A stretch of 64,000 nt of DNA from Hydrogenovibrio kuenenii DSM 12350 (GTDB lineage Bacteria; Pseudomonadota; Gammaproteobacteria; Thiomicrospirales; Thiomicrospiraceae). Positions 1 through 64,000 of the stretch are shown here, piece by piece. The notes under the pieces were generated by a model. It ran no database searches. It was not told the origin of the DNA and saw only the letters and a program-made list of their open reading frames with translations. The position numbers and the translations under genes were made by a program. Position 1 is the stretch's first letter. Each line of letters begins with the position of its first letter. The DNA lies in assembly GCF_000526715.1 (NCBI RefSeq), contig NZ_JAGP01000001.1:248001-312000 (forward strand), read 5' to 3'.

Positions 1-377
1 CGATTTTGTCATTGTTCGGTTTCTTCGGCTTGTCCGGTATCGTGGTGAACGACTCGATTATCTTGGTCAGTTTCTACAAGCGGCTACGCGAAGAAGGGAT
101 GGCAATCAATCAGGCTCTAGAAGAGGCTGGAGTGCAGAGAGTTCGAGCGGTGTTGCTGACGTCATTGACGACCATTGCAGGTCTGACACCGCTACTATTT
201 GAGACTTCTTTGCAGGCGCAGTTCTTAATACCGATGGCGGCGGCGATTGCTTTCGGGTTAATGTTTTCGACGTTATTGATTCTGTTGGTGATCCCCAGCG
301 TGTTGTCGCTGTATGAAGAGGTGCATGAGCGATGGATGCATCGTTCACATAAGGTTGAACCACAAGAATCGGTTTAA
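1..377 (+). CDS. RND-family efflux transporter, C-terminal fragment
   Basis: Only the last ~124 residues are in the window; the gene starts before base 1. The protein is an inner-membrane proton-driven transporter of the AcrB/heavy-metal RND superfamily. The visible part has the family's late transmembrane signature: the GLSGIVVNDSIILV segment, a short cytoplasmic loop with RAVLLTSLTTIAGLTPLL, and a final hydrophobic helix (roughly IPMAAAIAFGLMFSTLLILLVIP) followed by a short charged tail. The phrase VNDSI is typical of the AcrB-like branch. Substrate class cannot be told from this end. A weak hairpin follows about 55 bases downstream. Confidence 0.9.
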   Translation, partial: ILSLFGFFGLSGIVVNDSIILVSFYKRLREEGMAINQALEEAGVQRVRAVLLTSLTTIAGLTPLLFETSLQAQFLIPMAAAIAFGLMFSTLLILLVIPSVLSLYEEVHERWMHRSHKVEPQESV

Positions 378-430
378 CGTTGTTCGTTCTTCCTGTGCTC
401 CATGGATGGTTGCGGCGAATTAATCCATTT

Positions 431-456
431 CAATCGGTGGGCAAGCCTCACCATTG
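431..456 (+). terminator. Possible weak terminator after the RND gene
   Basis: CAAT-GGTG-GG pairs with CC-CACC-ATTG around a CAAG loop, with single-base bulges, followed by CTTCTTTCT. The U-run is interrupted, so this is a tentative call. Confidence 0.3.
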
Positions 457-1037
457 GCTTCTTTCTATACGCTAGAGCCCTTAATTAAATTAACTGCATT
501 GGTGTAGCTCTTTTTTTTTGCATGGTTTCAGTAGCTAGTATGCCACGAGGAATATGTTGAGCCATAGCAATGACGTTATCTAAGTATCCACTGGTTCTCT
601 TGTCTAGTAGTTTGTAATCTTCTCAATAAGTTTTTTGCGGCTTTACAATCAATCTTTTAAATATGGGATTTTCGTCAGACACAAGTGTCTTTCATTCTGA
701 TGATGTGACGCTTCTCCTTTTCTGTGTTTGGCTTAGTTAGCCTAGAAAAAATAGAGGATTCGTAAATCTCGTATCTGATAAAAAAATGTCATATTTTTGT
801 GATATAGGGTGATTAGCCTATTAAAAGGCGATTTTGAGTGGTTTTTTGTTTGTTGCAACAAATTAAAAACATCTTGATATAGATAAGAAAACTTGATGAT
901 TTTTGCGTTTTAAGCGAAAATGTCCGTCCAAAATTTTACAAAACGGTTATGGAGCGATTAAAACACCCGCTTTTTTAAGTATTACTAAACCCATACATAA
1001 CCCGTGTATATACCGAATTTTTTTAACTTGAGGGAAG
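457..1037. other. Long non-coding stretch before tkt with two palindromes
   Basis: No credible gene is seen here. Two dyad-symmetric sites stand out. AGACAC-AA-GTGTCT lies at 677-690. A perfect 14-mer, TTTGTTGCAACAAA, lies at 849-862; its symmetry continues outward as TTTT/AAAA at 843-846 and 865-868 after two mismatches. Both look like possible operators for the Calvin-cycle block, but no regulator can be named. The stretch is AT-rich, and the tkt promoter should lie in its last 200 bases. I could not place an unambiguous -35/-10 pair. Confidence 0.4.
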
Positions 1038-1043
1038 TTGTCA

Positions 1044-3032
1044 ATGCCAACTCGTAGAGAACTAGCAAATGCTATCCGTGCACTAAGCATGGATGCGGTA
1101 CAAAAAGCCAAATCTGGTCACCCAGGTGCACCAATGGGGATGGCGGATATTGCCGAAGTATTGTGGAATAGCCACATGAAGTTTAACCCTACTAATTCAA
1201 AATGGGCTGACAGAGATCGTTTCGTACTATCGAATGGTCACGGTTCTATGTTGATTTATTCATTATTGCACTTGACTGGTTTTGACTTAGGTATGGAAGA
1301 TATCAAAAACTTCCGTCAGCTTCATGCTAAGACTGCAGGTCACCCAGAATATGGTTATGCAGATGGTATTGAAACGACTACTGGTCCTCTAGGGCAAGGT
1401 ATTACCAATGCTGTAGGTATGGCAATCGCAGAGCGTACGCTAGCGGCGCAATTCAATAAGCAAGGTCACGATATTGTTAACCATTACACTTATGTGTTCA
1501 TGGGTGACGGTTGTTTGATGGAAGGTTTATCTCATGAGTCAGCTGCTATGGCAGGTACTTTGGGCTTAGGTAAGCTAATCGGTTTCTGGGATGATAACGA
1601 TATTTCAATCGATGGTCATATTTCTGATTGGATGGAGCGTGATGTTGCAGGTCGTTTCGAATCTTACGACTGGCACGTTATCCGTGATGTTGATGGTCAC
1701 GATGCAGAAGCAATCGATAAAGCAATCCGTGAAGCGAAGTCTGTTAATGACAAGCCTACTTTGATTTGTACTCGTACAACTATCGGTTTTGGTTCACCAA
1801 ATCTATGTGGTACGCATGACTGTCATGGTGCACCTTTGGGTGATGAAGAAATCAAATTGACTCGTGAAAACCTAGGTTGGGAGCATGAGCCATTTGTTAT
1901 TCCACAAGATATTTATGAAGGTTGGGATCACAAAGCAAAAGGTGCTGAAGATGAAGCATCTTGGAACGCTAAGTTTGAAGCTTATCGTGCAGAATTCCCA
2001 GCAGAAGCGGCTGAGTTTGAGCGTCGTATGGCTGGTGACTTACCTGCGAACTTTGAAGTTGAAATGGATAAGTTCATCGCTAAGACTCAAGAAGAAATGC
2101 CAAACATCGCTTCGCGTAAGGCTTCTCAAAACGCTATCGAAGCAATGGGACCATTGCTACCAGAAATGTTCGGTGGTTCTGCTGACTTGACAGGGTCTAA
2201 CCTAACTAACTGGTCAGGGACTGTTAAAGTAAATCATGAAAACCCTAAAGGTAACTACCTATCATGGGGTGTACGTGAATTCGGTATGGCTCACATGATG
2301 AACGGTATGGTTCTTCACGGTGGTTTCAAAGTTTATGGCGGTACTTTCTTCATGTTTATGGAATTCATGCGTAATGCTTTACGTATGTCTGCATTAATGA
2401 AAATCGGTACGATCTATGTATTTACACATGACTCTATCGGTTTGGGTGAAGACGGTCCTACGCATCAGCCAGTAGAGCAATTGGCGACTATGCGTGTGAT
2501 TCCTAACTTCCAAACATGGCGCGGATGTGATGCAGTTGAATCTGCAGTTTCTTGGAAAGTTGCAATGTTACGCGGTGACGCGCCAACAGCACTAGTATTC
2601 TCTCGTCAAAACTTGACGCCAATGGAGCGTACTGCTGAGCAAGTTAAGAACATCGAAAAAGGTGGTTATGTGCTTAAAGATTGCGCAGGTACACCTGATG
2701 TTATCTTTATTGCGACTGGTTCTGAAGTTGGTTTGGCAGTTGAAGCTGCTGAAGCAATGGATGCAAACGTTCGTGTTGTTTCTATGCCTTGTACAAATGC
2801 ATTTGATGAGCAAGATCAAGCATACAAGGATTCTGTATTGATTCCTGGTGTTAAGCGTGTTGCGATTGAAGCAGGTGTTGCTGAGTCTTGGTACAAGTAT
2901 GTTGGCCTTGAAGGCGGAATTGTTTGCATGAAAACATTTGGTGAATCAGCTCCTGCAGGTGAACTGTTTAAAGAGTTTGGCTTCACAGTTGAAAACGTTG
3001 TTGCAACAGCAAACAACGTTCTTGGTAAATAA
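1044..3032 (+). CDS. tkt: Transketolase
   Basis: Thiamine-diphosphate enzyme moving two-carbon ketol units between sugar phosphates in the Calvin cycle and non-oxidative pentose phosphate pathway. The 662-aa length is normal for the family. Visible features are an N-terminal [18 protein letters not shown] segment, the ThDP/metal motif running from GDGCLMEG to [10 protein letters not shown], a [11 protein letters not shown] loop of the pyrimidine domain, and a C-terminal transketolase domain. The ATG at 1044 is preferred over the in-frame TTG six bases upstream because GAGGGAAG then sits at proper Shine-Dalgarno spacing. It heads the tkt-gap-pgk-pyk-fba block, with gap 66 bases downstream and no clear terminator between, so the two are probably cotranscribed. 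Confidence 0.97.
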
Positions 3033-3092
3033 TTTTAGTTAAATGAAACTCAGGTCGGCGTCAGCGATGATGCCGGCAAAATTTAGGAGTAA

Positions 3093-4100
<1,008 letters not shown>

Positions 4101-4145
4101 TTCAGTTTTACTGAAGTGAAAGGCGAGATTAACTCTCGCCTTTCT
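4101..4145 (+). terminator. Intrinsic terminator after gap (two hairpins)
   Basis: A small hairpin, TTCAGT-TTT-ACTGAA, begins just after the gap stop. Three bases later a perfect 10-bp stem, AAAGGCGAGA / TCTCGCCTTT, closes a TTAAC loop. The U-run is short (TTTCT). The A-rich 5' side would also let it work in the opposite direction. Confidence 0.85.
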
Positions 4146-4286
4146 AATTCATGATTTCAGTATTGGCTTTTCATTTCCATATTTTTTTAGTATTGAAATG
4201 TAAATTTAATATTCAAAACTTATTATTTAAATCCAATATTGCCCTCCAAGAGGGTAGTGTTTAAACCTTAAAGAAGAGGACACACT

Positions 4287-5465
4287 ATGTCTGTAATTAA
4301 GATGTCTGACCTAGACTTAGCTGGTAAGCGTGTATTGATCCGTGAAGATTTGAACGTTCCAGTTAAAGAAGGGAAAGTAACTTCTGATGCACGTATCCGT
4401 GCTTCATTGCCTACTATTAAAATGGCTGCTGATGCAGGTGCGAAAGTGATGCTAATGTCTCACTTAGGCCGCCCTAGTGAAGGTGAATATGCTGAAGAAT
4501 TCTCTTTGGCACCAGTTGCTGCAGATTTGTCTGCTAAGCTAGGTAAAGAAGTTCGTCTTGTTAAAGATTACCTTGATGGTGGTTTTGATGTAGCAGATGG
4601 TGAAGTGGTTCTGCTTGAAAACGTTCGTTTCAACGTTGGTGAAAAGAAAAACGACGAGGCATTGTCAAAAAAATACGCGGCATTGTGTGATGTTTATGTA
4701 ATGGATGCTTTCGGTACAGCTCACCGTGCACAAGCTTCTACTCATGGTGCAGGTGCATTTGCTGATACAGCTTGTGCAGGACCATTGTTGGCAGCTGAAT
4801 TAGATGCACTTGGTAAAGCATTGAACAATCCAGCGCGCCCAATGGTTGCGATTGTTGGTGGTTCTAAAGTTTCTACAAAATTGACAGTTCTTGAGTCTCT
4901 ATCTGAGAAAGTTGATCAGTTAGTTGTGGGTGGTGGTATCGCGAATACTTTCATCGAAGCTGCTGGCTATAACGTTGGTAAATCTTTGTCAGAAACTGAT
5001 TTGATTCCAACTTGTAAAAAATTAAACGAAATCATGGAGTCTCGCGGAGCGGCAATTCCACTAGCATCAGATGTTGTTTGCGGTAAAGAATTCTCTGAGT
5101 CTGCTGCTGCTGAGACTAAGAATGTTGCTGATGTTGCTGATGATGACATGATTTTCGATATCGGACCTGATTCTGCCGCTGAACTGGCAACTATCATTAA
5201 AAACGCTGGTACGGTTGTTTGGAATGGTCCTGTTGGCGTATTTGAGTTTGATCAATTCGGTGAAGGAACTAAAGCGATTTCTATGGCGATTGCTGAATCT
5301 TCAGCTTTCTCTATTGCTGGGGGCGGTGATACGCTAGCAGCAATTGATAAGTACGATATTGCAGATAAGGTTTCTTATATCTCTACTGGTGGTGGTGCTT
5401 TCCTTGAGTTCTTGGAAGGTAAAAAACTACCTGCAGTTGAAATGTTAGAAAACGCAGCTAAGTAA
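4287..5465 (+). CDS. pgk: Phosphoglycerate kinase
   Basis: Transfers phosphate between ATP and 3-phosphoglycerate; the second reductive-phase step of the Calvin cycle and an ATP-yielding step of glycolysis. The 392-aa length is standard. Visible motifs include [10 protein letters not shown] at the N-terminus, the substrate loop [19 protein letters not shown], the hinge/ATP region [22 protein letters not shown], and the terminal GGGDTLAAI ... [15 protein letters not shown] good Shine-Dalgarno (AGAGGA) precedes the ATG. A small hairpin, CCCTC-CAA-GAGGG (4242-4254), lies in the leader, and a strong terminator follows the gene. Confidence 0.97.
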
Positions 5466-5477
5466 TTTGAGTGTAAT

Positions 5478-5506
5478 GACCAACCACAACAGTGGTTGGT
5501 CTTTTT
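5478..5506 (+). terminator. Intrinsic terminator after pgk
   Basis: Perfect 10-bp stem GACCAACCAC / GTGGTTGGTC with an AACA loop, followed by TTTTT. Confidence 0.92.
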
Positions 5507-5653
5507 AATAACAACTGATTCCATCTTATTTAAGAAAGGCGAGAGGGTGTCTCGGAAAATAAACCTCAATCATTGTTGATGGTGTGTATTTTTCGAGTCA
5601 TCTTGCTTTCTGAATAGAAGTGGATGAAAGAAGAAAAAAGGTAAGAAAATTAA

Positions 5654-7096
5654 ATGTCATCTGGATTAAGACGTACCAAAATCGTTGCTACTTTAGGGCC
5701 TGCTACAGACAGAGAAGGCGAGCTAGAGAAGATGATTAAAGCTGGTGTGGATGTTGTGCGTATCAACATGTCACATGGTAATCCTCAAGAGCACATCGAA
5801 AGAGCAAATAATGTCCGTGAAATAGCGGCTAAGCTAGACAGAGAAGTTGGTGTGCTTGTTGATTTGCAAGGACCAAAAATTCGTATTGCACGTTTTGCTG
5901 AGGGAGCTGTATTTTTAGATCCTGGCGCTAAGTTTGCATTGGACAATAATGTTGACCCTCACCAAGGTAACAAAAACGAAGTTGGTTTGACTTATAAGAG
6001 TCTGCCGTACGATGTTAAGCCTGGAAACCGTCTGCTATTGGATGATGGACGTCTTGTTTTGGATGTTGATGCGGTTGAAGGTGAGCGCGTTTTCACTACT
6101 GTTGTTGTCGGTGGTAAGCTTTCTAACAACAAAGGGATTAACCTTTTAGGTGGTGGTTTGTCGGCATCTGCACTTACAGATAAAGATAAAGAAGATATTT
6201 TGACAGCTGCGGAAATCAAAGCAGATTATCTAGCATTGTCTTTCCCACGCTCTGCCGATGATGTTGAATATTGTAGAAGCCTAGCGGAAAAAGCGGGCTT
6301 ACATTGCAGTATCGTTTCTAAGATTGAACGTGCTGAAGCCGTAAACGACGACTTTACGTTGGATAGTATTATCCTGGCTTCTGACGTTATCATGATTGCA
6401 CGTGGTGACTTAGGTGTTGAAGTGGGTGATGCTCAGCTACCTGCACTGCAGAAGAAAATGATTAAACGCGCACGTCAATTAAATCGTGTCACCATCACAG
6501 CAACGCAAATGATGGAAACGATGATTGAAAATGCTATTCCGACTCGTGCGGAAGTATTTGACGTTGCCAACGCTGTTATGGATGGTACGGATGCCGTGAT
6601 GTTGTCTGGTGAAACGGCAACAGGTCACTCACCTAGTTTGGTTATTGAAACCATGTCCAATATCGCACATGAAGCTGAGAAGAGTCGTACAGTGCGTTCA
6701 TCTACTCACCGAATGGATGAGTCGTTTACAGCAGTTGATGAAACTGTTGCGATGGCAGCTATGTATGCAGCAAACCATTTTGATGTTAAGTGTATAGCAA
6801 CCCTAACGGAATCAGGTAATACGCCATTATTGATGTCTCGTATTAGTTCTGGTATTCCGATTATTGCGCTAACACCGCATATTGAAACACGTAGAAAAGT
6901 AACTTTGTATCGTGGTGTTTACCCAACAAGTGTTGACTATACCGGTATGACGGATGAAGAAGTTCAGCAAAATATTTTGCAAGAACTGGCTACTAAAGGA
7001 ACGGCAAAATCGGGTGATTTGGTGATTCTGACGCGTGGGCAGGCCCGTGGTGAAATGGGTGGTACAAACCAAATGGAAATTGTAAAAGTTCCTTAA
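5654..7096 (+). CDS. pyk: Pyruvate kinase
   Basis: Makes pyruvate and ATP from phosphoenolpyruvate and ADP. The protein has 480 aa. It shows the N-terminal RTKIVATLGPATD, the substrate motif VRINMSHG, VDLQGPKIR, the B-domain insert, the signature region VSKIERAEAV ... IMIARGDLGVEVG, ITATQMMETM, DGTDAVMLSGETA, and a C-terminal allosteric domain. An AAAGGTAAG stretch provides the ribosome site. Its 188-nt leader contains a 5-bp hairpin (CGAGA/TCTCG, 5540-5554). A catabolic enzyme inside a Calvin-cycle block is worth noting: it makes pyruvate for biosynthesis from fixed carbon. Confidence 0.96.
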   Translation: MSSGLRRTKIVATLGPATDREGELEKMIKAGVDVVRINMSHGNPQEHIERANNVREIAAKLDREVGVLVDLQGPKIRIARFAEGAVFLDPGAKFALDNNVDPHQGNKNEVGLTYKSLPYDVKPGNRLLLDDGRLVLDVDAVEGERVFTTVVVGGKLSNNKGINLLGGGLSASALTDKDKEDILTAAEIKADYLALSFPRSADDVEYCRSLAEKAGLHCSIVSKIERAEAVNDDFTLDSIILASDVIMIARGDLGVEVGDAQLPALQKKMIKRARQLNRVTITATQMMETMIENAIPTRAEVFDVANAVMDGTDAVMLSGETATGHSPSLVIETMSNIAHEAEKSRTVRSSTHRMDESFTAVDETVAMAAMYAANHFDVKCIATLTESGNTPLLMSRISSGIPIIALTPHIETRRKVTLYRGVYPTSVDYTGMTDEEVQQNILQELATKGTAKSGDLVILTRGQARGEMGGTNQMEIVKVP

Positions 7097-7194
7097 TTTA
7101 AGGGCTTTTAACGTAAGTTTTTTAACTTTTTAATAAGCAGAAAGCTTGTTAGAATGACATGATTTATTTTTAAACTAATAGAGGAGTCTCGCAC

Positions 7195-8259
7195 ATGGCG
7201 ATGATTACACTTCGTGAATTGATGGACTACGCAGCAGAAAACAGTTTTGGTATGCCTGCGTTTAACGTAAACAACATGGAACAAGTTCGCGCAATTATGC
7301 GTGCTGCAGATGCTTGTGATTCTCCAGTTATCCTTCAAGGTTCTGCTGGTGCACGTAAGTACGCTGGTGAGCCAATGCTTCGTCACATGATTGAAGCTGC
7401 GACTGAAATGTATCCTCATATTCCAGTTGTTATGCATCAGGATCACGGTTCAGATGTGGGTGTATGTTTGCGTGCAATCCAATCTGGTTTCACTTCAGTC
7501 ATGATGGATGGTTCTTTGGAATCAGATATGAAGACTCCTGCATCTTACGAATATAACGCTGGCATCACTGCTGAAGTTGTTAAGATCGCTCACGCTGGTG
7601 GTGTTTCTGTTGAAGGTGAGCTAGGGTGCCTTGGTTCTCTAGAAACTGGTAAGATGGGTGAAGAAGATGGTCACGGTTCTGATGAAGAACTAGATCACTC
7701 AATGCTATTGACTGACCCTGAAGAAGCGGCTCAGTTCGTTAAAGACACTAACGTTGATGCACTAGCTGTTGCGGTTGGTACTTCTCACGGTGCTTACAAG
7801 TTCACTTCTAAGCCTTCTGATGATGTTCTTAAAATCGACCAGATCGCTAAAATCCACAAACGTATTCCTGATACTCACATCGTAATGCACGGTTCTTCTT
7901 CTGTTCCAGAAGAGTGGTTGGAAATCATCAACAACTACGGTGGTGATATGGGTCAAACTTATGGTGTACCTGTTGAAGCAATCGTTGAAGGTATCAAGCA
8001 CGGTGTTCGTAAAGTTAACATCGATACTGACTTGCGTATGGCATCTACTGGTGCAATCCGTAAGCACTTACATGACAACCCAGCTAACTTTGACCCACGT
8101 AAGTTCTTCAACGCTGCTGAAAATGCAATGTTGGAAATCTGTAAAGCTCGTTTTGAAGCTTTCGGATGTGCTGGTCATGCTTCTAAGATCAAGTCTGTTG
8201 GTCTTGAAGAAATGCAAGCACGTTATGCTTCTGGTTCTTTGGATCAGCGCATTAACTAA
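7195..8259 (+). CDS. fba: Class II fructose-1,6-bisphosphate aldolase (Calvin-cycle type)
   Basis: Zinc-dependent aldolase that condenses DHAP with glyceraldehyde-3-phosphate, and in the Calvin cycle also with erythrose-4-phosphate. The 354-aa protein starts [16 protein letters not shown], the pattern of the proteobacterial CbbA-type subclass. Visible zinc/active-site regions include [45 protein letters not shown] and [18 protein letters not shown] precedes the ATG. A strong terminator follows closely, making this the end of the carbohydrate block. Confidence 0.96.
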
Positions 8260-8283
8260 GAGAATCATTTTTGGTTCAAACTT

Positions 8284-8312
8284 AAAAGCCCGATTTTTAT
8301 CGGGCTTTTTTG
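8284..8312 (+). terminator. Intrinsic terminator after fba
   Basis: Perfect 11-bp stem AAAAGCCCGAT / ATCGGGCTTTT with a TTTT loop; the U-run merges with the 3' arm. Confidence 0.95.
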
Positions 8313-8339
8313 TTTCTGGAGATTAAAGGGGAAGAATTC

Positions 8340-8558
8340 ATGTGTGTTGGCGTTGTTGTAGGCTTGGCGTTACTATTGCTGTATTACACGGATGTGGTGA
8401 TTAGTGATTTATCTCTGAATGAACAAGTCGGTAGTCAGTACGTAACAATTGCATCTGGCTGGGGGATGGCAACAGAACTCTGGCCTTTGATGTTACTGTC
8501 AGCCTTGGTGGGAATTGCGTTGCTATTGATGTTTTTGAAGATTAAGAAGGTTTTGTGA
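8340..8558 (+). CDS. Small two-helix membrane protein of unknown function
   Basis: A 72-aa ORF not recognised as a known family. Two strongly hydrophobic segments (about residues 3-18 and 49-66) flank a polar loop with the sequence DLSLNEQVGSQYVTIASGWG, and the tail is basic (KIKKVL), so it should sit in the inner membrane. The ATG is chosen because AAAGGGGAAG lies 6-15 bases before it; an in-frame TTG upstream would fall inside the fba terminator. Its TGA abuts the bioD stop in the palindrome TGATCA, so the two genes converge with no spacer. Confidence 0.65.
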   Translation: MCVGVVVGLALLLLYYTDVVISDLSLNEQVGSQYVTIASGWGMATELWPLMLLSALVGIALLLMFLKIKKVL

Positions 8559-9239
8559 TCAAGCGCTGACTAACAGTTCTACCAGTTCATTAGGAAGTGT
8601 TGCAGGTTTTCCTGATTCTGAGTGAGGGCAGGAGAATATCGGTACGCTTACTAGGTTCTCTAAGCCTTGCGTAAACTGTTTGCTTGGATGTAGTTGGTTG
8701 ATAACTACCGCAGCTAACTTAAGACCTCTATTTTGAATTGCTTCAATCGTTAGTAATGCATGATTGATGCACCCTAAACGATCCCCAACGACCAGAATAA
8801 CCGGGTGTCCTAACATAACGGCTAAATCTGCATTAAGTCCGTCCATTGCTAGGGGGGAATAAAAGCCACCAGCACCTTCCACAAAAACAATGTCATCGTT
8901 ATTAGTTATGCGACAGTTTACTGCAAGATCAGAAATGCTAAGAGGAGAATTGTTAAGCTCCATAGCCAGTTTTGGAGAGACTGCTTGCTCGAAAAGGTAA
9001 GGGCAGATTTGTTCTAAACTGTCAGGGGTTTTAAAAGACGACTGCAAAAAAAGTGCATCTTCAGAAATCAAGGAGCCGTCAGCCTGGGTGATACATCCTG
9101 ATGCAACAGGTTTGCGAGGTGTTGCAGCAATATTGGCTTGGTGGAGTGTATGCCCAATAGAACCTGTAACAAAGGTTTTTCCAATTTCGGTATCCGTACC
9201 GGTAATAAAAAAACCTTTGTTATTTGATTGGCTTGTCAT
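8559..9239 (-). CDS. bioD: Dethiobiotin synthetase
   Basis: ATP-dependent ring-closing carboxylation of 7,8-diaminopelargonate to dethiobiotin, the penultimate biotin step. The ~226-aa length fits the family. The N-terminal P-loop reads FFITGTDTEIGKT, followed by the substrate region RKPVASGC; VFVEGAGGFYSPL is the second nucleotide/metal motif, and VVGDRLGCINHALLT is typical. I take the ATG at 9239 (MTSQSNNKG); an in-frame TTG nine bases further out is possible. bioA is 16 kb away and the other bio genes are not in the window. A copy of the CCCAGCCTGG repeat lies just upstream. Confidence 0.93.
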   Translation of the reverse strand: MTSQSNNKGFFITGTDTEIGKTFVTGSIGHTLHQANIAATPRKPVASGCITQADGSLISEDALFLQSSFKTPDSLEQICPYLFEQAVSPKLAMELNNSPLSISDLAVNCRITNNDDIVFVEGAGGFYSPLAMDGLNADLAVMLGHPVILVVGDRLGCINHALLTIEAIQNRGLKLAAVVINQLHPSKQFTQGLENLVSVPIFSCPHSESGKPATLPNELVELLVSA

Positions 9240-9255
9240 CTCAGTCAATTACGTT

Positions 9256-9275
9256 AACCCAGCCTGGTAGATTTT
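9256..9275 (+). repeat. Interspersed repeat, copy 1 (CCCAGCCTGGTAGATTTT)
   Basis: Intergenic copy between the purC stop and the bioD start. Perfect match to the consensus CCCAGCCTGGYAGATTTT, whose core CCAG-C-CTGG is palindromic. On the minus strand it would lie in the purC-bioD transcript. Confidence 0.7.
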
Positions 9276-9278
9276 CAG

Positions 9279-10166
9279 TTATGAGTTTTCCATTAAGCGT
9301 GATTGCGCTTCTTGATATTTTAGTAGGGTCATATCAACGACTTCTTCTGGAAGTTCTGGGCCAGGAGCTGTTTTGTCCCAATCTAATGACTCAAGGTAAT
9401 CTCGAATATATTGCTTATCAAAGCTATCGGGATTTTTGCCGACTTGATAAGTCTTTGCAGGCCAGAAACGAGAACTATCAGGTGTTAAAGCTTCATCAAT
9501 TAAGTGGATAACACCATTCTCATCTTCACCAAATTCAAACTTTGTATCAGCGATGATGATGCCTCGTTCTGCTGCAAATTCAGATGCCATCTTGTAAAGC
9601 GCTAAGCTGTAGTCTTTTACTTTCTTAGCTTTCTCGGCACCAATCAGTTTAACGACTTCATCATAAGAGATGTTTTCATCATGGTCGCCAATTTCGGCTT
9701 TAGTTGATGGGGTAAAAAGTGGTTCCGGTAGTTTCTCGGCTTTTTGTAGCCCTTCTGGTAGGGAAATGCCGCAAACAGTCTGGTTCTTTTTATATTCTTT
9801 CCAGCCAGAGCCAACTAGGTAGCCACGAACAATGGCTTCTACTGGCAATGGTTTAAGCTTTTTAACAATCATGCCACGCCCTTGAAGTTGTTCAAGCTCA
9901 TCAGGCGTTAGGATGTCTGCAATATTGATATCATCTGCCAGTTGGTTTGGAAGGATGTCGATTGCCTTCTTCATCCAAAAGATAGCGGTGTCGGTCAGTA
10001 CGCGGCCTTTTCCAGGAATCGGTGTAGGAAGCACGACGTCAAACGCAGAAATACGGTCAGTTGTAACAATCAGCAAGTGTTTGTCATCTACGTCGTATAA
10101 GTCACGGACTTTGCCCTTATTGATTAAAGGAAGGCTGGTAAGTTGGGATTCATACAAAGATTTCAT
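9279..10166 (-). CDS. purC: Phosphoribosylaminoimidazole-succinocarboxamide synthase (SAICAR synthetase)
   Basis: Ligates aspartate to CAIR in de novo purine synthesis. At 295 aa it belongs to the longer, yeast-like branch rather than the ~237-aa E. coli type. Visible motifs: INKGKVRDLYDV (ATP loop), TTDRISAFDVVLPTPIPGKG, VEAIVRGYLVGSGWKEYKK, GDHDENISYDE, IADTKFEFGED and DEALTPDSSRFWP. The start overlaps the preceding PsiE-like gene by four bases (ATGA), so the two are translationally coupled. Confidence 0.96.
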   Translation of the reverse strand: MKSLYESQLTSLPLINKGKVRDLYDVDDKHLLIVTTDRISAFDVVLPTPIPGKGRVLTDTAIFWMKKAIDILPNQLADDINIADILTPDELEQLQGRGMIVKKLKPLPVEAIVRGYLVGSGWKEYKKNQTVCGISLPEGLQKAEKLPEPLFTPSTKAEIGDHDENISYDEVVKLIGAEKAKKVKDYSLALYKMASEFAAERGIIIADTKFEFGEDENGVIHLIDEALTPDSSRFWPAKTYQVGKNPDSFDKQYIRDYLESLDWDKTAPGPELPEEVVDMTLLKYQEAQSRLMENS

Positions 10167-10624
10167 TTTGTCGCTTCCTGATCAGTGTCTTTTACTTTGC
10201 TTTCATTCATAAGGCTACGCTCTAAATTGCTACGGTCGTCGTATGGAAGTTTTAAATGACCATAACGAATAATAATAACGGTAAGGGCAATTAAGACCAT
10301 TGTGCCAGAGATAGCAATAATTTCCATGCTACCCAGATTTTTCATATCAAGGATAAGGTAACGAGCCAAAGCGATGATCGCAATATAAAGCGGGAATCGG
10401 ATCGGTAGCTTTCCTGAATCCAAGTAAATGGCGACCATTGCCAAAACTTCTAAGTACAAAAACATTAAAAGCAAATCGGCAAGAGTGACTTTCATTGCCT
10501 GTACCATGCTGATGACTTCATTAGCACCGGCAATTACTGTTGCAATTGCGATGATGATTAGGCCGATGACCTCAGTCATTCGAATGCCGCGTTTAACCGC
10601 TTTTAGACCAGGATAATGTTCCAT
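10163..10624 (-). CDS. PsiE-family (phosphate-starvation-inducible-like) membrane protein
   Basis: A 153-aa protein with four hydrophobic segments (about residues 20-38, 48-66, 76-92 and 103-121) and a charged C-terminal tail. The layout and motifs such as DLLLMFLYLEVLAMVAIY and LPIRFPLYIAIIALARYLILD match the PsiE family of inner-membrane proteins, whose biochemical role is not known. It is the first gene of a short minus-strand unit with purC. No Pho box could be identified in the 217-nt divergent gap shared with rpe. Confidence 0.8.
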   Translation of the reverse strand: MEHYPGLKAVKRGIRMTEVIGLIIIAIATVIAGANEVISMVQAMKVTLADLLLMFLYLEVLAMVAIYLDSGKLPIRFPLYIAIIALARYLILDMKNLGSMEIIAISGTMVLIALTVIIIRYGHLKLPYDDRSNLERSLMNESKVKDTDQEATK

Positions 10625-10841
10625 GAATGTATTTCCATTAGTACCTTAAATTTTTGCTTATTATCACAAATTTAAACCCTATTCGGGCGGTTTTTAAATA
10701 TTAGAATCTTTTATAGGCTTTTGACTTGAAATGACAAGGCAAATCTTGCGTGAATAGTAGGATGAAATCGTGGTTTAATTCGATGGTCTCTGTTAAAATT
10801 AATGAAATTTTTTAACAAGTTTAGATGCTAAGGATTAAATC

Positions 10842-11546
10842 ATGGCTAAAAAAGAAAACTGGATCGCCCCTTCTATTTTGTCAGCAGACTTTGCGCAATT
10901 GGGTAAAGATGTAAAAGACGTTATCACAGCAGGTGCGGATGTTGTTCATTTTGATGTAATGGATAACCACTATGTACCTAACTTAACGATTGGGCCATTG
11001 GTTTGTGAATCCTTGAAAAACTTCATGGTTCGTGAAGACGTAAAAGCGCCAATCGATGTGCATTTGATGGTGAAGCCAGTTGATCAGTTGATTGGCGATT
11101 TTGCTTCTGCTGGTGCGGATTATATTACTTTCCACCCAGAAGCTTCCGAGCACATTGATCGTTCTTTGCAGTTGATCAAAGGTGAAGGTTGTAAAGCTGG
11201 TTTGGTATTTAACCCAGCAACCCCTTTGAGCTATCTTGAGCATGTGCTAGATAAAATTGATATGATTTTGATTATGTCTGTTAACCCTGGTTTTGGTGGT
11301 CAGGCATTCATCCCTCAAGCACTTGAAAAGTTGAGAGCGGCTCGCAAACTGATTGATGAATCAGGTCGTGATATTCGCTTGGAAATTGATGGTGGTGTTA
11401 AGGTTGAAAACATTGCTGAAGTTGCAGCAGCTGGTTGTGATACGTTTGTATCAGGTTCTGGTATCTTTGGTAAAGCAAATGCTTCTGATGCGAACCGTTA
11501 CGATACAGTGATCGCGCAGATGCGCGAAGAGCTAGCTAAGGCTTAA
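10842..11546 (+). CDS. rpe: Ribulose-phosphate 3-epimerase
   Basis: Interconverts ribulose-5-phosphate and xylulose-5-phosphate in the Calvin and pentose phosphate cycles. A TIM barrel of 234 aa. Visible are [14 protein letters not shown] (first strand and Ser), the metal/catalytic region [45 protein letters not shown] and [11 protein letters not shown] (second catalytic Asp). It begins the rpe-gph-trp series; a terminator separates it from gph. Confidence 0.97.
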
Positions 11547-11623
11547 TTGCGGAGCTCATTGGTAACGCATTAGCTGCATCACCACTGAACTCCTCGTTCA
11601 TACGTTTGAGCGAGAAATGAGAT

Positions 11624-11646
11624 ACGCCAGCCTTGCTGGCGTTTTT
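11624..11646 (+). terminator. Intrinsic terminator after rpe
   Basis: Perfect 8-bp stem ACGCCAGC / GCTGGCGT around CTT, then TTTT. Confidence 0.88.
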
Positions 11647-11761
11647 GCCATTTAAAACAACAAAGAATTTGCAAGGCAGAAGCTTCTGTCAGGTGAGCTG
11701 CACAATTGAATAAGCAGTCACAATCGCTAGGTTGTAAACCTAATTAAGAATTGGAAAAAAG

Positions 11762-12448
11762 ATGTCGATTGAAAAAATTAAACCCGGATTTGTATTGATT
11801 GATTTGGATGGTACGCTTATCGATAGCGTGCCGGACTTGGCTTACTGTGTTGATGAAATGATGAAGCAACTTGGTATGCCTGTTCGCGGTGAAGAAGCGG
11901 TTAGAGACTGGGTTGGTAATGGCGTTCAGCGTTTGACTGAAAGAGCCTTGATTAACTCAGTTGAAGGGATGCCTGATCAAAACTTGATGGATAAAGCATA
12001 TCCAATTTTCCTAGAATTGTATAAAGAAAATACTTCACAACGTTCATGTGTTTATGAAGGTGTTGTTGAAGGTATCGAATGGATGAAGGCTCAGGGTTAC
12101 CGTGTTGCTTGCGTTACCAATAAGGCTGAAGCCTTTACTGTTCCATTGCTAAAAGATAAAGGTCTTTATGATCATTTTGAAGTGGTCGTTTCCGGCGATA
12201 CTTGTGCTGAGAAAAAACCACACCCAATGCCGTTATTATTCGCGGCAGAACAATTAGGCGTTGCGCCTGAAAATGCTTTGATGATCGGCGATTCTCGCTC
12301 TGATGTTAAAGCGGCTAGAGCAGCAGGATTCCATATTTTCTGTATGACTTATGGGTACAATCATGGTGAAGATATCCGTGACTACACCCCTGATGCAGTG
12401 ATGGATTCCTTTATGGAATTGCCGAACTATTTAGAAGCGGCAAACTGA
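11762..12448 (+). CDS. gph: Phosphoglycolate phosphatase
   Basis: HAD-superfamily phosphatase removing 2-phosphoglycolate, the toxic product of the Rubisco oxygenase reaction. The 228-aa protein shows HAD motif I (DLDGTLIDS, nucleophile first Asp), the helical cap, motif II/III region (CVTNK ... EKKPHP) and motif IV (MIGDSRSDVKAA). Its place after rpe and before trpE is common in Proteobacteria; in an autotroph it belongs functionally with the Calvin-cycle genes upstream. Confidence 0.94.
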   Translation: MSIEKIKPGFVLIDLDGTLIDSVPDLAYCVDEMMKQLGMPVRGEEAVRDWVGNGVQRLTERALINSVEGMPDQNLMDKAYPIFLELYKENTSQRSCVYEGVVEGIEWMKAQGYRVACVTNKAEAFTVPLLKDKGLYDHFEVVVSGDTCAEKKPHPMPLLFAAEQLGVAPENALMIGDSRSDVKAARAAGFHIFCMTYGYNHGEDIRDYTPDAVMDSFMELPNYLEAAN

Positions 12449-12480
12449 TTCAAAATTAACTAAAAGGAAGCTTGTTAGAT

Positions 12481-12606
12481 ATGTCTTTTATAAAAGCGCT
12501 TTTCATTGTTGTGACCAAACCCCTATGGTGCTCAGTACAGGGTTTGTGGCAACTTTGGCGACTTAAAAGGTATGAAAGACAGCAGACAAAACTTCGAAAC
12601 AGTTAA
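12481..12606 (+). CDS. 41-aa Trp-rich mini-ORF before trpE (possible leader peptide)
   Basis: An uninterrupted 41-codon ORF fills most of the gph-trpE gap. An AGGAAG ribosome site lies 11 bases before its ATG. Its peptide has a hydrophobic start (FIKALFIVV), then three Trp residues within eleven positions (PLWCSVQGLWQLW), and a basic tail (RLKRYERQQTKLRNS). Three Trp in 41 residues is far above average. An inverted repeat, CAAACCC / GGGTTTG (12516-12522 and 12540-12546), brackets the first Trp codon and ends just before the second. Stop and trpE start are only 15 bases apart. It could be a trp leader peptide or simply a small membrane protein; no classical terminator follows. Confidence 0.5.
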   Translation: MSFIKALFIVVTKPLWCSVQGLWQLWRLKRYERQQTKLRNS

Positions 12607-12621
12607 TTAAGAGATCACACA

Positions 12622-14127
12622 ATGAGCAATTCACATTTTAGCCGCTTGGCTAACCAAGGCTACAAAACCACTCCGGTCATGCATACCATGCTGTCCGATT
12701 ATGAAACCCCATTAAGTGTTTACCACAAAGTGGCAAACCAGCCACAGAGCTACTTGTTTGAGTCGGTTCAAGGCGGAGATAAATGGGGTCGTTATTCTAT
12801 TATCGGGCTGCCCTGCTCAAAACGCTTGGTCGTTAAGGGGCAGCAAATCACCTTACTTGATGGCGATGACATTTTAGAGCAGCAAGTGTCGGATGACCCT
12901 TTGGCATGGATCGAAGCTTTTCAAAATCGTTTTAATGTTTATCCTGAAGCGGGCATGCCTGCATTCAGCGGTGGCTTGGTTGGCTATTTCGGTTATGACG
13001 CTGTGCGTTATATGGAAACAAAGCTCAAGAATTCCGTGCCAGAGCGTGATGATATTGGCGCACCGGATATTGTCTTGCTTGTGTCCGAAGAAGTGGTTGT
13101 GTTCGATAATTTGAGCGGGCAGCTTCATATTATTGTTCATGCAGACCTATCTAAAGCCGATGCGGAAGCCAAAGCGCAAGTGCGAATTACTGAAATAGCC
13201 GACCTTATTCGTACGCCTATGCCAGTGCCTAGCGAACCAGAACCTTCCGAGTTGCTTGGCGAACAAGACTTTCATTCGAGCTTCGGTGAAGAAGCGTTTA
13301 AGCAAGCTGTTGCCAGTATCAAAGAATACATCCTTGCAGGTGATGCGATGCAGATCGTTCTTTCACAGCAGATGTCGGTTGATTTTGAGCATGAACCCTT
13401 AGATTTATACCGCGCATTACGCCACTTAAACCCATCACCTTACATGTTCTTTGTGGATTTGGGTGAATTACAAATCGTTGGTTCGTCGCCTGAAATTCTG
13501 GTGCGTCTAGAAGACAATCAAGTCACAGTGCGGCCTATTGCTGGGACACGTCGTCGAGGTACAACACCTGAAAAAGATCAGGCGTTGGAAGCCGATTTAT
13601 TGTCAGATCCAAAAGAGCTGGCTGAGCATTTGATGCTGATTGATTTGGGTCGAAATGATGTCGGCCGCATTGCACAAGTGGGTAGTGTTGAGTTAACCGA
13701 AAAGATGATTGTCGAGCGTTATTCTCATGTCATGCATATCGTTTCCAATGTAAATGGTGATCTGAAACCAGGTATGAGCCCGATGGATGTGTTGCGAGCA
13801 ACCTTCCCAGCGGGCACGGTTTCTGGTGCACCGAAGATTCGCGCAATGGAAATTATCGATGAGCTGGAACCGGTTAAGCGCGGTGTTTATGCCGGCGCAG
13901 TGGGGTATCTCGGATGGCATGGCAATATGGATACTGCGATTGCCATTCGTACTGCGGTCATTAAGGATAAGAAGTTATTCGTGCAGGCAGGCGCCGGTAT
14001 TGTGGCTGACTCTGTGCCTCAGTCAGAGTGGGATGAAACCATGAATAAAGGACGTGCAATTTTTAAAGCCGTCGAGTTTGTTCAAAATGGTTTGAAAGCA
14101 ACCAACCCTGATGCTGGGCATCGTTAG
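12622..14127 (+). CDS. trpE: Anthranilate synthase component I
   Basis: Chorismate plus ammonia to anthranilate, the first step of tryptophan synthesis, with TrpG supplying ammonia. The 501-aa length is typical. The N-terminal [18 protein letters not shown] with YLFESVQGG is the tryptophan feedback-site region. The C-terminal chorismate-binding domain shows [53 protein letters not shown] and [19 protein letters not shown]. It is followed by trpG (18-nt gap), trpD and trpC. No terminator lies between gph and trpE. Confidence 0.97.
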
Positions 14128-14145
14128 TTAGCCGGAGAAAAGAAT

Positions 14146-14745
14146 ATGTTATTAATGATTGATAATTACGACTCCTTTACCTACAACCTAGTCCAGTATT
14201 TTGGTGAGCTAGGTCAGCAGGTAGAGGTACATCGCAACGACCAAATCGATTTAGAAACCATTGAGACGCTAAACCCTGATTACCTGGTGATTTCTCCCGG
14301 CCCATGTACGCCTACAGAAGCGGGTATTTCAGTAGAGGCGATTCATCACTTTGCGGGAAAAGTGCCGATTTTGGGCGTGTGTCTTGGGCATCAGTCTATC
14401 GGTCAAGCATTTGGCGGTAATATCATTCGCGCCAAGCAAGTGATGCATGGTAAGACCTCTCCCGTTTACCATCACAATGTAGGGTGTTTTGCTGGCTTGC
14501 CGAATCCCGTGCAAACAACACGCTATCACTCATTAGTCATTGAACAAGAGACTTTGCCGGATTGTTTGGAAGTGACTGCTTGGACACAAGATGAAGATGG
14601 CAACTTTGATGAAATCATGGGAGTGCGTCATAAAACCCTGCCGATTGAAGGTGTTCAATTCCATCCCGAATCCATTTTGACTGAGCAGGGTCATGCCATG
14701 CTGAAAAATTTCTTAGAACAAAAAACTGGAAAAATAGAGGTGTAA
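14146..14745 (+). CDS. trpG: Anthranilate synthase component II (glutamine amidotransferase)
   Basis: Class I amidotransferase subunit delivering ammonia to TrpE; homologues also serve PabB. The 199-aa protein starts [18 protein letters not shown], has the oxyanion-strand motif VISPGPCTP, the nucleophile Cys in [16 protein letters not shown], and the catalytic His/Glu in [13 protein letters not shown] four-base gap to trpD supports tight coupling. No separate pabA is visible, so dual use is possible. Confidence 0.96.
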
Positions 14746-14749
14746 TTCA

Positions 14750-15769
14750 ATGAATGTGAAAGATGTATTGAATCAATTATTGGATCACAAAGACCTCTCG
14801 TCTGACCAGATGGAAATGGTGATGAATGCGCTTATGTCTGGGGAAACCACCGATGCACAAACTGCTGCTATTCTGATTGCTCTAAGAGCAAAAGGCGAAA
14901 CCATTGACGAAATGACCGCTGCCGCCAAAGTGATGAGAAGTCTATCTACTAAAGTGGAAGTCGAAGATAAAGAGCACATGGTCGATACCTGCGGTACGGG
15001 TGGCGATGGTATTAACGCCTTTAATATCTCTACCGCTTCCGCATTCGTTGCAGCAGCAGCCGGTGCAAAAGTCGCTAAGCATGGTGGGCGTTCTAATGCC
15101 GGAAAGTCCGGTAGTGCCGACGTGCTGGAAGCAGCAGGTGTGAACTTGGATTTGTCTGCTGAACAAGTTGCTGAGTGTGTGAAAGAGTTGGGTATTGGCT
15201 TCATGTTTGCGCCTGCGCATCATTCTGCGATGAAGCATGTTATTGGGGTTCGCAGAGAGCTGGGTGTTAGAACGCTTTTCAATATACTAGGGCCATTGGC
15301 TAATCCTGCAGCGGCACCCAATCAAGTGTTGGGTGTTTATAGCAAAGATTTATTGGTAGCTTTTGCTAAAGTGTTACAAGCACTCGGCTCTAAGCGAGTG
15401 ATGGTCGTTCATGCCGAAGATGGGATGGATGAGATTTCTATTGCCAGCTTAACCCATGTTGCTGAGCTAAAAGATGGCAAAATTACCCAATGGACAATTG
15501 ATCCTTATGACTATGATATGGATCACGTGAACTTGGATGATTTGGCGATTGATTCCGCACAGGAAAGTGTCAATATCATTACTGCCGTGTTTGCCAATGA
15601 TGATGGCGCAGCCAAAGACATCGTTTGCTTAAATGCTGGTGCTGCAATTTATACTGCTGGTTTAGCAGAAGATTATGCCGAAGGTGTGTTGAAAGCAAAA
15701 CGTCTGATTGCTGAGGGTAAGGTCATGGCTAAATTCCATGAGTTTATCAATAAAACCAAAGCCTTTTAG
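14750..15769 (+). CDS. trpD: Anthranilate phosphoribosyltransferase
   Basis: Transfers phosphoribose from PRPP to anthranilate. The 339-aa protein has the helical N-terminal domain and PRPP/Mg motifs DTCGTGGDGINAFNIST and KHGGRSNAGKSGSADVLEAAG, then FMFAPAHHSAMKHV, RTLFNILGPLANPA, and HAEDGMDEIS near the C-terminal part. It lies directly after trpG. A copy of the interspersed repeat sits 12 bases after its stop codon. Confidence 0.97.
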   Translation: MNVKDVLNQLLDHKDLSSDQMEMVMNALMSGETTDAQTAAILIALRAKGETIDEMTAAAKVMRSLSTKVEVEDKEHMVDTCGTGGDGINAFNISTASAFVAAAAGAKVAKHGGRSNAGKSGSADVLEAAGVNLDLSAEQVAECVKELGIGFMFAPAHHSAMKHVIGVRRELGVRTLFNILGPLANPAAAPNQVLGVYSKDLLVAFAKVLQALGSKRVMVVHAEDGMDEISIASLTHVAELKDGKITQWTIDPYDYDMDHVNLDDLAIDSAQESVNIITAVFANDDGAAKDIVCLNAGAAIYTAGLAEDYAEGVLKAKRLIAEGKVMAKFHEFINKTKAF

Positions 15770-15780
15770 TTGTAAGGTAA

Positions 15781-15801
15781 TACCCCAGCCTGGCAGATTT
15801 T
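15781..15801 (+). repeat. Interspersed repeat, copy 2 (CCCAGCCTGGCAGATTTT)
   Basis: Intergenic copy in the trpD-trpC gap, on the coding strand; matches the consensus with C at the variable position. Confidence 0.7.
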
Positions 15802-15830
15802 AATAAAAAAGAACAATAAAGAGTTATGTA

Positions 15831-16637
15831 ATGAAAGCGCACCAAACCCCAGACATTCTAAAGAAAATTATTTTCCGTAAGCTTGAAGAAATCCAAGAAG
15901 GCTGTGAAAAAATCTCTCTTCGCGAGATGAAGCAAAAAGCGATGATGATGTCGCCTGCTAAGGGTTTTGCTGAAGCCATGCGTGCTAAGCTAGATGCAGG
16001 TCAGTCTGCAGTAATTGCAGAAATTAAAAAAGCCTCTCCAAGTAAAGGCGTGATGCGTGATCCTTTTGATCCAGTTGAAATAGCCAAAAGCTACGAAGCA
16101 CATGGTGCAGCCTGTTTGTCAGTGCTGACTGATCGTGATTTTTTCCAAGGCAGTAATGAATACCTGCAAGCCGTGCGCGAAGCGGTCGACCTGCCGATTA
16201 TCCGTAAAGACTTTATCGTTGATGACTATCAAGTCTATGAAGCACGTGCCATTGGCGCTGACTGCATTTTGCTGATAGCCGCGGCCATTGGTGATGCGCA
16301 ACTGTATGAACTGACGCAAACCGCTTTGCAATTGGGGATGGATGTTTTGGTAGAAGTGCATAACGAAGAAGAAATGGAGCGCGCATTGCAGTTGCCATTA
16401 CCGATGATCGGTATCAATAACCGTGACTTGCATACGTTTGATGTTTCTTTGGAAACCACTTTTAGAATGCTGGATATGATCCCTGATAATCGTATTGTGA
16501 TTACAGAAAGCGGTATTTTAACACCGGACGATGTCGCGCAAATGCGTGAGCATGAGGTCAACAGTTTCCTGGTTGGTGAAACCTTTATGCGAGCCGATAA
16601 TCCAGGCGAAAAGCTGGCTGAATTGTTTCGAAAATGA
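15831..16637 (+). CDS. trpC: Indole-3-glycerol phosphate synthase
   Basis: Ring closure of CdRP to indole-glycerol phosphate. A 268-aa TIM barrel, with no fused TrpF domain. Visible motifs: [18 protein letters not shown] (catalytic Lys), [64 protein letters not shown] and [11 protein letters not shown]. The N-terminus before IFRKLEEIQ has few alternative starts. Last gene of the trpEGDC run; trpF and trpA are not in the window and trpB is separate. Confidence 0.96.
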
Positions 16638-16643
16638 TTTGCG

Positions 16644-16670
16644 TAGCTTCCTGGCAATGCATGGAAGCTA
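16644..16670. terminator. Hairpin between convergent trpC and the barrel gene
   Basis: Perfect 8-bp stem TAGCTTCC / GGAAGCTA with an 11-base loop. There is no proper U-run on either strand, so Rho-independent termination is only possible, not shown. Confidence 0.4.
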
Positions 16671-16687
16671 GCAACTTAAAGAAAAGC

Positions 16688-17413
16688 TTAAAAGTCGTAT
16701 CTGACAGCGATATGGAGCTGGTTAGAGGTTAAAGTAGGTTTGTCGATAGCTGTCATTTGGTTGCTACTGTTAATAACTTTCTCGCTGGATGCTATTTTGC
16801 CATAATTGGTATAGGCATAAGACAGGTCAATATCTAATTTTTTAGTTAGCGGATAAGTAGCTCCAATTAGGCCTTGGTAAACAAAGTTCGTATCGGTCTT
16901 GGATTCCATTTCGCTCACTTGAGTACCGTTGTTATAGCTTTTTGTTTTATTGGAGTAGCTTGACATGCCGATTCCCAAGCCTAAATAAGGTTTGGTTTTC
17001 CAGTTCAGTTTAAAAGCTTCAGATAAACTAAATAGGTTTTTGATCATCAAGGTTGATAAATTGATTTGAGTCTTTGTACTGTACTGAGTCTTAAGAGTGC
17101 CATTTACTTCAACAGAAGGAGAGGTAATTGTGAACTCAGGTGTATATTGGTAAGCAGCTTCAAGTGTATAGAGTTTATTTACGCGGAGTCCTAGATCTAT
17201 ACTATAGTTTTGAATACTTTCCGATTCATAGTTGTAGCCATAGTTATAAACTGTGCTTGAAGTGGTTTCTTTGTCTTTTGCGCTAACTGCTTGTGTTGTT
17301 TCAAAGCCAACGCCAGCCTTTAAATAGTAGTTACTTTCCTTTGCTTGAGCCATATTTGATAAAGACATGGCTGAAACAATAGTCAAAGCACCGATAAAAA
17401 ACTTTTTCATCAA
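16688..17413 (-). CDS. Outer-membrane beta-barrel protein
   Basis: The 241-aa protein has a clear Sec signal peptide (MMKKFFIGALTIVSAMSLSNMAQA, cleaved after AQA), then alternating hydrophobic/polar strands rich in Tyr, Ser and Thr. Examples are YYLKAGVGFETT, YSIDLGLRVNKLYTLEAAYQY, PYLGLGIGMSSYSNK and FVYQGLIGATYPLTKKLDIDLSYAYTNYG. The chain ends LHIAVRYDF; a terminal Phe is the usual assembly signal for outer-membrane barrels. It resembles small OmpW/OmpA-like eight-strand barrels, but I cannot assign ligand or family firmly. AAAGGAAG precedes the ATG. It converges with trpC. Confidence 0.75.
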   Translation of the reverse strand: MMKKFFIGALTIVSAMSLSNMAQAKESNYYLKAGVGFETTQAVSAKDKETTSSTVYNYGYNYESESIQNYSIDLGLRVNKLYTLEAAYQYTPEFTITSPSVEVNGTLKTQYSTKTQINLSTLMIKNLFSLSEAFKLNWKTKPYLGLGIGMSSYSNKTKSYNNGTQVSEMESKTDTNFVYQGLIGATYPLTKKLDIDLSYAYTNYGKIASSEKVINSSNQMTAIDKPTLTSNQLHIAVRYDF

Positions 17414-17551
17414 AACTTCCTTTGGTTCAATTAATAAAAATGCTCGAGTATTATAATTAAAGGAGTTTTTACCTAGTTTTAAGTTGAACTAAATTTGTTT
17501 ATGCGCGACAAAAAGCATTCTTATGGCGTGAGGTAGTCGCTTCTATGTTTT

Positions 17552-17690
17552 ACAGAACCCCCCAAGGTTTAACTGAAGGGGGCTGAAAGAAAAATTCTTA
17601 AGCTTCACGGTAAAAATAGTGCTTGTGATATGGGCGAGCTAGCCTTTGTTCATCTGAATTGTTATTAATCAAGTCATCCGTATTTATTCC
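17552..17690 (+). ncRNA. Structured leader element upstream of trpB (copy A)
   Basis: The trpB upstream region shares a ~140-nt element with the speD leader. Both begin with ACAGAA and then a hairpin (here CCCCC...GGGGG enclosing GGT-TTA-ACT). GAAAGAAAAAT and a TCACG...A-rich segment with TCAC/GTGA pairing follow. The 3' part (from CTAGCCTTTG to TTAATCA, 33 nt) differs at one base between copies, then TCATCCGTATT. The stem sequences differ between copies while pairing is kept, as expected for a structured RNA. It matches no riboswitch class I recognise. The strand is inferred from the downstream genes. The flanking gap (17414-17551 and 17691-17802) shows nothing else definite. Confidence 0.5.
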
Positions 17691-17802
17691 AACTTTTTCT
17701 TGTTAATTCCACTCTAAAAAATCTCTAGCAGTCTGTTTTTATTCTGTGTATCCTTTTAAAACGCTTAGTAAAAGTGATTTGATATTCAAGAGGAGATAAC
17801 AG

Positions 17803-19002
17803 GTGTCTTATTTAAAAAATCAACCGAATCAAGAAGGGTTCTTTGGTGACTTTGGTGGAGCTTTTCTACCGCCCGAGCTGGTTCCACATTTTGAAGAAAT
17901 CAATAAAGCCTACCAAGAGCTGGGGCGTTCGGCAGATTTTCTAAATGAGCTAAAGTATATTCGCAAACACTACCAAGGCCGACCAACACCTGTTTATTAC
18001 GCCCACAATTTGAGCAGAGAAGTTGGTGCGCATATTTATTTGAAACGTGAAGACCTGAATCATTCTGGTGCCCACAAGTTAAATCACTGTATGGCTGAAG
18101 CCTTATTGGCGAAACACATGGGTAAAACTAAGCTGATTGCCGAAACGGGAGCTGGGCAACATGGTGTTGCCTTGGCGACAGCAGCGGCTTATTTTGGGAT
18201 GGAATGTGAAATCCACATGGGCGAAATCGACATTGCCAAAGAAGCACCGAACGTCACGCGAATGAAACTTTTAGGCGCGACGGTGGTGCCAGTAAGCTTT
18301 GGTGGTCGCAGCTTGAAAGAAGCAGTTGACTCCGCGTTCCAATCTTATGTGCCTCAAGCGGATACCGCTTTGTTTGCTATCGGTTCGGTAGTTGGACCAC
18401 ACCCTTTCCCATTGATGGTGCGTAATTTCCAGTCTGTCGTCGGGTTTGAGGCGCGTGAGCAGTATCTGGAAATGACCGGCGAATTGCCGGATCATGTCGG
18501 TGCCTGTGTTGGGGGTGGTTCCAATGCAATGGGCTTGTTCGCCGGATTTATGGATGACGATAAGGTGATCAAAAACGGTGTCGAGCCATTGGGGCGTGGT
18601 ACCAAGCTGGGTGAGCACTCGGCGACCATGACTTACGGTAAGCCGGGAATGATCCATGGTTTCAAGTGTATGCTACTGGAAGATGAAGAAGGCAACCCTG
18701 CACCGGTGCATTCTATTGCTTCCGGCTTGGATTACCCAGGGGTTGGCCCAGAGCATTCATTCCTCAAAACAGCAGGAAAGGTGAACTACCATGCCGTGAC
18801 CGATGACGAAACGCTGGATGCTTTCTATAAGTTGTCACGCATGGAAGGGATTATTCCAGCATTGGAAAGTTCGCATGCCGTTGCTTGGGCGATGAAGCAA
18901 GCCAAAGAACAACCAGGTTGTACCATGCTGCTTAATTTGTCTGGTCGTGGTGACAAAGACATTGATTATGTCGCGGATAATTTCGGTACTGGCGAGTCAT
19001 AA
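17803..19002 (+). CDS. trpB: Tryptophan synthase beta chain
   Basis: PLP enzyme joining indole and serine to tryptophan. The 399-aa protein shows [15 protein letters not shown], the PLP lysine in [20 protein letters not shown], the phosphate-binding [12 protein letters not shown] and [11 protein letters not shown] near the end. The start is GTG, fixed by AGAGGAGATAAC just upstream and by family alignment. It stands alone: neither trpF nor trpA adjoins, which is unusual because trpBA normally form one operon. A shared structured leader element precedes it. Confidence 0.96.
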
Positions 19003-19146
19003 TTAGAGGCTGATTCTTTGATTACCATCTACCCACAAAGAGAAGGAGTCTTTGTGCAGATTGTCAGTAAGTCATTAATATAATTGCATTGTGCAAAAAT
19101 AATATAAGTGTTACTTTTAAATCGGAAGCTTTATAAGGAGGTTGCC

Positions 19147-19524
19147 ATGAGAAAGACAATTGCATTAAGCATGATTTTGACTTTGCTAGCTAGTTTTGTA
19201 CTACCTGTTCAGGCTGCCATGATTGGTACTGGTGAGATGTTGCATCAGCAATCTATGGTCAATGAACGAGTAAAATTAGCGGCATTTCTTGACCGAGATG
19301 AAGTAAAACAACAGTTGGTCTCTATGGGAGTATCGCCAGATCAGGTGAAAAGCCGTGTTGCTTCTATGACCGATCAGGAAGTTTCTGAAATCAACCACAA
19401 AATGGAAGCGATGCCAGCAGGTGGCGATGTATTAGGGATAGTGGTTCTAATATTTATTGTATTTGTAATTACAGATGTTATTGGCGCTACGGATATATTC
19501 CCATTTATTAAACCAGTAAGATAA
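19147..19524 (+). CDS. PA2779-family small membrane/secreted protein
   Basis: A 125-aa protein starting MRKTIALSMILTLLASFVLPVQA, a signal peptide or N-terminal anchor. A helical middle follows (VKLAAFLDRDEVKQQLVSMGVSPDQVKSRVASMTDQEV), then a Gly-rich linker and a C-terminal membrane helix (VLGIVVLIFIVFVITDVIGATDIFPF). This is the layout of PA2779-type proteins, which pair with a PA2778-type peptidase as here. AAGGAGG six bases before the ATG settles the start; an in-frame upstream Met would lack such a site. Four bases separate it from the next gene. Confidence 0.78.
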   Translation: MRKTIALSMILTLLASFVLPVQAAMIGTGEMLHQQSMVNERVKLAAFLDRDEVKQQLVSMGVSPDQVKSRVASMTDQEVSEINHKMEAMPAGGDVLGIVVLIFIVFVITDVIGATDIFPFIKPVR

Positions 19525-19528
19525 AGGC

Positions 19529-20533
19529 GTGGCTGTATTTCACTCTTTCAAAAGCACCCGGTTTCTGTCGGGTGTTTTCGTTTTAGCTCTTTTGTTACAG
19601 GGCTGTGCAATTGCTCCTCAAACCAGGCTACTCGAAAAAAATATGCCTGAAGATTTGCCTGCCAAAGCAGAATTGACGCAGGTTCCATTTTTTCCTCAAT
19701 CAGAATATCAATGTGGGCCAGCAGCTTTAGCAACTGTGCTCAATTATCGACATCAGTCGGTCAAGCCAGATGATTTGACAGATAAAGTTTATGTCCCAAA
19801 TAGAAAAGGAAGTTTTCAGCTTGAGATGGTTGCAGCGGCTCGACAGTATGGATTGGTTGCATACCCGTTAGCACCGAAAATGTCTGATTTATTGTCGGAA
19901 GTGAGTGCCGGTAATCCAGTGCTGGTATTACAGAACTTAAGTTTTGATACCTTTCCCATGTGGCACTTTTCGGTGGTAGTCGGATATGATTTGGCGCATG
20001 AATCTATTGTGTTACGTTCGGCAACAACCAAGCGATGGGAAACCAGTTTTTCCAATTTCGAACAGACTTGGCGGAAATCCCAATATTGGGGGCTAGTTAT
20101 TACGCAACCCAATCACATTCCAAAAACGGCAAACGTGAAAAACTGGCTGCAAGCTTCTTATGATTTGGAACAAGTAGGGAAAATACAGGCAGCAAAAGTA
20201 GCTTATCAAGCTGCAACAAAACACTGGCTCGATCAACCAGACGTCTGGATTGCGCTGACCAATTTACAATATAAGCAAAAAGATTTTGCAGAAGCTATTT
20301 CGAATATGAAAAGTATTTTGCCTAGGTTTTCTTCAAATGTTCAGCTGTGGAATAACTATGCCTATATTTTAAAATCCTATGGGTGTCAGGATGCGGCAAT
20401 ATTGGCAGCCAAGTGTGGTGTAAAAGCAGCACCTAATGATGAAAATATTAAATCGACACTTTTAGATATGCAAAAAACAGATGCTATTCAGTTAGGTGCT
20501 AAGAAGTGTCCTGTAATTAGTTGTTTTCAATAA
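19529..20533 (+). CDS. PA2778-type lipoprotein with C39-like cysteine peptidase and TPR domains
   Basis: The 334-aa protein begins with a lipoprotein signal (VFVLALLLQGC, lipid on Cys). Residues ~45-200 form a C39-like papain fold, with nucleophile Cys in SEYQCGPAALATVL and His in MWHFSVVVGYD. The rest is TPR-like (WLQASYDLEQVGKIQAAKVAYQAA, then IALTNLQYKQKDFAEAISNM). GTG start next to AAAGG. It is expected on the periplasmic side of a membrane. The tight pairing with the small PA2779-type gene suggests that protein is its substrate or partner, which is inference. GC and style match the neighbours. Confidence 0.8.
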   Translation: MAVFHSFKSTRFLSGVFVLALLLQGCAIAPQTRLLEKNMPEDLPAKAELTQVPFFPQSEYQCGPAALATVLNYRHQSVKPDDLTDKVYVPNRKGSFQLEMVAAARQYGLVAYPLAPKMSDLLSEVSAGNPVLVLQNLSFDTFPMWHFSVVVGYDLAHESIVLRSATTKRWETSFSNFEQTWRKSQYWGLVITQPNHIPKTANVKNWLQASYDLEQVGKIQAAKVAYQAATKHWLDQPDVWIALTNLQYKQKDFAEAISNMKSILPRFSSNVQLWNNYAYILKSYGCQDAAILAAKCGVKAAPNDENIKSTLLDMQKTDAIQLGAKKCPVISCFQ

Positions 20534-20589
20534 AGAAATACATAGGCAATATTTTTTGCATCATATATAAAAATTCATAAAAAAATAAC

Positions 20590-20617
20590 TTGCAAATCCT
20601 TTTAAAAGGGGAATAAT
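20590..20617 (+). promoter_or_regulatory. Putative speD promoter with internal palindrome
   Basis: TTGCAA and AATAAT are 16 bases apart. Between them lies the perfect 12-mer palindrome CCTTTTAAAAGG (20598-20609), well placed as an operator. A start near 20624 would put the structured element in a ~200-nt speD leader. Confidence 0.45.
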
Positions 20618-20634
20618 ACGCTTCTCCTTTTTCA

Positions 20635-20787
20635 CACAGAAACCTAACGGTCAGACCGAAGGAAACAGAAAGAAAAATGGTTAAACCTCACGATAGAAAA
20701 GATAGCTTTTCAAGTCGTGGTTGGGGTTCAGTGAACTAGCCTTTGTTTATCTGAATTGTTATTAATCATTCATCCGTATTCACTTCT
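20635..20787 (+). ncRNA. Structured leader element upstream of speD (copy B)
   Basis: Second copy of the element before trpB. The first hairpin is CCT..CGGT-CAG-ACCG.AGG, replacing CCC/GGG pairs of copy A. A second helix, TCACGA / TCGTGG, encloses an AAAAG / CTTTT stem-loop. The conserved 3' block from CTAGCCTTTG to CATCCGTATT follows. Its position between a promoter-like sequence and the speD ribosome site favours a 5'-UTR function. Identity of the ligand, if any, is unknown. Confidence 0.5.
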
Positions 20788-20823
20788 AATTTCATGCGGG
20801 TGTTTTATAAAGGTATCCTCCTA

Positions 20824-21324
20824 ATGCCACAAGCAGAAAATATTTTGGTCACAAGTAATGACCATTTCGAAGTTATTGAAAAAACAACGGTTATCGATGA
20901 CACTTGGCCAACCCATGATCAAGCAGTAGAAGACCAAACGCTGGATCACTTTATTTGTCGTAATGGCAAAACCTTTGCCGGTACGCATTTGATTGCTGAT
21001 TTCTGGGGCGCAAGCCGTTTGGATGATTTGCAACTCATGGAAGATGCACTTCGCGAAGGTGTTGAAAAAGCCAAGGCAACTTTGTTGCACATTCACTTGC
21101 ATCATTTCACGCCAAATGGTGGGATTTCTGGTGTTGCCGTTTTGGCAGAATCTCATATCAGCGTTCACTCTTGGCCTGAAAGAAACTACGCGGCATTTGA
21201 TGTCTTTATGTGTGGTGACTCTGAGCCTGAAAAAGCGATTGAAGTCTTGAGAGAAGCCTTTACACCATCTGAAGTAAAATTAGATACCATGCTACGAGGT
21301 GAGGTAGAAAAAGATGGCGAATAA
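20824..21324 (+). CDS. speD: S-adenosylmethionine decarboxylase proenzyme
   Basis: Makes decarboxylated SAM, the aminopropyl donor for spermidine. The 166-aa length and [21 protein letters not shown] motif place it in the short bacterial class 1B form; self-cleavage before the Ser of ESH creates the pyruvoyl group. The catalytic MCGD motif follows. The ATG at 20824 (MPQAENILV) is favoured by AAAGG ten bases upstream over an earlier in-frame Met. Its end overlaps speE by 11 bases, so the polyamine genes are coupled. Confidence 0.93.
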
Positions 21325-22162
21325 TTATCTGGAAACCCTTTACCCAACTTGGGGACAGCAGTTCGTAATGAACGAAGTGTTGTTTGAAGTGGATACTGGA
21401 CACCAGAAGTTGGTTATTTTCAAAAATGACCAATGGGGTACGGTGATGGCGTTGGACGGTGTGATTCAAACCACTGAAAAAGACGAGTTCATCTATCATG
21501 AAATGATGACGCACGTGCCTTTGTTTGCTCATGGCAATGCGAAGAAAGTGCTGATCATCGGCGGTGGTGATGGCGGTATCTTACGTGAAGTATTGAAACA
21601 CCCAGAAGTGGAGTCTGTCACTCAGGTTGAAATCGACCAACAAGTGATTGATATGTGTATTCAGTATTTGCCGAACCATTCTGCTGGTGCTTACGATAAC
21701 CCAAAAGCGAATATCGTCATTGCCGATGGTGTAGATTTCGTTAACGAATGCACAGAGAAATTTGATGTCATTATTTCCGACTCGACTGACCCTATGGGGC
21801 CGGGTGAAGTATTGTTCACGTCTCGCTTCTATGAAGGTATTAAAAACTGCCTGACAGAAGAAGGTGTGTTCGTGGCGCAAAACGGTGTGAGCTTTATGCA
21901 GACCGATGAAGTGACGACGACATTCAAACGTTTGTCTCCTTTGTTCAAGCAAGCAAGCTTCTACTCAGGCGCAGTACCAACTTATGTTGGCGGTATCATG
22001 ACATTTGCATGGGCAACGGATAATTTGGCATTGAAAGAAGTGTCAAAAGAAGTGATTGCAGAGCGTTTCAAAGCGTCTGGCATCACAACACGTTTTTATA
22101 CACCTGAATTGCACAAAGGCTCTTTCGCCTTACCGCAATATGTATTGGATGTAATGAAGTAA
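21314..22162 (+). CDS. speE: Spermidine synthase
   Basis: Aminopropyltransferase making spermidine from putrescine and decarboxylated SAM. The 282-aa protein shows the N-terminal beta domain, [13 protein letters not shown], the nucleotide motif [32 protein letters not shown], the catalytic [18 protein letters not shown] and a C-terminal [13 protein letters not shown]. The start lies inside the end of speD and the stop overlaps the next ATG (TAATG), a fully coupled three-gene operon. Confidence 0.96.
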
Positions 22163-23364
22163 TGGACTCACAAGAGTTGGTTCAGCACTTTGCTGAACAA
22201 AGTCACCCTGATGAACTAGAACAGTTTGATCGAGCTTCGCTTGAGGAGTTGGTGCGCCAGCACGAAACCCCTTTTATGGTGCTTGATTTACAGGAAGTGG
22301 AATACCAATACAACGCCTTGCAAGAAGCTTTGCCTGGCGTGAAGTTGTTTTATGCTGTTAAGTCTTTATCTCACCCAGCATTGATTAAGCGCTTGAAAAA
22401 ATTGGGCGGGCAATTTGACTTGGCGACTTCTGGTGAAGTCGATTTGGTTGAAGGTCTTGGGGTTAAAGGTCAGGACTGTATTCATACCCACCCGATTAAA
22501 AAAGACAAAGAAATCCGCCATGCCTTGGCATTTGGTTGTACACGATTTGTTGTCGATAACTTGGAAGAGGTGAGTAAGTTCTTGCCTTATAAAGACCAAG
22601 TAGAGTTGATGGTGCGTGTCAGTTTCCGTAGCCAAGATGCCGTGGTGGATTTGTCCCGTAAGTTCGGTTGTGCGCTAGAAGAGCTACCCAGCCTGGTAGA
22701 TTTTTCGGTGGATAATGGTTTGACGATATCTGGTTTATCTTTCCACGTTGGTTCGCAGTCTTTGTCACCGATGGCGCAGGCAAATGCCATCAATGCATCG
22801 ATTGCAGCGATGAGCGAAATGACCGATGTCAATTGGAAGTGGCTGGATATTGGCGGAAGCTTTCCGGTTTCTTACCAAGGCCCAGTCATGCCGATTCAGG
22901 ATTTCTGTGTGCCGATTATGGATGCTTTGGCAGAGTTACCAGAAGGTATTGAGGTCTTTGCAGAGCCTGGGCGTTTTATTTCCGCGCCTTCCATGATTGA
23001 AGTCATGACCATTATTGGTAAGGCAAAGCGTGGCGCGCGTACTTGGTACTATTTGGATGATGGTGTTTATGGTGCTTTGAGTGGTCAGATCTACGATCAC
23101 GCAAAATATCCGATTGCACCTTTGCAGCCAATTGACCCAACGGGTGATTTCTTTCCGAGTGTTTTGGCCGGGCCGACCTGTGATTCTATTGACGTAGTCG
23201 ATGAAGATGCCGAACTACCTGATTTAGCGGTTGGCGATATTATGATTGCGAAGCAGATGGGTGCCTACACCATTGCATCTGCAACGGAATTTAACTATTA
23301 TCCTAAGCCAAAAGTGGTTGTGGTCGAAGACTTGATAGATCACAGCGAAGATGCTCAGGAATAA
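22162..23364 (+). CDS. Type III ornithine (or lysine/ornithine) decarboxylase
   Basis: PLP-dependent alanine-racemase-fold decarboxylase, 400 aa. The PLP lysine is in LFYAVKSLSHP, with HVGSQ, the glycine/phosphate site DIGGSFP, EPGRF, and the catalytic Cys/Asp in GPTCDSID. The GPTCDSxD motif separates ornithine/lysine decarboxylases from diaminopimelate decarboxylase. Next to speD-speE the expected product is putrescine, completing ornithine to spermidine. Lysine activity cannot be excluded. Codons 176-182 contain an in-frame copy of the interspersed repeat. Confidence 0.88.
   Translation: MDSQELVQHFAEQSHPDELEQFDRASLEELVRQHETPFMVLDLQEVEYQYNALQEALPGVKLFYAVKSLSHPALIKRLKKLGGQFDLATSGEVDLVEGLGVKGQDCIHTHPIKKDKEIRHALAFGCTRFVVDNLEEVSKFLPYKDQVELMVRVSFRSQDAVVDLSRKFGCALEELPSLVDFSVDNGLTISGLSFHVGSQSLSPMAQANAINASIAAMSEMTDVNWKWLDIGGSFPVSYQGPVMPIQDFCVPIMDALAELPEGIEVFAEPGRFISAPSMIEVMTIIGKAKRGARTWYYLDDGVYGALSGQIYDHAKYPIAPLQPIDPTGDFFPSVLAGPTCDSIDVVDEDAELPDLAVGDIMIAKQMGAYTIASATEFNYYPKPKVVVVEDLIDHSEDAQE
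22685..22705 (+). repeat. Interspersed repeat, copy 3 (inside the decarboxylase gene)
   Basis: CCCAGCCTGGTAGATTTT within a coding frame, read as PSLVDF. It is a perfect consensus match although it must also encode protein. Confidence 0.65.
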
Positions 23365-23375
23365 AAGGAAAGAAT

Positions 23376-23792
23376 ATGTCGATCAAAGTAGAGTGGAAAG
23401 GCGGTAAAGCATTCGAAGCAACTTCATCAACTGGTCATAAGGTCATGATGGATGCATCAAAGGAAGTCGGCGGGGAAGATCGTGGTTCGCGCCCTATGGA
23501 ACTTTTATTGATGGGCTTGGGTGGTTGCTCCGGTATCGATGTGATTATGATGCTGGAAAAAGGCAAGCAAGACGTCAAGGATTGCCAAATGGAAATCACC
23601 TCAGAGCGTGCCGATGCCGTACCTGCGGTGTACACCAAAATCAATCTGCACTTTACTGTTACGGGTACTGACTTGAATGAAAAGAAAGTCGCTCGTGCGG
23701 TTGAGTTGTCTGCCGAAAAGTACTGTTCTGTTTCCAAAATGCTGGAAAAAACAGCCGAAATGACGCATAGCTATGAAATAATTGAAGCCTGA
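23376..23792 (+). CDS. OsmC/Ohr-family thiol peroxidase-like protein
   Basis: A 138-aa OsmC-superfamily protein. The two conserved cysteines are at about 51 (LLLMGLGGCSGIDV) and 117 (SAEKYCSVSKML); in characterised members they form the peroxide-reducing pair. An extra Cys lies near 70. The N-terminal beta sheet contains GGEDRGSRPMELLL, the usual Arg/Glu signature. It follows the polyamine operon by 11 bases and ends at a strong terminator, so it may be the last gene of that transcript. Substrate (organic or lipid peroxide) is unassigned. Confidence 0.88.
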   Translation: MSIKVEWKGGKAFEATSSTGHKVMMDASKEVGGEDRGSRPMELLLMGLGGCSGIDVIMMLEKGKQDVKDCQMEITSERADAVPAVYTKINLHFTVTGTDLNEKKVARAVELSAEKYCSVSKMLEKTAEMTHSYEIIEA

Positions 23793-23815
23793 TTGGTTTC
23801 AAGTATCACCAAAAG

Positions 23816-23842
23816 AAAGCCACCAATCGGTGGCTTTTTTGT
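23816..23842 (+). terminator. Intrinsic terminator after the OsmC gene
   Basis: Perfect 9-bp stem AAAGCCACC / GGTGGCTTT with an AATC loop, continued by TTT. Confidence 0.92.
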
Positions 23843-23859
23843 TTTCTGGAGTTTAAAAA

Positions 23860-24534
23860 ATGTCACCTAAAATGTTTAGTCGCCTCATGAGGATTATCAA
23901 GTATTTGGTCTCGGAAAAGACCTTGGCGCACCAAGCGAGAAAGCCAACTGGCTTTTTGGGGAAATATGTTTTACAGCCGATGTTTGTGCATGGTAATGCT
24001 GCTTTGAATGCCTTTATGCTGGAAAAGTTGGATGTGAAATCAACCGATTGCATTCTTGAAATCGGTTTTGGTCCTGGGGTGATGTTAGCGGATTTGTCCG
24101 AACGTATAGAAGAAGGCAAAGTGCATGGTATTGATTTTTCCAAAACCATGATCGAGCAGGCAACGATTCGCAATCAGCCACATATTGAATCGGGTTGTCT
24201 GGAGTTGTGTGAAGGTTGTAGTGACCTGATGTCGTATGAAGACAATCATTTCGACAAGGTGGTGACGGGCAATACCCTATATTTCTGGCATCCACCAGAG
24301 CCACATTTACAAGAAATTCTACGAGTGTTGAAACCGGGTGGGCTATTCGTGATGGGGTTTAGAGATAAAGCGCAAATCGACCAGATGCAGTTGAACCAAG
24401 AAGTCTTTTTGCGCTATACGCAGCAAGATGTAGTTGCGCTGTTGGAGTCAACAGGATTTGCCGAGGTGTCTGTTGAAATCAAAGGTAGTATGCCTGTGGA
24501 CTCTTATGTTGCGATAGCAACTAAATTAGATTAG
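23860..24534 (+). CDS. Class I SAM-dependent methyltransferase
   Basis: A 224-aa methyltransferase of the UbiE/Methyltransf_11 type. Motif I is ILEIGFGPGVMLADL, the acidic post-I residue is in VHGIDFS, a motif II-like DKVVTGNTLYFWHPP follows, and motif III is RVLKPGGLFVMGF. The substrate is not predictable; a basic/hydrophobic N-terminal stretch (SRLMRIIKYLVSEKTLAHQARKP) may bind membrane or lipid. It converges with the next gene, the two stop codons overlapping by four bases. Confidence 0.85.
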   Translation: MSPKMFSRLMRIIKYLVSEKTLAHQARKPTGFLGKYVLQPMFVHGNAALNAFMLEKLDVKSTDCILEIGFGPGVMLADLSERIEEGKVHGIDFSKTMIEQATIRNQPHIESGCLELCEGCSDLMSYEDNHFDKVVTGNTLYFWHPPEPHLQEILRVLKPGGLFVMGFRDKAQIDQMQLNQEVFLRYTQQDVVALLESTGFAEVSVEIKGSMPVDSYVAIATKLD

Positions 24535-25607
24535 TTATTTTTTGTGAATTTCCGTATCAATGTAGGAATATCAATTTCAAAAAACTTTCCTTTGTATGTT
24601 GTAATTTTTATTCCTTTTACAGGTTCCCAGTATTCATTCTTTTTGATTTGGTTTTTGCTTTCATTGTTAATTAAAACCGTTTGGTTGTTTGGAGCTGAAG
24701 CTTCTAAAAGGTTAATGTGTTTTTCTTGTAAAGAAGCGATGTGCCCAATCATTTTAAGTTGCGATTTCAAGTGATTAACTTGAGACATTAATTGCTGAAG
24801 TTTCATCTCGGATGACTTTTCCTGGGTCGGAATTAGGAATGTTTCAGAGTCGTCATCGGCAAGAGAAAGATAGCTTGCGAGTGCTAAATAAATATTTTCA
24901 ATTGCTTCGTCTTTGTTGTTTGGGTTTATGCTTAACAGAAGTTCATTTTTCTTTGTAGTTATAGATGTATCAGCATCAATGCCCAAGTCCGCTAGGAACT
25001 CTCCGAAATAAGCTAAATACTGACCAAAGGTATGCTTGTATTCATTAGGGAGATTGATTTTTGTTGTTATTCCCTCAAAAATATTAAATTGGCTGATTAG
25101 AGTGGTTTGAGCATTAGCCAAAAAGGTAGAAATTCTCAAGACTTCCTGTTCAAGAGTGCTTTGTTGCGATAACTCTATAGAGAATTCTAAAAAATAAAAG
25201 CTATCTTCTAGTATTGGGCCTTCTATATTAAATGCATTAAGTTCTTTTAATTTGGTTTTGGTTAAGTCAGCTATTTTCTTGGGGTGTATGCTGTCTTGGA
25301 AATTATCTATTGAATAACTGATATAACCTCTCAAAAATATCTTATTGCTTCTTTTTGCTATTAGGAAGTGAAAAAAAGGTTCGTAAGTATTATTTTTTAC
25401 GTCAATACTAAGGCATAGAGAGTTAGGGTATTTATTGAGCTCTATATCTGCAATATCTGAATAGGTGCAAGCATCGTTATTTTCTATTAGAAACTGAGCC
25501 CCCAAGTAGTGCTCAATTTCGTCAAAATCATGGCAATAGTGATTTATTTCTACACTCTTATTCTGTAGCTCAAGGTAATGAGAATTGTTATGTTTAGAGA
25601 TTTTCAT
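24531..25607 (-). CDS. Orphan 358-aa protein, function unknown
   Basis: Not recognised. No signal peptide or membrane helix is visible. The first two thirds look like a mixed alpha/beta fold (ISKHNNSHYLELQNKSVEIN, then LSIDVKNNTYEPFFHFLIAK and FLRGYISYSIDN). Residues ~265-300 (MKLQQLMSQVNHLKSQLKMI, then ASLQEKHINLLEA) have a coiled-coil pattern, and a short C-terminal domain ends ITTYKGKFFEIDIPTLIRKF. The ATG at 25607 overlaps the bioA stop as ATGA, implying coupling. The DNA is clearly more AT-rich than bioA, with many Asn/Lys/Ile codons, which fits acquired DNA. Confidence 0.7.
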   Translation of the reverse strand: MKISKHNNSHYLELQNKSVEINHYCHDFDEIEHYLGAQFLIENNDACTYSDIADIELNKYPNSLCLSIDVKNNTYEPFFHFLIAKRSNKIFLRGYISYSIDNFQDSIHPKKIADLTKTKLKELNAFNIEGPILEDSFYFLEFSIELSQQSTLEQEVLRISTFLANAQTTLISQFNIFEGITTKINLPNEYKHTFGQYLAYFGEFLADLGIDADTSITTKKNELLLSINPNNKDEAIENIYLALASYLSLADDDSETFLIPTQEKSSEMKLQQLMSQVNHLKSQLKMIGHIASLQEKHINLLEASAPNNQTVLINNESKNQIKKNEYWEPVKGIKITTYKGKFFEIDIPTLIRKFTKNN

Positions 25608-26932
25608 TTTGCAATAACTGTACCTAAAGTGCATGTGAGCATTGATGTCAGTTTGGATAAGTTTGACTGAGAAATATTATAAGCCGGCATGGTGTAAACC
25701 AGTCTGCCGAAAGGTCTGAGCCAGATACCATTTTCAATCCCTTTTGCCTGAACTTGTGGGCCAAGGTCGCTTCTTTCCAGCTCAATCACGCCAATCGCCC
25801 CGAGTACACGTGCATCCGCCACACCCTCCAGTTCTTTAAGTGGCAATAGCGTCTCCGTAAAGTGCTCTTCAATGCGTTGAATGTTGTCCTGCCAGGGTGA
25901 GTTCATTAAAACATCTATATTGGCGATAGCGGCAGCACAGGCGAGTGGGTTGCCCATAAAGGTGGGGCCGTGCATCAGTAAGCCGGGATTGAGGTCGCCG
26001 ACATTGCTGCTGATAGTGTCACTAACGTCTGTCGTTGCCAGTGTGGCGGCTAAGCTGATGTGCCCGCCCGTTAGAGTTTTACCCAACGTCATGATATCTG
26101 GCGTGATGCCCGCCCATTCACACGCGAATAACTTTCCGGTGCGACCAAAGCCGGTAGCGATTTCATCGGCAATCAATAGCACACCGTATTCATCGCACAA
26201 CTGGCGTAACTGTTTGAGATAGTCCGGGCGGTAAAAACGCATGCCGCCCGCACCTTGCACAATCGGTTCGATGGTCACGGCAGCGATATTATTATGATGT
26301 TCTTCAAGCATGGTTTTCAGTGAGTTGATGTCCTGATTGTCTGATTCAATATCAAAGCCCATTTCCGGTTCAGGGGCGAAGTAGTGTTGCGTCAGGATTT
26401 CTGAAAACAAGCTATGCATGCCATTGACGGGATCACATACAGCCATGGTGGCGAAGGTGTCACCGTGATAACCGTTGCGAACCGTGAGTAGCCGGTTTTT
26501 GTTTGGCTGGTCTTTGCTTACCCAATATTGCAGCGCCATTTTAATCGCGACTTCCATTGCCACTGAGCCGGAATCGACTAGGAAAACTTTATCCAGCCCT
26601 TCGGGGGTGAGTTTGACTAGACGCTTTGACAGTTCAATCGCAGGTTCATGGGTCAAACCACCAAACATGATGTGCGGCATGATGTCGATTTGTTCATGCA
26701 TGGCTTGTTGGATTTTTGGGTGGTTGTAGCCGTGTAACGCTGCCCACCAAGATGACATGCCATCGACCAATTCTGTACCGTCCGCCAAGGTGATAACCGA
26801 TCCTTGGGTGCTTGCAACGCCTATCGCAGGTGTGTCAGCCGGCATTTTGGCGTAAGGGTGCCAGATATGTTGTTGGTCAAAGGCGAGGAGTTCTTTCCAA
26901 TGTTCGGATAGATTTGGTTTTGAAGGCGTCAT
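25604..26932 (-). CDS. bioA: Adenosylmethionine-8-amino-7-oxononanoate aminotransferase
   Basis: PLP aminotransferase that uses SAM as amino donor to make 7,8-diaminopelargonate for biotin; its product is the BioD substrate. The class III features are the start region FDQQHIWHPYAKM, DGMSSWWAALHGYNHP, FLVDSGSVAMEVA, GYHGDTFATM, the PLP Asp in LLIADEIATGFGRTG, the PLP lysine in MTLGKTLTGG, and GPTFMGNPLACAAA. The ATG at 26932 gives 442 aa; upstream TTG is possible, and no strong ribosome site is seen. It is transcribed with the orphan gene downstream and is not linked to bioD. Confidence 0.94.
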   Translation of the reverse strand: MTPSKPNLSEHWKELLAFDQQHIWHPYAKMPADTPAIGVASTQGSVITLADGTELVDGMSSWWAALHGYNHPKIQQAMHEQIDIMPHIMFGGLTHEPAIELSKRLVKLTPEGLDKVFLVDSGSVAMEVAIKMALQYWVSKDQPNKNRLLTVRNGYHGDTFATMAVCDPVNGMHSLFSEILTQHYFAPEPEMGFDIESDNQDINSLKTMLEEHHNNIAAVTIEPIVQGAGGMRFYRPDYLKQLRQLCDEYGVLLIADEIATGFGRTGKLFACEWAGITPDIMTLGKTLTGGHISLAATLATTDVSDTISSNVGDLNPGLLMHGPTFMGNPLACAAAIANIDVLMNSPWQDNIQRIEEHFTETLLPLKELEGVADARVLGAIGVIELERSDLGPQVQAKGIENGIWLRPFGRLVYTMPAYNISQSNLSKLTSMLTCTLGTVIAK

Positions 26933-26969
26933 AGTTTTTGGTCTTTTTGAATGTTGCCTGTATTGTGAC

Positions 26970-26990
26970 AAAAATCTGCCAGGCTGGGTA
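26970..26990 (-). repeat. Interspersed repeat, copy 4 (CCCAGCCTGGCAGATTTT)
   Basis: Intergenic copy between truC and bioA, on the minus strand in the direction of those genes. Full consensus match. Confidence 0.7.
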
Positions 26991-27004
26991 GGGGGTGAAA
27001 GAAA

Positions 27005-27766
27005 TCAATCCAGTATGGGATTCAGCTCTTGATTGGGCCAAAGCTTATTTAAGGTGTTGGTGAAGCTGGCTTCCAAAGGGGCGTTAAGCGTCATGGTCTC
27101 GCCCGTTGTTGGGTGGGTGAATTGTAGTGACGTGGCTGCAAGGTAGAGTCTGTGTTGCCCAAGCCATTGGTTAAAGAAGTGGTTGTGGTGTCTGTCACCA
27201 TGTTGTACATCGCCAATAATGGGATGGCTGATATGGTTTAGGTGGCGGCGAAGTTGGTGTTTACGTCCGGTTTTAGGTTGTAGTTTGACCAGTGAGTAGC
27301 GTTGAAACTCAAAGCGTCCCATTTTGTGTTCGACCTGGGTGGTTGCTAGGCGTTCATAATGTGTGAACGCATCTTGCAGTATGTCTTCAGCCCGTTTGTC
27401 TTTATCGGCAAGCTTGTCTTTGTGATATTTAAGTGGCTTATCGATATCACCGTTTTCCGGTGTCCAGCCTCGGCATAGGGCGACATAGGTTTTTTCAATG
27501 CTATGTTCCATAAACTGGTCGCTGAGATTGCGAGCCGCATCAGGGTTGAGTGCAAAAAGCAGTAGGCCAGAGGTAGGTTTGTCCAGACGATGGATTGGAA
27601 AGACTTGCTGGCCAATAGTGTCACGAGTGATTTGCACGGCAAACTGGGTTTCATGCTTGTCGATGGGAGAACGGTGTACCAATAAACCTGCGGGTTTGTG
27701 GATGGCGACAAAATCATCGTCTTGGTAAATGATGCTGAAAGCGTCAAGATTGCAATGCGTTTCCAA
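27005..27766 (-). CDS. truC: RluA-family pseudouridine synthase, TruC-like
   Basis: Expected to make pseudouridine at position 65 of tRNA. The 253-aa protein has an N-terminal IIYQDDDFVAIHKPAGLLVHRSP, the catalytic Asp in FPIHRLDKPTSGLLLFA, and LQPKTGRKHQLRRHLNHISHPIIGD, all RluA/TruC features. Within the family the short length without an S4 domain and the LVHRSP segment favour TruC. The start appears to be TTG: the frame is open only three codons further upstream and there is no in-frame ATG before the conserved core. Confidence 0.85.
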   Translation of the reverse strand: METHCNLDAFSIIYQDDDFVAIHKPAGLLVHRSPIDKHETQFAVQITRDTIGQQVFPIHRLDKPTSGLLLFALNPDAARNLSDQFMEHSIEKTYVALCRGWTPENGDIDKPLKYHKDKLADKDKRAEDILQDAFTHYERLATTQVEHKMGRFEFQRYSLVKLQPKTGRKHQLRRHLNHISHPIIGDVQHGDRHHNHFFNQWLGQHRLYLAATSLQFTHPTTGETMTLNAPLEASFTNTLNKLWPNQELNPILD

Positions 27767-27883
27767 AGCGGTTTCTCATGGCTGAAAATAATGAGATGAT
27801 TTTATCAGTCTAGCCATGAAATGGTGATGAAACTCGCGACATCTTTCTGGTGAGAAAACGGTAAAATTAAGAAATATTGATTG

Positions 27884-28909
27884 ATGGCAAAAAACTGTAG
27901 GGTTAGAAAATTGCAAAATTCTGTTGAGACGATGATGGCATTTGGGCTGGTAGTGGCAAGTGTGGTTATTTTGTTATTACTTTGGCTTGTGTGGAAACGT
28001 CGTCCATCGGAAGCGTTGTGTCTACAGGCAATAAAACAGCTTGTTCCTATGTTTCAGGCATCTTCTTTGCGTCGGATGGAAGATGTCTATATTCAGTTTA
28101 TTTTGCAGCGTTTTCAGCCGCAAAGTTATCAGAAAATCAGTAAACCGAAGTCGAAGGTTTATCTTGAGTCCAGTGAGCTTTTACTGCCTACGTTAAATGG
28201 ACAGGCCTATTACTTATTGAAGCCTCAGTTGTCAGGGCAAACCTATACTGCTGAAGATTTACAATGGGTTGAGATCGTTTTGTATGTTGCCCGAGAGGTA
28301 GAGGCGTCCAAACAACAGAGGTGGCTGGGGGTGAAAGAAGAGCGTCAGAGAATTAGACGCGACTTGCATGACGAGTTAACTCAGGACTTGATTGCCCTTA
28401 TGCGAAGTGTCGATGGCGATGGGCAGGTACAGTTGGCTAATGGTGCAATGAATTCCCTTAAAAATATTTTGTCCGCTTTGTCTGATGAGGAGATGTTGTT
28501 ACAAGATCTTTTGACGACAGCGCAAGCACAGATGCGAGAACGCATGTCTTTGCATGATATCAATCTTGAGTGGTATGAAAAGAACATTTCTTCAGAGGAT
28601 GTTGTGACGGCAAAAGTGGTGAGTAATGTACTGAAGATATTGAAAGAAGCGGGCTGTAATGTAACGAAGCATTCGGATACAGATAATGTCAAAGTGGTGG
28701 TGAATCAGTTTGGTCATCGTTTGGAGGTGCGTATAGAAAACGAGGTTATTGAAAAGCGTTTTACAGAAGTATCTAATCAGCTGGGTATGAAAAATATAGA
28801 GGCTCGCGTGAATGAGCTTCATGGAGAGATGAATGCAACTGAAGAGTCTGGGGTGTTTATATTGAGCTTTTCATTTCCATTGGAAGAGGGGGAAGCAGTC
28901 GGTGTTTAA
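27884..28909 (+). CDS. Membrane sensor histidine kinase, NarL-partner type
   Basis: The 341-aa protein has one N-terminal membrane helix (FGLVVASVVILLLLWLVW), an unassigned linker, a HisKA_3-type dimerisation helix with the phospho-His in RIRRDLHDELTQDLI, and a compact ATPase domain. The N-box reads LKEAGCNVTKHSD. The usual DxGxG box is replaced by IENEV, as in some actinobacterial-type members, while GMKNIEARVNELHGEM keeps the last G-box. Start choice is uncertain: ATG 27884 or the ATG pair at 27932/27935. It overlaps the response regulator by eight bases; the signal is unknown. Confidence 0.8.
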   Translation: MAKNCRVRKLQNSVETMMAFGLVVASVVILLLLWLVWKRRPSEALCLQAIKQLVPMFQASSLRRMEDVYIQFILQRFQPQSYQKISKPKSKVYLESSELLLPTLNGQAYYLLKPQLSGQTYTAEDLQWVEIVLYVAREVEASKQQRWLGVKEERQRIRRDLHDELTQDLIALMRSVDGDGQVQLANGAMNSLKNILSALSDEEMLLQDLLTTAQAQMRERMSLHDINLEWYEKNISSEDVVTAKVVSNVLKILKEAGCNVTKHSDTDNVKVVVNQFGHRLEVRIENEVIEKRFTEVSNQLGMKNIEARVNELHGEMNATEESGVFILSFSFPLEEGEAVGV

Positions 28910-29525
28910 GAAAGTTTTAGTGGTGGAAGATCGTCAAGAGCACCTAACGTTTTTAAAAGAGGCGTTAAAAAAAGCATCTCCTGAGATGGAAGTTTCTTCA
29001 GTTAAAAGTATCCAGGAAGCGAGAGGGGTACTATCAGAAGATATTGAACTGTATATTTTAGATTTAGAGTTGCCTGATGGTGCGGGTGTTGAATTGATTC
29101 CAGCCATTCGTGGCTTGAACTCTGAGTCAAAAGTCATGATTTACACCGTTTTTGATGAAGACGAAACCTTTTTCAAAGCGATGCGAATGGGGATAGATGG
29201 TTATGTGTTAAAAACGGAAACGCAGCAAGGTTTGTCTGATGCTGTTCATGATGTATGGAGAGGGATGGCTGCGTTATCACCTGCTTTAGCACGTAAGCTG
29301 ATGAATCATCATGCCAGAGAGTTAGATGAAGTGCCGAAGTTGAGTGACAAGGAAACGGCTGTGTTAAAACTGATTGCGCAAGGCCACACAATGAAAAGCG
29401 CAGCGGAGCAGCTTAATCGCTCGGTTGATACTGTGAAGTTTCATGTAAAAGAAATTTATCGTAAAACCAGTGCGCAAAATCGAACGGAATTATTAAAGTT
29501 GGCGCGAGAGATGGGAATATCCTAA
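28902..29525 (+). CDS. NarL/LuxR-family response regulator
   Basis: The 207-aa protein has a receiver domain (acidic pair VVEDR, phospho-acceptor Asp in LYILDLELPDG, the Thr in MIYTVFD and Lys in GYVLKTE) and a C-terminal LuxR helix-turn-helix (LSDKETAVLKLIAQGHTMKSAAEQLNRSVDTVKFHVKEI). The GTG start lies within the kinase end, so the two are cotranslated. The pair sits alone; targets cannot be inferred. The following 215 nt hold no clear gene. Confidence 0.88.
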   Translation: MFKKVLVVEDRQEHLTFLKEALKKASPEMEVSSVKSIQEARGVLSEDIELYILDLELPDGAGVELIPAIRGLNSESKVMIYTVFDEDETFFKAMRMGIDGYVLKTETQQGLSDAVHDVWRGMAALSPALARKLMNHHARELDEVPKLSDKETAVLKLIAQGHTMKSAAEQLNRSVDTVKFHVKEIYRKTSAQNRTELLKLAREMGIS

Positions 29526-29740
29526 ACCATAATCTGATATTCAAGGCGGCGTGCCGATTGTCTCACAGGTTATTTGTATAGGCGCAATAGGTTTGAGTAG
29601 CGTACTGGAAGCTTTGAGTAAGTTGGTTGATAGGTTGGAGTTTTAACTATTCAAAAGTCGGGTGAAAGAGTGCATATTTGTTTACGTTGAGTGAAAAGGA
29701 TGTGCTTAAGAAATAAATTTGGAAAAAACACTTTTTTAAC

Positions 29741-29768
29741 TTGACACAAAAGTCATTTCAATTAAAAT
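29741..29768 (+). promoter_or_regulatory. Promoter of the tRNA-tuf operon
   Basis: TTGACA and TAAAAT with a 16-base spacer, followed by a GC-rich discriminator (ACGCCCC). Such discriminators mark stringently controlled stable-RNA promoters. Confidence 0.8.
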
Positions 29769-29784
29769 ACGCCCCAACAATTCA

Positions 29785-29869
29785 GGAGGGTTTCCCGAGC
29801 GGCCAAAGGGGGCAGACTGTAAATCTGCTGGCTCAGCCTTCGGTGGTTCGAATCCACCACCCTCCACCA
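29785..29869 (+). tRNA. tRNA-Tyr (GTA)
   Basis: Acceptor GGAGGG / CCCTCC with encoded CCA; anticodon GTA at 29819-29821 in the loop CTGTAAA. It has a long variable arm (CTGGCTCAGCCTTCGG), as expected for class II tRNA-Tyr. TTCGAATC T-loop is intact. Confidence 0.96.
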
Positions 29870-29881
29870 TTGTTTACATTT

Positions 29882-29956
29882 GCGGGTATCGTATATTGGC
29901 TATTACCTCGGCCTTCCAAGCCGATGAGGGGGGTTCGATTCCCCCTACCCGCTCCA
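29882..29956 (+). tRNA. tRNA-Gly (TCC)
   Basis: Acceptor GCGGGTA / TACCCGC, discriminator T, encoded CCA. Anticodon loop CTTCCAA closed by TCGGC / GCCGA gives TCC; T-loop GTTCGATTC. It is 12 bases after tRNA-Tyr. Confidence 0.96.
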
Positions 29957-30016
29957 GTTTATGAGGCTCTCTTTGTTGATTTGGAAAAGTCGATAGGGAG
30001 GGCCTTTTTGTTATTT

Positions 30017-30092
30017 GCTCTCATAGCTCAGTTGGTAGAGCGCATCCATGGTAAGGATGAGGTCACCAGTTCGATCCTGGTTGAGAGCTCCA
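30017..30092 (+). tRNA. tRNA-Thr (GGT)
   Basis: Acceptor GCTCTCA / TGAGAGC, discriminator T, encoded CCA. Anticodon loop ATGGTAA closed by CATCC / GGATG gives GGT. Third tRNA of the Tyr-Gly-Thr-tuf operon, the same order as E. coli tufB. Confidence 0.96.
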
Positions 30093-30149
30093 ATTTAATT
30101 CTATGTAGTGTCTGTATTTTCAGTCGCTGTTATTAACGGAGTTTGCATC

Positions 30150-31334
30150 ATGGCAAAGGAAAAGTTTGAACGTAGTAAGCCGCACGTAAACGTTGGTACG
30201 ATTGGTCACGTTGACCATGGTAAGACAACTCTTACAGCGGCCTTGACAATCGTACAAGGTAAGAAATTTGGTGGTGACGTAAAAGATTACGCTGCAATTG
30301 ATAACGCACCAGAAGAGCGTGCACGTGGTATCACTATCTCTACAGCACACGTAGAATATGAATCAGAAACGCGTCACTATGCTCACGTAGACTGCCCAGG
30401 TCACGCCGACTATGTTAAAAACATGATCACTGGTGCGGCACAGATGGACGGAGCAATCCTAGTATGTTCAGCAGCTGATGGCCCAATGCCACAGACTCGT
30501 GAGCACATCCTTCTGTCACGTCAGGTTGGTGTACCTTATATCGTTGTTTTCCTAAACAAAGTTGATATGGTAGACGACGAAGAGTTGCTAGAATTGGTTG
30601 AAATGGAAGTTCGTGAACTTCTAGATATGTACGAATTCCCAGGTGACGATACACCTGTAATCATGGGTTCTGCATTAAAAGCAATCGAAGGTGACCCAGC
30701 GTACGAAGCAAAAATCGGTGATTTGGTTGACGCTTTAGATACATACATCCCAACGCCAGAGCGTGACACTGACAAGCCATTCCTAATGCCTGTAGAAGAT
30801 ATCTTCTCAATCCAAGGTCGTGGAACGGTAGCAACAGGTCGTGTAGAAACAGGTGTTGTTAAAGTTGGTGAAGAAATCGAAATCGTAGGTATTCGTCCAA
30901 CAACAGTAACAACTGTAACTGGTGTAGAAATGTTCCGTAAGCTTCTAGACCAAGGTGAAGCTGGTGATAACGTTGGTATCCTATTGCGTGGTACTAAGCG
31001 TGAAGATATCGAACGTGGTCAAGTATTGGCTCACAAAGGTACAGTAACACCACATACTAAGTTCGAAGCTGAAGTGTATGTGCTATCAAAAGATGAAGGT
31101 GGGCGTCATACTCCATTCTTCAACGGTTACCGTCCACAGTTCTACTTCCGTACAACTGACGTAACAGGTGCATGTGAATTGCCAGCAGGAACAGAAATGG
31201 TAATGCCAGGTGATAACGTTCAGATGACAGTTGAGTTGATCAACCCAATCGCAATGAACGAAGGTCTACGTTTCGCGATTCGTGAAGGTGGACGTACAGT
31301 TGGTGCAGGTGTTGTTGCTAAAATTATTGAATAA
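30150..31334 (+). CDS. tuf: Elongation factor Tu, copy 1
   Basis: GTPase that delivers aminoacyl-tRNA to the ribosome; 394 aa. G1 is [11 protein letters not shown]2 region [14 protein letters not shown]3 DCPGHADY, G4 NKVD, and domains II and III are complete. The ATG follows ACGGAG in the tRNA leader; an upstream in-frame extension is spurious. It corresponds to tufB by context (after tRNA-Thr, before tRNA-Trp). The ORF differs from the second copy by one silent base (31103 G versus 47363 A). Confidence 0.98.
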
Positions 31335-31358
31335 TTAAATAGCACTTGAAAAAAGAGA

Positions 31359-31400
31359 GGGGGGATTGTATAATCCCCCCTTTTTTCGCTAAGCGAAAAA
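31359..31400 (+). terminator. Terminator-like double hairpin between tuf and tRNA-Trp
   Basis: A 9-bp stem GGGGGGATT / AATCCCCCC is followed by TTTTTT. Those Ts then form a second stem, TTTTTCGC / GCGAAAAA, ending five bases before tRNA-Trp. Readthrough or processing must supply the tRNA, as no promoter is seen between them. Confidence 0.85.
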
Positions 31401-31404
31401 TTCT

Positions 31405-31481
31405 AGGGGTATAGCTCCAATTGGTAGAGCACCGGATTCCAAATCCGGGTGTTGGGGGTTCGAATCCCTCTACCCCTGCCA
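31405..31481 (+). tRNA. tRNA-Trp (CCA)
   Basis: Acceptor AGGGGTA / TACCCCT, discriminator G, encoded CCA. Anticodon loop TTCCAAA between CCGGA and TCCGG gives CCA. It lies between tuf and secE, as in E. coli. Confidence 0.96.
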
Positions 31482-31537
31482 AATTTCTACGACCTGAATT
31501 TTTCAGGTTGTTTCATGTTTAAAGAAATGAACATTAT

Positions 31538-31921
31538 ATGAGTCACAAACTAGAAAAAGATGTAAGCGGCACCGTTTCTGAAAAGATAAAGAACGTCACA
31601 GCACTAGTGGTTTTGATTGCTAGTTTGGCTGGTTACTATATTTATTCGGATGCGCATGCGGTAGTTAGAGTTTTAGGTATGTTGGCAGGTGCAGCCTTGT
31701 CTGGCTTTATTTTCTATCAGTCAGAGAAAGGGCAGGCGGCGTTTAAATATTTGTCTAATGCAAAGAAAGAAGTTCGACAAGTTATTTGGCCTACTCGTCA
31801 AGAAACTGTTCAGATGACCTTGATTGTGTTTGCTATCGTAATTGTAATGAGTATCTTTTTGTGGCTGGTTGATATGTTGTTTTTATGGATTGTCCAGCTA
31901 TTAACAGGACAGGGTGGTTGA
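31538..31921 (+). CDS. secE: Preprotein translocase subunit SecE
   Basis: Inner-membrane clamp subunit of SecYEG. At 127 aa it is the three-helix gammaproteobacterial form, with helices about residues 22-38, 45-62 and 94-120. The conserved amphipathic segment is [23 protein letters not shown]. Its TGA ends one base before the nusG ATG. No strong ribosome site is evident upstream. Confidence 0.94.
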
Positions 31922-31922
31922 A

Positions 31923-32456
31923 ATGGCTCAAAGATGGTATGTCGTACATGCTTATTCTGGTTATGAGAATAAAGTAAAGAAAGGCTTGAGTGAGTACATT
32001 GAAAGAGCTGGTCTTCAGGATAAGTTTGGAGAGATTTTAGTTCCATCTGAAGAGGTTGTTGAGATTCGTGACGGTAAAAAGCGTACTTCAGAGCGTAAGT
32101 TCTTTCCAGGGTATGTTTTGGTTCAGATGGAAATGGCTGAAGATTCTTGGCATTTGGTTAAGAGTGTTCCTCAGGTAATGGGGTTTATTGGTGGTACTTC
32201 AGATCGACCAGCGCCTATTTCTCAGAAAGAAGTTGATCGCATTCTTCAGAAGGTTTCTGATGGTGTTGATAAGCCACGTCCTAAAGTTATTTATGAGCCT
32301 GGTGAAATGGTTCGTGTTATTGATGGTCCGTTTAAAGACTTTGAAGCAGTTGTTGAAGAAATTGATTATGACAAAAACAAGCTTCAAGTGTCAGTATTGA
32401 TTTTCGGGCGTTCTACGCCTGTAGAGCTTGAATTTACTCAAGTCGAAAAAAGCTAG
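31923..32456 (+). CDS. nusG: Transcription termination/antitermination protein NusG
   Basis: Binds RNA polymerase, suppresses pausing, and links it to Rho or the ribosome. The 177-aa protein has the NGN domain ([19 protein letters not shown] ... [12 protein letters not shown] ... VMGFIG) and a C-terminal KOW domain ([22 protein letters not shown]). The ATG giving MAQRWYVV is the family start; an in-frame GTG nine bases upstream lies inside secE. Confidence 0.97.
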
Positions 32457-32516
32457 TTTAAGTTTTTGTAACCCTGGGGAGTTGAATAGACGTTTGTACC
32501 CACAAGGAGAAAGAAA

Positions 32517-32945
32517 ATGGCAAAGAAAATTGATGCCTATATCAAGTTGCAAGTTCCTGCGGGAAATGCAAATCCTAGTCCACCGGTTGGTCCTGCTCTA
32601 GGTCAGCATGGTGTGAACATTATGGAGTTCTGTAAAGCATTTAATGCGCAGACTCAATCAGTGGAAAAAGGTCTTCCTATTCCTGTTGTTATTTCTGTTT
32701 ACAGTGATAAGAGCTTTACGTTTGTTACCAAAACACCTCCAGCTTCAATTTTGTTGAAGAAAGCTGCTGGTATCCAAAAGGGTTCTGGTGTGCCTAACTT
32801 GAATAAAGTTGGTACGGTTACTCGTGCTCAGCTGGAAGAAATTGCCAATGCTAAGATGGCTGATTTGAACGCAAACGATTTGGATGCTGCAGTAAACATT
32901 ATTGCAGGTTCAGCTCGTAGTATGGGCTTAACGGTTGAAGGGTAA
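32517..32945 (+). CDS. rplK: 50S ribosomal protein L11
   Basis: 142-aa 23S rRNA GTPase-centre protein; starts [31 protein letters not shown] with the Pro-rich hinge of the thiostrepton-binding region. It has an AAGGAG ribosome site and lies five bases before rplA. It begins the rplKA pair; L1 autoregulation at this leader is known in E. coli and likely here. Confidence 0.98.
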
Positions 32946-32950
32946 TTGAT

Positions 32951-33640
32951 ATGGCAAAGTTAACAAAAAAACAAAAGTTGTTCGCTGATAAAGTTGATTC
33001 AACAAAATCATACGACGCCGCTCAAGCTTTGGCGCTTGTGTCTGAATTGGCAACTTCAAAATTTGCAGAGTCTGTAGATGTTGCAATTAAATTAGGGATT
33101 GATCCTCGTAAGTCTGACCAAGTTGTTCGTGGCGCGACAGTTCTTCCTAACGGTACAGGTAAAGATGTTCGTGTTGCTGTTTTTACTGGTGAAGCGAATG
33201 CTCAAGCTGCAAAAGATGCTGGTGCTGATTTTGTAGGTATGGATGAGTTGGCTGCTGAAATTAAAGGCGGCATGATGGATTTTGATGTTGTTGTTGCTTC
33301 TCCTGATGCAATGCGTGTCGTTGGTATGTTGGGTCAAGTTCTTGGTCCACGTGGGTTGATGCCTAACCCTAAAACAGGGACGGTAACACCTGATGTTGCT
33401 TCAGCTGTTAAGAATGCAAAATCTGGACAGGTTCGTTACCGTGCAGATAAAGCTGGTATTGTTCATGCCTCTATCGGTAAAGCTACTTTTGATGCAGATA
33501 AGTTGAAAGAAAATTTAAATGCGTTGATTGAAGGTTTAAACAAGCTTAAGCCTGCGTCTGCTAAAGGAACTTATTTGAAGAAAGTTTCTGTTTCTAGCAC
33601 GATGGGTCCAGGTATTGAGTTGGATCAGTCAACGTTGTAA
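32951..33640 (+). CDS. rplA: 50S ribosomal protein L1
   Basis: 229-aa protein of the L1 stalk, aiding E-site tRNA release; it also represses translation of rplKA in E. coli. Shows [20 protein letters not shown] and [16 protein letters not shown]. It is separated from rplJ by a hairpin and the L10 leader. Confidence 0.98.
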
Positions 33641-33647
33641 GAAATTT

Positions 33648-33670
33648 TTACCCCTGTTTTGCAGGGGTAA
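33648..33670 (+). other. Hairpin between rplA and the L10 leader
   Basis: Perfect 9-bp stem TTACCCCTG / CAGGGGTAA with a TTTTG loop, starting eight bases after the rplA stop. No U-run follows, so an RNA-processing or stability role is more likely than termination. Confidence 0.55.
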
Positions 33671-33705
33671 GAATGCGGTTTGGGATACCTTAAATTAAGT
33701 CTTGC

Positions 33706-33805
33706 TTAGTTTTTGGGTGCCCATCGCAGACCGTAGGTGAAGGTATAAGTTACTTTCTTAATAGTTTAAAGCCTACGTAGATGGATGGTTTAGAAATGAA
33801 CCTTG
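33706..33805 (+). promoter_or_regulatory. Ribosomal protein L10 leader
   Basis: The 5' UTR of rplJL carries nested helices CCATC / GATGG (33721-33725, 33780-33784) and CGTAGG / CCTACG around a variable interior. CGCAGACCGTAGGTGAAG is the sequence block typical of bacterial L10 leaders, the binding site through which the L10-L12 complex represses its own translation. Confidence 0.75.
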
Positions 33806-33818
33806 TTGGAGAAGTTAT

Positions 33819-34319
33819 ATGGCGCTCAATATTGAAGGTAAGAAAGCTGTCGTTGAAGAAGTTTCAGCAATTGTTGCTGGTGCTGGTTCAATCGTTGCAG
33901 CCGAATATCGTGGGTTGTCAGTAGCACAATTAACTGAACTTCGTGCAAAAGCTCGTGATGCGAACGTGCAAGTACGTGTTGTTAAAAACACGCTAGTACG
34001 TCGCGCAGTGCAAGGTACTAAGTTTGAAGACATGGCTGACGGTTTTGTTGGTCCGCTTGTCTTTGCATTTTCTGGTGAAGAGCTAGGGAATGCGGCACGT
34101 GTTTTCAAAGACTTTGCAAAAGATAACGAAGCTTTAGTGGTGAAATCACTGTCGATTGGTGAAGGTGTTTTGGATGCCTCGCAATTGTCAGCTGTTGCTG
34201 CTCTACCTACATATGATGAAGCGGTTGCTAAACTTCTATTTGTTATGAAAGAGCCTGTTGCTAAATTGGCTCGTGCTTTAACTGCGGTTAAAGAACAAAA
34301 AGAAGAAGTTGCTGCATAA
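33819..34319 (+). CDS. rplJ: 50S ribosomal protein L10
   Basis: 166-aa base of the L7/L12 stalk. N-terminal rRNA-binding domain (AVVEEVSAIVAGAGSIVAAE, YRGLSVAQLTELRAKAR, VKNTLVRRAV) and a C-terminal helix that anchors L7/L12 dimers. Preceded by its own leader and TTGGAGAAG; rplL is 27 bases downstream. Confidence 0.98.
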   Translation: MALNIEGKKAVVEEVSAIVAGAGSIVAAEYRGLSVAQLTELRAKARDANVQVRVVKNTLVRRAVQGTKFEDMADGFVGPLVFAFSGEELGNAARVFKDFAKDNEALVVKSLSIGEGVLDASQLSAVAALPTYDEAVAKLLFVMKEPVAKLARALTAVKEQKEEVAA

Positions 34320-34346
34320 GCAAAACAAAATTTAAGGAATATAAAA

Positions 34347-34721
34347 ATGGCAATTACAAAAGATGATATTTTAGAAGCTGTTGCTAACATGTCAGTAATG
34401 GAAGTTGTTGAACTTGTTGAAGCAATGGAAGAAAAATTCGGCGTTTCAGCTGCTGCGATGGTAGCTTCTGGTCCTGCTGGTGATGGTGGTGCTGGTGCTG
34501 GTGAAGAGAAGACTGAGTTTGACGTTATTCTTACTGGTGCTGGTGATAACAAAGTTGCTGCGATCAAAGCTGTTCGTGGTGCTACAGGTCTTGGTCTTAA
34601 AGAAGCGAAAGAAGCAGTTGAATCTGCTCCATTCACTCTTAAAGAAGGTGTTTCTAAAGAAGAAGCAGAAGCACTTGCTAACGATCTTAAAGAAGCTGGT
34701 ATCCAAGTCGAAGTTAAGTAA
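34347..34721 (+). CDS. rplL: 50S ribosomal protein L7/L12
   Basis: 124-aa acidic stalk protein that recruits translation GTPases. It has the N-terminal dimerisation helices, a Gly/Ala-rich hinge ([12 protein letters not shown]) and the C-terminal factor-binding domain ([24 protein letters not shown]). It is followed by a 178-nt gap with an attenuator-like hairpin before rpoB. Confidence 0.98.
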
Positions 34722-34755
34722 TTACTTAACAGCTTCGGCTGAAATAGCGACAATT

Positions 34756-34792
34756 GGCTGGCGTTTTTTGCGTCGGCCTTTTGCCGTTTTTG
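34756..34792 (+). terminator. Putative rplL-rpoB attenuator
   Basis: GGCTGGCG pairs with CGTCGGCC (two G-U pairs) over a T-rich loop, followed by the U-rich TTTTGCCGTTTTTG. A CAGC-TTCG-GCTG tetraloop hairpin precedes it at 34730-34741. Partial termination here is known in E. coli and keeps rpoBC below rplJL. Confidence 0.5.
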
Positions 34793-34899
34793 TAGTGTGT
34801 AAAAGTGTGATTAATAGTTGTTAACTGTTTTTACAGTTTTATGCATTTTTTGAAAACATCTGTTTTCGTAATCTCATTCATCATAGGACGGGAAAATTA

Positions 34900-37800
34900 A
34901 TGGCCTATTCTTTAACAGAAAAGAAACGTATCCGTAAAGATTTTTCAACTCGTGCTTCAATTCTTGAAGTTCCCTACCTTTTATCTTTACAAAAGGAATC
35001 TTTTAAAGAGTTTTTGCAAATTGACAAAGAGCCTCTAGAAAGAGCGATGAGCGGCTTGCATGCTGCTTTTTCATCAGTGTTTCCAATTCACGGTGTTGCT
35101 GGTACAGCGGACTTAGAATATGTTAGTTATAACATGGGGCAGCCTGAGTTTGACGTTAAAGAATGTAAGCAGCGTGGAGTGACTTATTCTTCACCATTGC
35201 GCGTGAAAATGCGTCTTGTCTTATTTGATAAGGATGCGCCAGCTGGAAAGCGTCCTGTAAAAGATGTTAAAGAGCAAGAAGTCTATCTTGGTGATATACC
35301 TTTAATGACTGATAACGGTACTTTTGTTATCAATGGTACTGAGCGTGTTATCGTTACTCAGTTACACCGTTCTCCTGGTGTTATTTTTGATAGTGATCGC
35401 GGTAAGTCACACTCTTCAGGTAAAGTCCTGTTTAATGCCCGCATCATCCCTTATCGTGGTTCTTGGTTAGATTTTGAATTTGATCATAATGACTGTGTAT
35501 TCGTTCGTATTGATAGAAGAAGAAAGTTACCTGTATCAATTATCTTGAGAGCGATGGGTTATAACAATGAACAAATCCTAGATAGTTTCTTTGAGCATAC
35601 CCAGTTTTCTGTGAAAAACGGTAAATTCATAATGAATGTTGAACCTGAGCAATTAAAAGGTCAAACAGCTGTGTTTGATATTGCTTCAGGTGATGATGTT
35701 ATTGTAAAAGCAGGTGCGAAAATTACTGCTCGTACAATCAAAAAAATCAAAGAATCAAAGCTTAAGACACTTGAAGTACCAGAAGATTTCGTTCTTGGGA
35801 AAGTTTTGTCTGTAGGTATTATGGATGAGTCAACTGGTGAGTTGGTTGCGAAAACAAATGAAGTAGTTACTGCTGAATTAATTGAAACATTTAAGTCGAT
35901 GAAAGGACTTAAGTTCAAAACCATTTATGTAGATGAGCTAGAAAATGGTCCTTATATTTCTGATACTTTGAACTTGGATGGGACAACGTCACAATTAGAA
36001 GCTCAAATCGAAATTTATCGAATGATGCGTCCGGGCGAGCCACCAACAAAGGATTCTTCTGAAGCTTTGTTTAATAGCTTGTTCTTTGATGATGCTCGTT
36101 ATGACTTGTCTGCTGTTGGTCGTATGAAGTTGAATCGTCGCCTAGGTCGTACAGAAAACGAAGGTAGTTCAGTTCTTGAGCCGCAAGATGTTATCGATGT
36201 GGTAAGAGAATTATTAGATATTCGTAATGGTCAAAGCACAGTAGATGATATTGATACTTTGGGTAACCGTCGTATTCGTGCTGTTGGTGAAATGGCTGAA
36301 AATGCTTTCCGCGTTGGTTTAGTTCGTGTTGAAAGAGCAGTTAAAGAACGCTTGAATCAAGCTGAATCTGATGGGCTAATGCCTCAGGATTTGATTAATG
36401 CGAAGCCAGTTTCTGCTGCAATTAAAGAGTTCTTTGGTTCAAGTCAGTTGTCTCAGTTCATGGACCAAGTTAACCCGCTTTCAGAAATTACGCATAAGCG
36501 TCGTGTTTCGGCGTTAGGGCCAGGTGGCCTTACGCGTGAGCGTGCTGGTTTTGAGGTGCGTGATGTTCACCCTACGCATTATGGTCGAGTATGTCCGATT
36601 GAGACACCTGAAGGTCCAAACATCGGTTTGATTAATACATTGGCTATTTATGCTAAAACGAACAAGTATGGTTTCTTAGAAACTCCTTATCGTAAAGTGG
36701 TTGATGGTCATGTAACAGATGAAGTGGAATATGTTTCGGCAATTGATGAAGCGCAATATGTTATCGCTCAAGCAAGTGCTAACATGGATGATAAAAACAA
36801 TTTGTTAGACGACTTGGTTACTGCAAGACATAAGAATGAAACGATTTTGGCATCATCTAAAGATATTGATTTCATGGATGTTTCGCCAAAGCAGATCGTG
36901 TCTGTAGCAGCATCATTAATTCCGTTCCTTGAGCATGATGATGCTAACCGTGCCTTGATGGGATCAAACATGCAGCGCCAAGCCGTTCCAACTTTAAGAG
37001 CGGATAAGCCTCTTGTTGGAACAGGGATCGAGAAAACAGTTGCAATTGACTCTGGTGTAACGGTTATCGCCGAGCGTGGTGGTGAAGTTGTATCTTCTGA
37101 TTCAGCACGTATTGTTGTACGTGTTAATCAGGATGAGATTGCTGAAGGTGAGTCTGGTGTTGATATCTACAACCTAATTAAGTATCAGCGTTCTAACCAA
37201 AATACATGTATTAATCAAAAGCCAATCGTTAAGGCTGGTGAAATTGTTTCACGTGGTGATGTGCTTGGTGATGGCCCTTCTACTGATTTAGGTGAGTTGG
37301 CGATCGGTCAAAATATGCGTATCGCATTTATGCCGTGGAATGGTTATAACTTTGAAGATTCGATCTTGGTTTCGGAGCGAGTTGTACAAGAAGATCGTTA
37401 TACAACGATTCATATCGAAGAGTTGACGTGTCTGGCTCGTGATACAAAGCTAGGGCCTGAAGAAATTACAGCGGATATTCCAAACGTTGGTGAAGCTGCA
37501 CTTTCTAGACTTGATGATTGCGGTATTGTTTATGTTGGTGCTGAAGTCAAACAAGGAGATATCCTTGTTGGAAAGGTAACGCCAAAAGGTGAAACGCAAT
37601 TGACACCAGAAGAGAAGCTATTAAGAGCGATCTTTGGTGAGAAAGCATCAGATGTTAAGGACACTTCTTTACGTGTTGGTAAAGGGGTTGAGGGAACGGT
37701 TATTGATGTTCAAGTATTTACGCGTGAAGGTGTGAAGAAAGATGTGCGTTCGTTAGCTATTCAAGAAGAAGAGCTTCAAAAGGTTCGTAAAGATATTGAT

Positions 37801-38958
37801 GAACAATACTCTATCTTGGAACAGGATACGCTTGCTCGTGTGAAAGTAATGCTTGACGGTGAAGCGCTTGCCAATGGTAAGAAGATAACTGAGGCGGCAC
37901 TTGATGAGATGGAACCAAATAAGTGGTTTGGTCTAAATGTTAAGAATGAAGATCTAGCAGTTCAACTTGAATCTCTTGAAAAGCAATTGGCTTCTAAAAA
38001 AGAAGAGTTTAATGCTGCATTTGAAGAGAAGAAAAAGAAGTTGACTCAAGGTGATGATCTTCAGCCAGGTGTTTCTAAAATGGTTAAGGTTTACGTGGCT
38101 GTTAAGCGTCGTATTCAGCCTGGTGATAAGATGGCTGGTCGTCATGGTAACAAAGGTGTTATCTCACGTATTTGTCCTGTTGAAGATATGCCTTACGATG
38201 AAACTGGACGCCCTGTTGATATCTGTTTGAACCCATTGGGTGTACCGTCACGTATGAACGTCGGTCAGATTCTTGAAACGCATTTAGGGCTTGCCGCTGA
38301 AGGTTTAGGGTCAAAAATCAATGCAATGCTAGAGCAGCAAGCAGATATTAAAGAGTTGAAATCATTCTTGCACAAGATCTACAACGAAACTCAAGGTCAA
38401 TCCGTAGATTTTGATGCTTTGTCTGATGCAGAAATTATTGAACTTGCGACCAACTTAAGAAAAGGTGTGCCTATGGCGTCACCAGTATTCGATGGTGCTT
38501 CAGAAGGTCAGATCAAAGCATTGCTTCGCCTTGCCGATCTACCTGAGTCGGGTCAAATGGTATTGTTCGATGGTGTGTCTGGTGAGCAGTTTGATCGCCC
38601 AGTAACAGTTGGTTATATGTACTATCTGAAATTGAATCACTTGGTTGATGACAAGATGCATGCTCGTTCAACTGGTCCTTACAGTCTGGTTACGCAACAG
38701 CCATTGGGTGGTAAAGCACAGTTTGGTGGTCAGCGTTTCGGGGAGATGGAAGTGTGGGCACTTGAAGCATATGGTGCAGCCTTTACATTGCAAGAAATGT
38801 TGACAGTTAAGTCAGATGATTTGAATGGACGTACCAGAATGTATAAAAACATTGTGGATGGCAATGAATACATGGAACCAGGTATTCCTGAGTCCTTTAG
38901 TGTATTGCGTAAAGAAATCCGTGCATTAGGTATTGATATTGAGTTGGAGCAAGAATAA
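34900..38958 (+). CDS. rpoB: RNA polymerase beta subunit
   Basis: 1352-aa catalytic subunit (E. coli 1342). The rifampicin pocket reads [20 protein letters not shown] with [18 protein letters not shown], keeping Q513, D516, H526, R529 and S531 (E. coli numbers); position 518 is Val instead of Asn. The C-terminal [15 protein letters not shown] and [20 protein letters not shown] motifs are intact. The stop overlaps the rpoC start (TAATG). Confidence 0.98.
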
Positions 38959-41900
38959 TGAAAGATTTATTAGGTTTTCTAAAAAAACAAAATGTATCGA
39001 ATGAGTTCGATGTCATCAAGGTATCACTTGCTTCTCCAGAGAAAATTCGTTCTTGGTCTTTTGGTGAAGTTAAAAAGCCAGAAACCATTAACTATAGAAC
39101 TTTTAAGCCTGAAAGAGATGGTTTGTTCTGTGCAAAAATCTTTGGGCCTATTCGCGATTACGAATGCTTGTGTGGTAAATACAAGCGTTTGAAGCACCGT
39201 GGTGTTATTTGTGAAAAATGTGGTGTAGAGGTTACGCAATCAAAAGTCCGTCGTGAACGAATGGGGCATATTGATTTGGCAACTTCAGTTGCGCACATTT
39301 GGTTCTTGAAATCATTGCCATCACGTATCGGTTTGATGCTTGATATGACATTGAAAGAAATCGAAGCGGTACTTTACTTTGAAGCTTTCATGGTTGTTGA
39401 TCCAGGTTTGACACCTCTTGAGCCATGGCAGTTATTGAATGAAGAAGAATATTTAGATGCGATGGATGAGTATGGTGATGAGTTTGAAGCACAAATGGGT
39501 GCGGAAGCCATCAAGAAAATGCTTCAATCTATCGATTTGGCTGCTGACGCAGCTAGACTTAGAGAGGAAATGGAAGCGACCAGTTCTGAAACTAAGCAAA
39601 AGAAAATTTCAAAACGTTTGAAGTTGATTGAGTCATTCTTGCAATCAGGTAACAAGCCTGAGTGGATGATTTTAGATGTATTGCCTGTGTTGCCTCCTGA
39701 GTTAAGACCGTTGGTACCTCTTGATGGTGGACGTTTTGCAACTTCAGATTTGAATGACCTGTATCGTCGTGTTATTAACCGTAACAACCGTTTGAAGCGT
39801 CTGTTAGATTTGATGGCTCCAGATATTATTGTTCGTAACGAAAAACGTATGCTTCAAGAGTCTGTAGATTCATTGTTGGATAATGGCCGTCGTGGTCGTG
39901 CTGTTACTGGTACGAACAAGCGTCAGTTAAAATCGCTTGCGGATATGATTAAAGGTAAGCAAGGTCGTTTTAGACAGAACTTGCTTGGAAAACGTGTTGA
40001 TTACTCAGGACGTTCAGTAATTGTGGTTGGTCCTACACTTAGACTACATCAATGTGGTTTACCTAAGAAAATGGCATTGGAATTATTTAAGCCATTTATT
40101 TTTAGTAAATTGCAAAAACGTGGTTTAGCGACCACTATTAAAGCTGCTAAGAAGATGGTAGATCAAGGGTTGCCGGAAGTATGGGATGTATTGGATGAAG
40201 TTATTCGTGAGCATCCTGTTTTGCTTAACCGTGCACCGACACTTCATAGGCTTGGTATTCAGGCATTTGAACCAGTGTTGATTGAGGGTAAAGCGATTAA
40301 CTTGCATCCGTTGGTGTGTTCGGCATTTAATGCTGACTTCGATGGTGACCAAATGGCGGTTCACGTACCGTTATCATTGGAAGCGCAGTTAGAAGCAAGA
40401 ACACTGATGATGTCTACGAATAACCTGTTATCACCTGCGAATGGTGAGCCGATTATTGTGCCATCGCAAGACGTTGTTCTAGGTCTTTATTACATTACGC
40501 GTGAAGCAATTAATGCGAAAGGTGAAGGTAAGGCTTTCTCAAACTGGTCTGAAGTTCAGCGAGCGCTAGATGCGAAAGCAGTTCATTTGCATACAAAAAT
40601 CAAGTTGAAGATTGAGCAAGTTGTTATTGATGATACTGGTGTTGAATCAGTTAAGAAAGGGATTATTGATACAACTGCTGGTCGTGCATTGCTATTGAGA
40701 ATTCTTCCAAAAGGCTTAAGTTTTGATTTACTGAACTTGAACTTGACGAAGAAAAACATCTCAAATGCTTTGAACGCCTGTTACCGTATTCTTGGTCCGA
40801 AAGAAACAGTTATTTTTGCTGACCAATTGATGTACGCAGGTTTTAAATGGTCAACGCTTGCAGGTTTATCATTCTGTTCTGACGATATGTTGATTCCTGA
40901 TGCGAAGACAGGAATTATTGCTAGAGCAGAAGCTCAGGTAGCCGAAATCCAGAACCAATTCTCTCAAGGTCTGGTAACTGAAGGTGAGCGTTATAACAAG
41001 GTTGTTGATATCTGGTCTCATACCAATGAATTGGTTACTAAATCAATGATGGAAGAGCTTGAGTATGAAACTGTTGTTGATGCAGACGGTAAAGAAGTTC
41101 AACAAACTTCATTTAACTCTGTTTATATGATGGCAGACTCTGGAGCTCGTGGTTCTGTAGCTCAAATGAGACAGCTAGGTGGGATGCGTGGTCTTATGGC
41201 GAAGCCAGATGGATCCATTATCGAAACACCGATTACAGCAAACTTCCGTGAAGGTCTAAACGTACTTCAGTACTTTATCTCGACACATGGTGCGCGTAAA
41301 GGTTTGGCAGATACGGCGCTAAAAACAGCTAACTCTGGTTATCTAACACGCCGTTTGGTTGATGTTGCTCAAGATGTGGTTGTTACAGAGAATGATTGTG
41401 GTACTGATGCAGGTATCATTATGACTTCACATGTTGAAGGTGGCGATGTTGTTGAGGAATTGAAAGATCGTATCCTAGGTCGTACTGTTGTTGAAGATGT
41501 AATTTCACCATCGGGTGAAGTGTTGGCAGAAAAAGATACAGTACTTGATGAGCGTTTAGTTAAGCTAATCGATGATTCAGGTATTGATGTGGTTAAAGTG
41601 CGCTCAACTATTACATGCGAAACTAAATTTGGTATTTGTAAGCAGTGTTATGGTCGTGATTTGGCTAGAGGGCATTTGGTAAACCTAGGTGAAGCAGTTG
41701 GTGTAATGGCTGCTCAATCAATTGGTGAGCCAGGAACTCAGTTAACGATGCGTACTTTCCATATCGGTGGTACTGCGTCAGCATCAGCAGCGCAGAGTCA
41801 AATTGAAGTAAAACACCGTGGTAAAGTTAAGTACGCTAACCTTAAGACGGTAACTAACACTGATAAGCAGTTAATCGTAACTTCTCGTTCAGGTGAAGTA

Positions 41901-43163
41901 TCTGTATTGGATGAAATGGGACGTGAAAAAGAGCGTTACAAAATCTCATATGGCTCTATGCTGAATGTAAAAGATGGCGATTCAGTAAATGCTGGAGAAG
42001 TGCTAGCAACATGGGATGCACATACGCACCCTGTTATTACTGAAGCGGAAGGTAAAGTTCAATTTGGTAACTTTGAAGGTACCGTTGAAGAGCATACTGA
42101 TGAGTTGACAGGTTTAACAACGCATGTTGTTAAAAGTGCAAAAGATCGCGCATTAGGATCTAAAGAAGCTAGACCTTATATTCAATTGGTTGATAAGAAA
42201 GGTGAGCCAACCTTCTTCCCAGGAACACAAACACCTGCGATGTATTACCTGCCGGAAAACTCGATCATCGTTGTTTCTAAAGATGATGAGATTGGTGCGG
42301 GTGATATTTTGGCAAGAATTCCTCAGGAATCTTCTAAGACAAAAGATATTACTGGTGGTTTACCACGAGTAGCAGACTTATTCGAGGCGCGTCAGCCTAA
42401 AGAGCCTGCGATTATGGCTGAAGTTTCTGGTGTTATTAGTTTTGGTAAAGAGACTAAAGGTAAGCAGCGTTTAATTATTAACCAAGATTCCGGTGAGCAG
42501 CATGAAGCCCTTATTCCTAAGTGGAGAACAGTAGATGTGTTTGAAGGTGAGCGTGTCGAAAAAGGGGATATTGTTGCTGATGGAAATCCAAACCCGCATG
42601 ATATTTTGAGACTGCTGGGTGTTGAAAAGTTGACGCAATATATTGTTGATGAAGTTCAAGATGTTTATCGCTTACAAGGTGTACGAATCAACGATAAGCA
42701 TATTGAGACAATTGTTCGTCAGATGTTGCGTAAAGTTGAAGTTGTTGCACCAGGTGATACGAACCTGATTCCGGGTGAGCAAGTTGAATATGCACGTGTA
42801 CTTGAAATGAATGAAAAAGCAAGAGAAGAAGGTAAGGTAGAAGCAACGTATCAGCGTGTGCTTCTGGGTATTACCAAGGCATCACTTGCAACAGAATCAT
42901 TCATCTCAGCGGCATCTTTCCAAGAGACAACTCGTGTATTAACCGAAGCCGCGGTTAGTGGTAAAGTTGATAAGCTTGTTGGCTTGAAAGAAAACGTTAT
43001 TGTTGGTCGATTAATTCCTGCGGGTACAGGCTTTGCCTATCACCAAGCAAGAAAAGAGGCCAGTGAAAAAACTCAGAGAGAGTTATCAGTATTTATGGAA
43101 ACAACAACAGAAGAGGTTGTTGAAGAAGTTGATATGGTAATTAATGAGTCTGAAGAAAGTTAA
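38958..43163 (+). CDS. rpoC: RNA polymerase beta-prime subunit
   Basis: 1401-aa catalytic subunit. N-terminal zinc site [20 protein letters not shown], the lid/rudder region, the Mg-binding [16 protein letters not shown], the bridge helix and trigger loop ([23 protein letters not shown]) and the second zinc site ([20 protein letters not shown]) are all present. Translationally coupled to rpoB. Confidence 0.98.
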
Positions 43164-43206
43164 GTTTTGAGTTTATGAATATTTAAAACATTTCATAAAC
43201 TTATGC

Positions 43207-43235
43207 TTGACAATGAGGGTTTTGATCTCTAAAAT
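43207..43235 (+). promoter_or_regulatory. Promoter of the str operon (rpsL)
   Basis: Consensus TTGACA and TAAAAT 17 bases apart, in the rpoC-rpsL gap, with initiation expected near 43242. The following terminator-like hairpin would lie in the nascent leader. Confidence 0.75.
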
Positions 43236-43250
43236 CCTCAAACCTTATTA

Positions 43251-43277
43251 TGAGGGTGAAATACCCTCAATTTTTTT
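43251..43277 (+). terminator. Terminator/attenuator hairpin in the rpsL leader
   Basis: Seven-bp stem TGAGGGT / ACCCTCA with a GAAAT loop, then ATTTTTTTA. It can end rpoBC transcripts, but because it lies downstream of the str promoter it may also attenuate rpsL. An upstream TCCTCA (43235-43240) can pair with its 5' arm. Confidence 0.75.
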
Positions 43278-43311
43278 ATTACGAGCAAAGTCTTAAATGG
43301 AGTAAGAATTA

Positions 43312-43686
43312 ATGGCTACTATTAACCAGTTGGTGCGTAAGCCGCGTAAAGATAAGCCTAAAAAATCTAACGTTCCTGCGCTTGAAGCATGTCCTCAGCG
43401 TCGTGGTGTTTGTACGCGTGTTTATACAACAACCCCTAAGAAGCCTAACTCTGCCCTACGTAAAGTTGCACGTGTTCGCTTGACCAATGGATATGAAGTT
43501 TCTAGTTATATCGGTGGTGAAGGGCATAACCTGCAAGAGCACTCCGTGATCCTTATTCGCGGTGGTCGTGTAAAAGATTTACCTGGTGTACGTTATCATA
43601 CAGTTCGCGGATCACTTGATTGCGCTGGTGTTGATGGACGTAAACAAGGTCGTTCTAAGTACGGTGCGAAGCGTCCTAAGGGTTAA
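43312..43686 (+). CDS. rpsL: 30S ribosomal protein S12
   Basis: 124-aa decoding-site protein. The streptomycin-related Lys43 ([12 protein letters not shown]) and Lys88 ([13 protein letters not shown]) are the wild-type residues, predicting sensitivity at this locus. First gene of the str operon (rpsL-rpsG-fusA-tuf). Confidence 0.98.
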
Positions 43687-43744
43687 TTAATCCTTAACAT
43701 ATGTTTTGCAACTATAGTGTAAATTTATACCGGAAGAGTTAAGA

Positions 43745-44218
43745 ATGGCAAGAAGAAGAGAAATACCAAAAAGACAAGTGTTACCAGATCCTAAGTTTGG
43801 TGATACTACGTTAACTAAGTTCGTTAACATGATTATGGTTAGCGGTAAAAAAGCGGTTGCAGAAAAAATCGTTTATGACGCATTAGATGTTGTTGTTGAT
43901 CGTAAGAAAGGTGGCAACCAAGCTGCATTGTTGAAAGAAGCCTTGGAGAATGTTGGGCCAATGGTAGAGGTTAAATCTCGTCGTGTTGGTGGTGCAACTT
44001 ATCAGGTTCCTGTTGAAGTTCGTCCTGAAAGAAAGGTTGCGCTTGCAATGAGATGGCTTGTTGAAGCTGCGCGTAAGCGTAGTGAAAAAGGCATGATGTT
44101 GAGGCTTGCTGGCGAGTTAACAGATGCTCTTGAGAACAGAGGTTCTGCGATCAAGAAGAAAGAAGATACACATCGTATGGCAGAGGCGAACAAAGCCTTC
44201 TCTCATTTCCGTTGGTAA
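43745..44218 (+). CDS. rpsG: 30S ribosomal protein S7
   Basis: 157-aa head-domain assembly protein and, in E. coli, repressor of the str operon. Starts [30 protein letters not shown]; ends [22 protein letters not shown] ribosome site. Confidence 0.98.
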
Positions 44219-44279
44219 ATTCATTGGCTCTTTTATAGAGCCTTTATTGTTTTATAGAATAAATTAAAAGGTTAAAAAC

Positions 44280-46379
44280 GTGGCTCGTACAACCCCTTTA
44301 GCAGATTACCGCAATATTGGTATTATGGCGCACATTGATGCGGGTAAGACTACTACAACAGAGCGTATCCTGTATTACACAGGTGTTTCACATAAGATCG
44401 GTGAAGTACATGATGGTGCAGCAACGATGGATTGGATGGAGCAGGAGCAAGAGCGTGGTATTACCATTACTTCAGCTGCAACAACCTGTTTCTGGGATGG
44501 GATGGCGAAAAACTATCCAAAACACAGAATCAACATTATTGATACTCCAGGCCACGTTGACTTCACAATTGAAGTGGAACGTTCGCTACGTGTACTTGAT
44601 GGTGCAGTAACTTGTTTTTGTTCAGTTTCTGGTGTTGAACCGCAGTCTGAAACAGTGTGGCGCCAAGCGGATAAGTATGGTGTTCCGCGTATGGGGTTTG
44701 TAAATAAGATGGACCGTGCAGGTGCAAACTTCCTGAATGTTGTGCAGATGGTTGTTGATCGTTTGGGAGCTTATCCAGTACCTATGCAATTGCCGATTGG
44801 AGCTGAAGATTCCTTTAGAGGGATTGTTGATTTGGTCAAGATGCAGGCAATTTATTGGGAAGAAGAGAACATGGGTATGAAATTTACCTATGAAGATATT
44901 CCTGCAGAGATGGTGGACGAAGCCAACGAGTGGCGTGAAAAAATGGTGGAAGCTGCTGCTGAAGCTAATGATGAGCTGATGGATAAGTACCTTGAAGAAG
45001 GCGACTTAACAGAAGAAGAGATTAAGTTCGGTATTCGTAAGCGTTGTATCGATGTAGAAATCGTTCCAATGTTTTGTGGTTCAGCCTTTAAGAATAAAGG
45101 TGTACAGACTTTGTTGGATGCGGTTCTTGATTATATGCCTTCTCCGTTGGATGTTCCTGCAATCAAAGGTATTTTAGAAGATGGTACTGAAGCTGAGCGT
45201 AAGTCTTCAGATGATGAGCCGTTCTCTGCATTAGCGTTTAAGATTATGACTGACCCTTATGTGGGTACTCTGACTTTCTTCCGTGTCTATTCTGGTCAGT
45301 TGAGCGCGGGTAGTGCTGTGTACAACTCTGTTAAAGAGAAGCGTGAGCGTGTTGGGCGTTTGTTGCAAATGCACTCCAATTCTCGTGAAGAGATTAAGGA
45401 AGTGGCCACAGGGGATATTGCTTGTGCTGTAGGTCTGAAAGATACTACAACAGGTGATACGCTTTGTGATATGGATCACAAGATTATTCTAGAACGTATG
45501 GAATTCCCTGAGCCGGTAATCTCGATTGCTATTGAGCCGAAAACGAAGGCTGACCAAGAGAAGATGGGTATTGCGTTGCAGAAACTTGCGGCAGAAGATC
45601 CTTCTTTCCGTGTTCATACTGATGAAGAGACTAATCAGACGATTATCTCAGGTATGGGTGAGCTTCATTTGGATATCATTGTAGATCGTATGAAGCGTGA
45701 GTTCAGTGTTGAAGCTAACATCGGTGCGCCTCAGGTTTCTTACCGTGAAACCATTAAGAAGGCGGTTGAAGCTGAAGGGAAATTTGTTCGTCAGTCTGGT
45801 GGTCGTGGTCAGTATGGTCATGTTATGGTTCGTATGGAGCCACTAGAGCCAGGTTCAGGTTTTGAATTTGTTAACTCGACTGTTGGTGGTTCTGTTCCTC
45901 GTGAATATATCGGTGCTGTCGAAAAGGGCTGTAAAGCTCAGTTAGAGTCTGGTGTTATTGCTGGTTATCCTATAGTTGATGTTAAAGTTGACTTGTATGA
46001 TGGTTCTTATCATGATGTTGACTCGAACGAAATGGCATTTAGTGTTGCTGGCGGTATGGCGATTAAAGATGGTGTTGAAAAGGCATCTCCGGTTATTCTT
46101 GAGCCAATTATGGCGGTAGAAGTAACGACTCCCGAGGAGTATATGGGTGACGTTATTGGTGACTTGAATCGTCGTCGTGGTATGGTTTCGAGTATGGATG
46201 ATATTCCTACTGGTAAGTCAATTAAGGCAGAAGTACCACTTTCTGAAATGTTTGGTTATTCAAACCAGATGCGTTCATTGACTCAAGGTCGTGCCAACTA
46301 CAGTATGACTTTCTTGAAATACAATGATGCACCATCAAACATTCAAGAAGAAATTATCGCGAAAGCGAAAAAAGGTTAA
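44280..46379 (+). CDS. fusA: Elongation factor G
   Basis: 699-aa translocation GTPase. G1 [16 protein letters not shown]2 [12 protein letters not shown]3 DTPGHVDF, G4 NKMD, followed by domains II-V (for example [17 protein letters not shown] and [14 protein letters not shown]). The start is GTG, giving [12 protein letters not shown], the family N-terminus. Confidence 0.98.
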
Positions 46380-46409
46380 TTTTAATTTTAATTTAAAGGG
46401 CTTTGAGAA

Positions 46410-47594
46410 ATGGCAAAGGAAAAGTTTGAACGTAGTAAGCCGCACGTAAACGTTGGTACGATTGGTCACGTTGACCATGGTAAGACAACTCTTACAGCGG
46501 CCTTGACAATCGTACAAGGTAAGAAATTTGGTGGTGACGTAAAAGATTACGCTGCAATTGATAACGCACCAGAAGAGCGTGCACGTGGTATCACTATCTC
46601 TACAGCACACGTAGAATATGAATCAGAAACGCGTCACTATGCTCACGTAGACTGCCCAGGTCACGCCGACTATGTTAAAAACATGATCACTGGTGCGGCA
46701 CAGATGGACGGAGCAATCCTAGTATGTTCAGCAGCTGATGGCCCAATGCCACAGACTCGTGAGCACATCCTTCTGTCACGTCAGGTTGGTGTACCTTATA
46801 TCGTTGTTTTCCTAAACAAAGTTGATATGGTAGACGACGAAGAGTTGCTAGAATTGGTTGAAATGGAAGTTCGTGAACTTCTAGATATGTACGAATTCCC
46901 AGGTGACGATACACCTGTAATCATGGGTTCTGCATTAAAAGCAATCGAAGGTGACCCAGCGTACGAAGCAAAAATCGGTGATTTGGTTGACGCTTTAGAT
47001 ACATACATCCCAACGCCAGAGCGTGACACTGACAAGCCATTCCTAATGCCTGTAGAAGATATCTTCTCAATCCAAGGTCGTGGAACGGTAGCAACAGGTC
47101 GTGTAGAAACAGGTGTTGTTAAAGTTGGTGAAGAAATCGAAATCGTAGGTATTCGTCCAACAACAGTAACAACTGTAACTGGTGTAGAAATGTTCCGTAA
47201 GCTTCTAGACCAAGGTGAAGCTGGTGATAACGTTGGTATCCTATTGCGTGGTACTAAGCGTGAAGATATCGAACGTGGTCAAGTATTGGCTCACAAAGGT
47301 ACAGTAACACCACATACTAAGTTCGAAGCTGAAGTGTATGTGCTATCAAAAGATGAAGGTGGACGTCATACTCCATTCTTCAACGGTTACCGTCCACAGT
47401 TCTACTTCCGTACAACTGACGTAACAGGTGCATGTGAATTGCCAGCAGGAACAGAAATGGTAATGCCAGGTGATAACGTTCAGATGACAGTTGAGTTGAT
47501 CAACCCAATCGCAATGAACGAAGGTCTACGTTTCGCGATTCGTGAAGGTGGACGTACAGTTGGTGCAGGTGTTGTTGCTAAAATTATTGAATAA
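46410..47594 (+). CDS. tuf: Elongation factor Tu, copy 2
   Basis: 394 aa, protein identical to copy 1. By context this is tufA, the last gene of the str operon. Nucleotide identity with copy 1 starts exactly at the ATG and ends within five bases after the stop (shared TAATT), while both flanks are unrelated; only one silent position differs. Confidence 0.98.
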
Positions 47595-47638
47595 TTTAAA
47601 GCAATATAAAATCTGAGGATAAGCAGTAAGAAAATTAA

Positions 47639-47667
47639 TTGTAAAATTAATTATTTACTGCTATAAT
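47639..47667 (+). promoter_or_regulatory. Promoter of the S10 operon
   Basis: TTGTAA and a perfect TATAAT with a 17-base spacer, then a C-rich discriminator (CCGCACCC), a pattern of stringently controlled promoters. Confidence 0.8.
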
Positions 47668-47682
47668 CCGCACCCTCTACTG

Positions 47683-47720
47683 AGCAGTGGTTTTTAATAA
47701 CCGCTGCTTTTCTTTTTTTT
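47683..47720 (+). terminator. Leader attenuator hairpin before rpsJ
   Basis: Ten-bp stem AGCAGTGGTT / AACCGCTGCT (one G-U) with a six-base loop and a long run TTTTCTTTTTTTT. It starts about ten bases after the predicted transcription start and ends 17 bases before the rpsJ ATG. It must be at least partly read through, so it is best read as an attenuator. Confidence 0.75.
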
Positions 47721-47737
47721 GTTATATGAGAATTGTT

Positions 47738-48049
47738 ATGGCGACTCAAAATATTCGTATTCGCTTAAAGGCGTTTGATCATCGTTTAATTGATCAGTCT
47801 GCACGTGAAATTACGGAAACAGCAAAGAGAACTGGCGCGCAAGTTCGTGGCCCAATTCCTATGCCGACTCGTAAAGAGCGTTTTACAGTATTGGTTTCTC
47901 CGCACGTAAATAAAGATGCTCGTGATCAGTACGAAATTCGTACTCACAAGCGTTTGTTAGATATCGTTGATCCAACTGATAAAACAGTTGATGCTTTGAT
48001 GAAGTTAGATCTAGCTGCTGGTGTGGATGTTCAATTGGAACTTCGTTAG
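47738..48049 (+). CDS. rpsJ: 30S ribosomal protein S10
   Basis: 103-aa 30S head protein, also the NusE antitermination partner. Starts [19 protein letters not shown], the family start; an in-frame upstream extension would cover the attenuator and is rejected. First gene of the S10 block. Confidence 0.98.
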
Positions 48050-48110
48050 TTCGAAGTGTAAGTTAATCATCAATCGAAATGATTAATGTAAATAATAATG
48101 AGGTAACGTT

Positions 48111-48749
48111 ATGAGTATAGGTGTTGTAGGTACCAAAATTGGTATGACTCGCATATTCAACGAAGACGGTGTATCTACTCCTGTAACGGTTGTAGAAGTT
48201 GCTCCTAATCGTATTACTCAAATCAAGAATGATGTTATTGATGGTTATAAAGCTATTCAAGTAACTATGGGTAAAAAGCATGCTGGTCGTGTTAGTAAGC
48301 CAGAAGCTGGACATTTTGCGAAAGCAAGTGTTGAGGCTGGTCTTGGTTTGTGGGAGTTCCGTTTTGAAGAAGATTCTGACATTGAAGGTTTAGAATTGGG
48401 TTCTGAAATTACTGTAGAGAAATTTGCAGATGTAACATGTGTTGATGTTACAGGAACAACAAAAGGTAAGGGTTTTGCTGGTGGTGTTAAGCGACACAAC
48501 TTTAAGATGCAAGACGCTACACATGGTAACTCATTGTCTCACCGTGCTCCAGGTTCTATTGGTCAAAACCAAACTCCTGGTCGTGTATTTAAGGGCAAGA
48601 AGATGGCCGGTCATATGGGCGATGTAAAGCAAACAACGCTTAACCTGGATTTGGTTAAAGTTGATGTTGAAAATTCATTGCTTTTGATCAAAGGTGCATT
48701 GCCTGGTGCGAAAGGCAGTACTGTAATCGTACGCAAAGCAATTAAGTAA
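48111..48749 (+). CDS. rplC: 50S ribosomal protein L3
   Basis: 212-aa early assembly protein near the peptidyl transferase centre. [12 protein letters not shown] at the start; the extended loop [32 protein letters not shown] holds the conserved Gln methylated by PrmB in E. coli. GAGGTAA ribosome site. Confidence 0.98.
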
Positions 48750-48759
48750 GGTGGGCATG

Positions 48760-49380
48760 ATGGATTTGAAATTAATTGAATTATCAAGCGGAAAAGAATC
48801 AGGTGCTTTGAGCGTTTCTGATTCTGTTTTCGGTGTTGAGTTTAATCAGCCGCTTGTACATCAGGTAGTGACTGCATATATGGCTGGTGCTCGTTCAGGC
48901 ACAAAACAGCAAAAGAATCGTTCTGCAGTTAGTGGTGGTGGTGCTAAGCCATGGGCTCAAAAAGGTTCAGGTAGAGCGCGTGCAGGTACATCAAGAAGCC
49001 CTATTTGGGTTGGTGGTGGACGTGCGTTCCCTGGTCATAACCGTGATTTCTCTCAAAAAGTGAACAAGAAGATGTACCGTGGCGCAATGCGCTCAATCTT
49101 CTCAGAGTTGGCAAGAAGTGGTCGTTTGGTTGTGGTTGATGATTTTAAAGTTGATGCGCCAAAGACTAAAGAATTTAATGCTAAGCTAGCTTCTTTGAAA
49201 GTTAATGATGCTTTGATTGTGACTGAAGGTTTTGATGAGTATTTATATTTGTCATGTCGTAACCTTTATCATGCAGATGTGTGTGATGTCAGTTCATTGG
49301 ATCCTGTTAGCTTGGTTGGTTTTCAGTCAGTGGTAGTTACACAAGCAGCTGTTAAGCAGATTGAGGAGAATTTAGGATGA
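48760..49380 (+). CDS. rplD: 50S ribosomal protein L4
   Basis: 206-aa exit-tunnel protein; in E. coli it represses its own S10 operon at transcription and translation. Extended loop [20 protein letters not shown] is intact. Of three possible starts (GTG 48751, ATG 48757, ATG 48760) the last gives MDLKLIEL and the best spacing from AAGGTGG. Overlaps rplW by four bases. Confidence 0.95.
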
Positions 49381-49673
49381 GTCAAGAACGTTTACTAAAG
49401 GTATTGTTGGCTCCTCATGTTTCCGAGAAGTCTGCAATCTTAGCGGATACCGCTGAGCAATATATTTTTAGAGTGCTTCCAGATGCGACTAAGCCTGAAG
49501 TTAAAAAGGCAGTTGAAAGCTTGTTTGATGTAAAAGTTCAATCAGTGAACATGATTAACATCAAAGGTAAGAAAAAAGTTTTTAAAGGTCGTGTTGGTAA
49601 GCGAAACGATATCAAAAAGGCTGTTGTTCGCCTTGCGCCTGGTCAAGAGATTGACTTTGTTGGTGCGGAATAA
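49377..49673 (+). CDS. rplW: 50S ribosomal protein L23
   Basis: 98-aa tunnel-exit protein and docking site for trigger factor and [17 protein letters not shown] at the start and the hairpin region [19 protein letters not shown]. Start overlaps rplD (ATGA). Confidence 0.97.
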
Positions 49674-49686
49674 GGAGGTTATTTAG

Positions 49687-50517
49687 ATGGCTATTATTAA
49701 GAAATCAAAACCGACTTCTCCTGGTCGTCGTTTCGTAGTCAATATTGTTGAACCAAACTTACATAAAGGTAAGCCACATTCAGCGTTATTGGAAAAGAAA
49801 TCAAAATCTGGTGGTCGTAATTCTAATGGTCGTATTACTGTTAGACATCAAGGTGGTGGGCATAAACAACATTATCGCTTAATCGATTTTAAGCGTAGTA
49901 AAGATGGTGTTCCTGCAACAGTTGAGCGTCTAGAATATGACCCAAACAGATCAGCTCATATCGCATTGCTAAAATATGCTGATGGTGAGCGTACATATAT
50001 TATCGCGCCAAAGAACGTGCAGGCTGGTGATGTGATTGAGTCGGGAGAAGCGGTAGCAATTAAAGCTGGTAACGCGCTTCCACTTCGTAACATTCCTGTT
50101 GGTACTGTTGTTCATGCTTTGGAAATGCGTCCAGGTAAGGGAGCTCAAATTGCTCGTAGTGCTGGTGCATCTGTTCAAATTGCTGGTCGTGATGGTGCTT
50201 ACGTTTTGGTTAAGCTTCGTTCTGGTGAGATGCGTAAAATTCTTGCAGAATGTCGCGCAACTATTGGTGAAGTAGGTAACTCTGAGCATGCGCTAAGAAA
50301 ACTAGGTAAAGCTGGTGCTACGCGCTGGAGAGGTGTTCGTCCGACTGTTCGCGGTGTTGCTATGAACCCTGTTGATCACCCGCATGGTGGTGGTGAAGGT
50401 CGTACATCTGGTGGTCGTAACCCTGTTACACCATGGGGTGTTCCTACCAAAGGTAAGAAAACTCGTAGTAATAAGCGTACTGATAATATGATCGTACGTC
50501 GTAGAAATAGTAAATAA
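49687..50517 (+). CDS. rplB: 50S ribosomal protein L2
   Basis: 276-aa protein needed for subunit joining and peptidyl transferase structure. C-terminal [21 protein letters not shown] carries the conserved His near the catalytic centre. AAGGAGG ribosome site. Confidence 0.98.
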
Positions 50518-50528
50518 GGAAGGACAGA

Positions 50529-50804
50529 ATGCCACGTTCAGTTAAAAAAGGACCTTTTGTAGATCATCACCTTGCAAAAAAGGTGACCGAGGCACAAGAA
50601 TCTGGTAACAAGCGTCCAATCAAAACATGGTCAAGAAGATCAGTTATTCTTCCTGATATGATTGGGCTAACAATTGCTGTCCATAATGGTAAAGAGCATA
50701 TTCCTGTATATGTTTCTGAAAACATGGTTGGACACAAGTTAGGTGAGTTTTCCATGACACGTACTTATCGTGGTCATGCAGCAGATAAGAAAGCGAAGAG
50801 ATAA
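50529..50804 (+). CDS. rpsS: 30S ribosomal protein S19
   Basis: 91-aa head protein contacting P-site tRNA and the A-site finger bridge; [18 protein letters not shown] and [20 protein letters not shown]. Tight spacing in the S10 block. Confidence 0.98.
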
Positions 50805-50815
50805 GGAGACAAGTA

Positions 50816-51148
50816 ATGCAAGTAAGTGCTAAACATAAGTTTGCCCGCATCTCTCCGCAGAAAGCACGTCTGGTTGCAGATCAGATTCGCGGTAAAGATG
50901 TTGAAACAGCTGTGAATATCCTAGCTTTTAGTGATAAAAAAGCAGCTGAACTGATGAGTAAAGTTTTAAATTCAGCAATAGCTAATGCCGAAAATAATGA
51001 AGGCGCGGATATTGATGAATTAAAAGTAACTTCTGCTTACGTTGACGAAGCTCCTATTATGAAAAGAATGAGAGCTAGAGCGAAAGGACGCGGAAACCGT
51101 ATCCTTAAACGCACAAGTCATATTACAGTTACTGTTGGCGATAAGTAA
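50816..51148 (+). CDS. rplV: 50S ribosomal protein L22
   Basis: 110-aa tunnel protein. [18 protein letters not shown] and the long beta-hairpin [20 protein letters not shown] that lines the exit tunnel. AAGGAG ribosome site. Confidence 0.98.
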
Positions 51149-51159
51149 GGAGAGTCAGA

Positions 51160-51846
51160 ATGGGTCAAAAAGTTCATCCTATTGGGATTCGTTTAGGAAT
51201 TACCAAAGATTGGAATGCTCGCTGGTATGCAGATAGTAAAAACTATTCTGATTTTCTTATCAGTGATATTGAAATTCGTAAAGAATTAAGCCAAAAACTG
51301 AAGCATGCTTCAGTAAGCAAAATTAATATCGAACGCGTAGCTAACGGTATTCGTATTGCAATTCATACAGCAAGACCAGGTGTTGTCATCGGTAAAAAAG
51401 GTGAAGACATTGAGAAATTGAAGACTTCTTTGGTTGCAAAAACTGGTATGCCAGTAAATATTTCAATTGAAGAAATTAAGAAGCCTGAGCTTGATGCTAA
51501 GCTTGTTGCTGAAGGTATTGCTCAGCAACTAGAAAAGCGTATTCAGTTCCGTCGTGCGATGAAGCGTGCGGTTGGAAATGCAATGCGTCTTGGTGCGGAA
51601 GGTATTAAGGTAAATGTTTCAGGTCGTTTAAATGGTGCTGAGATTGCGCGTGCAGAATGGTATAGAGAAGGGCGTGTTCCTCTTCATACTTTGCGTGCTG
51701 ATATTGATTACGCTACTTTTGAAGCTGACACCACTTACGGAAAAATTGGGGTTAAAGTTTGGATCTTTAAGGGTGAAAAACTTGAAAAAATCTCTATGGT
51801 GAGTGATGAGAAAAAGCAAACGAAAGCTAAGAAAGCACGTAATTAA
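51160..51846 (+). CDS. rpsC: 30S ribosomal protein S3
   Basis: 228-aa mRNA-entry protein with a KH domain ([19 protein letters not shown]) and the C-terminal domain ([31 protein letters not shown]). Starts [13 protein letters not shown]. Confidence 0.98.
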
Positions 51847-51860
51847 GAGGATAGCTAATT

Positions 51861-52274
51861 ATGTTAATGCCAAAACGTACAAAATTTAGAAAAGTGCATA
51901 AAGGCCGTAACCGTGGTTTAGCGAACGTTGGTAACAAAGTTAGCTTTGGTCAGTTTGGTTTGAAAGCGCTTGAGCGCGGTCGTATGACTTCACGCCAAAT
52001 TGAAGCGGGTCGTCGAGTTATGACTCGTAAGGTTCGTCGTGGTGCAAAAATTTGGATTCGTGTGTTTCCTGATAAGCCTATTACGAACAAGCCTTTGGAA
52101 GTTCGTATGGGTAAAGGTAAAGGGTCTGTTGAGTACTGGGTTGCTCAGATTCAACCAGGACGTGTCCTTTATGAAATGCAAGGTGTTGATGAGGTTGTAG
52201 CGCGTGAAGCTTTTGAATTAGCGGCAGCAAAACTACCTTTTAAAACACAATTTGTAACAAGAACGGTGATGTAA
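51861..52274 (+). CDS. rplP: 50S ribosomal protein L16
   Basis: 137-aa protein organising the A-site region. First ATG ([19 protein letters not shown]) matches the family N-terminus. Contains the conserved Arg that YcfD hydroxylates in E. coli (region [23 protein letters not shown]). The rpmC ATG follows its stop with no gap. Confidence 0.98.
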
Positions 52275-52463
52275 ATGACTGCAGAATTGAAAACTAAATC
52301 TGTTGAAGAGCTTAGAGATGAGTTAGTAAAACTTCTTCAAGAGCAATTCAATTTAAGAATGCAACATGCGACTGGTCAGTTGAAAAATACTGCGCAATTG
52401 AAAACAGTTCGTCGTTCTGTTGCTAAAGTTAAAACCATCATTCGTGAAAAAGTGAGTAAGTAA
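52275..52463 (+). CDS. rpmC: 50S ribosomal protein L29
   Basis: 62-aa helical tunnel-exit protein; [29 protein letters not shown] is the family helix. Starts immediately after the rplP stop. Confidence 0.97.
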
Positions 52464-52465
52464 GA

Positions 52466-52729
52466 ATGGCTGGTCAAGAAAAGAAAGCACGTACAGTGCA
52501 GGGTGTTGTAGTAAGTAACGGAATGGAGAAATCTATAGTTGTTTCTGTTGAACGTTTTATTAAACATTCTAAATACAAAAAGTTCGTTAAAAAGTCTACT
52601 AAGTTGATGGCCCATGATGCAGATAACGTTGCTGGTGTAGGAGATAAAGTTACTATCTCTGAATGCAAGCCGTTGTCAAAAAGCAAGTCATGGATGCTTG
52701 TTAACGTTGATGAAAAGGCAGCTCTATAA
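52466..52729 (+). CDS. rpsQ: 30S ribosomal protein S17
   Basis: 87-aa primary 16S-binding OB-fold protein; [25 protein letters not shown] and [20 protein letters not shown]. Last gene of the S10 block before the spc promoter. Confidence 0.97.
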
Positions 52730-52736
52730 ATAAGAG

Positions 52737-52764
52737 TTGTTAAATGTAAAAATTTTGATATAAT
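52737..52764 (+). promoter_or_regulatory. Promoter of the spc operon (rplN)
   Basis: TTGTTA and a perfect TATAAT with a 16-base spacer, 110 bases before rplN, followed by the discriminator ACGCAAAA. Confidence 0.7.
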
Positions 52765-52778
52765 ACGCAAAATTTTTT

Positions 52779-52836
52779 AAACCGCCATTTTAGCCAAGCC
52801 TATATTTTATAGGGACTAGTTATTTTGGTGGTTTTT
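52779..52836 (+). promoter_or_regulatory. Two-tier leader hairpin before rplN
   Basis: Outer 9-bp helix AAACCGCCA / TGGTGGTTT (one G-U) encloses a perfect inner hairpin CCTATA-TTT-TATAGG; the outer 3' arm runs into TTTTTG. The helix begins about eight bases after the predicted start of transcription. It could attenuate transcription or bind a ribosomal protein. Confidence 0.6.
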
Positions 52837-52873
52837 GTGTTGTTTATAAAATAATTTTGGATGGAGTTCCATC

Positions 52874-53242
52874 ATGATTCAAATGCAAACTGTGCTTGAT
52901 GTTGCTGATAACAGTGGTGCACGCAGAGTCCAGTGTATTAAAGTGCTGGGCGGTTCAAAGCGTCGCTACGCTAGTGTCGGGGATATCATTAAAGTTGCTG
53001 TTAAAGAAGCAACTCCACGTGGAAAAGTAAAAAAGGGTGATGTATACAACGCAGTAGTTGTTAGAACTGCTTCCGGTGTAAGACGTCCAGATGGTTCAAA
53101 AATTAAATTCGATGGCAATGCTGCGGTTATTTTGAACGCTAAACTAGAGCCAATTGGAACTCGTATTTTTGGCCCTGTTACCCGTGAGCTTCGTAACGAT
53201 CGTTTTATGAAAATCGTTTCATTAGCTCCAGAAGTTTTATAA
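52874..53242 (+). CDS. rplN: 50S ribosomal protein L14
   Basis: 122-aa protein forming intersubunit bridge B8 and the RsfS silencing site. [28 protein letters not shown] is characteristic. First gene of the spc block. Confidence 0.98.
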
Positions 53243-53252
53243 GGAATTAATC

Positions 53253-53567
53253 ATGAATCGTCTAAAAAAAGGTGATGAGATTATCGTTATTACAGGCAAA
53301 GACAAGGGAAAGAAAGGTTCAGTTTCCCAAGTTATGCAAAACGGTAAGCTACTTGTAGATGGGATTAATCTAGCAAAAAAACATGTTAAGGCAAATCCTA
53401 TGACGGGTGATCAAGGTGGTATTGTTACTAAAGAAATGCCTATTGATGCATCAAATGTTGCTTTGTTTAATCCTGAAACAAAAAAAGCTGATCGTGTTGG
53501 TATTAGAGTGGAAGGCGACAAGAAAGTTCGCTTCTTTAAATCCAATGGCAATGCGGTTGACGCTTAA
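53253..53567 (+). CDS. rplX: 50S ribosomal protein L24
   Basis: 104-aa assembly initiator with a KOW motif ([20 protein letters not shown]). AAGGAAT ribosome site; ten bases after rplN. Confidence 0.97.
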
Positions 53568-53581
53568 TAGTAGGTTTAGAT

Positions 53582-54121
53582 ATGGCAAGATTAAAGAATG
53601 TTTATAAAGATCAAGTTCTTCCTCAGTTGATGGAGAAGTTTGGTTATAAGTCTTCAATGCAAGTGCCAAAATTAGCCAAAATCACGGTTAATATGGGTGT
53701 AGGTGAAGCAATTGGAGATAAGAAGTTTCTAGATAACGCTGTTGCGGATATGGAAACGATTACTGGTCAAAAAGCAATTAAAACGCTTGCGCGTAAGTCT
53801 GTTGCGAGCTTTAAAGTGCGTGATGGCTATCCACTAGGGTGTAAGGTTACGTTGCGTGGCGAAAAAATGTATGAGTTTTTAGATCGTTTGATCAATATTG
53901 CATTGCCTCGTGTACGCGATTTTCAGGGTGTTAATGCTAATGCATTTGATGGCCGTGGAAACTATAACCTAGGTGTTAAAGAGCAAATTATCTTTCCAGA
54001 GATTGAATTTGAAAAGGTAGATAAGATTCGTGGTATGGATATTAACTTTACTACGACTGCTTCAACGAATGATGAAGCTAAAGCTCTTTTAGAAGCCTTT
54101 AATTTCCCATTTAAAAAGTAA
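53582..54121 (+). CDS. rplE: 50S ribosomal protein L5
   Basis: 179-aa 5S rRNA-binding central protuberance protein. [21 protein letters not shown] and [28 protein letters not shown]. In E. coli, S8 represses the spc operon at the L5 start. Confidence 0.98.
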
Positions 54122-54133
54122 TAGAGGTTTTCT

Positions 54134-54439
54134 ATGGCTAAGCAATCAATGATCGCAAGAGAGACAAAGCGTGCAAAGACTGTTGCTAAATATGCAGCAA
54201 AACGTGCAGAGCTTAAAAAGATCTCTGTTGATATGAATTTAAGCTATGAAGAGCGTATGGATGCAATTGAAAAGCTGGCTAAGCTTCCAAGAGATGCGTC
54301 TCCTGTTCGTCAACAAAATCGTTGTCGTTTGACAGGTCGTCCACACGGTGTTTATAGAAAGTTTGGGTTGTCACGTAACATGCTAAGACAGTTAGCAATG
54401 CAAGGTGATGTACCTGGTTTAAGAAAAGCAAGTTGGTAA
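54134..54439 (+). CDS. rpsN: 30S ribosomal protein S14 (zinc-free form)
   Basis: 101-aa long form without CxxC pairs, so zinc-independent. C-terminal [20 protein letters not shown] with [20 protein letters not shown] is the family signature. Confidence 0.97.
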
Positions 54440-54451
54440 GGATAATTAAAT

Positions 54452-54847
54452 ATGAGTATGTCTGACCCAATAGCGGATATGTTGACTCGCATTCGAAATG
54501 GCCAAATGGCTGGTCATTCAAATGTGGTAATGCCATCATCAAAAGTAAAAGTTGCTGTTGCAAAAGTACTTGCTGATGAAGGTTTTGTGACTGCATATAG
54601 CGTAAATGAAAAAGATGGTAAGTCTGAATTGGCTCTTGATTTGAAATATTTCAATGGACAGCCTGTTATTGAAAGTATTAAACGTGTAAGCCGTCCAGGT
54701 CTTCGTGTTTATAAAAACAAAGACGAATTACCAAAAGTTATCGGTGGCCTAGGAGTTGCAATTGTTTCAACTTCAAAAGGTGTTATGTCTGACCGCGCAG
54801 CAAGAAATGCTGGAGTTGGCGGTGAGATTATTTGTTACGTAGCATAA
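54452..54847 (+). CDS. rpsH: 30S ribosomal protein S8
   Basis: 131-aa central-domain organiser and probable spc operon repressor. [17 protein letters not shown] at the start, [33 protein letters not shown] near the end. Confidence 0.98.
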
Positions 54848-54859
54848 GGAGAGATTGCA

Positions 54860-55393
54860 ATGTCAAGAATAGCTAAGTCTCCTATTGCTGTACCTGCAGG
54901 TGTAGAGATCAAAGTTAATGGTACTGAAGTTGCTGTTAAGGGATCAAAAGGTGCGTTAATCAAAGTTTTTAATGATGCTGTTGTTGTTGATGTAAACGAT
55001 AGCGTTGTAAATGTTTCTCCAAAAACAGAAGCTAAAGACGGTTGGGCACAAGCTGGTACTGCAAGATCTATCATCAGTAATATGGTTGTTGGTGTAACAG
55101 AAGGTTTCGAAAAACGTCTGACCTTGGTTGGTGTTGGTTATCGTGCGCAGGCACAAGGTAAAGTATTAAACCTTACTCTTGGTTTTTCTCATCCAGTCAA
55201 TCATGAATTGCCTGAAGGGATTACTGTTGAAACGCCTACTCAAACTGAGATTGTTGTTAAAGGTGCTGACAAACAAGTTGTTGGTCAGGTAGCAGCAGAA
55301 ATTAGAGGGTATCGTCCACCTGAACCTTATAAAGGGAAAGGTGTTAAGTACTCTGATGAATGGATCCTTCGTAAAGAAGCTAAGAAGAAGTAA
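54860..55393 (+). CDS. rplF: 50S ribosomal protein L6
   Basis: 177-aa protein next to the factor-binding centre. [16 protein letters not shown] at the start and the C-terminal [19 protein letters not shown] motif. Confidence 0.98.
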
Positions 55394-55408
55394 AGGTTGG
55401 GAAATTAT

Positions 55409-55762
55409 ATGGATAAGAAAACTACCCGACTACGTAGAGCGAAAAAAATTAGAGCAAGAGTTGCTGCACAAAAAGTGGCTCGTTTGTGTGTACACCGTAC
55501 ACCTAAGCATATTTATGCTCAAATTATTTCAGCGGATGGTTCTACTGTTATCGCTGCAAGCTCAACGGTACAAGCGGATATAAAGAAAGCAATCAGTTTT
55601 GGTGGTAACAAAGATGCTGCCAAGCTTGTTGGTAAATCTATTGCTGAAAAAGCAAAAGCGGCAGGTGTTGAATCTGTTGCATTTGATAGATCCGGTTTCA
55701 AGTACCATGGTCGTATTCAGGAACTAGCAGATTCAGCCCGTGAAAACGGTCTTCAATTTTAA
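55409..55762 (+). CDS. rplR: 50S ribosomal protein L18
   Basis: 117-aa 5S rRNA-binding protein. The ATG giving [18 protein letters not shown] is chosen; a TTG four codons earlier would overlap the ribosome site. Ends [25 protein letters not shown]. Confidence 0.96.
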
Positions 55763-55776
55763 GAGAAGGGATAACG

Positions 55777-56286
55777 ATGTCTTCAAGAGAAATGCAAGAA
55801 GGTCAAGACGGTCTTATTGAAAAGTTGGTATCTGTTCGCCGTGTCGCTAAAGTGGTAAAAGGTGGACGAGTATTCGGTTTTTCTGCGCTTACTGTAGTAG
55901 GTGATGGTGAAGGTCGTGTTGGTTATGGAAGTGGTAAGGCGAACGAAGTTCCTGTTGCTATTAAAAAGGCAATGGAAAAGGCGCGTCGTAACATGAGAGA
56001 TGTTCATTTGAATGGAGCAACTCTTCAGTACCCTATCAACTTTAAACAAGGCGCTGCGAACATTGTTTTATTACCAGCTTCAGACGGTACGGGAATCATC
56101 GCTGGTGGTGCAATGCGTGCGGTACTTGAAGCGGCGGGCGTAAAAGACGTATTGGCAAAATGTGTTGGAACAACACGTCCTGTTAACGTTGTTCGTTCTA
56201 CGGTTAACGCGTTGACCAGTATGAGTAGTCCTGAAATGATTGCCGCTAAGCGTGGTAAAACAGTTGAAGAAATTTTAGGTGAGTAA
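55777..56286 (+). CDS. rpsE: 30S ribosomal protein S5
   Basis: 169-aa decoding and helicase protein; [24 protein letters not shown] carries the loop where spectinomycin mutations occur, here in usual form. C-terminal domain is the GHMP-like S5 fold. Confidence 0.98.
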
Positions 56287-56287
56287 A

Positions 56288-56476
56288 ATGTCAGATAAGA
56301 AAACGTTGAATGTTACTTTGGTCAAAAGTACTATCGGACGTTTACCTGCTCACAGAGCTTGTGTAGCTGGTTTAGGTCTTAGAAAAATGCACCAGACGGT
56401 AACAGTTATTGATACGCCAGAAAATCGTGGCATGATCAATAAAGTTTCCTATCTGCTAAAAGTAGAGGGAGCTTAA
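56288..56476 (+). CDS. rpmD: 50S ribosomal protein L30
   Basis: 62-aa ferredoxin-like protein; [29 protein letters not shown]. The ATG one base after the rpsE stop gives [11 protein letters not shown]; an upstream in-frame start inside rpsE is unlikely. Confidence 0.96.
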
Positions 56477-56477
56477 A

Positions 56478-56912
56478 ATGTATTTGAATACTTTAAAGCC
56501 TGCAGAAGGCGCAAAAGCAGATGCTAAGCGTAAAGGTCGTGGTCAAGGTTCTGGAAACGGAAAAATGGCTGGCCGTGGTCATAAAGGTCAAAAGTCACGT
56601 TCAGGTGGTATGCCAAAAATCGGTTTTGAAGGTGGTCAGATGCCTTTACAGCGTCGCTTACCAAAAATCGGGTTTACATCAAGAAAAGCCCGCTTTGTTG
56701 CAGAGTTACGCTTAGATGATTTGGTTAAAGTTAATGCTGAAGTAATCGATTTGGCTGCAATTAAGGCTGCTGACTTGGTTGGCGAAAATATTAAATCAGT
56801 TAAAGTTGTTAAAACTGGTGAAATCACAAAAGCTGTGAAGTTATCAGGTATTAGAACGACGGCTGGAGCAAAAGCTGCTATTGAAGCGGCTGGTGGAACA
56901 GTAGAAGCTTAA
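56478..56912 (+). CDS. rplO: 50S ribosomal protein L15
   Basis: 144-aa late assembly protein. [42 protein letters not shown] is its Gly/Lys-rich N-terminal extension. Two bases before secY. Confidence 0.98.
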
Positions 56913-56914
56913 TT

Positions 56915-58231
56915 ATGAAAACGAGATCAATTGACAATTCTGGAGCCAATGAGCTTAGTCGAAAAATATTTTTCGTGTTAGGCGCGTTGATTGTTTACAG
57001 ATTGGGAACACATATTCCTGTTCCATTGATTGATCCTGTTGCATTAGCTGCAATGTTCGAACAACAAAAGGGCACAATCCTTGACATGTTTAACATGTTT
57101 TCTGGTGGTGCCCTTCAGCGTTTATCAATTCTAGCTTTAGGTATCATGCCTTATATTTCTGCATCGATTATTATGCAGTTGTTAACAGTAGTGTCTCCAT
57201 CTTTAGAGCAATTGAAAAAAGAAGGTGGTGAAGCAGGTCGTCGCAAAATAACGCAGTACACGCGTTATGGAACGGTTATTCTTGCAACCTTTCAGGCACT
57301 AGGTGTGGCTATCGCATTAGAATCACAGAATATCAATGGAATGGCTGTAGTCGTTGAACCAGGTGTTTGGTTTAAGGTTATTGCAGTAACGACATTGGTA
57401 AGTGGAACCATCTTTTTGATGTGGCTTGGAGAGCAAATCACAGAGAGAGGAATTGGTAACGGTATTTCGCTGATTATTTTTGCAGGTATTGTTGCGGGAC
57501 TGCCAAAGGCCCTAGGTGGAACTTTTGAACAGGTAAATACTGGAGCGATGCATGCTATTACAGCATTTGTTCTATTGATTTTAGTATTTCTTGTCATTGC
57601 ATTTGTTGTTTTTGTTGAGCGCGGTCAAAGAAGATTGCCGATTCATTATGCTCAGCAAATGCGAGGAAGAAAGCTTTATGGTGGTCAAGAAGGACATCTG
57701 CCATTAAAGTTGAATATGGCTGGTGTTATTCCTCCAATTTTTGCATCAAGTATTATTCTGTTCCCAGCAACGCTTGGTGGATGGTTTGGTTCTGCAGAAA
57801 ATATGGGATGGCTTAAAGATATTGCGACGACTATGTCGCCAGGTCAGCCTTTATACATTTTGGCATATGCTGCTGCAATTATTTTCTTTTGTTTCTTTTA
57901 CACTGCGATTGTGTTTGATCCAAAAGAGATTGCTGAGAATTTAAGAAAATCTGGTGCTTATATGCCTGGTATTCGACCAGGTAAGCAAACACAAGAAAGA
58001 ATTGATTCTGTCATGGGGCGTTTGACCTTGGCTGGAGCAATTTACATTACTTTGGTTTGTTTGTTGCCAGAGTTCTTGATTTTGTATTGGAATGTTCCAT
58101 TCTATTTTGGTGGAACTTCCTTGCTGATTATTGTTGTAGTTGTAATGGACTTCATGACAAATGTCCAAGCCCATATGCAATCTGGTCAATATGAAAGCAT
58201 GATGAAGAAAGCAAATTTAAAAGGACGGTAA
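56915..58231 (+). CDS. secY: Preprotein translocase subunit SecY
   Basis: 438-aa channel subunit with ten membrane helices. Plug/early region [35 protein letters not shown], the cytoplasmic C5 loop ([20 protein letters not shown]) and a basic C-terminal tail. It ends the spc block; a 35-nt hairpin overlaps its stop. Confidence 0.98.
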
Positions 58232-58264
58232 TTCAAAATAAATGCTTGCATTTATCTTTGAATT
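58230..58264 (+). other. Long hairpin overlapping the secY stop
   Basis: AATTCAAA / TTTGAATT (8 bp) continues, past one bulged base, into TAAATGC / GCATTTA (7 bp) with a TT turn. There is no U-run, so it may block exonucleases or mark processing between secY and rpsM. It occupies the position where rpmJ lies in E. coli. Confidence 0.6.
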
Positions 58265-58292
58265 GCTGCTAGTAATTTAAGGTGAAAATGAG

Positions 58293-58298
58293 TATAAT
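58293..58298 (+). promoter_or_regulatory. -10 element of a possible alpha-operon promoter
   Basis: Perfect TATAAT 40 bases before rpsM. No good -35 at 16-18 bases (TAGTAA at best), so strength is uncertain. Confidence 0.45.
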
Positions 58299-58337
58299 TG
58301 CTCGTTTTTCGGTAGATGGATAGTTAAGGAGCGCAAA

Positions 58338-58694
58338 ATGGCTCGTATTGCCGGCGTAAATATTCCACAGAACAAGCACATTGTTATTGGATTAAGATCG
58401 ATCTACGGTGTTGGTCAAACTACAGCTCAAAAAATTTGCGATGCTGTAAAGTTGGATCCAACTACTAAAGTTCGAGACCTAACTGAAGCTCAGTTAGAAG
58501 CTCTGCGTGCAGAAGTAACGAATTTTAAAATTGAAGGTGACTTAAGACGTGATGTTTCTATGAACATTAAACGTCTAATGGACATGGGTTGTTACCGTGG
58601 TATTCGTCATCGTCGTAGTCTTCCATTAAGAGGACAACGTACTAAGACAAATGCTCGTACTCGTAAAGGTCCTAAGAAGCCTATTAAGCGTTAA
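58338..58694 (+). CDS. rpsM: 30S ribosomal protein S13
   Basis: 118-aa head protein bridging to the 50S subunit; [25 protein letters not shown] and the tail [21 protein letters not shown]. First gene of the alpha block; AAGGAG ribosome site. Confidence 0.98.
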
Positions 58695-58714
58695 GCATAA
58701 TTTAGAGAATAGAT

Positions 58715-59104
58715 ATGGCAAAAGCAAAAACTCGTGTTAAAAAGAAAGCCAAACAGGTAGTAACTGATGCAGTTGCTCATGTACACGCTACTTTTAATAA
58801 CACCATTGTGACGATTACTGACCGTCAAGGAAATGCTCTTTGTTGGGCAACTTCTGGTGGTAGTGGCTTCCGTGGTTCGCGCAAAAGCACTCCTTTCGCA
58901 GCGCAAGTTGCAGCTGAAAAAGCTGGTCAACTAGCGACTGAGTATGGTGTTAAGAATATGGACGTTATGGTTAAGGGACCAGGTCCTGGACGTGACTCTG
59001 CTGTAAGAGGATTAAACAGTGTTGGTTTTAAAATTACATCAATCGCTGATGTAACGCCAATTCCTCACAACGGTTGTCGTCCACCTAAGAAACGTCGTGT
59101 TTAA
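58715..59104 (+). CDS. rpsK: 30S ribosomal protein S11
   Basis: 129-aa platform protein; [43 protein letters not shown] and the C-terminal [13 protein letters not shown]. Confidence 0.98.
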
Positions 59105-59123
59105 TTTTAGAGGTAGTAGATAG

Positions 59124-59744
59124 ATGGCTAGATATATTGGTCCAAAATGCAAACTGTCTCGTCGTGAAGGTACTGATCTTTTTTTGAAAAGTGGTGTTCG
59201 TAGCATCGAATCAAAATGTAAAATTGATCAGCTTCCAGGTCAGCACGGTGCGGGTCGCAAGCGTGTTACTGAATACGGCACACAGTTAAGAGAAAAACAG
59301 AAAGTTCGTAGAATTTATGGTGTTCTAGAAAAGAAATTCCGTCTTTATTATAAAGAAGCGGACCGCCGTAAAGGATCTACAGGTGTTAACCTTTTACAAA
59401 TTCTAGAAGCAAGATTGGATAATGTTGTGTACAGAATGGGGTTTGCATCTACAAGAGCAGAAGCTCGTCAATTAGTTTCGCATAAAGCAATCCAAGTAAA
59501 CGGACAAGCTGTAAACATTCCTTCATATGAAGTATCAGTTGGTGATGTTGTCAGCATAAGAGAGAAATCTCGTAGCCAATCTAGAATTTCTGCTGCACTT
59601 GAACTAAGTGCTCAAGCAGGTAATGTAGGTTGGGTAGAAGTTGATGCATCTAAATTTGAAGGTGTTTACAAATCTGTACCTGATCGTACAGACTTATCTT
59701 CAGATATTTCTGAAAACTTGATTGTAGAGCTTTACTCTAAGTAA
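59124..59744 (+). CDS. rpsD: 30S ribosomal protein S4
   Basis: 206-aa 16S 5'-domain initiator and, in E. coli, repressor of the alpha operon. [22 protein letters not shown] at the start; S4 RNA-binding domain with [32 protein letters not shown]. Confidence 0.98.
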
Positions 59745-59769
59745 CCCTTTGAAACGGAGATAACTTCTC

Positions 59770-60753
59770 ATGCAAGAAATGCTAGAGCAGCTACTGACTC
59801 CACGTTTAGTAGATATCAAAAAAGTAAATGGTTTTCATAGCCGTGTCACTTTAGAACCATTAGAACGTGGTTTTGGACATACGCTTGGAAATGCTCTAAG
59901 AAGAATCCTTTTATCATCAATGCCTGGAGCTGCGATTGTTGAAGCTCAAATTGATGGAGTGCTACATGAGTACTCTTCAGTTGAAGGCGTTCGTGAGGAT
60001 GTTTTGGAGATTCTTCTTAATTTAAAAGAGGTTTCTATTAAATTAAATGAAAGCTCTGAAGCTGAATTAACTCTAAGCAAGAAAGGTCCAGCTGTAGTAA
60101 CTGCTGGCGATATTCAGCTAAATCATGATACTGAAGTTATGAACCCAGATTTAGTTATTGCTCATCTTAGCGAAGGTGCTGAGCTGTCAATGACTTTAAA
60201 AGTCGAGAAGGGAATTGGTTATCGTGCAGCTGTACAATCTGATGATTCATCATCAATTGGTGCATTGAAGCTTGACGCGAGTTTTAGTCCTGTTCAAACA
60301 GTGAGTTATGAAGTACAAAATGCTCGTGTTGAACAAAGAACAGACTTAGACAAATTAATTCTTGATGTTGTAACTGATGGAACTCTTGATCCTGAAGATG
60401 CAATTAAGCAAGCTGCGACAGTGCTTCACTACCAGCTAATTGCTTTTGTTGATCTTAAGCATAAAGAGATTGTTGTACAAGAAGAAGAAGAGAACGAGTT
60501 TGATCCAATTTATCTACAACCAGTGGATGATTTAGAATTGACCGTTCGTTCGGCAAACTGTTTGAAGGCTGGACAGATTTACTATATCGGTGATCTTGTG
60601 CAAAGAGCTGAGTCAAGCTTATTAAAAACACCTAACTTAGGTAAAAAATCTTTGCAGGAAATTAAAGACGTACTTGCTCAAAGAGGTCTTGGTTTAGGAA
60701 CAAAACTCGAAAACTGGCCGCCTTCAAGCTTGGTCAGCAAAGAGTCAGCATAA
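59770..60753 (+). CDS. rpoA: RNA polymerase alpha subunit
   Basis: 327-aa scaffold subunit. NTD dimerisation region [22 protein letters not shown]; flexible linker rich in Glu; CTD with the DNA-binding Arg in [23 protein letters not shown] and [13 protein letters not shown]. Confidence 0.98.
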
Positions 60754-60769
60754 TTTAAAGGAAACACTC

Positions 60770-61153
60770 ATGCGTCATCGTAAAAGTGGTCGTAAATTAA
60801 ATCGCAACAGTTCACACCGTAAGGCAATGTTTAGAAACATGTCTGCGTCTTTGTTTGAACATGAAGTGATCAAAACGACAGTTGCGAAAGCAAAAGAATT
60901 GCGTACGATTGCTGAGCCATTGATTACTCTGGCTAAGCAAGATAGCGTGCATAACAGAAGAGTTGCTTTTTCTCGTCTACGTGATAAAGCAGCAGTAGGT
61001 AAATTGTTTACTGACTTGGGACCTCGTTATGAGTCTCGCCCTGGTGGTTATATTCGCATTTTAAAATGTGGGTATCGCGATGGTGACAATGCGCCAATGG
61101 CTTATGTTGAATTAGTTGATCGCCCACAAGCGGAGTCAGCTGAAGAAGCTTAA
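60770..61153 (+). CDS. rplQ: 50S ribosomal protein L17
   Basis: 127-aa tunnel-exit protein; [31 protein letters not shown] is diagnostic. Last gene of the alpha block; a terminator follows. Confidence 0.98.
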
Positions 61154-61158
61154 GTAAG

Positions 61159-61182
61159 AAGCCAGCGAAAGCTGGCTTTTTT
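61159..61182 (+). terminator. Intrinsic terminator after rplQ
   Basis: Perfect 8-bp stem AAGCCAGC / GCTGGCTT with a GAAA tetraloop, then TTTT. It ends two bases before the next gene's ATG. Confidence 0.93.
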
Positions 61183-61184
61183 AT

Positions 61185-61940
61185 ATGTCTAATATATTTG
61201 ATTCACACTGTCATCTCGTAGATATTGATTCTAATGAACTAAGTGTCATTACCGAACAACTGTCTAATCTTTCCCTTCTCTCTGTTTCTAAATCAATTGA
61301 TGATTGGGATAAAACTCTAGAACTCGGCCGTTTATTTCCAAACATTTTGCCTGCTATAGGTATTCACCCCTGGTTTATAAATGAAAGTTCTGTAGAGAAT
61401 CATTTGGGTAGTCTTAAAAGTACAATTGCCTTAACGAACAGCCTTAGTATGATTGGTGAAATAGGCTTGGATTTTGATTCTAAATATATCCATAGTAAGG
61501 AAATACAAATTCATGTCTTTGAATATCAAGTTGAAGTTGCATTGAGGTGCGGCCTTGGTATTTCTATACATTGTCGTAAGGCATTTGATGAAGTGAGAAG
61601 TGTTCTTGGTTCTCATAATGTCTCTAGGGCAATTATGCATGGTTTTTCAGGTTCTTATGAGCAGGCAAAGCCGTTTATAGGTTTGGGTTGTAAGCTTGGA
61701 ATTGGAACGCAGCTTTTGAATAAGCAGTCGACTAAATACGAACGTTTAGTTCGGCAGTCACCTATTGAATCATTAGTCTTAGAAACGGATGCACCCTATG
61801 GAAAGCATGGCCAGAATTTATCTCATTATGATAGGTTAATGGTAATTGCCAAGCGAATAGCAACAATAAAGCAACTCGATGTTGCTGAAGTGGTTGATAT
61901 GACCTATGCTTCAGCAAAATCAATTATTAGGTGTGAATAA
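61185..61940 (+). CDS. TatD-family metal-dependent hydrolase
   Basis: A 251-aa TIM-barrel metallohydrolase; family members act as DNA or RNA 3'-exonucleases or D-Tyr-tRNA-like hydrolases. The metal HxH is in IFDSHCHLVD. ILPAIGIHPWF, IGEIGLDFDSKY, SIHCRKAFDEV, AIMHGFSGSYEQ and LVLETDAPYG follow in family order. The HxH at residues 8-10 forces a start at or near this ATG, yet it comes right after the rplQ terminator and has no Shine-Dalgarno. tcdA follows by one base. Confidence 0.87.
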   Translation: MSNIFDSHCHLVDIDSNELSVITEQLSNLSLLSVSKSIDDWDKTLELGRLFPNILPAIGIHPWFINESSVENHLGSLKSTIALTNSLSMIGEIGLDFDSKYIHSKEIQIHVFEYQVEVALRCGLGISIHCRKAFDEVRSVLGSHNVSRAIMHGFSGSYEQAKPFIGLGCKLGIGTQLLNKQSTKYERLVRQSPIESLVLETDAPYGKHGQNLSHYDRLMVIAKRIATIKQLDVAEVVDMTYASAKSIIRCE

Positions 61941-61941
61941 A

Positions 61942-62667
61942 ATGATGAATAATCCATTATTTGAGCGGAGTTTACTAGTATTTGGCGAAGAAGGTGTTGC
62001 ATCATTAATTGATTCGCATGTGCTTGTTGCTGGTGTGGGCGGTGTCGGTGGTTTTGTTATTGAAGCACTGGCGAGAGCAGGTGTTGGTAAGCTTACAATT
62101 GTTGATCATGATAATGTTTCAGCTTCGAATATGAACCGTCAAATCATTGCCCTTAATTCTACGATAGGACAAAACAAGGCGGTTGTTATGCAACAGCGCA
62201 TTCAGGATATCAACCCGGAATGTCGTGTTGAAGTCATTCAAAGCTTTTTGAAGCCTGAAGATATGGATGACTTACTCTCTCAACCTTTTGACTATGTAGT
62301 GGATGCGATTGATAGCCTTAATTGCAAAGTTAATTTAGTTTCAACGGCAATCAGCAAAGGCTATAAAGTAATTGCGAGTATGGGAGCAGGACGTCGAGTT
62401 GATCCCACCAAAATCATGATGACAGATTTGAATAAAACGCATACCTGTGGTCTAGCTAGGCAAGTCAGGCAGCGCCTTAAAAAGCAAGGTTATAAGAAAG
62501 GATTGACGGTTGTCTTTTCTACTGAACTACCAAAAGCACCAGGGCCTATGGAAGAAATAGAAGGGGCTAGAGGGCGTGTTGTGAATGGTACGGCAAGTTA
62601 TATGCCTGGTATTTTTGGTTTGATGATTGCAGGCAAGGTTATCCAGGATCTTTCAGTATTAGATTAA
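61942..62667 (+). CDS. tcdA: tRNA threonylcarbamoyladenosine dehydratase
   Basis: E1-like enzyme (CsdL/YgdL) cyclising t6A37 of tRNA to ct6A. The 241-aa protein has the ATP-binding VLVAGVGGVGGFVIEALARAGVG, IVDHDNVSASNMNRQI, DYVVDAIDSLNCKVNLV, VIASMGAGRRVDPTKI and GTASYMPGIFGLMIAG, matching TcdA rather than MoeB/ThiF (no CxxC zinc pairs). ATG 61942 has AGGTG eight bases upstream. The final codons overlap the converging DUF2927 gene by four bases. Confidence 0.92.
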   Translation: MMNNPLFERSLLVFGEEGVASLIDSHVLVAGVGGVGGFVIEALARAGVGKLTIVDHDNVSASNMNRQIIALNSTIGQNKAVVMQQRIQDINPECRVEVIQSFLKPEDMDDLLSQPFDYVVDAIDSLNCKVNLVSTAISKGYKVIASMGAGRRVDPTKIMMTDLNKTHTCGLARQVRQRLKKQGYKKGLTVVFSTELPKAPGPMEEIEGARGRVVNGTASYMPGIFGLMIAGKVIQDLSVLD

Positions 62668-63431
62668 TAAAGTAAGGGATAGATGCCTTCTTGGCGAACT
62701 TTACTGGTTGCTCGTTTTATTACCCCCCCAGCCTGGTACTTTTTGATGAGCTTTTGAACGATATTTCGCGTTGCTGTTAGGTTCATGCCCGGTTTTATCT
62801 CATTGGCATATAGAAGCTTTAAGAATATATAGTCTAGCCCTGATAAAAGCTCAACCTTACTGACATCATTAGCGACAGAGGGGTAAACCCAGTTTGAGTC
62901 GTTGGGTAGCCCCATTATCTGTGTGAGTTCTTCTACCACGCAAGCAGGCAATAAACCTTTTGTCATGGCGTAGTCTATGGGGATGACAACTGTTGCACGA
63001 TCAATCTCATGTCTTTTGTTTTTGTGAATTGTTGCCATGCAGTTACTTTCGGTTGAAAGGTTCGGCTGCTTGTTGCCAGTATATTTATCAATGACAGCCT
63101 GGTAATACTTGTCTTTGGTAATCAGTATTTTCAAATTGGTTAATGAAGCTTCTTGTGCACTAGAAATAGGGTGGTGAGTGATGTGTTGTAACTGTTTCAA
63201 ATGGGCGTCAATCATCTGAATAACGGGTTCGTAGGGCTTGAGGTGCAAGAAAGTTATTTGGTAATGAATTGGCTTCGTCCACTTGCTGATCTTCATGTCT
63301 GAAGCTTGGTATTCATTTTTTAGAGCAATTTCAATAAAAGCTTTTTCAATATAAGCTGGCTTTTGCCAGCTGTTCGGATTTGCACTGCCTAGTAAAAGGG
63401 TGGAGATTAAGGCAAGCCAAACTTTTTTCAT
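62664..63431 (-). CDS. DUF2927-type exported protein
   Basis: A 255-aa protein with a signal peptide (MKKVWLALISTLLLGSANP). The core has YIEKAFIEIALKNEY, a Cys-containing middle, VVIPIDYAMTKGLLPACVVEELTQIMGLPNDSNWVYPS and LSGLDYIFLKLLYANEIKPGM. The EELTQ-xxGL-xNDS pattern is that of DUF2927, whose function is unknown; the spacing resembles a degenerate zinc-peptidase helix, but no HExxH is present. It lies nine bases downstream of uvrA on the same strand. Confidence 0.65.
   Translation of the reverse strand: MKKVWLALISTLLLGSANPNSWQKPAYIEKAFIEIALKNEYQASDMKISKWTKPIHYQITFLHLKPYEPVIQMIDAHLKQLQHITHHPISSAQEASLTNLKILITKDKYYQAVIDKYTGNKQPNLSTESNCMATIHKNKRHEIDRATVVIPIDYAMTKGLLPACVVEELTQIMGLPNDSNWVYPSVANDVSKVELLSGLDYIFLKLLYANEIKPGMNLTATRNIVQKLIKKYQAGGVIKRATSKVRQEGIYPLLY
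62721..62745 (+). repeat. Interspersed repeat, copy 5 (variant CCCAGCCTGGTACTTTTT)
   Basis: Antisense to the DUF2927 gene, inside its coding region. It keeps CCCAGCCTGGTA and the T-run, but AGA is altered. Confidence 0.5.
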
Positions 63432-63439
63432 GTCTAAGC

Positions 63440-64000
63440 TCAGTTCAGTAAAGGTTTTAAATAATACCCCGTATGTGAACGTTTGATATCTGCTATTTCT
63501 TCTGGAGTGCCGACAGCAATGATTTCACCACCACCTGAACCGCCTTCTGGGCCAAGATCAACAATCCAGTCGGCAGTTTTTATTACATCTAAATTGTGCT
63601 CAATAATCACGATTGTATTTCCGTGGTCACGAAGGTTACGAATCACTTTTAACAGTAGTTCGATATCATGAAAATGTAAACCAGTTGTCGGTTCATCCAG
63701 GATATAAAGTGTGTTTCCTGTGTCACGTTTAGAAAGCTCTTTTGCCAACTTAACACGTTGTGCTTCACCGCCGGAAAGGGTAGTCGCACTTTGACCTAGC
63801 TTGATGTATCCCAAGCCTACTTCCATTAGCATTTGCAGTTTTCTTGCGATGACAGGGATGGCATCAAAAAACGCTCTGGCATCCTCGACAGTCATTTCAA
63901 GAATTTTGTGGATATTTTTACCTTTGTACTCAACTTGTAGTGTTTCACGGTTGTAACGAGCTCCATTACAAGTATCACAAGCGACATAAACATCAGGTAA
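63440..64000 (-). CDS. uvrA: Excinuclease ABC subunit A, C-terminal part
   Basis: Damage-recognition ATPase of nucleotide excision repair; the last 186 residues are visible and the rest lies beyond the window. It shows the second half of the C-terminal zinc module ([10 protein letters not shown]), the ABC signature of the second ATPase ([17 protein letters not shown]), Walker B ([15 protein letters not shown]), the switch His ([11 protein letters not shown]) and the terminal [25 protein letters not shown]. No C-terminal truncation. Confidence 0.97.

Follow-up and report, generated by a model that had tools for sequence, protein, structure and literature searches.

On the forward strand of the window, by which we mean the whole 64,000-nucleotide stretch of Hydrogenovibrio kuenenii DNA analysed here, a small ORF (positions 12481–12606) lies between gph, encoding phosphoglycolate phosphatase (11762–12448), and trpE, encoding anthranilate synthase component I (12622–14127). 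gph and trpE score over cut-off with NCBIfam NF009695 (PRK13222.1-2) and TIGR00564, respectively, and the identities of gph, trpE and trpG are backed by Pfam and NCBIfam models; the window also carries ORFs that we take to be trpD and trpC. No leader was seen by eye in the stretch before trpB (17414–17802).

The sequence of the small ORF reads from an ATG at 12481 to a TAA stop at 12604–12606 and encodes the 41-residue peptide MSFIKALFIVVTKPLWCSVQGLWQLWRLKRYERQQTKLRNS. A putative Shine-Dalgarno-like AAGGA (12464–12468, forward strand) lies 12 nt from the ATG. A preliminary description of the locus had called the ORF a Trp-rich reading frame directly before trpE, with a stop 15 bases from that gene, and the sequence bears this out: codons 16 (12526–12528), 23 (12547–12549) and 26 (12556–12558) encode Trp, and the stop ends at 12606, 15 nt from the trpE ATG at 12622. 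At an assumed background of 1.3%, the binomial probability of three Trp among 41 residues is about 0.016. The helix reported to bracket the first Trp codon and to end at the second is likewise present (12516–12546, forward strand). Specifically, CAAACCC (12516–12522) and GGGTTTG (12540–12546) form a 7-bp helix around the Trp16 codon, with the 3′ arm stopping directly before the Trp23 codon. As had also been stated, no terminator follows the ORF: an intrinsic-terminator scan of the forward strand from the small ORF to trpE returns no site. Furthermore, Rfam covariance models give no match in positions 11000–14000 at E values up to 1.

Conservation and predicted product of the small ORF

In a profile search of 62 genomes of the order, 39 have a homologue of the small ORF (E 3.5e-15 or better), and a 40th has a 16-residue match only (E 0.004). 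By genus, 9 of 11 genomes from the window's own genus and 30 of 32 from a second one have a homologue, as against none of 19 from the five other genera of the order. The genera with the small ORF at the gph-trpE junction are Hydrogenovibrio and Thiomicrorhabdus; the junction was read in 54 loci of the family, and in the five genera lacking the ORF the gaps read are 0–28 nt. Extending the profile search to the class yields matches in 4 of 369 genomes, two of them within the family and two spurious on inspection: the weak matches in genomes G362 and G067 do not lie near trpE but in frames that run through unrelated genes, and were rejected. Searches of the order and class genomes thus reveal no homologue beyond the two genera.

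Three residues are invariant in all 38 aligned homologues, namely Pro14 (codon 12520–12522), Cys17 (12529–12531) and Gly21 (12541–12543), and alignment column 13 is Phe in 36 of them. Purifying selection is evident from pN being lower than pS in 241 of 246 usable pairs of the 38 homologues, although the pairs are not independent; close pairs have a pN of 0.03–0.06 against a pS of 0.2–0.5. Judged by these comparisons, the small ORF is a genuine gene and more than a chance reading frame. It is missing from some relatives that have trpE, indicating that it is not essential to trpE. A tree of Gph (51 rows), used to place gain and loss, contains five changes of presence and many weak branches, and we therefore make no claim on the origin of the ORF.

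AlphaFold2 predicts a single helix spanning residues 2–40 (mean pLDDT 80, pTM 0.38), a model informative on little beyond the helix. The peptide is basic, with a net charge of +7 in the window and +1 to +9 in the family, and has an amphipathic stretch. A mean hydropathy above 1.6 over 19 residues is the usual threshold for a transmembrane segment. This value is 1.49 in the window and exceeds 1.6 in 9 of 38 homologues, so an amphipathic peripheral helix is favoured over a transmembrane protein. The preliminary description had offered a small membrane protein as its second reading; purifying selection supports an independent protein, whereas a transmembrane location is not supported by hydropathy. 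Pfam, NCBIfam and the PDB hold no convincing relative, and we attribute a PDB profile match (E 0.27) and a match of one family member to a Pfam DUF (0.015) to chance.

The stop codon overlaps the trpE start in 22 of 38 homologues and, by eye, lies 2 nt before trpE in one more (genome G053); in others it is up to 107 nt away. The overlap, the helix and the basic amphipathic character together lead us to read the product as a small protein whose synthesis accompanies that of TrpE. We consider it quite probable that a small conserved gene directly before trpE encodes a basic, amphipathic, single-helix peptide that is made together with TrpE and acts in trans. Translation of the two would often be coupled through the overlapping stop and start, and the peptide would most likely rest on the surface of the membrane or on a co-produced partner, the nearest candidate being anthranilate synthase. 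The Trp codons of the ORF would have no part in tryptophan sensing. We can only infer a function in trans, because no homologue was found outside the two genera and no domain matches.

The small ORF has its ribosome site and start codon enclosed by an inverted repeat of about 20 bp in 15 Thiomicrorhabdus-type genomes, with the 3′ arm inside the codons for the conserved ALLLEIFR. Thirty genomes of this type have the ORF, and the 15 rows were picked from among them because the element is visible there; genome G045, in which it is absent, was left out. Among 285 cells, 90.9% pair, and six pairs have changed on both sides. Six such pairs were reached in 1 of 500 shuffles, and the count of cells changed on both sides in 0 of 500; sliding the partners by one column lowers the pairing to 49–55%. 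The element may be a hairpin in the RNA or an operator in the DNA, and its covariation at the small ORF's own start suggests that this ORF is itself controlled. We rejected the Thiomicrorhabdus box as a TrpR-operator-like site, because inspection by eye shows conservation of just one of its halves. Separately, Thiomicrorhabdus-type loci (for example L040, L044, L045 and L048) carry terminator-like, AGGCCT-centred palindromes after gph.

Tryptophan codons and RNA folding

The number of Trp residues varies widely among the 38 homologues, counting near-identical rows: ten have none, fourteen have one, seven have two, three have three, one has six and three have seven. The columns of the three window Trp residues (alignment columns 26, 33 and 36) hold Trp in 15, 7 and 14 of the 38 homologues, respectively, and mostly Ile, Phe, Tyr, Leu, Arg or Thr in the others. 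No conserved run of Trp codons of the trpL type is found in the small-ORF family. Within the second genus, two groups are rich in Trp, up to 7 of 40 residues, as expected of a sensor. Loci L064, L065, L062 and L070 have 6 or 7 Trp in 40–56 residues and include Trp-Arg-Trp-Trp.

The helix around the Trp16 codon is weak. With the 16 nt before the Trp column paired against the 36 nt after it, the z score relative to composition-matched shuffles is −0.9 in the window and −1.7 and −2.3 in two close relatives; a six-pair core is confined to these three sequences, and beyond the two relatives the helix form is lost. Its complementarity derives partly from the protein, since the CCC of the 5′ arm is the invariant Pro14 codon and two G of the 3′ arm belong to the invariant Gly21 codon. 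Across most relatives in the two genera, the gph-trpE gap keeps the ORF, the Trp codons vary and the helix is limited to the two close relatives.

Pairing between the Trp region and the trpE start was not detected. The stretch before the first-Trp column, scored against the last 50 nt before trpE, gives z below −2 in none of 34 homologues, a set without G053 (trpE partly aligned) and G095, L101 and L123 (absent from the first gap table); over a comparable stretch, 34 of 53 Arg-Trp leaders from other Gammaproteobacteria fall below that value. In the window, the stretches before Trp16, Trp23 and Trp26 give z scores of 0.2, 1.2 and 0.9 with the trpE ribosome site. When the stretch before each Trp codon is scored in the homologues, none pairs with the trpE start region except that before Trp9 of G031 (z −3.3). 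The region around the trpE start of the window (12560–12660) is unstructured (z +1.56). The longer stretch 12449–12660 forms a somewhat more stable fold than its shuffles (z −2.48), through helices that join the gph-ORF spacer with the ORF end and helices within the ORF, and its sequence is common to only two close relatives.

According to the preliminary description, a ribosome waiting at the Trp codons would refold the RNA near the trpE start; the pairing scores and the unstructured start region speak against this. Its proposal of a Trp leader acting on trpE translation fares no better, given the ten homologues without Trp, a helix that is not kept and the lack of pairing with the trpE start. 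That description had set beforehand, as evidence against its leader reading, relatives that keep the protein with Trp replaced. Such relatives exist, and we reject that reading for the window.

A probable Arg-Trp leader at the same junction in other Gammaproteobacteria

Outside the family, 29 of 39 gph-trpE gaps contain a short ORF ending in Arg-Trp, defined as having this pair no more than 8 residues from the stop; 200 shuffles yield 0.64 such gaps on average and 3 at most, and the reverse complement yields none. The 39 gaps are those among loci L112–L172 with gph beside trpE and a gap of at least 60 nt, L123 and L142 being omitted as family members. In a second genome sample, 33 of 45 gaps contain such an ORF under a looser rule, which admitted a few likely chance frames (L173, L231); 53 of 60 regions were used, trpE not being located in seven, and 45 of them have a gap of at least 45 nt. 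Pooling both samples under the strict rule, with identical gaps counted once, leaves 53 distinct leaders, with examples at L131, L164 and L187 among L113–L172 and L174–L228. As a separate observation, eight loci (L127, L140, L144, L148, L165, L184, L192 and L206) contain an ORF of 42–46 codons that begins with MQFTG or MYFTG, has Arg-Trp in mid-ORF and stops 11 nt inside trpE.

The Arg codon is CGA, giving CGA-TGG, in 50 of the 53 distinct leaders. Their median length is 17 codons, and their stop lies a median of 54 nt before trpE (IQR 51–56). The 40 nt through the Arg codon pair with the stop-to-trpE stretch at z below −2 in 34 of 53 leaders; with a partner from a different locus, the figure is 4 of 53. 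Pairing extends to a median of 4 nt before the trpE start and thus covers the trpE ribosome site. Under tryptophan shortage, a ribosome stalled at the Trp codon would keep the 5′ arm off this site. In sequence, the Arg-Trp leader looks like a translational trp attenuator and is likely a new leader class. An Rfam scan of 14 loci, nine of them with an Arg-Trp leader, gave no match.

Earlier literature includes comparative work on trp attenuators and on trpE attenuation in Pseudomonas. A literature search whose coverage of the older work on trp attenuators and Pseudomonas trpE was thin found no description of the Arg-Trp leader or the small protein, and we provisionally regard an Arg-Trp leader before trpE as undescribed. 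The translational tryptophan control before trpE that the preliminary description had supposed is well supported at the same junction in other Gammaproteobacteria, but not in the window's genus.

Alternative readings and comparison with known systems

Could the small ORF nevertheless encode a Trp-sensing leader peptide that acts on trpE translation, perhaps only in the window's genus? The three Trp codons are suggestive, all 10 aligned homologues of that genus retain Trp16, and an Arg-Trp leader occupies the same gap in other Gammaproteobacteria. Moreover, TrpR was rejected as the regulator because no TrpR scores over cut-off in the 33 family genomes searched, which leaves trpE control unexplained. 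We nonetheless hold this reading to be quite improbable: Trp occurs just once or twice in 7 of the 10 genus homologues, no pairing with the trpE start is seen, and the window ORF has neither Arg-Trp near its stop nor the spacing of about 54 nt. In several relatives, furthermore, the stop overlaps trpE, so that stalling would be expected to lower trpE translation. The overlap, found in the 22 homologues, would suit a spacer ORF that is kept only for translational coupling to trpE and whose peptide is idle. Such a spacer is made very improbable by the invariant residues, by the purifying selection seen at the amino-acid level and by the homologues whose stops lie as far as 107 nt from trpE.

A further possibility is that the class-wide Arg-Trp leader is the ancestor of the ORF, which then lost its sensing function while its peptide acquired a role in trans. 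The two share the gph-trpE junction, and Arg-Trp occurs in eight Thiomicrorhabdus-type ORFs (seven by rule and G031 by eye), five of which use CGA-TGG, the codon pair that predominates in the leaders, and five of which stop 40–45 nt before trpE. However, the family profile matches no Arg-Trp leader in 690 gap translations (best E 2.4), and no long helix precedes the Trp codons of those ORFs, bar Trp9 of G031, and we judge this descent unlikely. Also unlikely, in our estimate, is a broader scenario in which a seemingly undescribed CGA-TGG translational Trp attenuator spans the Gammaproteobacteria and, in Hydrogenovibrio and Thiomicrorhabdus, has turned into a conserved protein that regulates or partners TrpE, with a start-codon hairpin in one genus.

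Under the preferred reading, that of a small protein produced along with TrpE, a plausible but incorrect regulatory annotation as a Trp leader is dropped from the window's trpE. A well-studied biosynthetic gene also gains, next to it, a small-protein family that has no entry in the databases searched. The class-wide Arg-Trp leader, if true, would explain tryptophan sensing at trpE in many Gammaproteobacteria.

In the attenuator of Escherichia coli trpL, a short ORF with Trp codons precedes trpE, and to this extent the window ORF resembles it. Unlike trpL, however, the window ORF has no tandem Trp codons, no terminator and no Rfam match, its stop is 15 nt from trpE, and its Trp residues are replaced in relatives. 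With the Arg-Trp leaders it has in common the gph-trpE junction and a short ORF with Trp, but it bears no sequence similarity to them and lacks their marks, namely the Arg-Trp pair, the spacing of about 54 nt (here 15 nt) and the helix over the trpE ribosome site. As described in PMC7298713, peTrpL of Sinorhizobium meliloti is the 14-residue leader of a transcription attenuator and shows that a peptide encoded directly before trpE can act in trans. The window ORF likewise encodes a peptide immediately 5′ of trpE, yet, unlike peTrpL, this peptide has 41 residues, is conserved in sequence and is accompanied by no attenuator. The same source names SpoVM and AcrZ, small single-helix bacterial proteins; although no sequence relation to them was seen in Pfam, NCBIfam or the PDB, the predicted product of the window ORF is, like them, short and helix-forming.
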